Source: Ignavibacteria bacterium
GTDB taxonomy: Bacteria; Bacteroidota; Ignavibacteria; UBA10030; F1-140-MAGs086
Assembly: GCA_016873775.1 (NCBI GenBank)
Contig: VGWC01000009.1
Span: 1 to 52,305, forward strand
DNA: 52,305 nucleotides
Reading direction: 5' to 3'
This document shows positions 1 to 52,305 of the stretch, piece by piece (position 1 is the first letter of the stretch; each line of letters begins with the position of its first letter). The notes beneath the pieces are model-generated. The model had not been told where the DNA came from, did no database searches, and was given only the letters and a program-made list of their open reading frames with translations. The translations under genes were made by a program, and so were the position numbers.

Positions 1-243
1 CCGTCGGTTGAAAAGGATTTGGATAAACTTCCTAATTCAATACTGAAAAGAGTTTGGAAGCATTTCGAGAAATTGAAAACAAATCCATTTCCCGTTGGTT
101 CGCTTAAACTCTCTGCGGCAGAAAAACTTTATCGCATTCGCATTGGAGATTACCGCATCGTGTATGATGTAAATACCATTTCAAATATTGTAATGATTCA
201 CTATGTAAGACATAGAAACGAAGTGTATCGTACTTTGCGGTGA
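1..243 (+). CDS. RelE/ParE-family toxin, 5' end outside the window
   Basis: The frame is open from base 1, so the true start lies upstream. A TTG at 19 is an internal codon that could be mistaken for a start. The visible 80 residues carry the RelE/ParE core: a basic helical first half, then the strand pattern LYRIRIGDYRIVYD and a closing HYVRHRNEVYR. Proteins of this fold are ribosome-dependent mRNA interferases or gyrase poisons, normally encoded with a small antitoxin. No antitoxin follows, because serA begins 55 bases later, so any partner must lie upstream and out of view. Family confidence is high; the cellular target and activity cannot be told from this fragment. Confidence 0.85.
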   Translation, partial: PSVEKDLDKLPNSILKRVWKHFEKLKTNPFPVGSLKLSAAEKLYRIRIGDYRIVYDVNTISNIVMIHYVRHRNEVYRTLR

Positions 244-298
244 TAACATAAATCTCACTACCTCAACATCTCATAATCTCAACTACTCATATACTCCA

Positions 299-1876
299 TT
301 GAAAGTCTTACTTCTCGATTCCATCGAAGCAACGTGCGCGCAAAAACTCAGAGCAGAAAATTTTTCTGTTGATGAGAAACCGAAACTTTCCAAAGACGAA
401 TTACTGAAAATAATTCCCGAGTACGATGCAGTTGTAGTTCGCAGCGCAACGCAAATGACGAACGAAATAATTTCTGCGGCGAAAAATCTGAAAGTCATCG
501 GTCGCGCTGGTGTCGGCGTTGATAATATTGATGCTGATGCCGCAACACGCAAAGGAATTTTGGTGATGAATACTCCCGGCGGCAACACGATTTCCACGGC
601 GGAACACACAATGTCGCTGTTGCTTTCGCTTGCAAGAAAAATTCCGCAAGCGAATGCAAGTCTTCAACGCAACGAATGGGAACGCAAAAAATTTCTCGGA
701 ACGGAATTGCAGGGAAAAACAATCGGCGTTGTCGGTTTGGGAAAAGTCGGACGCGAAGTTGCAAAACGCGCGCAAGCATTTGAAATGAACGTCATCGGAT
801 TCGACCCCGTGCTTGCTCCCGATGTTGCAACGAAAATGAAAATCGAATTTGTTTCGCTTGAAGAAATTTATCGCCGCGCGGATTTTATTACGCTGCACAC
901 ACCGCTCAACGACGAAACAAAAAATCTTTTGAACAAAGAAACGCTGAAGAAATGCAAACAAGGAGTTCGCATCATCAATTGCGCGCGTGGTGGATTGGTG
1001 AATGAAAATGATTTGCTGCAAAGTTTGGAAACCGGTTCTGTTGCCGGCGCCGCGCTCGATGTGTTTGAAAACGAACCGCCAAAAGATTCTCCGCTTCTCA
1101 AACATCCAAACATCATTGCAACACCGCATCTCGGCGCATCAACGGAAGAAGCGCAGGAAAAAGTCGCGTTACAAATCGCTGAGCAAATTGCGGATTATTT
1201 ACTCGAGCGTGGAATTTCCGGCGCAATCAATGGCGATGCAATTCAACTTGCGCTTAAAGAAGAAACGAAACCGTTTATTCAACTTGCGGAAAAATTCGGC
1301 AAACTTACTGCGCAATTACTCAAAGGAAATTTGCGTTCGATTTCTGTTTCAACGTTTGGCGCGCAACTCAACGATTCGCTTCCGATTCTCATTTCCGCAG
1401 TATTGAAAGGAACATTTAACGTGTTACTTTCCGAACCGGTAAATTTCATCAATGCAATTTCGATTGCAAAAGAGCGCGGCATTGAAGTCATTGAGAAAAA
1501 AGGAATGGAACACAATGCGTATTCACAATTACTCAAAGTGGAATTCAAAACTGAAAAAGAGAAACGCAGTTTTGCCGGAACAGTTTTCGGAACATCGAAT
1601 TTGCGCATCGTGGAGATTGATGAATTTTATTTTGAAGTGATTCCCGAAGGACATTTGCTTTTTTATTCCAACATTGACCAACCGGGAATGTTAGCCGCCG
1701 CATCGAAAATTCTCGCTGATGGAAAAATAAATATCGGCAACGTTTCGCTTGGTCGTTACGGCGTTGGAACAAAAGCACTCACCGTGATGACAGTTGATTC
1801 ACCAATTTCCGAAAACGTGTTGCGAAACTTATCCAACATCGCTGGTGTAGAAGATGTGCAATTAGTATCTTTATAG
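299..1876 (+). CDS. serA: D-3-phosphoglycerate dehydrogenase, long three-domain form
   Basis: Cytosolic enzyme for the first committed step of serine synthesis, oxidising 3-phosphoglycerate with NAD. The protein is 525 residues, as in the long (type 1) family. The Rossmann motif VVGLGKVG is at about 144-151. The catalytic triad expected for D-2-hydroxyacid dehydrogenases is present: Arg in CARGG (230), Glu in FENEP (259) and His in PHLGAS (277). After residue 310 comes the intervening allosteric substrate-binding domain, and the last 75 residues (DQPGMLAAAS onward) form an ACT domain, so serine feedback is likely. The start is TTG with no clear Shine-Dalgarno, and no in-frame ATG is near. deoC follows after 7 bases and is probably co-transcribed. 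Confidence 0.96.
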   Translation: MKVLLLDSIEATCAQKLRAENFSVDEKPKLSKDELLKIIPEYDAVVVRSATQMTNEIISAAKNLKVIGRAGVGVDNIDADAATRKGILVMNTPGGNTISTAEHTMSLLLSLARKIPQANASLQRNEWERKKFLGTELQGKTIGVVGLGKVGREVAKRAQAFEMNVIGFDPVLAPDVATKMKIEFVSLEEIYRRADFITLHTPLNDETKNLLNKETLKKCKQGVRIINCARGGLVNENDLLQSLETGSVAGAALDVFENEPPKDSPLLKHPNIIATPHLGASTEEAQEKVALQIAEQIADYLLERGISGAINGDAIQLALKEETKPFIQLAEKFGKLTAQLLKGNLRSISVSTFGAQLNDSLPILISAVLKGTFNVLLSEPVNFINAISIAKERGIEVIEKKGMEHNAYSQLLKVEFKTEKEKRSFAGTVFGTSNLRIVEIDEFYFEVIPEGHLLFYSNIDQPGMLAAASKILADGKINIGNVSLGRYGVGTKALTVMTVDSPISENVLRNLSNIAGVEDVQLVSL

Positions 1877-1883
1877 AAATTTT

Positions 1884-2750
1884 ATGACAACAATAGATTC
1901 CCTCGTTCACAGCGCATTACAACGCTCGACTTCCGATTCACATCTCTGCTGCAAAGACGGCGTGTGCAATAATTATTTGTGCGTCGTGCATAACAAAGAA
2001 GGCGTACGCAACATTGTGCAAAGCGGCGCATCGAGAATTTCTGCAAGCATCGGCGTGGAAGAAGGCGGCGGCGTTGAGAATGACATCGCGCGAATGATTG
2101 ACCACACGCTGCTCAAACCCGAAGCGACAATTTCCGAAGTTGAAAAACTGTGCACCGAAGCAAAAAAATATTCGTTCGCAAGTGTGTGCATCAATCCGAG
2201 TTACGTTTCGTTGTGCGCAAAATTATTACACAACACTCCGGTGAAAGTTTGCACGGTGATTGGTTTCCCGCTTGGCGCAACTTCAACACAATCGAAAGTT
2301 ACCGAAGCGATGCAAGCCGTTGATGATGGCGCACAAGAATTGGATATGGTGTTGAACGTCGGCAGATTGAAATCAAAAGATTATGCGTACGTGGAGAATG
2401 ATGTTTTCTCTGTTGCAAAAATCGCGCATCGCAATCGCGGAATGTTGAAAGTAATTTTGGAAACGTGTTTGCTCACTGACGAAGAAAAAGTAATTGCGTG
2501 CGTTCTCTGCAAAAAAGCAAATGCGGATTTTGTAAAAACGTCAACGGGATTTTCCAAAGGCGGCGCAACTGCTGGCGATATTGCATTGATGCGGTACGTT
2601 GTCGGAAGCGCGTTGGGAGTGAAAGCAAGCGGTGGCGTTCGCACACAACAAGATGCGCTCACGATGATTGAAAGCGGCGCGGACAGAATTGGTGCGAGCG
2701 CGAGTGTGAAAATTGTTTTGGGTGAAGAAGCACCTAAGGGAACGTATTAA
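1884..2750 (+). CDS. deoC: Deoxyribose-phosphate aldolase with N-terminal Cys-rich extension
   Basis: Class I aldolase cleaving 2-deoxyribose-5-phosphate to glyceraldehyde-3-phosphate and acetaldehyde in deoxynucleoside catabolism. The core begins near residue 68 (MIDHTLLKPEAT). The Schiff-base lysine is K218 in FVKTSTGF, the proton-relay lysine K247 in GVKASGGVRT, and D154 lies in QELDMVLNVG. At 288 residues it exceeds the usual 215-260. The first 67 residues hold four cysteines (22, 23, 28, 33), then a segment SGASRISAS resembling the C-terminal phosphate-binding SGADRIGAS. I recall similar Cys-containing leaders in other long DeoC proteins, but this was not checked. It probably shares a transcript with serA. 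Confidence 0.95.
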   Translation: MTTIDSLVHSALQRSTSDSHLCCKDGVCNNYLCVVHNKEGVRNIVQSGASRISASIGVEEGGGVENDIARMIDHTLLKPEATISEVEKLCTEAKKYSFASVCINPSYVSLCAKLLHNTPVKVCTVIGFPLGATSTQSKVTEAMQAVDDGAQELDMVLNVGRLKSKDYAYVENDVFSVAKIAHRNRGMLKVILETCLLTDEEKVIACVLCKKANADFVKTSTGFSKGGATAGDIALMRYVVGSALGVKASGGVRTQQDALTMIESGADRIGASASVKIVLGEEAPKGTY

Positions 2751-2794
2751 GTTTTTTCACTTGGTATTATTGGGATTATTGTTATTCGTTATAT

Positions 2795-2910
2795 GTCATT
2801 AGTTATTCGTAATTAGTCATTTGTAAATTTACTAATGAAAAATGACTAATTACAAATGACGTTAAATTTTAGATTTTATATTTTACATTTTAGGTTGAGA
2901 AACTTGCAAC
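2795..2910. repeat. Low-complexity GTCATTAGT / ATTTTACATTTTAG repeat with inverted arms
   Basis: This gap is built from variants of GTCATTAGT and ATTTTAGATTTTA. It contains a perfect 13-base inverted repeat, GTAATTAGTCATT (2809-2821) against AATGACTAATTAC (2841-2853). The 3' part (ATTTTACATTTTAGGTTG) closely matches the reverse complement of bases near 51070-51100. It runs into the 5' end of the next open frame. Confidence 0.75.
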
Positions 2911-2924
2911 TCGTAACACGCAAC

Positions 2925-3464
2925 GTGAAACTCTCTTTTTTCGCGTTCAACATTCTTTTACTTCTTTTGACTTCAAGTTGCACAAGCACGGAAGAATTAC
3001 GCAAACGTGAAATCGCAGAAGAACGAAAAACATTTCTTGCATTCCACGAATCACAATTCAATCCTTCCGATTACCTCGAAGAAGATTTTCCCGATACAAT
3101 TCCAACAACGACGATTGATACGGTGAAGGAAGAAGAAATTCCCGTTGAAGAAATGATGTCGGGATTTCGCGTGCAAGTGTACCTATCGCAAGATATTGAC
3201 TCGGCAAAATTATTTTTTCAAAACGTCAATCCGAAACTCGAAAACGATTGGGTGTATATTGTATTCGATGCGCCGTTGTATAGAATTCGGGTGGGAGATT
3301 TTCAAGACAGAGTTGCCGCGGAAGAAATGAAAACAAATCTCATTCAACTCGGTTTTGCAAATGCGTGGATTGTTCCGGATAGGGTGAGAAAATTTCCTCC
3401 AGAAAAACCGCTGATAGAAATTCCTCTCGATTCGCTTTCGATTCCCGATTCACTAAAACATTAG
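2925..3464 (+). CDS. SPOR-domain lipoprotein
   Basis: Likely envelope lipoprotein with a C-terminal SPOR domain, a fold that binds denuded peptidoglycan glycans and often marks division-site or cell-wall proteins. I start at the GTG at 2925 because it gives a compact signal peptide (MKLSFFAF, then LLLLL) ending in a plausible lipobox TSSC. The frame is open to an ATG at 2856, but those extra 23 residues are translated low-complexity repeat. After an acidic linker, the SPOR region begins at GFRVQVYLSQ and ends near NAWIVPDRV, with the usual YRIRVGDF strand. It stands alone after deoC, and its end faces the convergent Ig-like lipoprotein gene. No specific function can be given. Confidence 0.8.
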   Translation: MKLSFFAFNILLLLLTSSCTSTEELRKREIAEERKTFLAFHESQFNPSDYLEEDFPDTIPTTTIDTVKEEEIPVEEMMSGFRVQVYLSQDIDSAKLFFQNVNPKLENDWVYIVFDAPLYRIRVGDFQDRVAAEEMKTNLIQLGFANAWIVPDRVRKFPPEKPLIEIPLDSLSIPDSLKH

Positions 3465-3467
3465 TTC

Positions 3468-3531
3468 GTCATGCTGAACTTGTTTCAGCATCTTGATTAG
3501 GAAAAAGATCCCGAAACAAGTTCGGGATGAC
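3468..3531. repeat. REP-like double-hairpin element
   Basis: Two 27-base arms (3468-3494 and 3505-3531) are imperfect inverted copies, starting GTCATGCTGAAC and ending TTCGGGATGAC. Each arm is itself a hairpin: ATGCTGAA/TTCAGCAT and ATCCCGAA/TTCGGGAT. The differences between the arms are compensated within each small stem. It lies between two convergent genes and may also stop transcription. Similar elements sit at 33500 and 47426. Confidence 0.75.
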
Positions 3532-3545
3532 AAAATTTTTCATTC

Positions 3546-5249
3546 CTAATTCCTAATTTTTAATTGAATTCCTTCAACGCTCCATCTTGCACGAACTTTG
3601 AGCGTATCTGAACTTTCCGTGAAAATTTCTGCAGTAGAAAATGGAAATGTTTTTCCGTAAGAATATTTTTTGTTTTCGTCATCGTCTCGAAATGCAGAGA
3701 GAACGTATTTTCCTTGAACAAGATTGTTGAATTCAAATTCTTTTTTTTCGTTTGCTTCTACTTGTTGAACAAAATTCTTGCGTTCAATATTTTTTGCCGA
3801 AACGAAATAACGAGAATTATTTTTCTCATTTCTTTCCATAGCAATTTTCCCTTTTAAAATTCCAATTTCGTTTTCGTTTGTCGTTCTGAAATGGCGAACA
3901 AGCATTGAATCTTTTAAATGCAAACCGTATTTATCTTCAACCGAATCAAGCATTATTGAAAATACAAACCAACTATCGCTTTGCAATTTTTGTCTTGGTG
4001 AAATAGAAATTGTTCGCTGAGTAATAATATTCAATTCAAAAGAAATATTATTCTTTGAAGAATCTTGAAATAGAAAAGCATTTTCAATTTTCTCTTCGTT
4101 GATTGATTCGCTGAAAATGCAAAGGATATTCGGTTGCAATTCAATTCCACGAATGCTATCAACAAAAATCGGCGTGAGTGAAATTATGCTTGGAGGAATA
4201 GTATCGCTAATGCTTGTAGAAATAAATGAAATCGTGTTTTGTGCTTCATTGATTCCATTTCCCGAAGTATCAAAAACATTCGTAACTGTAACAAAATAGT
4301 GTTCGTTGGAATCTTGCTCTTGTGTTTCAAGAAAAAGTTTTTTTTGTGAAGGAATTTCCGGGAAGATATTTTTGATTACCAATTCACGTTTGTTAGTGTT
4401 AATGATTTGAATTTTTGCTTCTGATAATTTTGACATATCAATTACTTCACTGAAACTCAATTCAATTTCATTCAAAGAAATATTTTTAGCGGAAAGTAAA
4501 AACGGTTTTGTTTCATCAATTTTACTCAAACGAAAATTGACATCGTGAATTTCGTTGATAGAATCGTTTAATGCAACATCATTTCTTGCAATGCCAATTT
4601 CATTCGATTCAACATCAAACAATAAATTTCGCTCTTCATCACGCACTGCAAAAATACGATATGTTCCTTCTGCTAAATGGTCGAGTGTGAACGTTCCATC
4701 ATTTCCGGTTTGTGAAATATAATCGGGAGAAATTGTCGAAGGAGAAAGCGTATCGAACGAATGATGACGATTGGAATACGCAAAAATCATTACGCCGCTT
4801 GCTTTTTCATCAAAGACTTTTCCGGAAATTTTTCCCGAATCAATTGCGATTCCCGTTGAAAATGCAAGCGAAAAACTTTCTTTCAGTTTTATCCCGTGAT
4901 TATCCGATGCATCAGTTCCGACTGTAATTACATACGTCGTGTTCTCATTCAACGCATTAGAAAATTCCACATCAACATCTTCGCCACTCCAATTAAATTC
5001 CAACTTTCCCAAACTCGGCGAAATGAACAACGCATTTTCTACACTTTGTTTATTCATCCATTCATTGAACGAAAGTGAAAAATGTTTTTCAGAAAATTGT
5101 AATGTGTTTTGTTGTGGAAATGTTTCGAGAATTGTCGGTGGAGTTGTATCACGGGGGCCACCAGAAGGAGAATTCATTCCTGCACAATGAAATGATATAA
5201 TAATTAGAATGATATAATAAAAAGGAAAATGTAGTTTTTGCGGTTTCAT
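3546..5249 (-). CDS. Ig-like (Big_5/SbsA-type) lipoprotein
   Basis: Predicted outer-envelope lipoprotein of 567 residues. A basic and hydrophobic N-terminus (MKPQKLHFPF onward) ends in SFHC, a relaxed lipobox. It is followed by SGGPRDTTPPTI, a signature that typically opens Big_5 (SbsA) Ig-like domains in Bacteroidetes lipoproteins. The first such domain spans about 35-130. Further beta-rich, Ig/FN3-like segments follow, including another TIPPSI segment near 345 and a carboxypeptidase-regulatory-like stretch near 140-210. No catalytic motif is visible. The family is widespread and uncharacterised; a structural or adhesive surface role is inference. The gene is monocistronic, divergent from the large surface protein at 5484. 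Confidence 0.8.
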   Translation of the reverse strand: MKPQKLHFPFYYIILIIISFHCAGMNSPSGGPRDTTPPTILETFPQQNTLQFSEKHFSLSFNEWMNKQSVENALFISPSLGKLEFNWSGEDVDVEFSNALNENTTYVITVGTDASDNHGIKLKESFSLAFSTGIAIDSGKISGKVFDEKASGVMIFAYSNRHHSFDTLSPSTISPDYISQTGNDGTFTLDHLAEGTYRIFAVRDEERNLLFDVESNEIGIARNDVALNDSINEIHDVNFRLSKIDETKPFLLSAKNISLNEIELSFSEVIDMSKLSEAKIQIINTNKRELVIKNIFPEIPSQKKLFLETQEQDSNEHYFVTVTNVFDTSGNGINEAQNTISFISTSISDTIPPSIISLTPIFVDSIRGIELQPNILCIFSESINEEKIENAFLFQDSSKNNISFELNIITQRTISISPRQKLQSDSWFVFSIMLDSVEDKYGLHLKDSMLVRHFRTTNENEIGILKGKIAMERNEKNNSRYFVSAKNIERKNFVQQVEANEKKEFEFNNLVQGKYVLSAFRDDDENKKYSYGKTFPFSTAEIFTESSDTLKVRARWSVEGIQLKIRN

Positions 5250-5483
5250 ATTGTATTCAATATATGATTTATTGCTAATAAATTACAAGTTACAAATAGA
5301 AACCATTTAAAAAATATTTACTGTGTGCACAATGTAAATTTCAGTTCTTCAATCTATTATCATTTTATAGAGTGATTATCATCACATCATTATCTGCAAA
5401 TTTGTTTCTTGTATTGATTTCTATTAAATTGATGTCGAAAATTTTTAACTAATTCTTACATAATTGTAAAAGGATAAATTGTT

Positions 5484-8078
5484 ATGCTATTAATTACTTA
5501 CTTCATAAATAACATTCGTAATATTTTCATTATTGCTTTACTTTCAATTAGTTCATTCACGCTCTCTCTCTACGCGCAAACCTTTACGGGAATAAGCAGT
5601 TCAATTACTGCTGTAAGTTCAGGAAATTCAGCGTGGGGAGATTTTGACAACGACGGTGATTTGGATATTGCCGTCATTGGTGCAACCGCATCTAATCGTA
5701 TTGCAAAAATATATAAAAACGATGGAGGAACGTTTTCCAACTTTGCTCCGCTCGCATCTGTCTCTTCTGGAAGCGTTGCGTGGGGAGATTATGATAATGA
5801 CGGCGACTTAGACATCCTCCTTACTGGATACGGTGGAAGTACTTCTCAATATGTTGCTAAGTTATATAAAAATGATATAACTGCTTTCACTGAAGTAATA
5901 ACATCCATCACTCCTGTAAATTCAAGTTCCGTCGCGTGGGGAGATTATGATAATGATGGCGACTTGGATATTTTGCTTGCCGGCATTACCACCGATTCAA
6001 TTACGGTTACAAAAATTTTCCAAAATAATGGCGGAACATTCGCAGATGCTAATGCTACTTTAACCGGAATCGCGAAAGGCACTGTTGCATGGGGTGATTA
6101 TGATAATGACGGCGACTTAGATATTTTACAAACAGGATTTACAGGGACAATCCCTGCAACAAAAATCTATCAGAACACCAATGGTGTTTTTTCAGACATA
6201 AGTGCAGCCATAGATACGTTAGGAAGTGGTTCTGCTGTTTGGGGAGATTACGATAACGACGGCGATTTGGATGTACTTCTTTGTGGAAAAAATGCAAATG
6301 GAAAAGCAACAAAAATTTATCAAAATAACAGTGGAATTTTCACTGATATTTCCGCTGGCTTACCAGGTATTTCCTCTGGTAATGCTATATGGAGCGATAT
6401 CAATCTCGATGGTATTATGGATGTTGCGTTAACAGGGGCAGATACTGATACAACAAGAATTTCACGGATTTACAAAGATAGTTCCGGAACGTATGTTGAT
6501 ATAAGCGCATCGTTAGTTGGATTAACAAATAGTTTCATTTCGCTTGGCGATTATGATAAAGATAATGATTTGGATATTTTCATTTGCGGCGATTCTGCAA
6601 CAACTCGAATTTCTCGCTTCTATCAAAACATTAATGATTCCGTTAACACTGCGCCTTCCTCTCCTGCAGGTTTAAGTGCAACAATAGTTAACTCAAAAGT
6701 AACACTTCGATGGAACAAATCTACAGATTCAAAAACTCCGAAAAAAGGACTCTCTTATGCAATCAGAATTGGTACCACTTCTGAAGGCGTTGAAATAGTT
6801 TCTCCGTTTGCTCAAAATGATTCAACCGGATTCAGAACAACTACAGTATTAGGAAATGTAAACCACGACACTTCGTGGGCAATCAATAATTTACCAATCG
6901 GCACATTTTACTGGAGTGTTCAGGCAATTGATAATAGTAATGTTGGTTCACCGTTCGCTGTAGAAAAAACTTTTGTCATTCCCGATTCTAATGGATACAG
7001 AACATTTAATTCAAGTTCCGGTTTGGGCGGGAGATCTGTAAAAATGGTAATCAATACAAAAACCGGAGTTATGAAAACAAGTCCTAACCATTTAACAGCC
7101 GCCGAAAACTTATTTACGAAATTGCCGAAAAAAGACAATAAATTTTTAGGTGTTGAGCAAAGCACCGATAGCGCAAAATTTTATGCGTGGGTTGCATACA
7201 AGAAGGCAAATGAACTTGCAAAACTCTTTATCGGAATTCACAATTTGCAATCATATCCGCTCGATTACAAACCCGGTTCAACAACACGATTGAAAAAAGC
7301 AATTAAAGCATCTCGAAATCAGTTTAATAACCCTGCAATTGAGCAAGGAGTATTATTTAACTTAAACTTACTTTCAAGTGCAAATAATATCACTCCTCCA
7401 GAATTCGGCAATTTAATTCTTACGAAAGACGGTTACCTCGCAGGAAAAAATATGAAGGGAGAAAATCTTACTGATATCGGACTTTTCCTCGATAGTATTA
7501 TGACATATTGGGAAAAATATAATATTACCAACGTAACTGCTTACAACAGTATTGCGCTCTTTGTTGAAACTATACTCAAGCCAATCAATAATTTCTTTGC
7601 GGCAGAATTTGCAGATACAAATATTCTTATTGATTCAAACGCAGTCAAAGGAATCAATACTTCCGATGGCAAGAAGAAACCTTACGCGATTACTCTCAAA
7701 GGAGTAAAAACTCCAACGGATAGCGGAAGTATTGTCAATCCTCCGTCAACAAAAACAACATCGAATACACTCTTGCAACTAGTTCGCATTGAAATTCCCA
7801 ATTCATTTTCACTGTACCAAAACTATCCCAATCCGTTTAATCCACTTACAACTATTCACTATGCACTATCAACTGGTGGAAATATTACATTGAAAGTTTA
7901 TAACATACTTGGCGAAGAAGTTGCAACGCTATTGAACAACGAAGCAATGGAAGAAGGGTTGCACGAAGTTCAGTTCGATGCATCGCGGTTATCAAGTGGA
8001 GTATATTTCTATCGTCTTACATCTGCAAGCGAAAGCAAAACGTTTGTGGATGTGAAGAAGATGGTACTGATGAAGTAA
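5484..8078 (+). CDS. FG-GAP/VCBS-repeat surface protein with T9SS sorting domain
   Basis: Exported 864-residue protein. It opens with a signal peptide (residues 1 to about 31, ending LSLYAQ). Seven repeats of about 50 residues follow, most carrying WGDYDNDGDLD, the DxDxDG calcium-binding loop of FG-GAP/VCBS blades, so a beta-propeller is likely. An FN3-like domain lies at about 390-505, then about 270 residues I do not recognise. The last 85 residues are a type A T9SS sorting domain starting NYPNPFNPLTTIHYAL and ending SGVYFYRL with a Lys-rich tail, which directs crossing of the outer membrane and anchoring. An AGGA-type ribosome site precedes the ATG. Ligand and role are unknown; adhesion or an extracellular scaffold is inference. 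Confidence 0.88.
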   Translation: MLLITYFINNIRNIFIIALLSISSFTLSLYAQTFTGISSSITAVSSGNSAWGDFDNDGDLDIAVIGATASNRIAKIYKNDGGTFSNFAPLASVSSGSVAWGDYDNDGDLDILLTGYGGSTSQYVAKLYKNDITAFTEVITSITPVNSSSVAWGDYDNDGDLDILLAGITTDSITVTKIFQNNGGTFADANATLTGIAKGTVAWGDYDNDGDLDILQTGFTGTIPATKIYQNTNGVFSDISAAIDTLGSGSAVWGDYDNDGDLDVLLCGKNANGKATKIYQNNSGIFTDISAGLPGISSGNAIWSDINLDGIMDVALTGADTDTTRISRIYKDSSGTYVDISASLVGLTNSFISLGDYDKDNDLDIFICGDSATTRISRFYQNINDSVNTAPSSPAGLSATIVNSKVTLRWNKSTDSKTPKKGLSYAIRIGTTSEGVEIVSPFAQNDSTGFRTTTVLGNVNHDTSWAINNLPIGTFYWSVQAIDNSNVGSPFAVEKTFVIPDSNGYRTFNSSSGLGGRSVKMVINTKTGVMKTSPNHLTAAENLFTKLPKKDNKFLGVEQSTDSAKFYAWVAYKKANELAKLFIGIHNLQSYPLDYKPGSTTRLKKAIKASRNQFNNPAIEQGVLFNLNLLSSANNITPPEFGNLILTKDGYLAGKNMKGENLTDIGLFLDSIMTYWEKYNITNVTAYNSIALFVETILKPINNFFAAEFADTNILIDSNAVKGINTSDGKKKPYAITLKGVKTPTDSGSIVNPPSTKTTSNTLLQLVRIEIPNSFSLYQNYPNPFNPLTTIHYALSTGGNITLKVYNILGEEVATLLNNEAMEEGLHEVQFDASRLSSGVYFYRLTSASESKTFVDVKKMVLMK
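5631..6650 (+). repeat. Seven tandem ~150-base FG-GAP coding repeats
   Basis: Repeat units begin at about 5631, 5778, 5934, 6087, 6237, 6387 and 6540, giving periods of 147-156 bases. Units 2-4 are close to identical over their first 35 bases (GCGTGGGGAGATTATGATAA onward), whereas units 6 and 7 are diverged. The similarity at DNA level suggests recent duplication or gene conversion among the middle copies. Confidence 0.85.
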
Positions 8079-8100
8079 TACACATTTCTTTCTACAAAAA

Positions 8101-8139
8101 AAAACGTGAAGTTCACTCGAACCTCACGTTTTTTTTTTC
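8101..8139. terminator. Bidirectional rho-independent terminator
   Basis: A stem AACGTGAAGTTC / GAACCTCACGTT, with one mismatch and loop ACTC, is flanked by an A-run on the left and about ten T on the right. It can serve both the surface-protein gene ending at 8078 and the convergent cytochrome-like gene ending at 8149. Confidence 0.85.
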
Positions 8140-8148
8140 AACTCTTAT

Positions 8149-8502
8149 CTATTGTGTTTCTGATGAATCGAGTTTGGACGAAGAGTTAGTTTGCGCAGAG
8201 ATAAGATATTTTAGTATCAATTCTGTTTCGTCTTCAGTTATTTTAACTCGCGATTTCATTTCATTCAATATTTCATTCCATTGAAATTCTGAACGTTTCT
8301 GAGGTTCGTATAGCGTATGACAACCGGAACATTTGACAATGTATAACTCACGTCCTTGATGTAAATCCATAAGCGTTGTTCCCAACCATTTTGATTGCGC
8401 ATATTGAATATGCCTTTCATTCGGATATGGAATTGTTCCTGCGCACGAACCAAAGAACGGTATTTGCACAGCAAGCGCAAGATAAAATAATACCTTTTTC
8501 AT
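8149..8502 (-). CDS. Monoheme c-type cytochrome lipoprotein
   Basis: Small (117 residues) periplasmic or outer-membrane lipoprotein with a single CxxCH heme site (CSGCH) near residue 58. I start at the ATG at 8502 (MKKVLFYLALAV), because it yields a signal peptide ending in lipobox FGSC and sits one base after the upstream stop. The longer frame to 8547 runs inside the neighbouring gene. The region GRELYIVKCSGCHTLYEP, then a conserved helix ending LILKYLISAQ, resembles short class I cytochrome c domains. A distal Met ligand may be the one in EILNEMKSRV, but this is uncertain. It is coupled to the beta-barrel gene upstream and is probably its partner. Confidence 0.72.
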   Translation of the reverse strand: MKKVLFYLALAVQIPFFGSCAGTIPYPNERHIQYAQSKWLGTTLMDLHQGRELYIVKCSGCHTLYEPQKRSEFQWNEILNEMKSRVKITEDETELILKYLISAQTNSSSKLDSSETQ

Positions 8503-8503
8503 T

Positions 8504-9328
8504 TTATAAGTGGAACGAAAACAATAAACGCGCCTGAATTCTTTCATATTTTTTCAAATCAAGTTTGTTCGCGCCTTCTTTCAATGAAGCAATTTGCGGA
8601 AGTACTGTGAATGTCGCCCACCATTGTTCCGTAGCATATGAAACAACAGGACCGAGAAATATTGCAGAATGTTCAACTTCTCCGTCGCTGATAACATTGA
8701 GCTGTCGCGCTTCTATTCCGCAAGAGACATTTGCCGAAAGCATTCTTGAAACGCCGGCGTCTAATTCCAATTTCGTTTCGCTTTTCGTTTCACGTTCATC
8801 GTTTTCAATTTCCGTTTCCCATTCTTGTTCGGCAACAATGTTCAGTGCAAGCAACATTGATTCAATTTTTTTATCGAAAAGAAATTTCCCTTCAAGTTCA
8901 AATTCATTCAATCCCAATGTCCATTCGCCATAGATTGCAAAACCTATGGGATCTGCTACAGGGTCAGAAAATTTATATTTCCACTCATTCGAAAAACTTA
9001 CTTGGAAATCGTTTTGCAAAACGCCGCGCATTTCATTCGCAGCAGAATCTTTGATAAACCATTGCCGTTCTTGATATAATTTTTGGGAATAGTTTAAATA
9101 AAACGCAAGTTGAAGATTTGTTGCCACGCCAATTTCGTATTCAATTCGATGGTCGAATCGGCGATAATAATTTTTGCGCCCGGAACGGAACGTATTCCAT
9201 ACTTCCAATTCCCTCGCACCAACAGGAAGAATTCCGGTTTCATACGTGTAACTAAAATGCCGTTCGTTTGCAAACAGCATTGTTGAAAAAAACAAAAGAG
9301 TGAGTGAAAAATAATAGAGATATTTCAT
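8504..9328 (-). CDS. Predicted outer-membrane beta-barrel protein, function unknown
   Basis: 274 residues with a clear signal peptide (MKYLYYFSLTLLFF, cleavage near LFANE). The rest alternates aromatic and polar residues in amphipathic strands (for example LQLAFYLNYSQ) and ends ARLLFSFHL, a typical barrel C-terminus. A GARELEVWNTFRSG segment near the start resembles uncharacterised Bacteroidetes transporter-like barrels. I do not recognise a named family. It precedes the monoheme lipoprotein by a single base, so the two are almost certainly co-expressed. The feo operon lies upstream in the same orientation but is separated by 184 bases with an inverted repeat. Confidence 0.7.
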   Translation of the reverse strand: MKYLYYFSLTLLFFSTMLFANERHFSYTYETGILPVGARELEVWNTFRSGRKNYYRRFDHRIEYEIGVATNLQLAFYLNYSQKLYQERQWFIKDSAANEMRGVLQNDFQVSFSNEWKYKFSDPVADPIGFAIYGEWTLGLNEFELEGKFLFDKKIESMLLALNIVAEQEWETEIENDERETKSETKLELDAGVSRMLSANVSCGIEARQLNVISDGEVEHSAIFLGPVVSYATEQWWATFTVLPQIASLKEGANKLDLKKYERIQARLLFSFHL

Positions 9329-9460
9329 AATGAAGGTAATGTAATAGTGAATAATTATTCAACCATTTGCTACGCATTTTCCTCTTCGTATATTTTGCAC
9401 GAAAAGAAGCAGCAAACGTTTGAATATATGAGTTAAAAAACTTTTTTGCTTCTTGGAACG

Positions 9461-9502
9461 CGAGTGCGCAATTACTTTCTTGACGGAAAATGAACGCACT
9501 CG
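9461..9502 (-). terminator. Inverted repeat after the feo operon, possible terminator
   Basis: Perfect 8-base arms CGAGTGCG (9461-9468) and CGCACTCG (9495-9502) are separated by 26 bases. Read on the minus strand they follow the last feo gene, with a T-rich run (TTTTTTAA) about 20 bases further on. The long loop and distant T-run make termination only plausible. Confidence 0.4.
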
Positions 9503-9512
9503 TTGTTTATTT

Positions 9513-9689
9513 TTAATGATTTTCTGTTTTGAAAATCTGATTTGGACTATGACTGCAACTGCATGAATGTTCGCAAAAATACTTTCCTTGACGTTGATGA
9601 CGTACCAATGTTATGAGAAAAATAATCGCAACAATCGCGACCAGTACGAGAGAAAGAGTTTCTTGCCAATGCATAAAAAAATTAAACAT
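9513..9689 (-). CDS. FeoB-associated small Cys-rich membrane protein
   Basis: 58-residue protein with one transmembrane helix (about 10-30, LSLVLVAIVAIIFLITLV) and a cytoplasmic tail with Cys and His residues (CEHSCSCSH). This is the layout of the FeoB-associated Cys-rich proteins encoded behind feoB in many bacteria, comparable in place to FeoC. The ATG at 9689 is preferred over a TTG at 9695. It lies 15 bases after feoB, on the same strand. A role as accessory or metal-sensing partner of FeoB is inferred from position and composition only. Confidence 0.7.
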   Translation of the reverse strand: MFNFFMHWQETLSLVLVAIVAIIFLITLVRHQRQGKYFCEHSCSCSHSPNQIFKTENH

Positions 9690-9704
9690 CACCAACTGTT
9701 CCTT

Positions 9705-11816
9705 TTAAAAACCGAAAACCGTTCCGATGAAATGTATAGTAAATGTTACGCTATACGCAAGTACTGTCATATAACTAAATTGCACAGCGGGCCATTTCCA
9801 TCCGTTCGTTTCCCTCTTTGTTACTGCTATTGTTGACATACACTGCATTGAAAGAACATAGTATATCATTAAACAAATAGCGACAAGTGGAGTAAATATT
9901 TTTTTCCCTGTTGCTTCATCAACATCATTTTGCATTTTTTCGATAAGGGACGCATTGGAGTTTTCATCCTCGATATTATACATCGTCCCCATCGTGCTGA
10001 CAAAAACTTCGCGCTGCAATAACGAGCCAATTAACCCAACGCCGATTTTCCAATTAAATCCAAGCGGTTCTATGACAGGTTCAATCGTTTGCCCAATTCT
10101 TCCGGCAAAACTATGTTCCAATCGTTGTGATGATGTTGCGTTTTCCATTTTCGGATATGTTGCGAGAAACCAAAGTATAATCGAAACACCGAGAATAATT
10201 GTTCCTGCGCTTTTCAAAAATTGATACGCTTGTTCCCACATATATAATCCGACTGTTTTTAGTGATGGTTTTCTGTATTGTGGAAGTTCCATCAAAAAAA
10301 TTGCGGGAGCACTTTTCAGTAATGTTTTTTTGAATATTGTTGCTACAACGAGCGCGGCAACAATTCCGACAATATACATTGCACACATTATGAGTGCAGG
10401 CAAAGAAAAAATTCCGATGATGATGTTTGGGATAAAAGTTGCAATCATCAGTGTGTACACAGGAAGTCGTGCGCTGCAACTCATTAAGGGCGCGACAAGG
10501 ATTGTCGCAATTCTATCTTTGCGATTTTCAATTGTGCGCGTTGCCATTATTCCGGGAATTGCGCACGCAAATGAACTCAACAATGGAATAAAAGATTTTC
10601 CGTGCAAACCGAATTTCGACATCAGTTTGTCCATTATAAACGCGGCGCGAGACATATACCCTGTGTCTTCAAGCAATCCGAGAAAGAAAAACAAAAGTAA
10701 AATTTGCGGAAGAAACATTACGACCGCTCCAACTCCCGCAAATACACCATTCACAATTAGATCTTGAAAATCACCGGTGGGAATAATTTCGGAAAATTTT
10801 TCTCCGAGAATACTTACTGCACTTCCTATTAATTCCATCGGATAATTTGCCCACGTGAAAATTGCGTGGAACATAAATCCCATCAGCGTGAGAAATACTG
10901 CAAATCCCCAAACTTTATGTGTGAAAATTTTATCGAGTTTATCGCTGATGGATTGTGAAACCGTTTCAATGTGAAGAACTTGTTGACACACCGACTGAAT
11001 CCACGAGTAACGTGATTCAATTGCTATTGCTCGTCTATCAATTCCGCTTTCATCAAGATTTTTTAAGTGCGTTTCAATTTTCTTTTTTGTTTCATTGTTC
11101 AACGTTTCAAATCCATTGGAATGAAAATCATCTACGGAAAGCAAGCGAAGAGATTCAAAAAACGCAAGCGATGAGGTATATTTTTTTTCTTGTGAAAGTA
11201 GTTGCTGTATTTCAGAACAACTTCGTTCAACTTCTTCCGGCATTTTCCATTGACGGGAAACTATTTGCGATGTACTTAAATCAGTAATTGCAAAAAGAAG
11301 TTTATCTATTCCTTTTTTTTGAGGCGCATTTACTTTTATAACGGGAACACCAAGCGATTGAGAAAGTTTTTTTGCGTCAACTGTAATTCCTGATTGCTCT
11401 GCATTATCATTCATCGTTAACGCAATGATAACGGGAATTTGTAAATCAATTATTTGTGAAGTGAGAAAAAGATTGCGTTCGAGATTGCTTGCATCTACAA
11501 CGCAAATTACCGTTTGCGGCGCTTCAGTAATTTCGTTTTGTCCGAGGAGAATATCGGCTGAAATTTTTTCGTCGGGAGAACGGGAGATAAGACTGTAGGT
11601 TCCGGGCAAATCGAGGAGAGTAATCTCCGTTCCGCCGAGAGAAATTTTCCCTTCTTTTTTTTCGACAGTTACGCCGGGATAATTTCCTACTTTTTGTTTG
11701 AGACCGGTGAGAGCGTTGAAAAGTGTAGTTTTGCCGCAGTTCGGATTTCCAACAATTGCGATGTTTGTTGGAATTGTTTTTGCAGAATTTGTTTGAATGT
11801 TACTCACATTGCACAA
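9705..11816 (-). CDS. feoB: Ferrous iron transport protein B
   Basis: Inner-membrane Fe(II) transporter of 703 residues with an N-terminal G domain. G1 is GNPNCGKT (23-30), G2 PGVT (47-50), G3 DLPG (69-72). The G4 position reads TMND (134-137), where FeoB usually has NxxD, so the guanine-contacting Asn is Thr. A helical linker follows, then two Gate (nucleoside-recognition-like) membrane modules with Cys-containing helices (SSFACAIPGIMATR; APLMSCSARLPVY). The listed start is TTG at 11816, overlapping feoA by 17 bases; a GTG at 11807 would overlap by 8. It belongs to the feoA-feoA-feoB unit under the operator at 12297. Confidence 0.96.
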   Translation of the reverse strand: MCNVSNIQTNSAKTIPTNIAIVGNPNCGKTTLFNALTGLKQKVGNYPGVTVEKKEGKISLGGTEITLLDLPGTYSLISRSPDEKISADILLGQNEITEAPQTVICVVDASNLERNLFLTSQIIDLQIPVIIALTMNDNAEQSGITVDAKKLSQSLGVPVIKVNAPQKKGIDKLLFAITDLSTSQIVSRQWKMPEEVERSCSEIQQLLSQEKKYTSSLAFFESLRLLSVDDFHSNGFETLNNETKKKIETHLKNLDESGIDRRAIAIESRYSWIQSVCQQVLHIETVSQSISDKLDKIFTHKVWGFAVFLTLMGFMFHAIFTWANYPMELIGSAVSILGEKFSEIIPTGDFQDLIVNGVFAGVGAVVMFLPQILLLFFFLGLLEDTGYMSRAAFIMDKLMSKFGLHGKSFIPLLSSFACAIPGIMATRTIENRKDRIATILVAPLMSCSARLPVYTLMIATFIPNIIIGIFSLPALIMCAMYIVGIVAALVVATIFKKTLLKSAPAIFLMELPQYRKPSLKTVGLYMWEQAYQFLKSAGTIILGVSIILWFLATYPKMENATSSQRLEHSFAGRIGQTIEPVIEPLGFNWKIGVGLIGSLLQREVFVSTMGTMYNIEDENSNASLIEKMQNDVDEATGKKIFTPLVAICLMIYYVLSMQCMSTIAVTKRETNGWKWPAVQFSYMTVLAYSVTFTIHFIGTVFGF

Positions 11817-12036
11817 AAATATGTTCGGCTTCTTTTTTCCGAAGCGAGAGACGATACCCGCGAACGTTTATTTCAATCGGGTCGCCAAGCGGAGCAAGTC
11901 GTTCAACGGAAACTGTAGTTCCGCGAATAATTCCCATTTCCATCAAACGTTGACGAAGTGATGCGTCTGTTCCGTTGAGTTGGCTGACTTTTCCTTGTGT
12001 GCCGATAACTAATTCGCTGAGGGGAAGTTCACGCAT
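11800..12036 (-). CDS. feoA: FeoA-domain protein (second copy)
   Basis: 78-residue SH3-like FeoA protein, a small cytoplasmic partner thought to modulate FeoB. The domain shows the usual order: LSELVIGTQGKV, the RLMEMGIIRGT turn, and a closing LSLRKKEAEHI strand. The ATG at 12036 (MRELPLSEL) is chosen because the frame upstream of it lies within the first feoA gene; it overlaps that gene by 8 bases. It overlaps feoB at its 3' end, so translation is probably coupled along the operon. Confidence 0.9.
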   Translation of the reverse strand: MRELPLSELVIGTQGKVSQLNGTDASLRQRLMEMGIIRGTTVSVERLAPLGDPIEINVRGYRLSLRKKEAEHIFVQCE

Positions 12037-12286
12037 AAATATTTTCCGAAACGATGATTTGTTTCGCAAGCATTTCGTTAATACTAATTCTGCTGTTGCA
12101 TATTTGACAAATCAATCCATTTCCACCATTCGATACGCATTTGATTTTTGCTTTTTCACAAAATCCCATTTCGCGCAATCGTTCACATAATTGCGGTTCG
12201 GAAGTAAGTCGTTGTACAAAAACTTCAGTTCCGGATGGAATATCAAAAAGTGTTTTCTCAAGAATTGGCATCTCAAAATGTGTCAT
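12029..12286 (-). CDS. feoA: FeoA-domain protein (first copy)
   Basis: 85-residue FeoA-like protein and first gene of the feo operon. It contains LFDIPSGTEVFVQRL, the hallmark RLREMGFCEKAKI turn, and a final strand. Unlike the second copy it has several cysteines (CERL, CEKA, CVSN, CQIC), which may be incidental or metal-related. Two tandem FeoA proteins ahead of FeoB are seen in other lineages, where one copy may bind the FeoB G domain and the other regulate; that division of labour is not demonstrable here. The promoter and operator lie 11-61 bases upstream. Confidence 0.88.
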   Translation of the reverse strand: MTHFEMPILEKTLFDIPSGTEVFVQRLTSEPQLCERLREMGFCEKAKIKCVSNGGNGLICQICNSRISINEMLAKQIIVSENIYA

Positions 12287-12296
12287 TGAAATCGTC

Positions 12297-12319
12297 TTAT
12301 TTAGATTTAGTCTAAATAA
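12297..12319 (-). promoter_or_regulatory. DtxR/IdeR/MntR-type operator of the feo operon
   Basis: A perfect palindrome has 9-base arms TTATTTAGA (12297-12305) and TCTAAATAA (12311-12319) around TTTAG. The pattern TTTAGA-N5-TCTAAA resembles the DtxR-family consensus (TTAGGTTAGGCTAACCTAA style) more than a Fur box. It touches the -10 element and would cover the transcription start, so metal-loaded repressor should block the operon. The regulator gene is not in this window. Confidence 0.65.
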
Positions 12320-12347
12320 ATATAAGAAGAGTGCGCAAATCGTGCAA
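12319..12347 (-). promoter_or_regulatory. Predicted promoter of the feo operon
   Basis: Read on the minus strand, TTGCAC (12347-12342) and TATATT (12324-12319) are 17 bases apart, a good sigma-70-like pair. The expected start is near 12312, giving an untranslated leader of about 25 bases. The palindromic operator abuts the -10 element. Caution: promoters in this phylum can deviate from the sigma-70 consensus. Confidence 0.55.
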
Positions 12348-12377
12348 ATTCTATTTACAAATCACAAATCAATAAAA

Positions 12378-12409
12378 AAACGCCAACAAAATATTTTCTA
12401 TTGGCGTTT
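12378..12409 (-). terminator. Rho-independent terminator behind the orphan sorting-domain remnant
   Basis: Stem AAACGCCAA (12378-12386) / TTGGCGTTT (12401-12409) with a 14-base loop. On the minus strand it is followed by a seven-T run, so it ends transcripts coming from 12428 before they reach the feo promoter. Confidence 0.8.
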
Positions 12410-12427
12410 AATTTCTTTTTAAAAAAA

Positions 12428-12571
12428 TTATTTAAGTAGTAATAATTTTTTCGTTTCCATATACAATCCATCATCAACGACGAGTCTGTAAAAGTATACT
12501 CCGCTTGATAATGTATTTGCGTCAAATTCTATCTCATGTTCTCCTTCTTCAAGTTCTTCGTTGTTCAATTC
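12428..12571 (-). pseudogene. Orphan T9SS type A sorting-domain remnant
   Basis: The last 47 codons of a minus-strand frame read LNNEELEEGEHEIEFDANTL, then SGVYFYRL and a KKLLLLK tail. This matches the final third of the sorting domain of the protein at 5484 (LNNEAMEEGLHEVQFDASRL). The upstream half of the domain (NYPNPFNP region) and any cargo domain are absent. The frame does stay open to 12826, but the translation there is unrecognisable and reads like non-coding DNA. A good terminator still follows. The simplest reading is the tail of a decayed secreted-protein gene. Confidence 0.65.
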
Positions 12572-13141
12572 CCAAAACTTTTTTCTGGAGCGGATTCTTC
12601 TGCGGCAATACCGTGTTTGCGTCGGTGGAGTATCCTTGAGAAAGTAAGAAGGATGAAGGAAGAAAAAAATGTAGAACAACAATCTTTGTTGTTTGCATTT
12701 GGACGAGAAAGATTCTTGTTTTACAATATTGCCACGAACTTTTCGCCTCAGCGAATCTTCGATATTCGGGGAACAATACCAACAACAACTCTTGTGGCAA
12801 TAATTATTTGAGAAACAATGTAACACAAAATGGCATTTTGTGTTACTGATATTCTTGAAACAACATTATGCAAGTGGAGAAAAACAATATGAGAACATAT
12901 TACACTTCCCCTGATTAAATATGAATAAATGTTTTTGTAATAAAAAAACTTGATATAGTTATTTTTCGTGACAAGTATAGTCAATTCCAAATCAAATGTA
13001 AACACCCGTTTGCGTAACTTCGGTGTTCGAGGGGTTTTCCATGAATACTCGGGAGAAAATGAAAATGCTTACAATGGTGAGTTTCTAAACATTGTTGTAT
13101 TCTGTATACCTTGAAGGATTAGCGATACCGAAGTTGAACGT
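12572..13141. other. Gene-poor stretch with one coding-like scrap
   Basis: No recognisable intact gene lies between the sorting-domain remnant and aat. The only coding-like piece is a 48-codon plus-strand frame at 12968-13114 (GTG start). Its product contains LRNFGVRGVFHEYSG and YNGEFLNIVVF, has no family I recognise and shows no clear ribosome site. It may be the relic of a larger gene. Confidence 0.35.
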
Positions 13142-13738
13142 TCAGAAAGTAACAGTATTTGCAGAAATTGCCTTTTTGAGTAGTCGAAGATATTCTTTGC
13201 GGGGAATTTCTGTTGCGCCGAATCGCTGAAGGTGGGGAGTGATGTATTGCGTATCGAGGAGCTGAAAACCGCGCTGTTTTATGTGCTGCACCAAAAAACA
13301 TAATGCAACTTTGGATGCGTCGCGCATAGTTGAAAACATAGATTCGCCAAAAAACGCCGCGCAGATTGCAACACCGTATAATCCGCCAACTAATGATTCA
13401 TTCTTCCACGATTCTACACTATGCGCATACCCTAACCGATGTAATTCACAATACGCAGAAATAATCTCTTCGGAAATCCACGTTTCTCTTCTTGTGGCGC
13501 AAGAACGAATCACATGTTCAAACGAAGTATCTATGCGAATGTCAAAGATATATTTCTTTATTGTTTGCCGAAGACTTCTGGAAACATTGAACGCATCGAG
13601 GGGTAAAATCGCACGCGGTTCGGGAGCATACCATACGATCTCTTCGCTGTTTCCGTCTGCCATCGGAAATACACCGATAGAATACGCATTGAGCAGGAGT
13701 TCGGGAGAAAGTTTGTTTGGTGTTTTTCTTGGAGACAA
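13142..13738 (-). CDS. aat: Leucyl/phenylalanyl-tRNA--protein transferase
   Basis: Cytosolic enzyme of the N-degron pathway that transfers Leu or Phe from tRNA to proteins with N-terminal Lys or Arg, marking them for ClpS/ClpAP. The 198 residues are normal in length. Family motifs are present: YSIGVFPM near the start, WYAPEPRAILPL, then GGLYGVAICAAFFGESMFS, and LLDTQYITPHL with a close HLQRFGA. The start is TTG at 13738 (MSPRKTPNKL). The gene is monocistronic with gene-poor DNA on both sides. Confidence 0.95.
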   Translation of the reverse strand: MSPRKTPNKLSPELLLNAYSIGVFPMADGNSEEIVWYAPEPRAILPLDAFNVSRSLRQTIKKYIFDIRIDTSFEHVIRSCATRRETWISEEIISAYCELHRLGYAHSVESWKNESLVGGLYGVAICAAFFGESMFSTMRDASKVALCFLVQHIKQRGFQLLDTQYITPHLQRFGATEIPRKEYLRLLKKAISANTVTF

Positions 13739-14132
13739 TTTTGAATGAATATTAAAGAACTTTCCCGGCGAGCGGGTGAAAGTAATGAGTAACTGATGTT
13801 ATACAAGAATTGGTTTCAAGAAAAAATTCCAACGCTCAAATGACAAAAGCAAGAAGTTTTGCAAAGTCTTCTACTAATAAAATCAAAAAACAAAACTCAA
13901 ATAGGTAATGTTTCAGAAGAGTTGATATCGGGTTTGAATCAAAGAATCATTGATGATTCTTTTTTCGCCAGCAAGACCGTTTACGGTCGTGCTGAAATGC
14001 AACAACTCTGATAATCACGCCATCAAAATAACCAAACTGACGTGTTTGCATATTGGATTTTTGATGTTGAAATTTATTCGTCATTTGAATTTTGTACTGA
14101 AATTGCCAAATCTTCGTAACATCCATGAATAA
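13739..14132. other. Gene-poor stretch with coding-like scraps and a hairpin
   Basis: No intact gene is supported. Short plus-strand frames look like broken coding DNA: a 15-codon frame near 13747 (MNIKELSRRAGES), and a 50-codon frame 13859-14011 from TTG. The latter's product includes GNVSEELISGLNQRI and FFASKTVYGRAEMQQL and is overlapped in another frame by a Lys/Ser-rich peptide. A one-base shift would join parts of them. I do not recognise the parent gene. Confidence 0.3.
13941..13965 (+). terminator. Hairpin with T-run, possible terminator
   Basis: Perfect stem AAAGAATCA / TGATTCTTT with a TTGA loop, followed by TTT on the plus strand. It lies inside the coding-like scrap, so it may be coincidental. 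It does not face the 3' end of a confident gene. Confidence 0.35.
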
Positions 14133-15236
14133 TTATTCGTCGCCAAAGGTCATTCCGACCGATTTTGCAGCATAAACCATTTGGTCATCATACGAAACCA
14201 ATCGTTGTTTCCCAATAACTTCGTTGAGCGGAACTGTAACAATATCTCTTCCGCGGAGACTCACCATACGGTTGAACGTACCATCCGCAACTGTTTTCGC
14301 CGCCATAGTTCCGTATTTTGTTGCAAGAAGTCTATCAAAATGCGTTGGCGTTCCGCCTCGTTGTACGTGTCCAAGAATAGTAGCACGTGTTTCCAAACCG
14401 CTTTCCTCTTGAATACGTTTTGAAATATAATTGCCAATACCTCCAAGTCGAATCGGGTCGGTACGTTTTACGTCTTTTTCCGCAACAACAAGTTCGCCGC
14501 CTTGTTCTTTTGCGCCTTCAGCAACAACAATAATCGTGAACCTTGCGCGTGTGCTTCTCTTTAAGCAATATCTGTTCACATTCTCGATAGTGAACGGTAT
14601 TTCCGGAATTAACACGACATCCGCCGCTCCCGCGATAGCAGAAGCAAGCGCAATCCATCCGGCATATCGTCCCATCACTTCGAGAACCATAACGCGTTTA
14701 TGAGCCGAAGCAGTAGTTTGCAAGCGGTCAACGGCATCAGTAGCAATAGCAATTGCAGAATCGTGTCCGAATGTTATGTCCGTTCCCATCAAATCGTTAT
14801 CTATGGTTTTCGGAATGCCAACAATGTTTAAGCCCGCGCGTGAAAGTTTCTCTGCGATGTGCATTGTTCCATCGCCGCCAATCGCAACAAGCGCATCTAA
14901 TTTCCAGTCGAAATAATGTTGAATCGCTTGCGGTGAACAATCTTCGACAACGATTTTTCCATCGTTCTCCACGGGAAAATGATACGGGTCTCCCTTGTTG
15001 GAAGTTCCAATAATTGTTCCACCAAGTCCGATAATGCCCGATACATCTCGATATGTGAGTTCGCGCTTTCTTCCTTGCACCATTCCTTCAAAGCCATCTT
15101 CGATACCAACTATAGTAACACCAAGGTACGACATCAGTGGTTTTGCTACGCTTCGTATTACGGCATTTAAACCGGGACAATCGCCGCCACCGGTAAGAAT
15201 ACCTACACGTTTTACACCGGATTTATTTTCGACCAT
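14133..15236 (-). CDS. pfkA: 6-phosphofructokinase, mixed-substrate (Gly/Lys) type
   Basis: Glycolytic enzyme phosphorylating fructose-6-phosphate; 367 residues. It has GGGDCPGLNAVIRS (16-29), GGDGT (120-124) and PKTIDND (142-148, with the catalytic Asp at 146). The Gly in GGDGT is typical of ATP users, whereas Lys in PKTIDND is typical of pyrophosphate users. This combination defines the mixed clade, in which donor use cannot be read from sequence. ATP use is somewhat more likely, but PPi is possible and would fit with the PPi-making ppdK nearby. An excellent ribosome site, AAGGAG at 15243-15248, lies 6 bases before the ATG. Confidence 0.93.
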   Translation of the reverse strand: MVENKSGVKRVGILTGGGDCPGLNAVIRSVAKPLMSYLGVTIVGIEDGFEGMVQGRKRELTYRDVSGIIGLGGTIIGTSNKGDPYHFPVENDGKIVVEDCSPQAIQHYFDWKLDALVAIGGDGTMHIAEKLSRAGLNIVGIPKTIDNDLMGTDITFGHDSAIAIATDAVDRLQTTASAHKRVMVLEVMGRYAGWIALASAIAGAADVVLIPEIPFTIENVNRYCLKRSTRARFTIIVVAEGAKEQGGELVVAEKDVKRTDPIRLGGIGNYISKRIQEESGLETRATILGHVQRGGTPTHFDRLLATKYGTMAAKTVADGTFNRMVSLRGRDIVTVPLNEVIGKQRLVSYDDQMVYAAKSVGMTFGDE

Positions 15237-15333
15237 ACATTACTCCTTGATGATGTTTTCAATAGTGATTGAATATTATTGAGAGATAGAGAAATGAAAA
15301 AAATTATTGAGTTTGTTTTTTCTGAAAATAGTA

Positions 15334-15870
15334 TTACGCACCTTCACGTTCATTGGTTGTTTCTATGTGTTTCGGCGGAAGATTCAATATCTCTTCCGAA
15401 AAAAAACTAACGAGGTACCGCATAATATCACTTACGGAAATAACGGCAAGTGGAATATCATTTTCATCAACAAGCGGAACATGACGATATCCGCCCAACA
15501 CCATTTCGTTCAAGACAAATGCAAGTGAATCGTTTGCATGTTTGGTTTCCGGATTGTTCGTCATAATGTCCTCAACGTTTAATGTTTCAGCATGTTTCTT
15601 TGCACCAACGATGAGGCGTGCAATGTCTCCTTCGGTAATAATGCCGGAGATTTTTTTGTTTTTGGTTATCAGCATACATCCGATGTTATGCCGAATCATC
15701 AACTCCATTGCGTATTGAACGGTATTTCCTTCTTCCAAACAAACCGGTTCAATGCGTTTGAGCGAAAGAATCGGCAGTTGAAACGATTCGGCATTGAGAA
15801 CTATTGTTCGTTCCGTCGTTCCATACAACTGTTGTATTTCTTCTTCGATAATTTCTTCTTCTTCAGACAT
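15334..15870 (-). CDS. CBS-domain-pair protein
   Basis: 178-residue cytosolic protein consisting of two CBS motifs after an acidic N-terminus (MSEEEEIIEEEI). The first is about 45-100 (VQYAMELMIRHNIGCMLI, GIITEGDIAR); the second about 105-165 (VEDIMTNNPETKHANDSL, YRHVPLVD, VISVSDIMRYL). Such stand-alone pairs bind adenine nucleotides and regulate partners. The ATG at 15870 is preferred to a TTG at 15891. It lies between pfkA (97 bases) and rmuC (32 bases). A role in sensing energy charge near pfkA is conjecture. Confidence 0.88.
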   Translation of the reverse strand: MSEEEEIIEEEIQQLYGTTERTIVLNAESFQLPILSLKRIEPVCLEEGNTVQYAMELMIRHNIGCMLITKNKKISGIITEGDIARLIVGAKKHAETLNVEDIMTNNPETKHANDSLAFVLNEMVLGGYRHVPLVDENDIPLAVISVSDIMRYLVSFFSEEILNLPPKHIETTNEREGA

Positions 15871-15902
15871 AAAGGTATTTTCTAAAAACAAGATTCAATT
15901 CG

Positions 15903-17066
15903 TTACTTATCCAAACTCATAGTTGCCGTTGTTTCTCCCGCCAGCAACGAAACGGAAGTAATACCGGAAAATCGTTCTTCGACATACTTCAGTTTTTTAT
16001 CGCTCTCGTCGTATTTTTTTCTCGCATTCTCGAGATGTGAACCGAGAATATCGAACGTTTCGCGTACTTTTTCAAAGTCGTTTCCGAGCCGATGAATACT
16101 ATCGAGAATTTGCTTCGCGGTTTTTTCAACTTTCATACCTTTCAATCCGAGCGCAATTACTTGCAGGTACGCGTAAAAACTATTCGGCGAAACAGGAATA
16201 ACGTGTTTCTTGGAAGCATAATGAAGCAATCCTTCTGAATCGTTGAACTCGTCTTTGATAATTGTTTCGTAGTACACATTTTCCGCAGGAATGTACATCA
16301 ATGCAAAATTTAACGTCCCTTCATCCGTAAGAATATATTTTGCCGCAATCGCATCAATATGTTTTTTCACATCTGCCAAAAATTGTTTTCGGAACAGTTT
16401 TCTTTCCTGTTCCATATCTGTTTCAGTAAATTTTCGAAAGTTCTCTAATGGAAATTTTGAATCAATCGGAACTTTTCCTCCAGAAGTATGGATCACAGCG
16501 TCCACTTGTTGTCCGTTGCGAAAACGATATTGCACATCGTAACCATCATTCGGCAAAACTTGTTTCAGCATATCTTCCAACAACGCTTCACCAAATCCTC
16601 CGCGGAATTTTGGCGCACGTAACAAATCACTCAACTGCGCGACGTTTATTCCTACGTCTTTCATCTCCAATGCAACTTTACCGAGCTCGCCCAAATTTTT
16701 CTGAACATCGCCGATGACTTTTGCCGCCGTATCCAAACGCGTTCCGATAGTTCCCGTTTGTGTTTGCATTTGTTGCGCTATTGCAGAAAGTTGTTGATTC
16801 ATATTTTGCGTTGTAGTTCCGAGTTGATTCGTTACTTGCGCTAATTGTTGTTGCACAAGTTGCGTCGTGTTATTCAATGATTGAGCAAGGGATTCGCTCG
16901 TAGCAGAAAATGAACGTTGAAACTCAGTTCGCAAACTTTCTACCTGTTGTTGCATCATCACCAACGACGAAGCATTCTCGGTTGAAGGAGAGGAAGTTTT
17001 TTTCCACAAAAGAAAAAAAACAGCGAACAAGAGTACGACGATGAAAACGATAAGAATTGTTTCCAT
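15903..17066 (-). CDS. rmuC: DNA recombination protein RmuC homologue
   Basis: 387 residues. A single N-terminal membrane anchor (about 3-22, TILIVFIVVLLFAVFFLLW) is followed by a long Gln/Thr-rich coiled coil (about 35-125) and then the RmuC nuclease-like domain. The domain includes KFRGGFGEALLEDMLKQVLP, VDAVIHTSGGKVPIDSKFPL and the NSFYAYLQVIALGLKGMKVE segment. The conserved acidic/Lys pattern D...IDSKFP agrees with a PD-(D/E)XK-like fold. RmuC limits rearrangement at inverted repeats in E. coli; its biochemical activity is not well known. Confidence 0.94.
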   Translation of the reverse strand: METILIVFIVVLLFAVFFLLWKKTSSPSTENASSLVMMQQQVESLRTEFQRSFSATSESLAQSLNNTTQLVQQQLAQVTNQLGTTTQNMNQQLSAIAQQMQTQTGTIGTRLDTAAKVIGDVQKNLGELGKVALEMKDVGINVAQLSDLLRAPKFRGGFGEALLEDMLKQVLPNDGYDVQYRFRNGQQVDAVIHTSGGKVPIDSKFPLENFRKFTETDMEQERKLFRKQFLADVKKHIDAIAAKYILTDEGTLNFALMYIPAENVYYETIIKDEFNDSEGLLHYASKKHVIPVSPNSFYAYLQVIALGLKGMKVEKTAKQILDSIHRLGNDFEKVRETFDILGSHLENARKKYDESDKKLKYVEERFSGITSVSLLAGETTATMSLDK

Positions 17067-17153
17067 AAAAAATAATCACTTCAGAATCAAAATGCGGGAA
17101 GAAGATAGGAAAATAAAATGGAAATTTTTTTTGATACGATTCGGTATTTCTTT

Positions 17154-17786
17154 TTATGAACAATTACAATCGCTCGTCCCTTTCACTTTTTCAAACGCTT
17201 CTCGTCCTTCTTTCATCGAGAAATACATTATTCCGATTGTTCCGATAATATCCACATACATAAATTTCGTCAGTTCAAAAACCGCGCTCGAGAGAAGGAG
17301 AACGACCGACATATAAATGCACACCATTGTACAGTTCGCGTCCGCAATAATCGGCGAAGAGTTGAGTGCCTTTCCGGTGCGTTTCTTTTGCCGGTACAAC
17401 CAGAACATAACAACAATGGAAACGAAAGAAATAATCGTTCCCGCAAGCGTTGTTTGCGGTGAATGATTATACAATACGTTTGCAATAATACCTGAAAATA
17501 ATCCCGCGGATAATAAGTAAAAACATACGCCGGTAATTCTCAACGCAGTTAACTCGAAAGCAGATACAGAAGCAGAAGGATTTTTCCTGATGCGAAACAC
17601 CATTTGTAAAATTCCCACGCCCGATATTGCTTCAATGAAACTATCCACACCGAATCCTAACAATGTTAATGCTTCATCATTGATACCGAATGCAACGGAA
17701 ACGAGTCCTTCAATGATATTATACAGTAATGTAAAGTACGAAAGTGCAATTGCTCTGTTGTAGTACCTGTGCTGTTCTTCGTTCAC
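17154..17786 (-). CDS. Cation-diffusion-facilitator-like membrane transporter
   Basis: 210-residue inner-membrane protein with six predicted helices. Helix 2 carries GFGVDSFIEAISG and helix 5 SPIIADANCTMVCIY, the places where CDF/TMEM163-like proteins hold their metal ligands. The usual HxxxD pairs are partly replaced (D and E in helix 2; Asp then Cys in helix 5). No large C-terminal cytoplasmic domain is present, but the tail ends DCNCS, a possible metal ligand. The start is GTG, overlapping the ispD stop (GTGA), so translation is coupled. Substrate (Zn, Fe or another divalent cation) cannot be called. Confidence 0.75.
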   Translation of the reverse strand: MNEEQHRYYNRAIALSYFTLLYNIIEGLVSVAFGINDEALTLLGFGVDSFIEAISGVGILQMVFRIRKNPSASVSAFELTALRITGVCFYLLSAGLFSGIIANVLYNHSPQTTLAGTIISFVSIVVMFWLYRQKKRTGKALNSSPIIADANCTMVCIYMSVVLLLSSAVFELTKFMYVDIIGTIGIMYFSMKEGREAFEKVKGTSDCNCS

Positions 17787-18505
17787 TTGTTGTCAGCGTT
17801 TCGTGATAAGAATTTCAGAAATAGTGTAGCAATGTTCAAATCTTCTTCTGTCGTTATCTTGATATTGAACGGAGAACCTTCGATACACTTGACGGAAAAC
17901 CCAGCATTGTGTACAAGACTTGATTCATCTGTTCCCAGAAAATGTTCTGCTTCTGCCGTTGCAATTGCTTTCCATAAAATTTCGGAACGAAACACTTGCG
18001 GAGTTTGAACAAAGCGCAACGTTTCCCGCGATAGAAAACGTTCCATCGTATTCTCAGAAGAAACCAATCCCAGTGTATCTTTGGGAACAACAACAGGAAC
18101 GACTGCGCCAAATTTTCTTGCATTCGCTATCAATGTTTCAAGTAACTGTACGGGAAACAACGGACGCACTGCATCGTGAACGACAATTATTTCCGGAAAA
18201 AAATCTCGAAGCGCATTGCATCCCAACGCAACGGAATGCTGACGTTCTTTCCCTCCAAGAATGATATTCTTCACTTTTTGAGCCGCGTAAGTTTTTACCA
18301 AGCGTTCCGATTCGCGCAGCGTTTCTTTCGATACGACCAGAATAATATCGTTGATATGTTCACACCGTTCAAACTTTTCCAATGTATGAACAAGAATCGG
18401 TTTTTGTTCCAACAATAGCAATTGTTTCGGAACAGCACTCCTCATTCTCTTTCCGTTTCCGGCGGCGGGAATAACTACTCCGACATTACCTTTTGCGTTC
18501 TGCAT
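17783..18505 (-). CDS. ispD: 2-C-methyl-D-erythritol 4-phosphate cytidylyltransferase
   Basis: Third step of the MEP isoprenoid pathway, joining CTP and MEP. The 240 residues carry the nucleotidyltransferase start VIPAAGNGKRM with Arg-Met, the Lys of VPKQLLLL, the IVVHDAVRPL motif, and FVQTPQVFR and GTDESSLV near the C-terminus. The ATG at 18505 comes directly after the T-run of a strong hairpin that follows queA. No clear Shine-Dalgarno is visible because that space is taken by the T-run. The CDF-like gene is coupled behind it. Confidence 0.95.
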   Translation of the reverse strand: MQNAKGNVGVVIPAAGNGKRMRSAVPKQLLLLEQKPILVHTLEKFERCEHINDIILVVSKETLRESERLVKTYAAQKVKNIILGGKERQHSVALGCNALRDFFPEIIVVHDAVRPLFPVQLLETLIANARKFGAVVPVVVPKDTLGLVSSENTMERFLSRETLRFVQTPQVFRSEILWKAIATAEAEHFLGTDESSLVHNAGFSVKCIEGSPFNIKITTEEDLNIATLFLKFLSRNADNK

Positions 18506-18506
18506 A

Positions 18507-18543
18507 AAAACAAATTTCCCGTTGACGTTTCCATCAACGGGAA
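18507..18543 (-). terminator. Terminator-like hairpin between queA and ispD
   Basis: Ten-base perfect stem TTCCCGTTGA (18516-18525) / TCAACGGGAA (18534-18543) with an 8-base loop. On the minus strand it is followed by ATTTGTTTTT, which ends at the ispD start codon. It has the form of an intrinsic terminator for queA, yet leaves no room for an ispD promoter downstream. Partial read-through or hairpin-controlled ispD expression is possible. Confidence 0.75.
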
Positions 18544-18562
18544 TTACTTGGAGAATAGGTTT

Positions 18563-19600
18563 TTACAAAATTAACATCGCATCGCCGTAACTGAAAAAGC
18601 GATACCCTTGCTTAATCGCAACTTTATATGCATGCATCAGAAAATCGTGCCCTGCAAATGCGCTAACCAGCATCAGAAGCGTCGTTTCCGGCATATGAAA
18701 ATTCGTAACTAATGCATCCGTGATTTTGAAATTATATGGAGGGAAAATAAATTTATCCGTCCACATTTTAATCGCTTTCAAGTGACCGTCGGCAGTCGTG
18801 CTTGATTCGATTGCGCGTGTTGTGCTTGTTCCACAACTGATAACTTTTCCTTTCGCATCAATAGAAGTGTTCACAATTTTTACGGCGGGTTCGTGTACCT
18901 CAAAATACTCGGAATCCATTTTATGTTTGTGTAAATCTTCCACTTCTACCGGACGAAACGAAGCAAGACCAAGATGCACGGTAATGCCGGCATGTTTTAC
19001 TCCCGTTTTTTCTAACTTAGAAATAAGTCTCGGCGTAAAATGCAATCCTGCTGTTGGCGCGGCTACTGAACCGATATGTTTTGCGAACATCGTTTGATAA
19101 TCTTCGATATCGCGCGTTTGTACATCGCGTTTGATATATGGAGGAATGGGCGTAACACCGATTCTATCGGCAACTTTATACAAATCACCGCGATAATTGA
19201 ACCGCACTGTTCTTCCGCGCGACGTTGTATTATCAATAACTTCGCACCAGAGATTTCCTTCGTCAAAAAAAATCTTATTCCCGATCCGAACTTTTCGCGC
19301 GGGGTCAACAATGGCATCCCAAATTCTTTCCTCGGTGTTTAATTCGCGTAAAAGAAAAACTTCGATTCTCGCTTTCGTTTTTTCTTTATGCCCGAAGAGC
19401 CGCGCTTGAAAAACTTTTGTATCATTGACAATGATACAATCATTTTTATTCACGTAATCAACGATATCGGAAAATTTTCGATGCTCTATTTTTTCTTCTT
19501 TCCGGTGCAAGACCATCATTCGACACGAATCCCGCGGTTCGGCAGGATGTTTTGCAATTAAATTTTTAGGAAGTGGATACCTGAAATCAGATAGTTTCAT
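18563..19600 (-). CDS. queA: S-adenosylmethionine:tRNA ribosyltransferase-isomerase
   Basis: Adds the cyclopentane ring precursor to form epoxyqueuosine in tRNA wobble position 34, using SAM as ribosyl donor. 345 residues with the family start MKLSDFRYPLP, HPAEPRDSCRMMVLHR, DCIIVNDTKVFQARL, AAPTAGLHFTP, VGLA-type VHLGLASFRPV, and the end LVSAFAGHDFLMHAYKVAI. It lies 27 bases after ppdK and probably shares its transcript. A strong terminator-like hairpin follows. Confidence 0.96.
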   Translation of the reverse strand: MKLSDFRYPLPKNLIAKHPAEPRDSCRMMVLHRKEEKIEHRKFSDIVDYVNKNDCIIVNDTKVFQARLFGHKEKTKARIEVFLLRELNTEERIWDAIVDPARKVRIGNKIFFDEGNLWCEVIDNTTSRGRTVRFNYRGDLYKVADRIGVTPIPPYIKRDVQTRDIEDYQTMFAKHIGSVAAPTAGLHFTPRLISKLEKTGVKHAGITVHLGLASFRPVEVEDLHKHKMDSEYFEVHEPAVKIVNTSIDAKGKVISCGTSTTRAIESSTTADGHLKAIKMWTDKFIFPPYNFKITDALVTNFHMPETTLLMLVSAFAGHDFLMHAYKVAIKQGYRFFSYGDAMLIL

Positions 19601-19627
19601 TTATGGATACTCCAAAGAATTAAATGT

Positions 19628-22492
19628 TTAAAAACCAAGTTTTGAACGACGTAGCGAACTGTTCTTTAATAAAATTGCACGTTTTGCATTTGATAAACTC
19701 GAAGCAAAACTCGGATTCACAACTTTTTGTACGTTTGTTTGCACTAAGGGAGTTGTAGGCATTATATTGCTTTTCTCTTGTATAACAGCGCGAGCCGCGG
19801 CTAATCGTGCAATAGGAATCCGAAACGGTGAACACGAAACATAATTCAAACCGAGTGCGTGACAAAATTCTACACTCGACGGGTCCCCTCCGTGCTCGCC
19901 GCAAATTCCGACTTTCAAACTATTGTTAGAATTGCGTCCTTCTTTCACAGCAATTCCCATCAACTTACCAACGCCATTTTTATCAATAGATTGAAACGGG
20001 TCGCGTTCATAAACACTGTGGTCAATGTAATACGGTAAAAATTCTCCCGCATCATCGCGAGAAAGTCCGGCGGTTAATTGTGTTAAATCGTTTGTTCCAA
20101 ACGAAAAGAATTCCGCTACTTTTCCGATATCGTACGCAGTAAGCGCCGCGCGAGGAATTTCAATCATCGTTCCTACAAGGTATGCGATGCGCACGTTCTT
20201 CACTCGCATTACATGTTCTGCAATCCGATTGATAATTTCTTTTTGCAACGCAAGTTCGCGCACGTGTCCTACGAACGGAATCATAATTTCAGGAAATGCC
20301 TTTATTCCTTTTTTCCGTGCCATCGCTGCCGCTTCAAATACTGCGCGTACTTGCATCTCGGTAATTTCGGGATATAGTATTCCCAAACGACAACCGCGAA
20401 AACCTAACATCGGATTCATTTCGTGCAGTTGACTGATACGGCGTTGAATTCGTTCTTTCGAAATTTTCATTACGCTTGCAAGTTCATCAATATCTTTCTG
20501 TGTCTTCGGTAAAAATTCGTGAAGCGGAGGGTCAAGTGTTCTGATTGTTACCGGTCTATCTTTCATAACCTCAAAAATACCAAAGAAATCCTTTCGTTGG
20601 TACGGAAGTAATTTTGCCAATGCATGTTCCCGTTCTTCTTTCGTTTCCGCTAAAATCATCTCGCGAACTGCAGTTATCCTGTCTTCTCCGAAAAACATAT
20701 GTTCCGTTCTGCACAAACCTATCCCTTCTGCACCAAATGCAACAGCATGCTCGCATTGATTCGGTTGGTCTGCGTTTGTTCGGATACGAAGTGAGCGAAA
20801 TTGATCTGCCCATTTCATTATTTGCGCATAGCGTTGATAAATTGCTGCTTTCTCCGGTTTCAGAGATTTTTCAATTAACACAGAAACAACTTCACTCGGT
20901 CGTGTTTTTACTCTTCCGATAATGATTTCTCCCGTTGTACCGTCAATGGAAATTTCCTCCCCTTCTTTCACGACAATTTTTTTTCTGTCAACGCTCAACC
21001 TACGCGATTTGTAATCAATATTCAGTTCCGAACATCCAACGATACAAACTTTTCCCATTTGTCGAGCAACAAGCGCGGCATGCGACGTCATTCCACCGCG
21101 AGCAGTAACAATTCCTTTCGCTACACTCATTCCGCGAATATCATCTGGAGATGTTTCAATACGAACGAGAATAACATCTTCTCCTTTTTTTGCCTCCGCT
21201 TCCGCATCTTCTGCGTTAAAATATATCTTTCCCGTTGCTGCTCCCGGACCAGCATTGAGTCCTTTCGTTAATAACATTCCTTTGTTCACGGCGCGTTGTT
21301 TTTCTTCGTCGTCAAAAACCGGACGTAACAACTGGTCAAGTTGCAACGGTTCAATGCGCATCAATGCTTCTTCGGGAGCAATCACTTTTTCTTTCACCAT
21401 ATCAACGGCGATACGAATTGCTGCTGTCGTGGTTCGTTTTCCTGCGCGGCATTGCAACATATACAATTTCCCTTGTTGTATCGTGAATTCAATATCGAGC
21501 ATATCCTTAAAATGTTGCTCAAGAATATTGCACATACGTTTCATTTCTCTATACGATACTTTGTCATATTTCTGAAGTTCAACCACCGGAAGCGGTGTTC
21601 GTATTCCTGCAACAATATCTTCTCCTTGCGCGTTCATCAAAAATTCTCCATACAATATATGTTCTCCCGTCGCCGGATTTCTTGTGAACGCAACACCCGT
21701 TCCGGATTTTTCCCCCAAATTTCCGAATACCATTGCTTGCACATTAACTGCAGTTCCCCACGATTCGGGAATATCGTACAACTTTCTGTATTCAATTGCC
21801 CGCGTGTTCATCCACGAGCCAAACACTGAACCGATGGCTCCCCAAAGTTGGTCAAAAGGATTCTCGGGAAATTTTTTCCCGGTTTTCTTTTTTATTGCCG
21901 CCTTAAATTCAGAAACCAATTGTTTTAAATCATCAGCATTCAGTTCCGTATCAAGTTGAACGCCGCGTTTCTTTTTTTTCTCTTGAAGTATTTCTTCAAA
22001 CGGGTCAATATCATCTTTCGATTGCGGTTTTAAGCCAAGCACCACATCGCCATACATTTGAACGAAACGACGATACGCGTCATACACAAATCGCGCGTCA
22101 TTTGTCTTGTAAATCATTCCTTCTGCCGTTTCATCATTCAATCCGAGATTGAGTATCGTATCCATCATTCCCGGCATAGATGCCCGCGCTCCGCTTCGTA
22201 CAGAAAGCAACAACGGATTATGCGAATCGCCGAATTTTCCATGCATTACGCGTTCGACTTGAATCAACGCATCTTCAACTTGTTGCTCCATATTCGAAGG
22301 ATATTTCTTTTTATTATTGTAATAATACGAACAGACTTCGGTGGTAATCGTAAATCCTGCTGGAACCGGCAATCCTAAATTCGTCATTTCAGCAAGATTC
22401 GCTCCCTTACCTCCGAGCAAATTTTTCAATTCTGCTTTTCCTTCGGCAACACCGTCGCCGAAAAAATACACATGTTTATTATCGAAAGTCAT
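19628..22492 (-). CDS. ppdK: Pyruvate, phosphate dikinase
   Basis: Interconverts pyruvate, ATP and phosphate with phosphoenolpyruvate, AMP and pyrophosphate. I start at the ATG at 22492 ([14 protein letters not shown]), since the 46 codons upstream would overlap the previous gene and have no family match. The resulting 954 residues show the ATP-grasp part ([25 protein letters not shown]), the phospho-histidine loop [15 protein letters not shown] with H471, and the PEP/pyruvate barrel ending in [11 protein letters not shown], whose Cys (about 850) is catalytic. A tail of about 45 residues after the barrel ([12 protein letters not shown], ending SLRRSKLGF) is longer than usual. The PPi link to the mixed-type PfkA is suggestive. 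Confidence 0.96.
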
Positions 22493-22527
22493 TTTATTTA
22501 TTTCTGAATTGTTAGTAATATGAAAAT

Positions 22528-23223
22528 TTATTGCTTGTGCAATTGTATTGCTTTGAGAAACTCTTGTAAAATATTTTTGGAAAATGGATTTTCGAAATCG
22601 TTCATTCGCTCGGGATGCCATTGTACACAAAGAAAAAACGGTTGCCGCTCGCGGTCTTTTAATTCCAGCGCTTCAATTATTCCGTCATCAGAAATTGCCG
22701 CAATTTTCAATCTCTTTCCAAGTTTATCCACCGCCTGATGATGTCGCGAATTTATTTCTCCTCCAGAAACATTGACGATTGTTTTCAACAAAGAATCAAA
22801 CGTAACCGCTACACGATGCACCGCATTGGTGCTGCTATCAAGTCGGTGCGAAGGATAACCTGCGTGAACGATATCCGGAATCAGTGTTCCTCCCATCGCA
22901 ACGTTCACTGCTTGAAGTCCGCGGCAAATTGCTAGCAACGGCAATTGTAATTGTTGCACTCGCAAAATTATTTGCAACTCAAATTCGTCGCGCTGCGTGT
23001 CTAAATCGTTTGCATCTACTTCCTTGAGAAATTCAGGTTTGCCATAAAATTTCGGATGAACGTCTTGTCCTCCCGTCAATACAATTCCATCGCAGATATC
23101 AACTGCTTCCGCATTATTCAACAGATATGACAATTTTATTGTTTCCAACGGCTGCAATTTCTGAAGCCACTCGACATATTTTTCGAATGATGGTTTTCCT
23201 GTATCTGTAACACCGATTTTCAT
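22528..23223 (-). CDS. Class I glutamine amidotransferase-like hydrolase (PuuD-like)
   Basis: 231-residue member of the gamma-glutamyl-gamma-aminobutyrate hydrolase branch (peptidase C26). The nucleophile is Cys in [16 protein letters not shown]; the partner His-Glu pair is in [20 protein letters not shown] forms the oxyanion strand. The ATG at 23223 ([10 protein letters not shown]) follows the lpxK stop by one base; the longer frame to 23289 lies inside lpxK. The family hydrolyses gamma-glutamyl amides, but the substrate is not predictable, and other polyamine-degradation genes are absent. Its place between lipid A and ppdK genes gives no functional hint. Confidence 0.85.
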
Positions 23224-23224
23224 G

Positions 23225-24277
23225 TTAAGAAACAATCTTTTGTAATTCTTGTAAAAATAATTCTTCTCCTTCAACAAACACAGTTTCAATGGGTAATATC
23301 CATAACGGCATCTGTTCGATATACTGACGCAATGTACTATCTACCAACCGCACCGCGTCTTTTTCCGTTGTTAGTACGTATGTAACTTTCTTTTCCTTCA
23401 TTATGTGAAGCACACATTTGATATCGTTTTCTGAGAAATAATGATGGTCGGAAAAGGGTATGAATTCTTTCACCATTGCACCATTGTTTGCAAGAATAGT
23501 AAAAAAAGAATCCGGATTTCCTATGCCACAAAATGCAACGACAACTGCATTTTGTAACAATTCTATCGGCTTCATTTCATTCGTATAAAAATTTCTTATG
23601 CTCGTTGTTTCAAATTTCGTTTTCACTATCATCGCCGAAGTATGTTTTTTCGCGCACAGTATGATTGCATCATTATTTGTTGTTCCATTCCATCTGCTAA
23701 AAATTACAATGTTGCTTCGATGCAACGAACTCCACGGCTCCCTCCTATTTCCCGAAGGAATGAGTCCATCGTCTTTGTACGTAGTATCAAGTACTACAAT
23801 ATCCAAATCACGATGCAACGTGCGATGCTGAAATCCATCATCCATAATAATTGCATCAACGCAATATTGTTCAACGGCAATGCGTGCCGCTCTTACTCTG
23901 TGTTCATCAACGATGACGATTGCTTCAGGAAATTTCTGTGCAAGAAAATATGGTTCGTCACCACATTCTGTTGCAGTTCCATATATATTTTTTCCGTCGG
24001 AAACAACAAATGTTCCTTTCGTGCTTCGCTTATACCCGCGACTGATAATTGCAACGTTCTTTCCTGCTGAACATAGAACATCCACGATGTAAGCAACGTG
24101 CGGCGTTTTTCCCGTTCCACCAGCAACAATATTTCCAACCGAAATGACAGGAACGGCTACGCTTGTCGTTTTGAAAATTTTTACATCGTAAAAATAATTT
24201 CGCAGCATTACGCCGAATCCATAAAGCCACGAAAACGGTAACAATAGTTTTCTCAGTTTACTTACAATCCGCGACAC
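23225..24277 (-). CDS. lpxK: Tetraacyldisaccharide 4'-kinase
   Basis: Inner-membrane kinase that phosphorylates the lipid A disaccharide to lipid IVA. 350 residues. An N-terminal amphipathic/membrane segment (LLPFSWLYGFGVML) precedes the P-loop VGNIVAGGTGKTP. Also present are SRGYKR, DEPYFLAQKF, DDGFQHRTLHRDLDIV (the DDGFQ Walker B-like motif), and FCGIGNP with FSDHHYF near the end. The start is GTG at 24277, directly after the lpxB stop, so the two are translationally linked. Confidence 0.95.
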   Translation of the reverse strand: MSRIVSKLRKLLLPFSWLYGFGVMLRNYFYDVKIFKTTSVAVPVISVGNIVAGGTGKTPHVAYIVDVLCSAGKNVAIISRGYKRSTKGTFVVSDGKNIYGTATECGDEPYFLAQKFPEAIVIVDEHRVRAARIAVEQYCVDAIIMDDGFQHRTLHRDLDIVVLDTTYKDDGLIPSGNRREPWSSLHRSNIVIFSRWNGTTNNDAIILCAKKHTSAMIVKTKFETTSIRNFYTNEMKPIELLQNAVVVAFCGIGNPDSFFTILANNGAMVKEFIPFSDHHYFSENDIKCVLHIMKEKKVTYVLTTEKDAVRLVDSTLRQYIEQMPLWILPIETVFVEGEELFLQELQKIVS

Positions 24278-25393
24278 TTACATTTGAAGCATTATTTCCG
24301 CAACTCTTCTCGATGCACCTGCTGTTCCCAACACATTACGCACGTTCGAAAGATGTTGTTTCATCGCTCCTCGATACTGTTCATCAAACAATAATCGTCT
24401 TGTTTCATCCAATAAATTTTTTACTGTTGCGTTTTCCTGTATGTATTCCTGAACAATGTTTCTCCCGGAAACAATGTTCACTAATCCGATAGAAGAAATT
24501 TGAACAAACATTTTTCCCAGCCAATACGTCGCGAACGAAGTTTTATACACAACCATCATCGGTGTTTCAAGTAATGCCGTTTCCAATGTTGCCGTGCCGG
24601 AAGTTACGATTGCAGCATCTGCGTGTTTCATCAATTCGTGCGTTTGGTTGTTCAACAAAAGAATATCATTCTTCTGCACAAGAAACGACTTGAGAAAATC
24701 TCTATCGAGTGTTGGCGCAACGCCAACGGCAATTTGAACATCAAGTTTAGTCGTTATTTCTTCTGCTGTCTTTAACAATAAAGGAAAAATTTTTTCTATT
24801 TCCTGTTTTCTGCTCCCCGGGAAAAATGCTACAAGTTTTTTCTTCGCATCCAAATGATGGCGCAAAAAAAAATCTTCTTTGTTAGAAAGCACACTTATTT
24901 CTTCCAGCAACGGATGACCAACAAAATCTACGTTCATTCCTTCTTCGCGGTACAAATCTTTTTCAAACGGAAAGACAACGCACATTGTATCTATTGCGGC
25001 TTTCATTTTCTTTACACGACCTTTTTTCCACGCCCAAACTTGAGGACTGATGTAATAGATAACTCTTGTTCCGCTTGCTTTGGCTTTCCGTGCAAACCGC
25101 AAATTAAAACCCGGATAATCAATGAGCAGTACAACATTCGGTTTACGTTCATATAAAATTTTTTCTAATGTCTGTTCCACAACAAAAATTTTCGGGAGAT
25201 GTTTGAAAACTTCCGCAAATCCCATGAACGAAAGTTCTTTGACGTGAAACAATAACTCCATTCCTTCTCGTTGCATCGCATCACCGCCAACTCCAAAAAT
25301 TTCAATAGATGGCAAACGTTTTTTCAGTTCGCGCACAACTCCGCTCCCGTGTAAATCACCCGATGCTTCACCGGCAACGATTAGCACGCGCAC
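24278..25393 (-). CDS. lpxB: Lipid-A-disaccharide synthase
   Basis: Peripheral membrane GT19 glycosyltransferase condensing UDP-diacylglucosamine with lipid X. 371 residues with VAGEASGDLHGSGVVREL at the start, MGFAEVFKHLPKI, LIDYPGFNLRFARKAK, YYISPQVWAWKKGRVKK, and the donor-site segment TSGTATLETALLETPMMVVYK. It lies just upstream of lpxK, showing that the organism makes canonical lipid A. The preceding gene ends one base... away from its start in the same direction, making an uninterrupted block from smc onward. Confidence 0.96.
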   Translation of the reverse strand: MRVLIVAGEASGDLHGSGVVRELKKRLPSIEIFGVGGDAMQREGMELLFHVKELSFMGFAEVFKHLPKIFVVEQTLEKILYERKPNVVLLIDYPGFNLRFARKAKASGTRVIYYISPQVWAWKKGRVKKMKAAIDTMCVVFPFEKDLYREEGMNVDFVGHPLLEEISVLSNKEDFFLRHHLDAKKKLVAFFPGSRKQEIEKIFPLLLKTAEEITTKLDVQIAVGVAPTLDRDFLKSFLVQKNDILLLNNQTHELMKHADAAIVTSGTATLETALLETPMMVVYKTSFATYWLGKMFVQISSIGLVNIVSGRNIVQEYIQENATVKNLLDETRRLLFDEQYRGAMKQHLSNVRNVLGTAGASRRVAEIMLQM

Positions 25394-25394
25394 G

Positions 25395-25976
25395 TTAACC
25401 CCGCAGTTTCCAAAGAAAAAATAATGCGAACGTTATGAGAACAAACGCTTGCAATGTGCGCGATTCCGATTTCCATCCTTTGTGCGCATCAAAACTTGGT
25501 TGTACTGCGACAGAAGTTTTTTTTGATACAAACAAAGGAATAAATCGTGGAACGCGTCTCGTGTATTGTTCGTATTCCATTCCGAATTTGTTCAGAAGAA
25601 ATTCTTCTTCCAACGTTACGAGTATGTAATACTGAAACGCAAAGAATACACAAACCGCAACCTGAAAATATGGAACCAACACATTCGACATTATCGCAAA
25701 TCCTACGTACATTACAATATTTCCAATATACAACGGATTCCTTACATACGCGTATGGTCCGGAAGTAACAAGTATTGTCCCTTCGAGTTTTTGCGTTGTT
25801 CGTGTTTCACTTCCAACTATGGAAACTCCCCAAAAACGAATAAACTCTCCGCACGCTGCGATAACGAAACCAACGATAAACGAAAAAATTGTTGACTGTG
25901 AATAATACAACATCACGATGATAAACGGAATTGGTGTATAACTCCGAAAACGAAAAACGTATTGAGAGAAATTCAT
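25395..25976 (-). CDS. Isoprenylcysteine/phospholipid methyltransferase-like membrane protein
   Basis: 193-residue inner-membrane protein with about five helices. The central signature GPYAYVRNPLYIGNIVMYVG, with a downstream EEEFLLNKFGMEYEQYTRRVPRFIP, is typical of the ICMT/PEMT superfamily, which methylates prenylated cysteines, phospholipids or other membrane substrates using SAM. The ATG at 25976 (MNFSQYVFRFR) is preferred; the frame to 26033 overlaps the smc 3' end. A basic cytoplasmic segment near 150-170 (KKTSVAVQPSFDAHKGWK) precedes a last helix. The bacterial substrate is unknown. Confidence 0.82.
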   Translation of the reverse strand: MNFSQYVFRFRSYTPIPFIIVMLYYSQSTIFSFIVGFVIAACGEFIRFWGVSIVGSETRTTQKLEGTILVTSGPYAYVRNPLYIGNIVMYVGFAIMSNVLVPYFQVAVCVFFAFQYYILVTLEEEFLLNKFGMEYEQYTRRVPRFIPLFVSKKTSVAVQPSFDAHKGWKSESRTLQAFVLITFALFFLWKLRG

Positions 25977-26016
25977 CGCTTTCAACAGCAACACGATACT
26001 ATAGATTCTGCAACAA

Positions 26017-29000
26017 TCATTCTTCCGTTGCAAGCGTTGCAGACTCGACCGTGTTTTCGCTTTGGAATTTTACGGCAACGATTTTCGAAATTCCATCTTC
26101 TTCCATCGTAACACCATACAACGTATTTGCGGCTTCCATTGTGCGCTTATTATGGGTAACAACGATAAATTGCGTATTGTCCGAAAATTTTTTAAGTAAT
26201 CGTGTAAATCGGTCAATGTTCAAATCATCCAACGGCGCATCTACTTCGTCGAGAATACAAAACGGACTTGGCTTTACAAGATAGATCGCAAAGAGCAACG
26301 CAATCGCAGTCAATGTTTTTTCGCCGCCAGAGAGTAAATCAACAGATGTTGGACGTTTCCCGCGCGGTTTTGCGACAATTGCAATTCCACATTCCAGCAC
26401 ATCGGTGTTTTCTTCCAAATGTAAATCGCTTTCATCTCCTTCATCAAACAGTGTTTTAAAAATTGAAATAAAATTTTCACGAATCTTTGTGAACGTTGAA
26501 AGAAATTTTTCCTGCGCCGTTGCGTTAATTTCCTGTATTGTTTCCTTCAATGTTTTTTCCGAAGCAAGCAAATCGTCCCGTTGCTTCATGAGAAAATCGT
26601 GCCGCTCTTTTTCGACACCGTACTGTTCAAATGCTTCAAAGTTCACGCTTCCGAGTGAAGTCAGTTTTTCATTTGCCTTCTGAATTTCCTCTCGCAATAT
26701 CTCCACCGACGGCTCTTCCTCCGAAAAAGTTTTTATTGCAAGTTCAACAGATAGTTCGTTGCGGGCGCGTTCCTTCAAATGTTCGATATGTAATTTTTTT
26801 TCTGCAATCGCTAATTCCAGTTCGTGAACAGAACTCAACGAATATTCGTGTAATCGCCGTTGTTCTTTCACTGACGATTCGCGCTCTTCAAGTATTTTTC
26901 GCGTTCGATGATATTCAACTTCAAGTACAGATTTCTCTTGCTCTGCCGCAACAAAACGAAGATGCGTTCGTTCCCATTCATCCGCAACATTCTGCATTTC
27001 CTTCGCTTGCGTTTGCACCTCTTTTTTCGCCGCATGCATTTCCTGCGCAGCGCGTTGAAGTAGAACAACTGCTTCAGCAATCGTTTGCTTGCAATGCTTC
27101 ATTTCCAGCAACATATTTTTCCGTTCTCCTTCCAGTTCGACAAGCGAAATATTTGCGTGCTGCGTTTTTTCCGCATGCCGTTGTCGCTCGTGTTCACGTT
27201 GCGATAGAAAATGACGCGCTTCTATAACCGACGCTTCTTTTTCCGTTTTATGCTCTTCAAGAATTTCAAGTTCTCGTTGCAATTTCCAAATCGTTTCTTC
27301 AAGCCGTTGTATATCAACGCGCAATCGTTCCCGTTCACTGATGGTGTTTTCGCGTGCATCTTCGGCGTGTTTTTTTTCAAACGCAACTTGCGCAATTCGT
27401 GTTTCCGTTTGCGCCAACTCGCGCTCGATTTCTTTCACTTCATCGTGCATTGCTTTCATATCAAACGATGCAACGTTCTGCTCTTTCATTCCCAATAAAC
27501 GCTGCAATTCATTCTTTTCCTGCAGAAATTTTACAACTTCATTTTGCAACGCATCTATCTGACTTTGTTTTCCAATCAGTACACCCTCTTCTTGACGAAG
27601 ACTACCGCCACGACGAAAACCATTTTGTGTTATGAGTTGACCATCTTTGGAAACACAGCGAATAGTTGGAAATTCTTCAAAAAGTTCTTTTGCTTCTAAA
27701 ATATCATTGACAACAAACACATCGCCAAGCAACAACGCAACGACTGAGCGAATTGTTTCATCGCATTCTATGTTGTTCAGTATGTTTCGAGATTCCCCAG
27801 CAAACGTCGGATGAAACGGTTGTATTTTATCAAGACATACAAAGGTTACTTTTCCTTTGTGTTCGTTCCAAAGAATTTCAATAGCGCGTTCAACATCGCT
27901 TTCAGTTTTCGCAACGAGAAATTCACGTGCATCCCCCATCACGGTATCTACGGCTACGCGATATTCGTCCGACGTTCGAATGAGTTCTGCAAGCGGCATC
28001 AGTTGAGTTTTCCACTGTTCGTGCGAAAGTAAAAATTTTGCTCCTTCCGAAAGTCCTTCATTCCGTTCAACAAGTCCTTTTAAAAAATCAATGCGACTTT
28101 GTCGTTGATGAATCGCATGTTCGGTATCTATGACGTTCCGTTGAAGTTGTTCAAGTTCTTTTTGAACACCGGCTCGAATATTTTCTTTTTCAAAAAACGA
28201 ATGCTCTGCTTCAGAAAATTTGAAACGGAGTTCGTGCGCGCGTGTCGTAAGTTCTTTATACAAATCATTCAGTGATGCAACTTTTTGCGAGTATTGTTCA
28301 ATGTGTTTTTCGAGTCGTTCCTGATGTTGTTCTGCGGCTCGCATCTGCGTGTTAAATTTCTCCAACTCTGTTTGTTTCGTTGTCGTCGTGCGCAATGCAT
28401 CAAAGAGAGAGTCGTTCGCCGATTGGAGAATTTGTTTTGCCGCAATTTCTTCTCGTTCAATGTGCTTGAGTTCCATCGAAACCGATTCGGAAAATTCTTT
28501 TGCTTTTAACAGTTTCATTTCGAGGATAGATTGCTGTTCATCAAGCGATGTACTTTTTTCTTCACTTTGTCTCTTTTGAACTTCTAACGATTGTTGTTCG
28601 TTCTGAAAACGTAGAATGTTCTGCTCAAGCGAAGAACTTCGTTCCGTTGCAAGCACTTTGCGTTCTTCGAGCGAATGAAGTTCATCTCGTATACGTTGAA
28701 CATTATTCGATACGCTTGCAAGGTTGTGTTCCAGCGAGCGTGAAGATTGAAGGATTGCATCGATGTTCTGTTCTTCCGTTTGCAACGAAGCATCAATTGT
28801 AATTTTTTCAGAACGCACTCGTTCTAATTGTAATTCGAGAGGTGAAAGTTCATAGAGTGCAGTATTGAATTCGAGTTCTAAAAAATTGCGTTCGAATTGT
28901 TGCAACAATGTTTTCAATTCGTGAAAACGCTCCGCTTTTTTCGCTTGACGATGCAACGAATTCACTGTTGATTGAACTTCTTTGATGATATCGTTGACGC

Positions 29001-29568
29001 GCAACAAATCGTTTTGCACATCTTCTAATTTTCTTGATGCAATTTTTCTGCTGTGTTTGTATTTTGTTACACCGGCGGCTTCTTCGAATAAGCGACGACG
29101 TTCATCTGTTCGGTCGCTCAAAATTGTTTCCACCATTTTCAGTTCAATCACCGAATACGCATTCGCGCCCATCCCTGTATCCATAAAAAGATTGAGAATA
29201 TCTTTCAAACGACACAACGATTTGTTCAACAAATATTCGCTTTCTCCCGAACGATACATTCGACGCGTAATCGTTACCTCAGAATAATCGGAAGGCAAAA
29301 TTCCTTTGGTATTTTCAATCGTAAGTGATGCTTCGGTAAATCCTAATGGTTTACGGGATTTTGTTCCGTTGAAAATAACATCTTCCATTTTTGAACTCCG
29401 CAATGTGCTGGTTCGTTGTTCCCCCAACGTCCATCGAATTGCATCAACTATATTCGTTTTACCGCAACCGTTGGGTCCAACAATTGCTGTAATGCCGTCA
29501 TCAAACCGCAAGCGAACTTTTTGTGCAAACGATTTAAAACCGAATATTTCCAATTGAGATAAGTACAT
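26017..29568 (-). CDS. smc: Chromosome segregation protein SMC
   Basis: 1183-residue condensin ATPase. The head begins with Walker A GPNGCGKTN (about 32-40) and ends with the ABC signature LLSGGEKTLTAIALL and Walker B ILDEVDAPLDD. Two long coiled coils are separated by the hinge (about 520-670, with SEGAKFLLSHEQW and GDAREFLVAKTESD). The Q-loop region TLGEQRTSTLRSSKMEDVIFNG is intact. It is full length with no breaks. It follows the GH2-like gene by 14 bases. The kleisin partners ScpA/ScpB are not in this window. Confidence 0.97.
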   Translation of the reverse strand: MYLSQLEIFGFKSFAQKVRLRFDDGITAIVGPNGCGKTNIVDAIRWTLGEQRTSTLRSSKMEDVIFNGTKSRKPLGFTEASLTIENTKGILPSDYSEVTITRRMYRSGESEYLLNKSLCRLKDILNLFMDTGMGANAYSVIELKMVETILSDRTDERRRLFEEAAGVTKYKHSRKIASRKLEDVQNDLLRVNDIIKEVQSTVNSLHRQAKKAERFHELKTLLQQFERNFLELEFNTALYELSPLELQLERVRSEKITIDASLQTEEQNIDAILQSSRSLEHNLASVSNNVQRIRDELHSLEERKVLATERSSSLEQNILRFQNEQQSLEVQKRQSEEKSTSLDEQQSILEMKLLKAKEFSESVSMELKHIEREEIAAKQILQSANDSLFDALRTTTTKQTELEKFNTQMRAAEQHQERLEKHIEQYSQKVASLNDLYKELTTRAHELRFKFSEAEHSFFEKENIRAGVQKELEQLQRNVIDTEHAIHQRQSRIDFLKGLVERNEGLSEGAKFLLSHEQWKTQLMPLAELIRTSDEYRVAVDTVMGDAREFLVAKTESDVERAIEILWNEHKGKVTFVCLDKIQPFHPTFAGESRNILNNIECDETIRSVVALLLGDVFVVNDILEAKELFEEFPTIRCVSKDGQLITQNGFRRGGSLRQEEGVLIGKQSQIDALQNEVVKFLQEKNELQRLLGMKEQNVASFDMKAMHDEVKEIERELAQTETRIAQVAFEKKHAEDARENTISERERLRVDIQRLEETIWKLQRELEILEEHKTEKEASVIEARHFLSQREHERQRHAEKTQHANISLVELEGERKNMLLEMKHCKQTIAEAVVLLQRAAQEMHAAKKEVQTQAKEMQNVADEWERTHLRFVAAEQEKSVLEVEYHRTRKILEERESSVKEQRRLHEYSLSSVHELELAIAEKKLHIEHLKERARNELSVELAIKTFSEEEPSVEILREEIQKANEKLTSLGSVNFEAFEQYGVEKERHDFLMKQRDDLLASEKTLKETIQEINATAQEKFLSTFTKIRENFISIFKTLFDEGDESDLHLEENTDVLECGIAIVAKPRGKRPTSVDLLSGGEKTLTAIALLFAIYLVKPSPFCILDEVDAPLDDLNIDRFTRLLKKFSDNTQFIVVTHNKRTMEAANTLYGVTMEEDGISKIVAVKFQSENTVESATLATEE

Positions 29569-29582
29569 AGAGAGAAATACAA

Positions 29583-32183
29583 TTAGTTTCCGCTCTGTGT
29601 GAGGGAAAGCATATAGCGAAGATACGCAGAAGTGGATTGCGTGTAGTCATAATAACTGTACGTTGCCATAACAACGAGTGCAATCAAAATTATTCCAACG
29701 ACGTACACACGCGAAGGAATCATATCGTACACAACGGCAACACCTTTCAAAATGCGTTGCACAATCCAAATCTTCGTCAGTAGCAACAGAAGGAATACCG
29801 GAAAAACATAAAGAGAATTTTCCAGAATACGGTACATCACCATTCCAACTGGGATAAAAACGATAAATGGCAATAATGACCAAACGGTAATTTCATACGC
29901 GTGCAAAAAATATACTTTACTGCGGCGGAAAAGCGAGAAAAATTTGACGACAGTTGTCATCAAGAAAAACACAGCGATAAAAAGAAGTGTGAACCACAGT
30001 ATTGCCATTGGAGGATTCCAAACAATGCGAACAACATGTACTTTCAACGCATCGGAAATCAACAGATGGGAAAGCAACACATCAACAAAAAGCGAATCGC
30101 GGTAATGAAATAAAATACTGGAAAGGAGTACTGCCATCGTCATTGCAAGCACTATTGTTATGATAATTGTTTGCCCGAAAGAAATTATTCTCCGGTCGCG
30201 AACGTCAGCAAAAAAATTATACGTTCGAAAGAGTGAACGATTGACGTTGTCGCGAAAATGTCTGTTTCTATTGTAAAAAAATGCAAACAATATTAACAAA
30301 CCGAGACCCGCAACAACATACGTCATTGGAGAGGTAAAAGAATAATTGCCTACAGGCAGCGCAGAAACTTTTTCTCCAAGATACATTACGCGCAAATGTT
30401 CATACGCTGTTCGCTTTTCGCGAGATTCGGTAACGATACCGTGCGTGAACAAATACGGGTTTTCAGAATGCACAGAAATAGAAGGACGGTCCCCGCGCCA
30501 ATCATTGAATGACCATAACATAACTCCTGCGAGATGCAAACTTTTCGTTCCTTCAAGGAAGAATTGAAATACACGTGCTTGCGCTTCATACGAATGTGGG
30601 TCGCTGGAACCTCGTCTGTTCCCCGGTTCAACATTGCGTCCGTAATAAGCGAGGATCGTCGGTTTTCTGATTTGTTCAATTCTATTTTTCAGTACATTTT
30701 TTTTCTCCAAATTATTCCATTGCGAAATATTCAGTACCGAAAAATCCATTTCATCTTCACAATAATTGTTCTGGATGTTGCTTGTTGCAAAGTACAATGG
30801 ACGTTCATCAATTCCATGAATTGCATTTTTAAATGTATTAACAATCTCACACGCTGTAGCAGAACTGAATTCAATATCATCTCCAATTCCATACGCAAGT
30901 AACGAAGGATGGTTAACGTCGCGTTCCGCCATTTCCTTCGCAATTGCTTCTCCTGTTACCAAAAAATCATCATTCTCAAAGATTTCAAACGGCACTTTTG
31001 CAATGGGCAATTCCTCCAACACAAATAAACCGTATTTATCGCACAACGAAAGAAAATACGGATGCGGAGTTCTGTTTGCAACACGAACAAGATTGATGCC
31101 GGCATTCTTCATCAATGCAACATCTTTTTCCATCGCTGCGTACGTTAAAGCAGAACCGAATTGGGGATGGTCTTCGAACCAAACAATTCCTTTCAAGCGA
31201 TACAAGGAATCATTGAGAAAGATATTTGTTTCCTTCATTGAAACGGCGAGTATTCCGTAATTGAATTTATATTCATCAATGAGCACTGGCATTTCTAACG
31301 GAGGAAATAAAATACTGCAATGCACTTCGTATAAAAAAGGAGTTTCAGGAGACCATAGTTGTGGAAAATCAATTCCTAAAGACAATGAATATTCCGCAGA
31401 ATGATTGTCTTCCGGTATCAAAATAAACGACGTGCTTTTAGCAATCAAAAAATTTGTTGCCTTTTCATAAACCTCGACAAAAAGCATCGGTGCATACTTT
31501 TTATTCCCTTCTTGCGTTTGCGTACGTACAAATCCCTGATTGCGTACTAGTGAACGTACTGTTATCGTCGCCGATTCTTTTGACAATGAAATTTTACTGC
31601 GCGCAGTTATTTTTTCAATTGAAAACTTTGGAGTAAACAACAGAAAGATATCACGAAAGATACCACCATAGTTTTTCCAACCACCAACTTGCTGACGCAA
31701 GGGAACCGTATTGCGTGCGTTCAATTCATTATCAACATACACGACTATCGTGTTGTTACCTCCAAGTTGCAAAACATTTTTTTCGAGCACAAACGAAAAC
31801 GATGTTGTTCCCCCAATATGTCTTCCGACAAAATGTTCGTTGACAAAAATTTCACAAAAATAATTTATTCCTGCGCAAAAAAGTTCGGCAGAAAAATTAT
31901 CCAACATTTCCGAAGAAACATGAAAAGAACGACGTAACCATACTTTTCCTGTTCCATCATACGCGCTCGGAATTTTTACATTGTTCCACGAAGTTTTTTC
32001 ATCAACCGAATATTCCCATGTTCCGGAAAGGTCAATGACGTGCCGCGTAGATGAACCGGAAAACATCCCATCTTCTGTTGCAAGACGCGAACGTTCACCA
32101 TTTTCCAAAAATGTAACTTGCGCATCACTCAAAGTCATTGACATAAAGAATAGCGCAACGATAAAACAGATATATGTATTCAA
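29583..32183 (-). CDS. GH2-like protein lacking catalytic glutamates, fused to a membrane domain
   Basis: 866 residues. A signal peptide (1-21) leads into a GH2 sugar-binding domain (about 45-185, with GVDSTE-like IGGTTSFSF), an Ig-like domain (about 190-310) and a TIM-barrel (about 315-605). The barrel keeps KGIVWFEDHP, MKNAGINLVRVAN and RDVNHPSLLAYGIG. However, the acid/base position, normally NE, reads DD (435-436), and the nucleophile, normally Glu in TEYG, is Tyr (KPTILAYYG, 513). Both catalytic carboxylates of the family thus appear to be missing. The last 250 residues hold about six transmembrane helices (starting near 620, 670, 724, 765, 790 and 826). A membrane-anchored carbohydrate-binding or sensing role is inference. 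Adjacent to smc. Confidence 0.8.
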   Translation of the reverse strand: MNTYICFIVALFFMSMTLSDAQVTFLENGERSRLATEDGMFSGSSTRHVIDLSGTWEYSVDEKTSWNNVKIPSAYDGTGKVWLRRSFHVSSEMLDNFSAELFCAGINYFCEIFVNEHFVGRHIGGTTSFSFVLEKNVLQLGGNNTIVVYVDNELNARNTVPLRQQVGGWKNYGGIFRDIFLLFTPKFSIEKITARSKISLSKESATITVRSLVRNQGFVRTQTQEGNKKYAPMLFVEVYEKATNFLIAKSTSFILIPEDNHSAEYSLSLGIDFPQLWSPETPFLYEVHCSILFPPLEMPVLIDEYKFNYGILAVSMKETNIFLNDSLYRLKGIVWFEDHPQFGSALTYAAMEKDVALMKNAGINLVRVANRTPHPYFLSLCDKYGLFVLEELPIAKVPFEIFENDDFLVTGEAIAKEMAERDVNHPSLLAYGIGDDIEFSSATACEIVNTFKNAIHGIDERPLYFATSNIQNNYCEDEMDFSVLNISQWNNLEKKNVLKNRIEQIRKPTILAYYGRNVEPGNRRGSSDPHSYEAQARVFQFFLEGTKSLHLAGVMLWSFNDWRGDRPSISVHSENPYLFTHGIVTESREKRTAYEHLRVMYLGEKVSALPVGNYSFTSPMTYVVAGLGLLILFAFFYNRNRHFRDNVNRSLFRTYNFFADVRDRRIISFGQTIIITIVLAMTMAVLLSSILFHYRDSLFVDVLLSHLLISDALKVHVVRIVWNPPMAILWFTLLFIAVFFLMTTVVKFFSLFRRSKVYFLHAYEITVWSLLPFIVFIPVGMVMYRILENSLYVFPVFLLLLLTKIWIVQRILKGVAVVYDMIPSRVYVVGIILIALVVMATYSYYDYTQSTSAYLRYMLSLTQSGN

Positions 32184-32328
32184 CGAGGAATGCTTTTTAT
32201 ATAGAGAAGGGAATAAACGGAAAATAGAAAAAACTCTTCATCAAAATCGGCGGAAAATATAGCAATTTTCGTAGGGGGAAACAACGCAAGGAGAAAAGAA
32301 AATAATAAGAATTTACTCATTCTTTGTG

Positions 32329-33396
32329 TTATGCGCCCTCTCCTAATTTGGCTGCAGTATCAGCAAGTTTCAGCTGGTCGAAGATTTCTTTGAGGTCGCC
32401 GTCAATGATTCTATCAAGATTGTACAGTGTTAATCCGATGCGATGGTCGGTGAGACGATTTTGTGGAAAATTATATGTGCGGATTTTATCGCTGCGGTCG
32501 CCGCTTTTTACCATCAGTTTCCGCTGCGAAGAAATGGAACTTGCTTGTTTTTCGACTTCTATATCGTACAATTTGGATTTCAACATCTTCATTGCTCGGT
32601 TACGATTTCCTAATTGTGTTCGTTCCGTCTGGCACGTTACAACTAACCCCGAAGGAATATGCGTGAGGATAACTTTGGTTTCGACTTTATTTACATTTTG
32701 ACCGCCTGCTCCCCCGCTACGTGCTGTTTCTATTTTTATGTCGCTTTCTTTTATTGTGATTTCTATGTCTTCAACTTCGGGCAGCACAGCAACAGTGACA
32801 GCGGAAGTGTGAACTCTCCCCTGTGCTTCCGTTTCGGGAACACGCTGCACACGATGAACTCCGCTTTCAAATTTCAAACTTCCATACGCATTATCTCCGG
32901 TCAATTGAAAAATCACTTCCTTAAATCCACCAAGTCCCGTATCATTCCAATCAAGAAGTTCAACTTTCCATCGTTGCTTTTCGGAAAAGCGAGAATACAT
33001 TCTGAATAAATCCGCAACGAATAATGCGCTTTCTTCTCCTCCCGTTCCCGCGCGAATTTCAACGATACAATTTTTATCATCGTTCGGGTCTTTGGGAATG
33101 AGAAGTGTTTTCAGTTCTTCTTCGACTTTGGGAATGCGTATTTGCAAATCGTCAAATTCGAGTTGCGTCATTTCTTTCATCTCTGCATCGGAAAAGTTTT
33201 CGAGCATTTCTTTCACGCTTTCCATTTCCGCAATAACTTTTTTATACTCTTCAAACTTGCGAACAATTTCTTCGATGCCGCGCTGCTCTTTACTTAATTC
33301 CCGAAATTGATTTTGATTCGTAATGACTTCCGGTGATGAAAGTAAATCGTTCAATTCGTGATAGCGTTCTTCTATGTTCTGTAGTTTGTCAAACAT
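32329..33396 (-). CDS. prfA: Peptide chain release factor 1
   Basis: Reads UAA and UAG in the ribosomal A site and triggers peptide release. 355 residues. The codon-recognition tripeptide reads PET (in [14 protein letters not shown]), a PxT form that marks RF1 rather than RF2, which has SPF. The catalytic GGQ sits in [14 protein letters not shown], with neighbouring [16 protein letters not shown]. The ATG at 33396 lies 145 bases and one strand-run from the GH2-like gene. Its 5' leader borders repeat-like DNA and a divergently placed tRNA gene. Confidence 0.97.
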
Positions 33397-33499
33397 TTGT
33401 TCGTTGTTCGTTGAGCGTGGTTCGTGATTCGTTATTTGGGTATCGAAGTAAATTCAATTAGTACTATGAATTGAAACCTCTGAAAAAGTATGGAGCAAC

Positions 33500-33527
33500 G
33501 TCATGCTGAGCGCAACGAAGTCTTGAC
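33500..33527. repeat. Single-arm REP-like element
   Basis: GTCATGCTGAGCGCAACGAA continues to CTTGAC, and its two ends are mutually complementary (GTCA/TGAC). It resembles one arm of the element at 3468 and the GTCATTGCGAGCG element at 47426. It lies between prfA and the tRNA gene. Confidence 0.5.
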
Positions 33528-33617
33528 TTTACGATACGTTTTCTTATTTCTTCTTTTCTTTATTGATTGTAATTTGTATCTTTTCCGCGCAAAATTTTTT
33601 CAATAATGCTTTGCATC

Positions 33618-33691
33618 GGACGATTAGCTCAGTTGGTTAGAGCGTACGGTTCACATCCGTAAGGTCGAAGGTTCGAGCCCCTCATCGTCCA
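33618..33691 (+). tRNA. tRNA-Val (anticodon CAC)
   Basis: A complete 74-base cloverleaf: acceptor GGACGAT pairing with ATCGTCC, D arm GCTC/GAGC, anticodon stem TACGG/CCGTA around the loop TTCACAT, a 5-base variable loop AGGTC, T arm with TTCGAGC, and discriminator A. Positions 34-36 are CAC, reading GUG valine codons. The T stem has one A-C mismatch. CCA is not encoded and must be added enzymatically. It is the only tRNA in the window and stands alone. Confidence 0.96.
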
Positions 33692-33695
33692 CACT

Positions 33696-33763
33696 GTTGT
33701 TCGTTAATGGTTAATAGTTATATGTTAATTGATAATCTAATAACCAATAACTATTAACAAAGA
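33696..33763. repeat. Low-complexity inverted repeat after the tRNA gene
   Basis: GTTCGTTAATGGTTAATAGT at 33698 is mirrored by ATAACTATTAACAAAGAAC near 33743-33761, with AT-rich TTAATTGATAATC between. Composition matches the GTTATTAGT-style repeats at 2795 and 50997. It may act as a transcription stop between the tRNA and the convergent kbl gene. Confidence 0.6.
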
Positions 33764-33767
33764 ACGC

Positions 33768-34985
33768 TCAACCAATCACACCCATCTTCTTCCCTACTTT
33801 TTCAAACACATTCAGCGCGTCGTTTATATCTTTTCTTGATAGTGCAGCAGAAATTTGTGTTCTGAGTCGCGCTTCACCTTTCGGCACAACGGGAAACCAC
33901 AATCCTTTTATAAACACACCGTGCTTCAACATCATCGCGCTCATATCTTGTGCAAGTGCCGCTTCTCCAAGCATTATCGGGACAATCGGATGTTCGCCTT
34001 CCAAAATTTTGAAACCGAGTTTTACGATTTCTTTGCGGAAGTACGCTGTGTTTTCGTGCAGTTTTGTTACGAGCGACATATCGCTTGTAAGTAAATCGAA
34101 TGCGGCTTTTGCCCCAAATACTATTGATGGAGGAAGTGAATTGGAAAATGTGTACGGACGTGATTTCTGCCGCAAGTACGAAATGATTTCTTTTGTTGAA
34201 GATATGTAACCGCCTGCCGCCCCGCCGATTGCTTTTCCTAACGTTCCGGTAATCACATCTATTTTTTTCAAAACATTTTTTGCTTCCGGCGTTCCTCTTC
34301 CGGTCTTTCCGCAAACACCGATTGCGTGAGAATCATCAACAAAAACAAGCGCGTTGTATCGTTTTGCAAGTTCGACAATTTTCGGTAGCGGCGCTAAATC
34401 TCCTTCCATACTGAACACGCCATCGGTTACAATTATTTTGAAACGATAGTTTGCATTCTTATCTGCTTCGAGAAGTTGCTCCAAATGATTCATATCGGCG
34501 TGGTTGTAAATTTTTTTGTCCACAACTTCCGATTTACACAAACGCTGTCCATCAATTATACTTGCGTGATTGAGTTTATCGCTATAGAGAACATCTTTAT
34601 AATTTTCACAACCAAGTTTCTCGTTGGTGACTGAAGCAAAAAATCCTTCATTCGCAGCGAAGCATGAGGAAAATAAAATCGTGTCTTCCGTTCCGACAAA
34701 TTTAGAAATCGTTTTCTCCAACTCGTAATGAATGTCTTGTGTTCCGCAAAGAAATCGCACAGACGCTACGCCGTAACCATATTTCTTTATTCCTTCAATC
34801 GCCGCTTTCTTCACAACTGGATGATTGGAAAGTCCGAGATAATTGTTTGATGCGAGCATCATTACGTCTTTGCCTTTTATTTTTACGCGCGCACCTTGAG
34901 GACTTTCAAATGCAGTTTCGTATTTGAACGTTTTTAGTTGCTGGAGATTTTTGAGTTCAGAAGAAATTATTTCGGAAATGTTCAT
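33768..34985 (-). CDS. kbl: Glycine C-acetyltransferase (2-amino-3-ketobutyrate CoA ligase)
   Basis: PLP enzyme of the alpha-oxoamine synthase family that cleaves 2-amino-3-oxobutyrate with CoA to glycine and acetyl-CoA. 405 residues. The substrate-side motif is ASNNYLGLSNHP; the PLP region has HASIIDGQRL, FVDDSHAIGVCG and the Schiff-base Lys in GTLGKAIGGAAGGY. The C-terminal FPVVPKGEARLRTQISAAL agrees with Kbl rather than with 8-amino-7-oxononanoate synthase, though BioF-like paralogues are close. The dehydrogenase encoded 51 bases upstream would supply its substrate from threonine, which supports this call. Confidence 0.9.
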   Translation of the reverse strand: MNISEIISSELKNLQQLKTFKYETAFESPQGARVKIKGKDVMMLASNNYLGLSNHPVVKKAAIEGIKKYGYGVASVRFLCGTQDIHYELEKTISKFVGTEDTILFSSCFAANEGFFASVTNEKLGCENYKDVLYSDKLNHASIIDGQRLCKSEVVDKKIYNHADMNHLEQLLEADKNANYRFKIIVTDGVFSMEGDLAPLPKIVELAKRYNALVFVDDSHAIGVCGKTGRGTPEAKNVLKKIDVITGTLGKAIGGAAGGYISSTKEIISYLRQKSRPYTFSNSLPPSIVFGAKAAFDLLTSDMSLVTKLHENTAYFRKEIVKLGFKILEGEHPIVPIMLGEAALAQDMSAMMLKHGVFIKGLWFPVVPKGEARLRTQISAALSRKDINDALNVFEKVGKKMGVIG

Positions 34986-35036
34986 AATATTGATTCATTT
35001 AAACATTGAATCATTGACTCAATGATGAAATTTAGT

Positions 35037-36266
35037 TTACGGCTTCAACAAAATTTTCAATCCATCACCTTCGCGGATGGCTGAAAATGCATCTTCAAAT
35101 TTTTCCAATGGAAATTGATGCGTAATAAATCCGCTCTTCACAAACTTTTTCGCCAATCCTTTCTTGAGCAATTGACGCATCAAATCCCACGACGAAAAAA
35201 CTCTGCGACCAATAATGCCGTGAATTGTTACGCCTTTGAAAATAATATCTTTCGCGAAATCAATTTCCATTTTCCCGAACGGCAAACCGAGCAACGAAAT
35301 CGCGCCGCCGCTTCGCACAATATGAAACGCATCTTCGTACGCTTTGTAACTTCCAGACATTTCGAGAACTGCATCTGCACCGGCATTTTTAGTTTCTCTT
35401 TTGAGTGTTTCGTAAAATAACTTTTTCTCGCTCTCCACAGCAACATCAAAACATGCAGTTGCGCCAAATTCTTTTGCAAGTTTAAAACGTTTTTCCACAA
35501 GTTTTTCGTGGGAAAATTTCCCGTGAGAAATATCGGTAACAAATATTTTCTTCGCTTTACACATCGCAGCAACCGCCGTTGCCATCAATCCCTGCACACC
35601 ACAACCCAACACGACAATTGTTTTTCCCTTCACAGGAACCGATTGGATGGTATGCGTAGCATTTCCGAGCGCATCCATAAACGCAATAACTTCCGGAGGA
35701 ATTTCTCCTTTGCGAAATAAAACAATGTTCTGCATCGGAACAACAACACTTTTCGTAAATGCTCCATCAGCGTGAACGCCTTTAATGACCGTGTTCTGAC
35801 AAACGTGTTGTTCTCCTAATTTACATTGATGACACGTTCCATCGGTAATGTGCATTTCTGCTGAAGAGTAAAAATTATTTTCAAGAAATTTCAAGAAATG
35901 AGCATCACGGTCTTTGAACGGAATTTTTGAATTGTTAAGAGAAAAATCTTTAACAAACTTTTCTTTCCCATATTCGAGTTGAATTTTTTCAAGAAGAAAT
36001 GCTTTCGCTTTTTTCCCTGCGTCAATGATTTGTCCGCAAAACTCGTGACCGATAACAACATTGGAATTTTTCACAACCGACATTTCGCGGCGCAACGAAT
36101 CTTTCGAATTGTAAATGCCGACATCCGTTCCGCAAATCGCACCGTACAGAACACGCAACTTTACATCATGCGGAGAAGTAATTTGCGGTTCCTCGCGTTC
36201 AATCAATTGTACGCCTGTTTTCCAATCTTCGTTTGTTTTAGGAATGGATTTTACTATCGCCTTCAT
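35037..36266 (-). CDS. Threonine 3-dehydrogenase-like zinc alcohol dehydrogenase with insertion
   Basis: 409-residue zinc MDR dehydrogenase, probably oxidising L-threonine to 2-amino-3-oxobutyrate with NAD, inferred chiefly from its place next to kbl. Catalytic-zinc residues are visible (ICGTD, Cys45; GHE, 73-75). The Rossmann motif is GCGVQG (211-216). The structural-zinc loop keeps the spacing of four ligands but has Asp142 for the first, then Cys145, Cys148 and Cys156. Between GHEFCG and that loop is an extra charged segment of about 50 residues (about 85-135), so the protein is about 60 longer than standard Tdh. Other polyol dehydrogenases cannot be excluded. Five bases separate it from the GlmU-like gene. 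Confidence 0.75.
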   Translation of the reverse strand: MKAIVKSIPKTNEDWKTGVQLIEREEPQITSPHDVKLRVLYGAICGTDVGIYNSKDSLRREMSVVKNSNVVIGHEFCGQIIDAGKKAKAFLLEKIQLEYGKEKFVKDFSLNNSKIPFKDRDAHFLKFLENNFYSSAEMHITDGTCHQCKLGEQHVCQNTVIKGVHADGAFTKSVVVPMQNIVLFRKGEIPPEVIAFMDALGNATHTIQSVPVKGKTIVVLGCGVQGLMATAVAAMCKAKKIFVTDISHGKFSHEKLVEKRFKLAKEFGATACFDVAVESEKKLFYETLKRETKNAGADAVLEMSGSYKAYEDAFHIVRSGGAISLLGLPFGKMEIDFAKDIIFKGVTIHGIIGRRVFSSWDLMRQLLKKGLAKKFVKSGFITHQFPLEKFEDAFSAIREGDGLKILLKP

Positions 36267-36271
36267 AAAAA

Positions 36272-37507
36272 TTATTTGCCTCGATTCTTTTTGTTTCTTG
36301 TTGTTTCTAAAAAAATTTGTCTCATTCTTTTCTCGTATTCTTCAGTCATTTCAACGTTCCGCCGTTTCATCACTACACGCGCAGTTTCAATTGCTTTTTG
36401 TATATCGTACGTACGGAATTCGTTTCCACTTCCCCACGAAAAATTTCCAATAAACTTCGGCGGAAAATCTGCACCAAAAACATTGGACGAAATTCCTATC
36501 ACCGTTCCTGTATTCAACATAACATTTATTCCTGTTTTTGCATGATCGCCAATAAGAGAACCGACAAACTGCGAACCACTGTCAATTTCTTTTTTCCCAA
36601 CGTGAACACGAACATTGCCATAATTATTTTTCAAATCGCTCGTGTTTGTGTCTGCGCCAAGATTTACCCAACTTCCAAGAAATGAATGTCCCAAAAATCC
36701 ATCGTGTTGTTTATTAGAATAGGATTGAATGATGCTCGCTTCAACTTCGCCGCCTACTTTACACCATTCACCGATTGAAGTTCCGCCGTAAATTTTCGCT
36801 CCGACTTTAATAAGCGAATTATTTCCAATAAATACAGGCCCAACAATTACTGCATTCGCCATTACCGCGACATTGTCACCAAGAACAATCGCGCCGTGTT
36901 CTGCATCGAGAACAACACCGGGTTTTATTGTGCAATTTTTCCCAACCGAAACATTTACGGAATTGACAACGTGAACTCCTTGGAATTTCCTTGGTTTTCT
37001 CTTTCGTAATATTCGGAAATCATCTTCAATCGCTTGATGATTGTATTGAATAATTTCCCACGGATAAAAGAAAAACTTCGCATCAACATTTATTTTTTTG
37101 GCATCAGAGAATTGTGTTCTGCGACGAATTGCTCTTTTCTTTTTTGGTGAAAATTCCTTTTGCTCAAAATTGAATTTTGCCGCCGCAACATTTCCATCAC
37201 TTATGAACAGAAGTTTTTCTCCTTTTTCGTTTTGAATATTGGAAGCAAGTTCCTTCGTCATTTTTACGCGTGAATTTACGAAAATCAATTCCCTGCTATA
37301 TTTGTTTTCAGAAAAAATTTCTCGTTCCTCTTGCAAGAAAGGACGAACTGCACTTCGGCAAATTACACTCCAGTTTGATTGCGGAAAATGTGAACGTATT
37401 CGTTCTCCGAGCGTTGAACAACCACTTCGAAGTTCGTGAATCGCACGAAAATACACCAGCGGGAAAAAATTTTCTACTGAGTAATCTTCAAATAAAAAAT
37501 AATGCAT
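36272..37507 (-). CDS. Alternative (Bacteroidetes-type) GlmU-like sugar nucleotidyltransferase
   Basis: 411-residue protein of the family annotated as putative sugar nucleotidyltransferase, or alternative bacterial GlmU (UDP-GlcNAc diphosphorylase/GlcN-1-P acetyltransferase). The N-terminus FEDYSVENFFPLVYFRAIHE and the RVKMTKELA and LLFISDGNVAAAK segments are characteristic. After a linker, residues about 180-370 form a left-handed beta-helix of hexapeptide repeats (KPGVVLDAEHGAIVLGD, VIVGPVFIGNNSLI). A Lys/Arg-rich region at 120-130 is unusual. It probably makes UDP-GlcNAc for peptidoglycan and lipid A, but this activity rests on family inference. First gene of the glmU-dehydrogenase-kbl unit. 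Confidence 0.8.
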   Translation of the reverse strand: MHYFLFEDYSVENFFPLVYFRAIHELRSGCSTLGERIRSHFPQSNWSVICRSAVRPFLQEEREIFSENKYSRELIFVNSRVKMTKELASNIQNEKGEKLLFISDGNVAAAKFNFEQKEFSPKKKRAIRRRTQFSDAKKINVDAKFFFYPWEIIQYNHQAIEDDFRILRKRKPRKFQGVHVVNSVNVSVGKNCTIKPGVVLDAEHGAIVLGDNVAVMANAVIVGPVFIGNNSLIKVGAKIYGGTSIGEWCKVGGEVEASIIQSYSNKQHDGFLGHSFLGSWVNLGADTNTSDLKNNYGNVRVHVGKKEIDSGSQFVGSLIGDHAKTGINVMLNTGTVIGISSNVFGADFPPKFIGNFSWGSGNEFRTYDIQKAIETARVVMKRRNVEMTEEYEKRMRQIFLETTRNKKNRGK

Positions 37508-37519
37508 AACGATTTAAAC

Positions 37520-37550
37520 AAAAAAACGGAATGGATATTTTTCCATTCCG
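37520..37550 (-). terminator. Rho-independent terminator behind rpmE
   Basis: Nine-base perfect stem CGGAATGGA (37527-37535) / TCCATTCCG (37542-37550) with a 6-base loop. On the minus strand it is followed by TTTTTTTG. It ends the ribosomal/translation gene block before the GlmU-like gene, whose start lies only 12 bases past the T-run. Confidence 0.88.
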
Positions 37551-37583
37551 CCTGAGAAATTCCATAGTGTTATGTTCGGAAAA

Positions 37584-37799
37584 TTAAACAGTAACTTCCG
37601 GTTTCTTTCCGTATTTTTTGTAATAGCGTTCCACACGACCTTCACTATCAACAATTTTTTGTTCGCCGGTAAAAAACGGATGACAATTGGAACAAATTTC
37701 TACTTTGATATCGCCTGCTGTCGAACGTGTTACAAAGATGTTTCCACACGAGCAAACAACACGTGCCATTTTGTATTTGGGATGAATTCCATGTTTCAT
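37584..37799 (-). CDS. rpmE: 50S ribosomal protein L31 (zinc form)
   Basis: 71 residues starting [10 protein letters not shown]. The zinc ligands of the C+ form are present: Cys pair in VVCSCGN and pair in [16 protein letters not shown]31 bridges the ribosomal subunits. The tail [13 protein letters not shown] is typical. It lies 20 bases after frr and is followed by a strong terminator, so it is the last gene of this transcript. Confidence 0.96.
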
Positions 37800-37819
37800 A
37801 AATGAGAGTTCTTTCTATT

Positions 37820-38377
37820 TTAAACTTCGAGTATTTCTTTTTCTTTTTTGACAAGCAACTGGTCTATTTCCGCAATGTGCTTATCCGTCATTTCCTGCAA
37901 TTGATGTTCTCCGCGTTTTCGTTCATCTTCGGAAAAATGTTCTGCTTTTTCAGATTTTTTCAGATGTTCAATCGCATCACGACGAACATTACGAATAGAA
38001 ATTTTTCCTTCTTCTCCGAATTTCTTCGATAATTTCACAAGTTCTTTCCGACGTTCTTCATTCAGCATAGGAATCGGAACGCGTACAATTGTTCCATCGT
38101 TTGCGGGATTAAACCCGAGATTTGCCGCAATAATTGCTTTTTCTATCGTTGCAATCATATTTTTTTCCCACGGTTGTATGGCAATTGTATGAACATCGGG
38201 AATAGAAATATTTGCAACTTGATGTAATGGAACATGCGAACCATAGTAATCAACTTTCACAGCATCAAGAAGTGCAGTTGTTGCTTTTCCCGTACGTATT
38301 TTTATCAATTCAATTCTCGTAACGTCAACGGCTTTGAGCATTTTTTGTTCTGCTTCTATCAAGATTTCTTTTCCCAT
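37820..38377 (-). CDS. frr: Ribosome recycling factor
   Basis: 185-residue factor that splits post-termination ribosomes with EF-G. It has the family features: IRTGKATTALLDAVKVDYYG, PLHQVANISIPD, IQPWEKNMI, and a C-terminal helical region with RRELVKLSKKFGEEGKISIRN and IRNVRRDA. An AGGAG site precedes the ATG. It sits in the conserved order rpsB-tsf-pyrH-frr, 12 bases after pyrH. Confidence 0.97.
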   Translation of the reverse strand: MGKEILIEAEQKMLKAVDVTRIELIKIRTGKATTALLDAVKVDYYGSHVPLHQVANISIPDVHTIAIQPWEKNMIATIEKAIIAANLGFNPANDGTIVRVPIPMLNEERRKELVKLSKKFGEEGKISIRNVRRDAIEHLKKSEKAEHFSEDERKRGEHQLQEMTDKHIAEIDQLLVKKEKEILEV

Positions 38378-38389
38378 ATTGAACTACTC

Positions 38390-39148
38390 CTAATGTGCTT
38401 GGTCATCATAATAGACAGGAACATCGAGTGCAACACGTGTGCCAATATTTTCACCAATAATCGTGCGGCGCAAGTTTCCTTTTTGTGTAATATTGAAAAC
38501 AATAATCGGCAGTTTGTTTTCTCTACATAATGTTATTGCCGTCATATCCATCACTTCTAAATCGCGTTTTATTACATCAAGAAACGAGATTTCATCAAAT
38601 CGAAACGCTGTTGGGTCTTTTTCCGGGTCAACGTTATAAACGCCATCGACACGCGTGCCTTTTAAAATCACGTCTGCATGAACTTCTGCTGCGCGCAATG
38701 CTGCTGCCGTATCCGTTGTAAAGTACGGACTTCCTGTCCCTGCGCCAAAAATTACCACGCGTTTTTTTTCCATATGACGAATTGCGCGGCGGCGAATATA
38801 GGGTTCTGCAACTTTGTCCATATTTACAGCACTCATTAAGCGCGTAAAGATTCCTAATTTTTCCAACGCACTTTGTAATGCAAGAGAATTTATCATCGTC
38901 GCCAGCATTCCCATCGTATCTCCTGTTACTTCATCTATGCCATCCAGAGAATTTTTCGAGCCGCGATAAATATTTCCACCACCAATAACAATACAGATTT
39001 CAATTCCTAAATCGTGCGCTTCTTTTATTTCATTTGCATAGAATCGCAACATTTGCGAATCAATACCATATTTTTTTTCACCCATCAATGATTCGCCACT
39101 GAGTTTGAGTAAAATACGTTTAAAGCGGGGAGTTCTTGACGACATCAA
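38390..39148 (-). CDS. pyrH: UMP kinase
   Basis: Hexameric bacterial UMP kinase of the amino-acid-kinase fold, making UDP. 252 residues with [61 protein letters not shown] and [15 protein letters not shown]. Allosteric control by GTP and UTP is normal for the family. Six bases separate it from tsf. Confidence 0.97.
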
Positions 39149-39154
39149 CGATTG

Positions 39155-39760
39155 CTATGCTTGTCCGTCTTCTCCAAGATGAAATCGGATAAAACGTTTC
39201 ACTGAAATATTTTCTCCTGTTTTTGCAATGGTTTCCGTAATTAAATCTTTAACACTCTTCCCCGGATCTTTAACATACGATTGCTCAAAAAGGCAAACAT
39301 CTTGATAAAATTTGTCCAATTTCCCTTGCGCTATTCTTTCGACAACTTGTTCGGGTTTCCCATCGCTTCTCGCGAGGGAACGATAAATTTCCAATTCTTT
39401 TTCGACGAGTTCTTTATCAACTTGTTCGCGGGTGATAAATCTTGGACTCATTGCCGCTATTTGCATCGCAAGTTCACGAGCGAGTGATTTGAAATCGTCG
39501 GTTTTTGCAACAAAATCCGTTTCGCAATTGAGTTCAACCATCGAACCAAGCCGAGCTCCAGTATGAATATACGATTCTACAATACCCTGGTTGGTCGCGC
39601 GTCCAATTCGTTTTTCTGCCGATGCCGCTCCTTGTTTTCGTAGCAATTCTATTGCTTTTTCAATATTTCCATCAGTTTCTTCAAGCGCTTTTCGGCAATC
39701 CATCATTCCGGTGCCGGTTTTCTCCCGAAGTTTTTTTACATCTTCTGCTTTTATTGCCAT
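39155..39760 (-). CDS. tsf: Translation elongation factor Ts
   Basis: Nucleotide exchange factor for EF-Tu, 201 residues. The N-terminal UBA-like domain reads KKLREKTGTGMMDCRKALEE; the core has ELNCETDFVAKTDDFKSLA. The protein is of the short class with a single core subdomain set, ending KTGENISVKRFIRFHLGE. It is 6 bases after rpsB in the usual order. Confidence 0.97.
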   Translation of the reverse strand: MAIKAEDVKKLREKTGTGMMDCRKALEETDGNIEKAIELLRKQGAASAEKRIGRATNQGIVESYIHTGARLGSMVELNCETDFVAKTDDFKSLARELAMQIAAMSPRFITREQVDKELVEKELEIYRSLARSDGKPEQVVERIAQGKLDKFYQDVCLFEQSYVKDPGKSVKDLITETIAKTGENISVKRFIRFHLGEDGQA

Positions 39761-39766
39761 AAAAAA

Positions 39767-40588
39767 TTATGCTCTGTTTTCAGTTCTTTTTCTTTGAATA
39801 CGTTGCTTGCGTTTAGGACGTTCCGGCTCGTGTTTTTCTTCTCCCGGCGGCGTTGGTTCTTCTTCTTTCATTGCTTGTTCAGCATCTTTCATCACTTGCA
39901 TTGCATATACTTCTTTTCCTTCAATAACTGCATCGGCAACCGTTTCCGAAATAAGTTGTATGGATTTAACAGCATCGTCATTGGCTGGAATTGGATAATC
40001 AACAATGGATGGATCTGTATTCGTATCAACGATTGCGAACACAGGAATTGCCAATCGCTTTGCTTCTAACACCGATATCAATTCTTTCTTAATATCAACT
40101 ACAAACAATGCCCCAGGTAATCGAACCATATCTGCAATTCCTGAAAGCGTTGTTTCCAGTTTTTGTCGTTCACGTGAAATAATGAGGATTTCCTTTTTGG
40201 TAATCTTGTCATACGTTCCGTCCGTTTCCATTTTGACTAGATTATTTAACCGTTTTACGCTTCTGCGAATTGTTACAAAGTTTGTTAGAAGTCCACCAAG
40301 CCAACGATCAACAATATAAAATTCGTTGCAACGTTTTGCTTCTGTTTCAATAATTGATTTTGCTTGTTTTTTCGTACCAATAAAAAGAATGCGTTTCCCT
40401 TCGCTGGAAAGTTTTGTCAGTTCATCGCAAGCAATCTCAATTAAGTCTTGAGTTTTCTTTAAGTCGAGAAGGTGAATTCCGTTTTTTTCCATAAAAATAT
40501 ATGGCTTCATTTTCGGATTCCAACGGCGAGTAATATGCCCAAAATGCGCCCCCGCATCAAGCAATTCCGTGAGTTCTACTCGTGGCAT
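39767..40588 (-). CDS. rpsB: 30S ribosomal protein S2
   Basis: 273 residues with the S2 motifs LLDAGAHFGHITRRWNPKM, IFMEKNGIHLLDLKKT, RWLGGLLTNFVTI and the Asp-containing VVDTNTDPSIVDYPIPANDD. The last 40 residues are an extra charged tail, rich in Glu/Pro, then Lys/Arg (KPKRKQRIQRKRT-like), likely flexible on the ribosome surface. An AGGA ribosome site lies ahead of the ATG. A 185-base leader separates it from rpsI. Confidence 0.97.
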   Translation of the reverse strand: MPRVELTELLDAGAHFGHITRRWNPKMKPYIFMEKNGIHLLDLKKTQDLIEIACDELTKLSSEGKRILFIGTKKQAKSIIETEAKRCNEFYIVDRWLGGLLTNFVTIRRSVKRLNNLVKMETDGTYDKITKKEILIISRERQKLETTLSGIADMVRLPGALFVVDIKKELISVLEAKRLAIPVFAIVDTNTDPSIVDYPIPANDDAVKSIQLISETVADAVIEGKEVYAMQVMKDAEQAMKEEEPTPPGEEKHEPERPKRKQRIQRKRTENRA

Positions 40589-40629
40589 TATATGTGTTCC
40601 TAAAAGTTTTAGTGTGTGTAGTTATTTTT

Positions 40630-40651
40630 GCAATCCTAAAATTAGGAATGC
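40630..40651 (-). promoter_or_regulatory. Hairpin in the rpsB leader
   Basis: GCAATCCTAA (40630-40639) and TTAGGAATGC (40642-40651) form a near-perfect stem about 40 bases ahead of the S2 start. There is no T-run after it on the minus strand, so it does not look like a terminator. A leader structure for S2 autoregulation is possible but not shown. Confidence 0.3.
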
Positions 40652-40773
40652 AAACCGCTACGTTCGTCTTGTCTTTTTGAGGTCGCGATTATTCTGTGAA
40701 AACAATCGGGACACTTTCAAAAAAATCAGAACGTATGTGAATTAAAAAATTGTGAATAAAAAAAATTCTAAAA

Positions 40774-41160
40774 TTATCGCTTCGAAAACTGGTATCTTTT
40801 TCGAGCGCCGGGACGTCCATATTTCTTCCGTTCTACCATTCTCGGATCTCGCGTAAGCAGTCCAAATGAACGCAACGTTGTTCTCAACGATTCGTCTTGA
40901 GCAACAAGCGCACGAGAAACCGCTAAGCGTGCGGCTTCCACTTGACCGGTAACTCCACCGCCTTGGACGTTGATTACAACATCAAATTTCCCTTCACTTT
41001 CCGTTACCATTAAAGGAAATTTCACCTGATGTTGTAACGTATCAAGCGGAAAATATTTATTCAATGGATTTCGATTGATGGTAACTGTTCCGTTGCCAGA
41101 AATTAGATAGACGCGAGCGACGGATGTTTTTCTTCTCCCGATAAAAATTGTGTGTTGCAT
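40774..41160 (-). CDS. rpsI: 30S ribosomal protein S9
   Basis: 128 residues. Motifs GRRKTSVARVYL, VQGGGVTGQVEAARLAVSRAL and the conserved basic tail ending RKKYGRPGARKRYQFSKR, which reaches the P-site tRNA. It follows rplM by 9 bases in the conserved L13-S9 pair. Confidence 0.97.
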   Translation of the reverse strand: MQHTIFIGRRKTSVARVYLISGNGTVTINRNPLNKYFPLDTLQHQVKFPLMVTESEGKFDVVINVQGGGVTGQVEAARLAVSRALVAQDESLRTTLRSFGLLTRDPRMVERKKYGRPGARKRYQFSKR

Positions 41161-41169
41161 TTTCTTTTC

Positions 41170-41628
41170 TTAAAATGTTAGTGGTTCTGGTTTTTGTGCC
41201 TGATGAGGATGTTCCGAACCTCGATATACTTTCAACTTCATTGCTATTCTTTTTCCTAACCGATTATGAGGTATCATTCCACGTACTGCTGTTTCGATAA
41301 CAGATTCAGGTTTATTTTTTAATAATGTTGATGCTTTTTCCCATTTTGCTCCCCCTGGATAACCCGTATAGTGAAAATATTTTTTCAATTCCTTTCGTTT
41401 GCCGGTGAGTTGAACATTTGCAGCATTTACAACTATAACAAAATCTCCACAATCTGCATTAGGAGTAAAAGTTGGTTTGTGCTTTCCACGCAAGATATGT
41501 GCAACTCGACTCGCAATTCGACCAAGCGTTTTACCTCCTGCATCTACGAGATACCATTTTTTAGTTATTTCTGTTTCTTTGAAAAAGTGTGTTTGCTTTT
41601 GTATGATAGACACTGAATTACATTCCAA
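41170..41628 (-). CDS. rplM: 50S ribosomal protein L13
   Basis: 152 residues. The core begins KKWYLVDAGGKTLGRIASRVAHILRGK and includes DCGDFVIVVNAANVQLTGKR and VRGMIPHNRLGKRIAMKLKVYRG. The start at 41628 gives about 22 residues before the core (MECNSVSIIQKQTHF), longer than in E. coli but similar to Bacteroidetes L13. It is the first gene of the ribosomal block, 60 bases from the flippase gene. Confidence 0.95.
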   Translation of the reverse strand: MECNSVSIIQKQTHFFKETEITKKWYLVDAGGKTLGRIASRVAHILRGKHKPTFTPNADCGDFVIVVNAANVQLTGKRKELKKYFHYTGYPGGAKWEKASTLLKNKPESVIETAVRGMIPHNRLGKRIAMKLKVYRGSEHPHQAQKPEPLTF

Positions 41629-41688
41629 TTAGTAAAAAAATCGGCGTAAAATTTAGAGATAAAATTCGAATTGGCAAAATACGCACCG

Positions 41689-43182
41689 TTATTCTACTGT
41701 GGTAAAATCATTTTTGGCTGAATGCTTCTGAAATGATTGAAAGATTGATTTCGTTTTTTGAAGTTCTGATTGTTCAAAAAATTTCAATCCGTACAACACT
41801 ATGAAAAAAAATAATAGCAAAGTTAATTTTAGAACGATTTGAAAACTTGCGTTAGCGAATAATAAATAAAGTATAAAACTTATAAAGCCCGCAATCGTAA
41901 TTTTTAATATGCGAGCATTTTCATATTGAATCGGATAAAATTTCTGAACGATGAAAGACAACACTGATACCATTACAAAATAACTGAAAAATGTGGCCCA
42001 TGCTGCACCAGTAATTCCGTACAAAGGAATCAAGAGAACATTTGCACCAACATTCACTCCTGCGCCAAGAAACGTAATAGGAGGAAGCCATTGCGTTTTT
42101 TTTTCGATATATATTCCTGCAACTATATTACCAGAAATTCCTAAACACAAATACGCAATCAATACAATGGGAACGATGGATAATCCGTTCCAATAATTCG
42201 GATGAATGAGATAATGCCCGAAGAACTGAATTTGAACGATATCGCCGATAAAAAAAGAGACAACAAGAAAAATCAATGTCATAAACAAAAAGAAATATGT
42301 AAGAATTCGTGCAAATAATTCTTTCGCAAGTTCATCTTTCGCGTGTGAAAGAAAAAAAGGGCGCCATGCATAATCGAATACCGAAACAACGAGCATCATT
42401 ACGATTCCCAAACGATAATTCGCTTGATAAATTCCTACGGTTGCATCATCGGTTAAAGCGCGGAGGATCGGTCTATCAACAACTTGCACCATCATAGTCG
42501 CAATTCCTGCCGGAACATACGGCAAACCGAATTTCAACAATGCTTGGTATAATGAAAATGAAATTGTTTTTGTGAAGTTTTTTATAATTGTCGGAAGTAA
42601 AAAGAGAAAAGTAAGTATTGATGCTACCAAATTGCTGATAAAAATTCCTTCTATTCCGTAATGATACTTCACAAGTAATAGTACATTCAATGAAACAGTA
42701 ATAGCAACATTCAAAAATTTTATCGTTGCAAATGATTTTGCTTTGCGCTCCATTCGTAACGATGCGAAAGGAATTATTGCAAGTGTATCAAAAAAAATAA
42801 TCCACGAAGCGTAATGAATTATCGAAATGTGTTGAGAAGGAATGGAAATTGTTTGCGCAATCGGAGTAGAAAAAATTACCAGTAATACTGAAAAGAAAAT
42901 TGAAGAACAGAATAATGAAAGAAATGGCGTAGTAAAATTTTGTTCCTTCCCCCCTATTTCCAATGAAGATGAATAACGAAAATATGCTGACTCCATTCCA
43001 AAACCGTACACGACATTTAAGAAAGCAATCAGTGAAAATACATACGAAACAACTCCATATTCACCAGGAGAAAGAACATTCGTGTAAAAAGGAACAAGAA
43101 GAAATGTAAGGAATCTTCCGAGAATTGTGCTTACACCATAAATTGCAGTATCCGAGGCGAGAAGTTTTATTTTGTCAAACAT
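41689..43182 (-). CDS. Polysaccharide flippase (MOP/Wzx-like)
   Basis: 497-residue inner-membrane protein with about 12-14 helices. The N-terminus (SDTAIYGVSTILGRFLTFLLVPFYTNVLSPGEYGVVS) is typical of the polysaccharide_synt/oligosaccharide flippase branch of the MOP superfamily. GFGMESAYFRYSS and the central YVPAGIATMMVQVVDRPIL are also characteristic. It would move undecaprenyl-linked glycan across the inner membrane. It overlaps nadC by one base (TGATG), so the two are translationally coupled, though glycan genes lie further upstream. Glycan identity is unknown. Confidence 0.88.
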   Translation of the reverse strand: MFDKIKLLASDTAIYGVSTILGRFLTFLLVPFYTNVLSPGEYGVVSYVFSLIAFLNVVYGFGMESAYFRYSSSLEIGGKEQNFTTPFLSLFCSSIFFSVLLVIFSTPIAQTISIPSQHISIIHYASWIIFFDTLAIIPFASLRMERKAKSFATIKFLNVAITVSLNVLLLVKYHYGIEGIFISNLVASILTFLFLLPTIIKNFTKTISFSLYQALLKFGLPYVPAGIATMMVQVVDRPILRALTDDATVGIYQANYRLGIVMMLVVSVFDYAWRPFFLSHAKDELAKELFARILTYFFLFMTLIFLVVSFFIGDIVQIQFFGHYLIHPNYWNGLSIVPIVLIAYLCLGISGNIVAGIYIEKKTQWLPPITFLGAGVNVGANVLLIPLYGITGAAWATFFSYFVMVSVLSFIVQKFYPIQYENARILKITIAGFISFILYLLFANASFQIVLKLTLLLFFFIVLYGLKFFEQSELQKTKSIFQSFQKHSAKNDFTTVE

Positions 43183-44042
43183 CAGTTCACAATTTCCAAC
43201 GAGATATCAAGTGCTTTAACCGAATGCGTTAACGCACCAATAGAAATACAATCAACGCCCGTTTCTGCAATTGACCGTACATTTTCCATTGAAACATTTC
43301 CCGATGCTTCAACTTCAACGGAATGATGTATTCGCTCAACAGCAATGTTCATTTCAGGAAGAGAAAAGTTATCCAGCATAATACGATGAATATTTTCCTT
43401 GTATTGCAATGCTTCCATTACTTCATCAATATTTTTAGTTTCAACTTCAATCGTTAATCGCATCTTTTGCAATGAAAGAAATTCCAAACATTTCTCAATC
43501 GCAAAACCAATTCCACCGGCAGCGGCAATGTGATTATCCTTTATCAACACCATGTCATCCAAACCGAAGCGATGATTTATTCCTCCGCCGATTTTCACTG
43601 CAAGTTTATCAAGTATGCGAATATTAGGAACAGTTTTTCTTGTGTCCGTAATTTTTGCGTTTGTACCATCAACCGCTTTCACAAATTTTCTTGTGAGTGT
43701 TGCAATACCGCTCATTCGTTGAAGAAAATTCAGCGCTGTTCTTTCCGCTCGAATTATATTTGCTAACGAACCGTATATCGTTGCTACAGTGATTCCGTTG
43801 GCAACGATATCTCCATCGAAATAATTTTTGTGAAAAACTATTTCGTTATCCATCGTTTGAAAAACGAATTCTGCAATTTCAATTCCTGCAAGAATACCAT
43901 TTTCTTTAATAAGTATTTCGGCTTTGCCTATCGTGTTTTCAGGAATTATCGCTGATGTCGTAACATCACCAAGTCCAACATCTTCATACAACGCTTGTTC
44001 AATGATACGCGTAATACGATTATCGTAAAGAAAAGAATTCAT
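43182..44042 (-). CDS. nadC: Nicotinate-nucleotide pyrophosphorylase (carboxylating)
   Basis: Quinolinate phosphoribosyltransferase of de novo NAD synthesis, 286 residues. Motifs include EDVGLGDVTTSAIIP, RAERTALNFLQRMSGIATLT, ITDTRKTVPNIRILDKLAVKIGGG with the substrate-binding Arg/Lys, LIKDNHIAAAG and VEASGNVSMENV. No nadA or nadB is nearby. Three bases separate it from the thioesterase gene, and it is coupled to the flippase gene behind. Confidence 0.96.
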   Translation of the reverse strand: MNSFLYDNRITRIIEQALYEDVGLGDVTTSAIIPENTIGKAEILIKENGILAGIEIAEFVFQTMDNEIVFHKNYFDGDIVANGITVATIYGSLANIIRAERTALNFLQRMSGIATLTRKFVKAVDGTNAKITDTRKTVPNIRILDKLAVKIGGGINHRFGLDDMVLIKDNHIAAAGGIGFAIEKCLEFLSLQKMRLTIEVETKNIDEVMEALQYKENIHRIMLDNFSLPEMNIAVERIHHSVEVEASGNVSMENVRSIAETGVDCISIGALTHSVKALDISLEIVN

Positions 44043-44045
44043 CCT

Positions 44046-44450
44046 TTATAATTTCTGTTCAACAGCGTCGAGAAAATATTTTGGCGCTCGAGTTGGTTTA
44101 CCGTTTTGCGCGCTCAGAAAACAATGAACTGTATATCCCTTACTAAGTAACTCTTTTGTTTCAGCATTTCGCAATTCATATTCAATACGAATTGTTGAAG
44201 ATGGAATTGTTTTCAATACCGTTACAACTTCGAGCAAATCATCAAAATGCGCGGAAGAAAAATACTCAGCATGCGCTTCAATTACTGGGAGAAACATTCC
44301 TCGCTTTTCAATTTCAGGATACGGCACACCGATTGCTCTCAACAAATCAGAACGACCTTGTTCAAAGTATTCAAAATATTTCGCATAGTACACAAACTTC
44401 ATTTGGTCTGTATCTGCGTATCGCACGCGAATGTGTGATGTAACGTTCAT
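44046..44450 (-). CDS. YbgC-like acyl-CoA thioesterase
   Basis: 134-residue hotdog-fold protein. RVRYADTDQMKFVYYAKYFEYFEQGRSDLL carries the Asp-containing DTDxxxxVYY motif of the YbgC/4-hydroxybenzoyl-CoA thioesterase group (shown here only in part: YADTDQMKFVYY). The start at 44450 (MNVTSHIRV) avoids overlap with accA; the frame runs open to 44495. It lies 7 bases after accA and may trim acyl-CoA or acyl-ACP pools, but the physiological substrate is unclear, and a role with Tol-Pal is known only for some relatives. Confidence 0.85.
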   Translation of the reverse strand: MNVTSHIRVRYADTDQMKFVYYAKYFEYFEQGRSDLLRAIGVPYPEIEKRGMFLPVIEAHAEYFSSAHFDDLLEVVTVLKTIPSSTIRIEYELRNAETKELLSKGYTVHCFLSAQNGKPTRAPKYFLDAVEQKL

Positions 44451-44457
44451 AGAAGTT

Positions 44458-45426
44458 TTATTCTTCCCAAACTCCCATCTTTGAAAATTTCTCAACGCGA
44501 CGTTCCGGAAGTTTTGAAAAACTCATTTTCGAAAGCAATGTTAATTCTTCAACAAGAACTTTACTCAACAACGCTGCTGCTTGTTGATGAGAGCGATGCG
44601 CACCTCCAAGCGGTTCCGGTACAATTCTATCTATTATTTTCAACTTCTGCAAATCCGGCGCAGTAAGTTTGAGTTCCTCTGCTGCACGCTCTTTAAATTC
44701 CCAACTTCTCCATAAAATACTCGAACAACTTTCTGGAGAAATAACAGAATACCACGTGTTTTCCAACATCAATACTCTATCCCCAACACCAATTCCTAAT
44801 GCTCCACCGCTCGCACCTTCCCCAATGATACAAACGACAATCGGAACTTGTATGCGCGACATTTCAAAAATATTTCTCGCAATCGCTTCCGCTTGTCCGC
44901 GTTCTTCCGCTTCAATGCCCGGATACGCGCCGGGAGTATCTATAAACGTTACAATAGGCTTTTGAAATTTCTCTGCAAGTTTCATCAGTCTCAACGCTTT
45001 GCGATACCCTTCGGGATTCATCATTCCGAAATTTCTATACACATTTGATTTTGTGTCTCTACCTTTTTGTTGTCCGATAACCATTACGGTATCGTCTTCG
45101 ACTTTTCCGTAGCCAAGAAGTTTTGCAAATCCGCCAACAACTGCTTTGTCATCACGAAAATATCTATCGCCAGCAAGTTCGATAAAATCTTTCGTTATCA
45201 ACTGAATGTAATCAAGCGTGTACGGTCGTTCCGGATGGCGAGCAAGTTGTACACGTTGCCATGGAGTAAGATGCGAATATAATTCTTCTTTCGAAGCATC
45301 CAATTTTTTTTCTAATTTTTTAATATCGTCCTGCAAATCGAAATGCTCCGCGTCTTTTTTCATCGCTTCAATTTTCTGTTCCAGTTCTGCAACAGATTTT
45401 TCAAATTCTAAAACTACTCGTACCAT
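44458..45426 (-). CDS. accA: Acetyl-CoA carboxylase, carboxyltransferase alpha subunit
   Basis: 322 residues; transfers the carboxyl from biotin to acetyl-CoA, making malonyl-CoA with AccD. A helical N-terminus with [20 protein letters not shown] precedes the crotonase-like core: [68 protein letters not shown] and [13 protein letters not shown]. accD and the biotin subunits are not in the window. It follows the fused glycosyltransferase gene by 6 bases. Confidence 0.96.
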
Positions 45427-45432
45427 AAATTA

Positions 45433-47415
45433 TTATTGTTTTTGTCCGGTGAAAAAAAATGATTTAATAAGTATTTCTATATCAAGTAATAACGACTGAT
45501 TTTTTGCATAGTACAAATTGTATGTTTCAATTTCTTCCGCGCTCATATCGTTTCGGTAATTTATTTGCGCAAGTCCCGTCAATCCCGCTTTCCCTAAATA
45601 CATTCCTGTTCTCCCATTCATTCCGGAAACCCTTGTTGAATGTGTGAATACAGGTCGTCCTACAAAACTCATTTCTCCATTCAGAATTTTTGGTATTAGC
45701 AAAATTTTCTTTTTCGCTATGGAATGTTTCGGAAGAAATAATTGTACTAACGGATAGAAAAGGAATAAAAACAGTGAAAGAAAAATATCAAATGTGCGCT
45801 TAACAAAACGATTGAACGGTTGATGAATATTATACGCAATATCAACGAACGGAAGCGATTCAAGTTCGTCAATACGTGTTTTTCCAATCACGACTTCCAA
45901 ACTGCTTGGCACAAGACGATAACTCACATTCCGGTCTCTGCTCCGTGCGATAACAGAAAGGATATCCGTGTACGAAAGCGCATCAGTAGAAAAAATAACA
46001 TCGGAAATTTTTTTCTCGCGAATGACTCTTCCGATGGTATCTACGCTTCCCAAGATTTCAACTCCATTTACTTTTTCTCCAATGCGTTGACGATGCGTGT
46101 CAATAAACCCAATAATATCGTAACTGTGGTCAACGCGTGAGCGCAATTTTCGAACTAATTCTTCTCCCGATTTTGTAACACCAACAATCACAGAACGTTT
46201 CCCTGTTTGTTGCATACTGAAAAAAATATGAGCAACCAATCTCCATCCGGGAAGTACGACCAATGTCATCATTCCGGAAAGTAACGTTACCATTCTGCTA
46301 AATCCGTAATCTTTAAAAAAGAACGTCAATGCAGAAAGAAACGTAAACGATGCAATGACGGCAATTGAAGATGCAGAAGAAATTGTTTTCCGTCTTGTTA
46401 ACGCACCGCTCAAAAATTCCGAAAACAAAATTATGCAGATTGAGAAAATGTAAATCGCAGGATAGGCATACGATGGGAAAGAATATAATCTTCCGCGCCA
46501 AAGATATTCTGAAAGGACGAGTGAAAGAAATATAAATACAGAATCAATCACCATTACCAAAAATGTTGTTTTATTTTTTCCAAGAAATGCAATCCAAGAA
46601 CGAAAGAAAATTCCCATTTGTAACAACGGTAAGAATAACACGTACGAGCGAAAATGTTTCTTCACAAATAATTGCATTGAGTGGTAAAATATTTTTACTT
46701 CGTCAATGGAACTACGGCGTGTGCTTTCTCCTTTGTAGTGAATGATTTGTGTTGTCGGAACATAACATACTTTCCATCCGCTTTGCTGCACGCGATAACA
46801 CCAATCCAAATCTTCACCGTACATAAAAAAATCTTCGTCGAGTCCGCCAATGTTTTCAAATACTTCTCTTCGCAAAAACATAAACGAACCGCTCACTGCG
46901 TCAACTTCGTTTGTTTCATTCTCATTCAAATATGTCAGATTATATTTCGCAAATAATTTTGATTTTGGAAACATATCAGACAATCCGATAAGTTTTGAAA
47001 ATGCAATAAACGGTGTCGGAAAACTTCTACGGCACGCAAGTTGTAGCGTTCCATCGGGAGAAAGAACTTTACAACCCGCTAATCCTACATCATTATTCGA
47101 TTCAAAAAATTGCAACATTGTTTCGAACGTATCTTCTTGAACAATGGTATCGGGATTAATGAGAAGAAAATATTTTCCTTTCGCTTTGTTTAGTGCAATA
47201 TTATTTGCTTTTGCAAAACCGAGATTTTCTTTACTTGCAATGAAGTGAACATTCGGAAATTTTGTTTGCACCATTTCCACGCTTCCATCATCAGAGGCAT
47301 TATCAACGACAAAGATTTCTCCTTCCAGATTGCTCAATGCTTTCTGTATGGACACGAGCGCATTTTCCAAAAACGCTCGCACATTGTAATTGACTATGAT
47401 TATAGATAAATCCAT
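45433..47415 (-). CDS. GT2 glycosyltransferase fused to a core-deleted sugar-phosphate transferase
   Basis: 660 residues with two parts. Residues 1-245 are a rhamnosyltransferase-like GT2 (VNYNVRAFLENAL, VVDNASDDGS, donor/metal motif INPDT at 86-90, GEDLDWCYR). From 245 on it follows a polyprenyl glycosylphosphotransferase: four to five helices, a nucleotide-binding-like domain (SVIVGVTKSGEELVRKL, about 408-425) and a KRTFD helix (559). However, KRTFD and GEMSFVGRP (600) are only about 41 residues apart, against 100 in the intact homologue at 51101. The QERVGKDG, KFRTM and RIDEIPQL segments with the catalytic residues are absent. The GT2 half looks active; the second half probably serves as a membrane or sensing module. 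Confidence 0.82.
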   Translation of the reverse strand: MDLSIIIVNYNVRAFLENALVSIQKALSNLEGEIFVVDNASDDGSVEMVQTKFPNVHFIASKENLGFAKANNIALNKAKGKYFLLINPDTIVQEDTFETMLQFFESNNDVGLAGCKVLSPDGTLQLACRRSFPTPFIAFSKLIGLSDMFPKSKLFAKYNLTYLNENETNEVDAVSGSFMFLRREVFENIGGLDEDFFMYGEDLDWCYRVQQSGWKVCYVPTTQIIHYKGESTRRSSIDEVKIFYHSMQLFVKKHFRSYVLFLPLLQMGIFFRSWIAFLGKNKTTFLVMVIDSVFIFLSLVLSEYLWRGRLYSFPSYAYPAIYIFSICIILFSEFLSGALTRRKTISSASSIAVIASFTFLSALTFFFKDYGFSRMVTLLSGMMTLVVLPGWRLVAHIFFSMQQTGKRSVIVGVTKSGEELVRKLRSRVDHSYDIIGFIDTHRQRIGEKVNGVEILGSVDTIGRVIREKKISDVIFSTDALSYTDILSVIARSRDRNVSYRLVPSSLEVVIGKTRIDELESLPFVDIAYNIHQPFNRFVKRTFDIFLSLFLFLFYPLVQLFLPKHSIAKKKILLIPKILNGEMSFVGRPVFTHSTRVSGMNGRTGMYLGKAGLTGLAQINYRNDMSAEEIETYNLYYAKNQSLLLDIEILIKSFFFTGQKQ

Positions 47416-47425
47416 TTTTCATTTT

Positions 47426-47508
47426 GTCATTGCGAGCGAAGCGGAGCAACCTTCTAAATTCTTTGATGCATTAGGAAGATTGCATCGTCGTTTCACTCAT
47501 CGCAATGC
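47426..47508. repeat. REP-like element (GTCATTGCGAGCG type)
   Basis: The left arm GTCATTGCGAGCGAAGCGGA and the right arm ending CATCGCAATGC (47476-47508) are imperfect inverted copies. It fills the space between two glycosyltransferase genes of the same strand. This sequence type recurs as intergenic repeats in many unrelated bacterial genomes, from memory. Confidence 0.7.
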
Positions 47509-47516
47509 AACTTATT

Positions 47517-48233
47517 TTATATTTTTCCAATCAATGCTTGAAACTTCAATCGCCACACCATCCAAATCGCCTCGTAAATAATGTTTTTTGACATCTTCGA
47601 TTGCCCTAACGTTCTGTCCATAAAAATAATAGGATGTTCAAACAAACGAAAACCTTTTCTCCATGCTTTGTAATTCATTTCGATTTGAAACGCATAACCG
47701 TTGGAATGAACATCATCAAGGTTGATTGATTCGAGAACTTTTCGTTTGAAACATTTAAATCCGCCGGTTGCATCCTTGATATTCATTCCCGTGATAATTC
47801 TTGTATAGACATTCGCGCCGTAACTTAAAATCAATCTGCGAATTGGCCAATTCATGATACGAACTCCGTAAATGTATCGCGACCCGATTACCAAATCATG
47901 TTCGTTCATCAATTTCAATAAATTCGGTAACTCAATCGGGTTATGCGAAAAGTCTGCATCCATTTCAATCATAAAATCGAAACCATTAGCAATTGCGTAT
48001 TTAAATCCTGCAACGTACGCTGTTCCCAGTCCCATTTTTTTCGGGCGCTCCATTAAATGTACTCGAGAATTATTTTTCTGAATTTCTTTGACAATGTTCG
48101 CAGTTCCATCGGGAGAATTATCATCCACGATGAGAATTTCTAACGATGCATCTTGTTTCAACACTTCGTCAATAAGCTGTCGAACGTTTTCCGATTCGTT
48201 GTATGTTGGTGTAATAACTAATGCTTTCGACAT
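47517..48233 (-). CDS. Polyprenol-phosphate mannose synthase-like GT2
   Basis: 238 residues resembling dolichol/polyprenol monophosphate mannose synthases: VITPTYNESENVRQLID, IVDDNSPDGTANIV, the DAD metal site in MDADFSHNP, GSRYIYG, and DATGGFKCFKRKVLE. The C-terminal IEMNYKAWRKGFRLFEHPI and the final basic helix fit the soluble (non-fused) class. It would load mannose or glucose on undecaprenyl phosphate for glycan assembly or protein glycosylation. Five bases separate it from the aminotransferase gene. The donor sugar is not certain. Confidence 0.88.
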   Translation of the reverse strand: MSKALVITPTYNESENVRQLIDEVLKQDASLEILIVDDNSPDGTANIVKEIQKNNSRVHLMERPKKMGLGTAYVAGFKYAIANGFDFMIEMDADFSHNPIELPNLLKLMNEHDLVIGSRYIYGVRIMNWPIRRLILSYGANVYTRIITGMNIKDATGGFKCFKRKVLESINLDDVHSNGYAFQIEMNYKAWRKGFRLFEHPIIFMDRTLGQSKMSKNIIYEAIWMVWRLKFQALIGKI

Positions 48234-48238
48234 TTTCG

Positions 48239-49339
48239 TTATGCGTAAAATTCTAAAATTGTTTTCGCAATATATTCTTGCATTTCCATCATGAGTTCCG
48301 TATGCATTGGAAGTGAAATTACTTCGTTCACAATTTTTTCTGTGATTGGTAAATGAAAATCTTTTTCAACGAAATGCGAAAACGCTTGTTGTTGATGAAG
48401 CGGGATGGGGTAATAAACACCAAAAGGAATTTTCTTTGCTTTCAAATATTCCGCAAGTTCATCACGTTTCGGTACTCGTATCGTGTATTGATGGTAAATG
48501 TGTTTTGCGAAACTTTTTTCTGTCGGAGTTTTTATGGTTGAATTTGCAAAAAGTTTATTGTAATTCGCGGAGGCAATTCTTCTCTTATTATTCCACTCGT
48601 CCAGATATTTCAATTTCACATCCAATATCGCCGCTTGCATTGTATCCAAACGACTATTCACGCCAAGTAATTCGTGATAGTAACGAACTTTCGAACCGTG
48701 ATTACCAATCATTCGCATTTTTTCTGCAAGCAAATCATTGTTTGTGAAAAGCATTCCACCATCGCCGAATGCACCAAGGTTTTTACTTGGGAAAAAACTT
48801 GTGCAAGATATATCTCCGAATGTTCCAACTTTTTCCCCGGTGTATTCTGCGCCAATTGCTTGACACATATCTTCAATAACAAACAAACTATACTTCTTCG
48901 CTATTTCGAGCAACGGTTGCATATCAACGGATTGACCAAAAAGATGAACGGGAATAATTGCTTTTGTTTTTTTCGTAATCGCTTTTTCAATCTGCGAAAC
49001 ATTGATATTGAACGAATCTTCTTCCACATCAACATACACGGGGTTTGCGCCAATGAGTGCAATCGTTTCAACTGTTGCGACAAATGTAAATGATGTTGTA
49101 ATAACTTCATCGTCTTTACCAATTCCTAATGCCATCATAGCAATTTGCAACGCATCTGTTCCTGAAGCGCAACCGATTGCATGTTTTACATTCAAATATC
49201 TCGCACAATTATTTTCAAATTCAGAAACATCTTTTCCGAGAATGTATTGTCCCGATTCAACGACGCGCAATACTGCTTCGTCAATTTCGTGTTTTATTTT
49301 TTTGTATTGACCGACAACGTCAACGAGATGGAGATTCAA
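48239..49339 (-). CDS. DegT/DnrJ/EryC1/StrS sugar aminotransferase
   Basis: 366-residue PLP enzyme transferring an amino group to a nucleotide-linked keto sugar. LVDVVGQYKKIKHEIDEAVL and GKDVSEFENNCARYL open the domain. The PLP sites are CASGTDALQIA, VEEDSFNI, and the Schiff-base Lys in FFPSKNLGAFGDGG. The C-terminus has SFAKHIYHQYTIRVPKRDEL and IPFGVYYPIPLHQQ. It is closest in style to WbpE-like enzymes. The start is TTG, next to a low-complexity repeat; no nearby ATG exists and the N-terminus matches the family, so the start is probably right. It implies an amino sugar in the surface glycan. Confidence 0.9.
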   Translation of the reverse strand: MNLHLVDVVGQYKKIKHEIDEAVLRVVESGQYILGKDVSEFENNCARYLNVKHAIGCASGTDALQIAMMALGIGKDDEVITTSFTFVATVETIALIGANPVYVDVEEDSFNINVSQIEKAITKKTKAIIPVHLFGQSVDMQPLLEIAKKYSLFVIEDMCQAIGAEYTGEKVGTFGDISCTSFFPSKNLGAFGDGGMLFTNNDLLAEKMRMIGNHGSKVRYYHELLGVNSRLDTMQAAILDVKLKYLDEWNNKRRIASANYNKLFANSTIKTPTEKSFAKHIYHQYTIRVPKRDELAEYLKAKKIPFGVYYPIPLHQQQAFSHFVEKDFHLPITEKIVNEVISLPMHTELMMEMQEYIAKTILEFYA

Positions 49340-49370
49340 TTTGAGATTTTAGATTTTAGATTGAAGATTT

Positions 49371-51104
49371 CTAGTATTCGAGGCGAACTTGAAATGAAAA
49401 ATAATTGCTACTTATTTTTTTGGAATGCCATGTTTCATTTTCATTCTTAAATTCATACAAACCGATTACAAAAAAATTATTGATTGGTTCGTACGATGCT
49501 CTGAGTTGGAACGAAAATGTTTTCAACAAATTTCCATCAAGAAAATATGCCGTTGAATCATCAAACGAACGATGTCCTTCCAAAACATTTCCTCCCACAT
49601 TGATGTATGTACTTCCTTGAAAATAATTTTCTCCGTGTCGCTCGAAAGCAACCGATGAATACAATCTAAGTTGTTCGCTTGCTCTATAATTCAGTTGAAA
49701 AAATATTTCATCGGAGTTTGGCTGCAAGTGATGACCAAGACCAACATTGCGATGGGAATAATCGTTTCCTTGAACACGATTTGAATATACATACGGTTCA
49801 ATGCGAGTATATTCAGCAACAGCATCGAGATTATCGCAAGAAAAAAAATTCGTGTGAAAAATTCCGGCTTGCCAACCTAATTCATTTCCCCACCAATGAT
49901 TACCAACTTTGGGAAAATCTATATCGTCAAGCAACATTGTTCCATACAATTTGTAATCGGAGAAAGGAAAATATTCAACATCAAAACTCATAAACGCATT
50001 ATCTCTATCGCCGAGCGCGTGTTCCAACGATTTGTAAAACGTAAATGGATTGAGATACGCCCATTCGGGAGAAAAGCGTTGGTAAATAATCATTTCACTC
50101 AAACCGATTTTAAATTTTTCAAGCAACGGAAATTCTAAACGATGAAGCGCAAGATATTTTGTTTCGCGAATATCTTCAACAATAGTTAAACCGGAAAACA
50201 TAGGTTTATCTTGTTCCAATCGTCCTTGCAAAGAAACGAATCGCAGCGATTTATATTCCATATCAAAGCGAATCAAATCAAACACCGGAGCGTTTTGGGA
50301 GAGAAGAAGTTTGTCGGAAAAACCAGTTCCGATTGTTGTGTATTCGCGCCCAATTTCTACTTGAAAAAAATCTGCATCACCGCGAAGATACGCTTCTGTT
50401 TCATCAAAGTACGGCGTGTTTAAATCATTGAACTTATAGTTTTGTCTCAATCGCGGTTCTGTCAATGCAAAATTTCTATCGCCGAATACTGTTCCATTTG
50501 TTACCGAAATAAAATATCCGAGACGATTTTTAAATGTTCCACGAATTCTCACGCCGTGTTGCTCTGTTTCAAAATTTGTTGTGTTGTTATTTCCACTTAC
50601 CGTTTTGTAAAAGAGTGAACCAAGAAACTCCAAATACATTGTTGCGGAAGAATCTTGAAACGCATACAAGTATTTTTCTTTGTCAGAAAATATTTCTTTC
50701 ATGTCTGATTTGAACAAAAGAGAATTTTGTTCTACAACTCCTAATTCAAATGCAAATTCACGTTGAAACTTTTCCAAATATTTTTTGTCAACCGAAGAAA
50801 GTTGTTCTTTTTTTGTTTCAATTACTTTCAACATATCTCCTATTTCTTTTCGTGAAATCGGAAGAATCGTGCTGGAGTACTGCGGTAAAATTCCTTTCAC
50901 ATTCATACGATTCAAATACTCATACACTTGATTTCCGACAGGAACGTTTTCAACTTGTGAGTACAAATTTGTATTCGTAAAACATACAATTGCAACACTA
51001 ATGACGAATGACCAATGACCAATGACAGTCATTAGTAACTTGTCATTACTCATTCGCAGTTTCAACAATCTAAAATGTAAAATGTAAAATGTAAAATTCT
51101 TCAA
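49371..51104 (-). CDS. Capsule-assembly Wzi-like outer-membrane beta-barrel
   Basis: 577-residue protein. After the signal region (ending NTNLYSQ) it shows a helical plug-like part, LNRMNVKGILPQYSSTILPI with SRKEIGDMLK, and then many amphipathic strands ending FQVRLEY, a barrel C-terminus. This is the layout of the Wzi family, which holds capsule at the outer membrane, although many Bacteroidetes homologues are uncharacterised. The ATG at 51104 overlaps the stop of the sugar transferase (ATGA). The first 40 codons are built of low-complexity repeat; ATG codons at 51053 and 51032 are alternative starts that still leave a signal peptide. Confidence 0.78.
   Translation of the reverse strand: MKNFTFYILHFRLLKLRMSNDKLLMTVIGHWSFVISVAIVCFTNTNLYSQVENVPVGNQVYEYLNRMNVKGILPQYSSTILPISRKEIGDMLKVIETKKEQLSSVDKKYLEKFQREFAFELGVVEQNSLLFKSDMKEIFSDKEKYLYAFQDSSATMYLEFLGSLFYKTVSGNNNTTNFETEQHGVRIRGTFKNRLGYFISVTNGTVFGDRNFALTEPRLRQNYKFNDLNTPYFDETEAYLRGDADFFQVEIGREYTTIGTGFSDKLLLSQNAPVFDLIRFDMEYKSLRFVSLQGRLEQDKPMFSGLTIVEDIRETKYLALHRLEFPLLEKFKIGLSEMIIYQRFSPEWAYLNPFTFYKSLEHALGDRDNAFMSFDVEYFPFSDYKLYGTMLLDDIDFPKVGNHWWGNELGWQAGIFHTNFFSCDNLDAVAEYTRIEPYVYSNRVQGNDYSHRNVGLGHHLQPNSDEIFFQLNYRASEQLRLYSSVAFERHGENYFQGSTYINVGGNVLEGHRSFDDSTAYFLDGNLLKTFSFQLRASYEPINNFFVIGLYEFKNENETWHSKKISSNYFSFQVRLEY
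50997..51104. repeat. Low-complexity repeat inside the Wzi-like 5' coding region
   Basis: The plus strand holds ATGACCAATGACCAATGAC-type units, inverted arms ACTAATGAC (50997-51005) / GTCATTAGT (51028-51036), and three TAAAATG units ending at 51098. Read on the minus strand these encode FYILHFRL and part of the signal peptide. The same words make up the repeat at 2795-2910. Confidence 0.7.
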
Positions 51105-52305
51105 TGTCCTTTTCCCAACAACACAACGGAAATCGTGTTCAACAAAATTTTTATATCCAAACGAAGCGACATATTTTCGATATAGTATAAATCGTACTCG
51201 ACTTTTTTCTTTACGTCTTCGATGGATTCATCGTATTTGTGTTTCACTTGCGCCCATCCAGTAATTCCCGGACGAACTTTTAAACGGCGAGAATATAAAG
51301 GAATTTCATGAGATAATTGTTCCACGAAAAATGGTCGTTCGGGACGCGGACCAACAAGACTCATATCGCCATCGAGTACGTTAATGAGTTGCGGAATTTC
51401 ATCAATGCGCGCTTTGCGTAAAACATTTCCGAGCGGTGTAATGCGTGGGTCATCTTTTCCGGCCCACACAGGACCAGATTTTTTTTCAGCATCTTCATAC
51501 ATCGTTCGGAATTTAAAAATGTGAAAATGCTTTCCATCTTTTCCAACACGTTCTTGTGAATATAAAATTGTTCCTTTCGATGTAAGTTTAATGAGAATTC
51601 CAACGAAAAGTAAAAAAGGAAATGCAACAAGGAGAATTACAAAAGAAAAAACTATATCGAATGAACGCTTGATTACTTTTTCCCACGGTTGCATTAACTC
51701 CGGCATTATCTCAATCAACGGAAAACCGTGAATGGGAATCGTTCGCGCTTGCCCGCTAATGATGTCGTATAAATCGGGAATAATTTTCAGTTGAACATTA
51801 TACGGAGAACTTGCGGTGAGAACTTCTAACAATTTATCGTGCTGTGTTGAATCGAGTGCAATGAGAATTTCTTTTACTGAATATTGTTCGATGATTGTTG
51901 AAATTTCTTTCACTGTTCCGAGAATTTTTATTTCTTCGTCAGAAATATTTTTTTCAGAATTTTCAACCGCAACAAAGCCGACAACTTCTAATCCAATGCC
52001 GCGATTATTGTTGAGTTGTTGAAATAATTCTTTCGCTTGTTCCGAATTACCAACAATGATGGCGTTTCGTCTTCCAATTCCGGATACAAGTAATCGCTGT
52101 TGAATAAATCTCGAAAATAATCTTCCACTTGTTGTAAAAAGAAAAATGAAAACCCAATAGACAAAAATATATAAACGCGATGTTGTTGTCGAACCAACTC
52201 CTTTGTCATCAATAAAAACCAAAAAGAAAAGTAACAACACGCCGAACGTTGCGGCTTTGAAAATAAGCGCGAGTTCATCGAAACGCGATTGACGATACCA
52301 CGAGC
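51101..52305 (-). CDS. Polyprenyl glycosylphosphotransferase, 5' end outside the window
   Basis: Initiating enzyme of surface polysaccharide synthesis, transferring a sugar phosphate to undecaprenyl phosphate. The frame is open to the window edge (upstream residues SWYRQSRFDELALIFKAA precede a GTG at 52240), so it is partial at its N-terminus. Visible are membrane helices, a nucleotide-binding-like domain (NAIIVGNSEQAKELFQQL), and an intact catalytic domain: KRSFDIVFSF, YSQERVGKDGKHFHIFKFRT, RITPLGNVLRKARIDEIPQL, GDMSLVGPRPERP and RPGITGWAQV. It matches the WbaP/WcaJ-like branch. The Wzi-like gene is coupled behind it. Sugar choice cannot be read from sequence. Confidence 0.92.
   Translation of the reverse strand, partial: SWYRQSRFDELALIFKAATFGVLLLFFLVFIDDKGVGSTTTSRLYIFVYWVFIFLFTTSGRLFSRFIQQRLLVSGIGRRNAIIVGNSEQAKELFQQLNNNRGIGLEVVGFVAVENSEKNISDEEIKILGTVKEISTIIEQYSVKEILIALDSTQHDKLLEVLTASSPYNVQLKIIPDLYDIISGQARTIPIHGFPLIEIMPELMQPWEKVIKRSFDIVFSFVILLVAFPFLLFVGILIKLTSKGTILYSQERVGKDGKHFHIFKFRTMYEDAEKKSGPVWAGKDDPRITPLGNVLRKARIDEIPQLINVLDGDMSLVGPRPERPFFVEQLSHEIPLYSRRLKVRPGITGWAQVKHKYDESIEDVKKKVEYDLYYIENMSLRLDIKILLNTISVVLLGKGH

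Follow-up and report, generated by a model that had tools for sequence, protein, structure and literature searches.

What might be the role of a protein that has the fold of a GH2 enzyme, lacks both catalytic glutamates, and is tied to the membrane directly ahead of smc? The question is raised by one gene of the window, the stretch of 52,305 nucleotides of Ignavibacteria DNA that we analysed. The gene lies on the minus strand (29583..32183), as do all the features described below, starts at TTG, and encodes a GH2-like pseudoenzyme of 866 amino acids fused to a Yip1 membrane module. The protein opens with a hydrophobic, signal-peptide-like segment (residues 1-22, 32118..32183), recognised from the sequence, from a hydropathy peak, and from a helix at residues 2-16 of the AlphaFold2 model; this segment has no basic residue after the TTG, and the start codon is uncertain. 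It is followed by a beta sandwich of the GH2 N-terminal sugar-binding type, whose strands are visible in the model (residues ~46-190, 31614..32048; PF02837, E 8.1e-12), a GH2 Ig-like domain (residues ~191-312, 31248..31613; PF00703, E 9.8e-6), and a GH2 TIM barrel (residues ~313-604, 30372..31247; PF02836, E 1.9e-21). The Pfam matches themselves cover residues 59-185, 196-291, and 314-601, all above the gathering cut-offs. The model, built from an eight-sequence alignment, has a mean pLDDT of 73.7 and a pTM of 0.64. GH2 beta-glucuronidases and beta-galactosidases are retrieved both by a phmmer search of the PDB and by Foldseek from the model. Those matched by Foldseek, among them 6xxw, 6ncw, and 3fn9, share the three-domain fold over more than 600 alignment columns at 17-21% identity (E ~1e-31 to 1e-33); the best match of the barrel is the beta-glucuronidase 6xxw (E 1.6e-33). 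With the three domains in the right order, these structural matches, and the presence of the RDVNHPS motif, the GH2 fold claimed by the first-pass annotation is confirmed. Unlike the enzymes it resembles, the protein has neither catalytic Glu, its family has an eroded pocket, and a membrane module follows the barrel.

The loss of the catalytic residues can be followed in detail. We aligned the protein with six ordinary GH2 paralogues of the same phylum and judged the active site from this alignment. At the end of beta4, where all six have the Asn-Glu pair that carries the acid/base, the protein has D435-D436 (30876..30881), and at the end of beta7 the nucleophile Glu present in all six is replaced by Y513 (30645..30647). 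The two glutamates do not occur together in any of 114 full-length relatives, among which the acid/base alone is kept in 24 and the nucleophile alone in 28, and both are absent from six further Calditrichota proteins and from a subfamily reduced to the barrel. The earlier claim that both carboxylates are missing therefore stands, and it extends to the family in the sense that every one of the 114 relatives has lost at least one. When the catalytic columns were left out of a FastTree tree, the rows keeping the nucleophile fell mostly in one clade and those keeping the acid/base mostly in another, a pattern that suggests separate and repeated losses of the two carboxylates. Close pairs have dN/dS values of 0.05-0.14 in the GH2 part and 0.03-0.16 in the membrane module. 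Values this low in the GH2 part indicate that the dead domain is maintained rather than decaying, and together with intact frames in about 115 relatives they rule out pseudogene decay. On these alignments the catalytic loss is a family trait and not a local accident, and the GH2 domain has probably lost its glycosidase activity.

The first-pass annotation had placed a membrane domain after residue 620. Hydropathy and the model agree on six hydrophobic helices there (~620-639, 669-693, 724-752, 759-788, 790-818, and 823-847), and we can now name what had been left unnamed: the last five helices, TM2-TM6 (residues 669-847, 29643..30179), are a divergent Yip1 domain (PF04893). The module of the window itself scores below the Pfam cut-off (10.9 bits against 28.6, E 0.42), but 45 of 63 homologous modules match PF04893 (best E 1.4e-9), a scan of nearby genomes placed four family members above the cut-off (G015, G020, G009, and G004), and a stand-alone module exceeds it too (L153, 32.8 bits against 28.6). 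In profile-profile comparison by hhalign, the module matches the Zn-ribbon Yip1 proteins of the same genomes (93.9%, E 1.5e-7); a second set of stand-alone Yip1 proteins gave an insignificant 2.9% and was rejected as the closest relative. We also set aside DUF4271 and other weak Pfam matches, each found in one or two members, as well as segments of cytochrome oxidase subunit 2 retrieved by a sequence profile against the PDB (E ~0.007), which we judged to reflect membrane composition. Among solved structures, no match to the module was significant (best E 1.8). Separate proteins made of a Zn-ribbon (CPVC..N...C..CG) and a Yip1 domain are found in many genomes of the order (L170-L173, L175, L177, L178, L180, L182, L186, L191, L195, and L196).

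The family resembles these proteins and YknW of B. subtilis in having a profile-matched multi-helix module, and differs from them by the addition, in front of it, of TM1 (residues 620-639, 30267..30326, from the model and hydropathy) and a large ectodomain. TM1 links this ectodomain to the Yip1 module through an Arg-rich juxtamembrane segment (residues 640-668, 30180..30266; RRFRE...RAL.RPYNFFADIRDQRI), which is conserved better than any other part of the family, with a mean column conservation of 0.70 against 0.27-0.44 elsewhere; its NFFADxRDxR signature is not among the eukaryotic Yip1 motifs. The signal-like N-terminus and the positive-inside rule would put this segment in the cytosol and the ectodomain in the periplasm, supporting the earlier view of an outward-facing ectodomain joined to an inner-membrane module. 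The models place five helices after TM1, whose orientation is assigned by charge alone, and the predicted N-in/C-out topology of this part would agree with that of the YIPF proteins, which have a cytosolic N-terminus and five helices (PMC6682643).

The gene is present in 59 of the 60 genomes of the order and its nearest relatives, mostly as full-length matches with 32-45% identity, and searches of the class and phylum add relatives down to ~22%. Searching for the module across the phylum of the window and Calditrichota, we found it in 233 of 245 genomes of the class (211 of 218 when well completed), almost always in single copy, and in eight of nine Calditrichota genomes. Lineage names derive from seven named loci (Ignavibacteriales, Bacteroidota, and Calditrichota), and classes beyond these follow the grouping of the genomes searched. 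Homologues with the same fusion, to which the first-pass annotation had pointed as a check, are found class-wide; it had missed that the protein is a single-copy constituent of the whole class. The ectodomain is reduced in some lineages. In another class, proteins of ~500-670 aa combine the module with a single degenerate barrel, and match the full-length family over both parts (hhalign, 100%, E 4e-43). All seven genomes examined from genus g66 of family f15 lack the ectodomain and have module frames of only 254-368 aa, and the other genera of f15 have no detected copy. This pattern of losses identifies the membrane part as the retained core. The loci of this genus (L153:4929-5705, L260, and L262-L267) encode the Yip1 module alone, still directly ahead of smc.

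The association with smc, noted earlier from the window alone, is indeed kept elsewhere. In the window, smc (26017..29568; PF02463 and PF06470) is co-directional and starts 14 nt after the stop codon of the GH2-Yip1 gene. An automatic test placed it next downstream on the same strand in 86 of 116 loci; four more loci had an smc start overextended into an overlap, and one was left out because its contig ends too early, which gives 90 of 115 testable loci, with gaps typically of 0-26 nt. The stand-alone module is followed by smc in 7/7 genomes of g66. Naming neighbours by Pfam in the window, and elsewhere by sequence inspection and BLAST between loci, we usually found tpiA, gatB, and sucC-like genes upstream and genes for a phosphatase, a methyltransferase, lpxB, and lpxK downstream. 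Calditrichota and a large clade within the class have kept the gene but lost its linkage to smc. In one clade without this linkage, the family gene and an SprA-like gene are transcribed divergently, and hrcA-grpE-dnaJ come after the family gene (L090, L103, L105, L113, L115, L120, and L151); in most Calditrichota loci it stands after an agmatinase-like gene and ahead of an orotate phosphoribosyltransferase gene. In the class with barrel-only proteins, the gene directly follows a co-directional ftsZ in 20 of 30 loci, and where loci are wide ftsQ and ftsA precede ftsZ, with murC further up. The barrel-only relatives that stand directly after ftsZ, at the end of this murC-ftsQ-ftsA-ftsZ cluster, are those of L206, L207, L209, L213, and L231-L258. 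It is striking that the gene is linked to core cell-cycle genes in two independent ways, yet this is an association.

We propose, with about even confidence, that the protein is an inner-membrane scaffold or assembly factor for a machine of the cell envelope. The Yip1-type helical module would sit in the inner membrane and, with the Arg-rich cytosolic segment, make up the working core, while the dead GH2 ectodomain would provide, on the periplasmic side, a rigid accessory platform binding a partner. Structure, conservation, and reduction all suggest that the protein works within the membrane and at its cytosolic side and that the ectodomain is a platform. Glutamates that never co-occur, the Yip1 matches of the module, purifying selection on both parts, and near-universal single copies speak for such a protein, as does an ectodomain that has shrunk to a barrel in one class and vanished next to a retained smc in one genus. 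In animals, dead glycosidase ectodomains serve comparable ends: those of SLC3A2/4F2hc and rBAT support a membrane partner, and the dead GH1-like domains of Klotho act as a co-receptor. The likeness lies in a dead glycosidase-type domain on a membrane anchor, which in Klotho is used for binding on the outer membrane face; the animal proteins have other folds (GH13-type and GH1, respectively) and a single TM helix, and we claim no homology with either. Two papers describe the association of 4F2hc and rBAT with SLC7 transporters (PMC9418156 and PMC9110406). The bacterial precedent is YknW, a Yip1 protein that modulates the assembly of the MacAB-type exporter YknXYZ (PMC4338810 and PMC4887032). 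It is this precedent, along with the animal ectodomains, that leads us to favour a scaffold or assembly factor, one that would act as YknW does in exporter assembly or 4F2hc with its transporter; this role and the identity of the partner are inferred. Some observations pull the other way: the neighbours vary by lineage (smc, ftsZ, sprA/hrcA, orotate phosphoribosyltransferase) and point to no single envelope machine, the module has no match of solved structure, and hardly any prokaryotic Yip1 protein has had its function tested, YknW being the only bacterial one with a described function in our literature search. The review of YIPF proteins offers channel, transporter, or receptor roles instead (PMC6682643).

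The state of the ectodomain bears on two other readings. If catalytic residues had moved to E438 or E519, the protein could still be an active glycosidase; E438 is invariant in the eight-sequence alignment A1 and E519 is frequent within the order, but across the 114 relatives Glu is found at these positions in only 37 and 33, respectively, and other lineages have dispensed with the sandwich or the entire domain. We rejected both residues as substitutes and regard an enzyme of this kind as exceedingly improbable. The carbohydrate receptor proposed by the first-pass annotation, in which a glycan would still bind in the dead pocket, with the membrane module as relay or anchor, has more in its favour. 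The GH2 fold is complete, including the sugar-binding sandwich; the barrel residues N364, R367, D480, and D561 are kept in the family; and the family-specific loop after the nucleophile strand (residues 524-529, 30597..30614; NGYSDP in the family, RGSSDP here) is strongly conserved, with G525 in 111 of 114 relatives and Tyr at position 526 in 101. The pocket itself is eroded, however, with the His of the HYP motif kept in 7/114, the beta8 Trp in 40/114, and Asn at position 435 in 13/114. Together with the absence of the sandwich from the A7 subfamily and of the whole ectodomain from g66, both of which keep the membrane module, this weakens the receptor, which is unsupported as originally stated and in our view unlikely.

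The remaining readings turn to the membrane and the cytosol. The most interesting rival to a scaffold is an envelope factor of the cell cycle, a membrane partner of chromosome segregation or division whose cytosolic segment would touch Smc or FtsZ. The linkages to smc and ftsZ and the conservation of the Arg-rich segment speak for it, but the gene persists in the large clade and in Calditrichota without this linkage, and the neighbours of smc include unrelated housekeeping genes, so that operon conservation alone may account for the pattern. We consider this role decidedly unlikely, and very unlikely its broader form, a lineage-wide factor tying the envelope to segregation or division by contacting Smc in one class and FtsZ in another. 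The module could also be a channel or transporter that moves a solute or lipid presented by the dead GH2 domain. The YIPF review points to prolines and polar residues within the membrane and proposes such roles for prokaryotic relatives (PMC6682643), and in our family P724, W768, and R810 are conserved in or beside helices. Known transporters show no structural match to the module, and we regard transport as a highly improbable function.

The family is a maintained, near-universal, single-copy protein across a whole bacterial class and looks like a shared, uncharacterised part of the cell envelope. Annotation would tend towards beta-galactosidase or beta-glucuronidase, even though the residues for that mechanism are missing. 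In a search of open-licence papers, we found none that joins a Yip1 domain, bacteria, and a glycoside hydrolase. With the natural series from full GH2 and module, through barrel and module, to module alone, one can test what a bacterial Yip1 domain does, and the links to smc and ftsZ provide concrete candidates for partners. Two oddities were met among the relatives. The family gene is split over overlapping frames in one single-contig genome (L152:3330-6057) and intact in its congeners, from either a real disruption or sequencing indels. Two small genomes of 1.7 Mb (L056 and L057) have a very divergent copy, with 20-23% identity, which still stands before smc.
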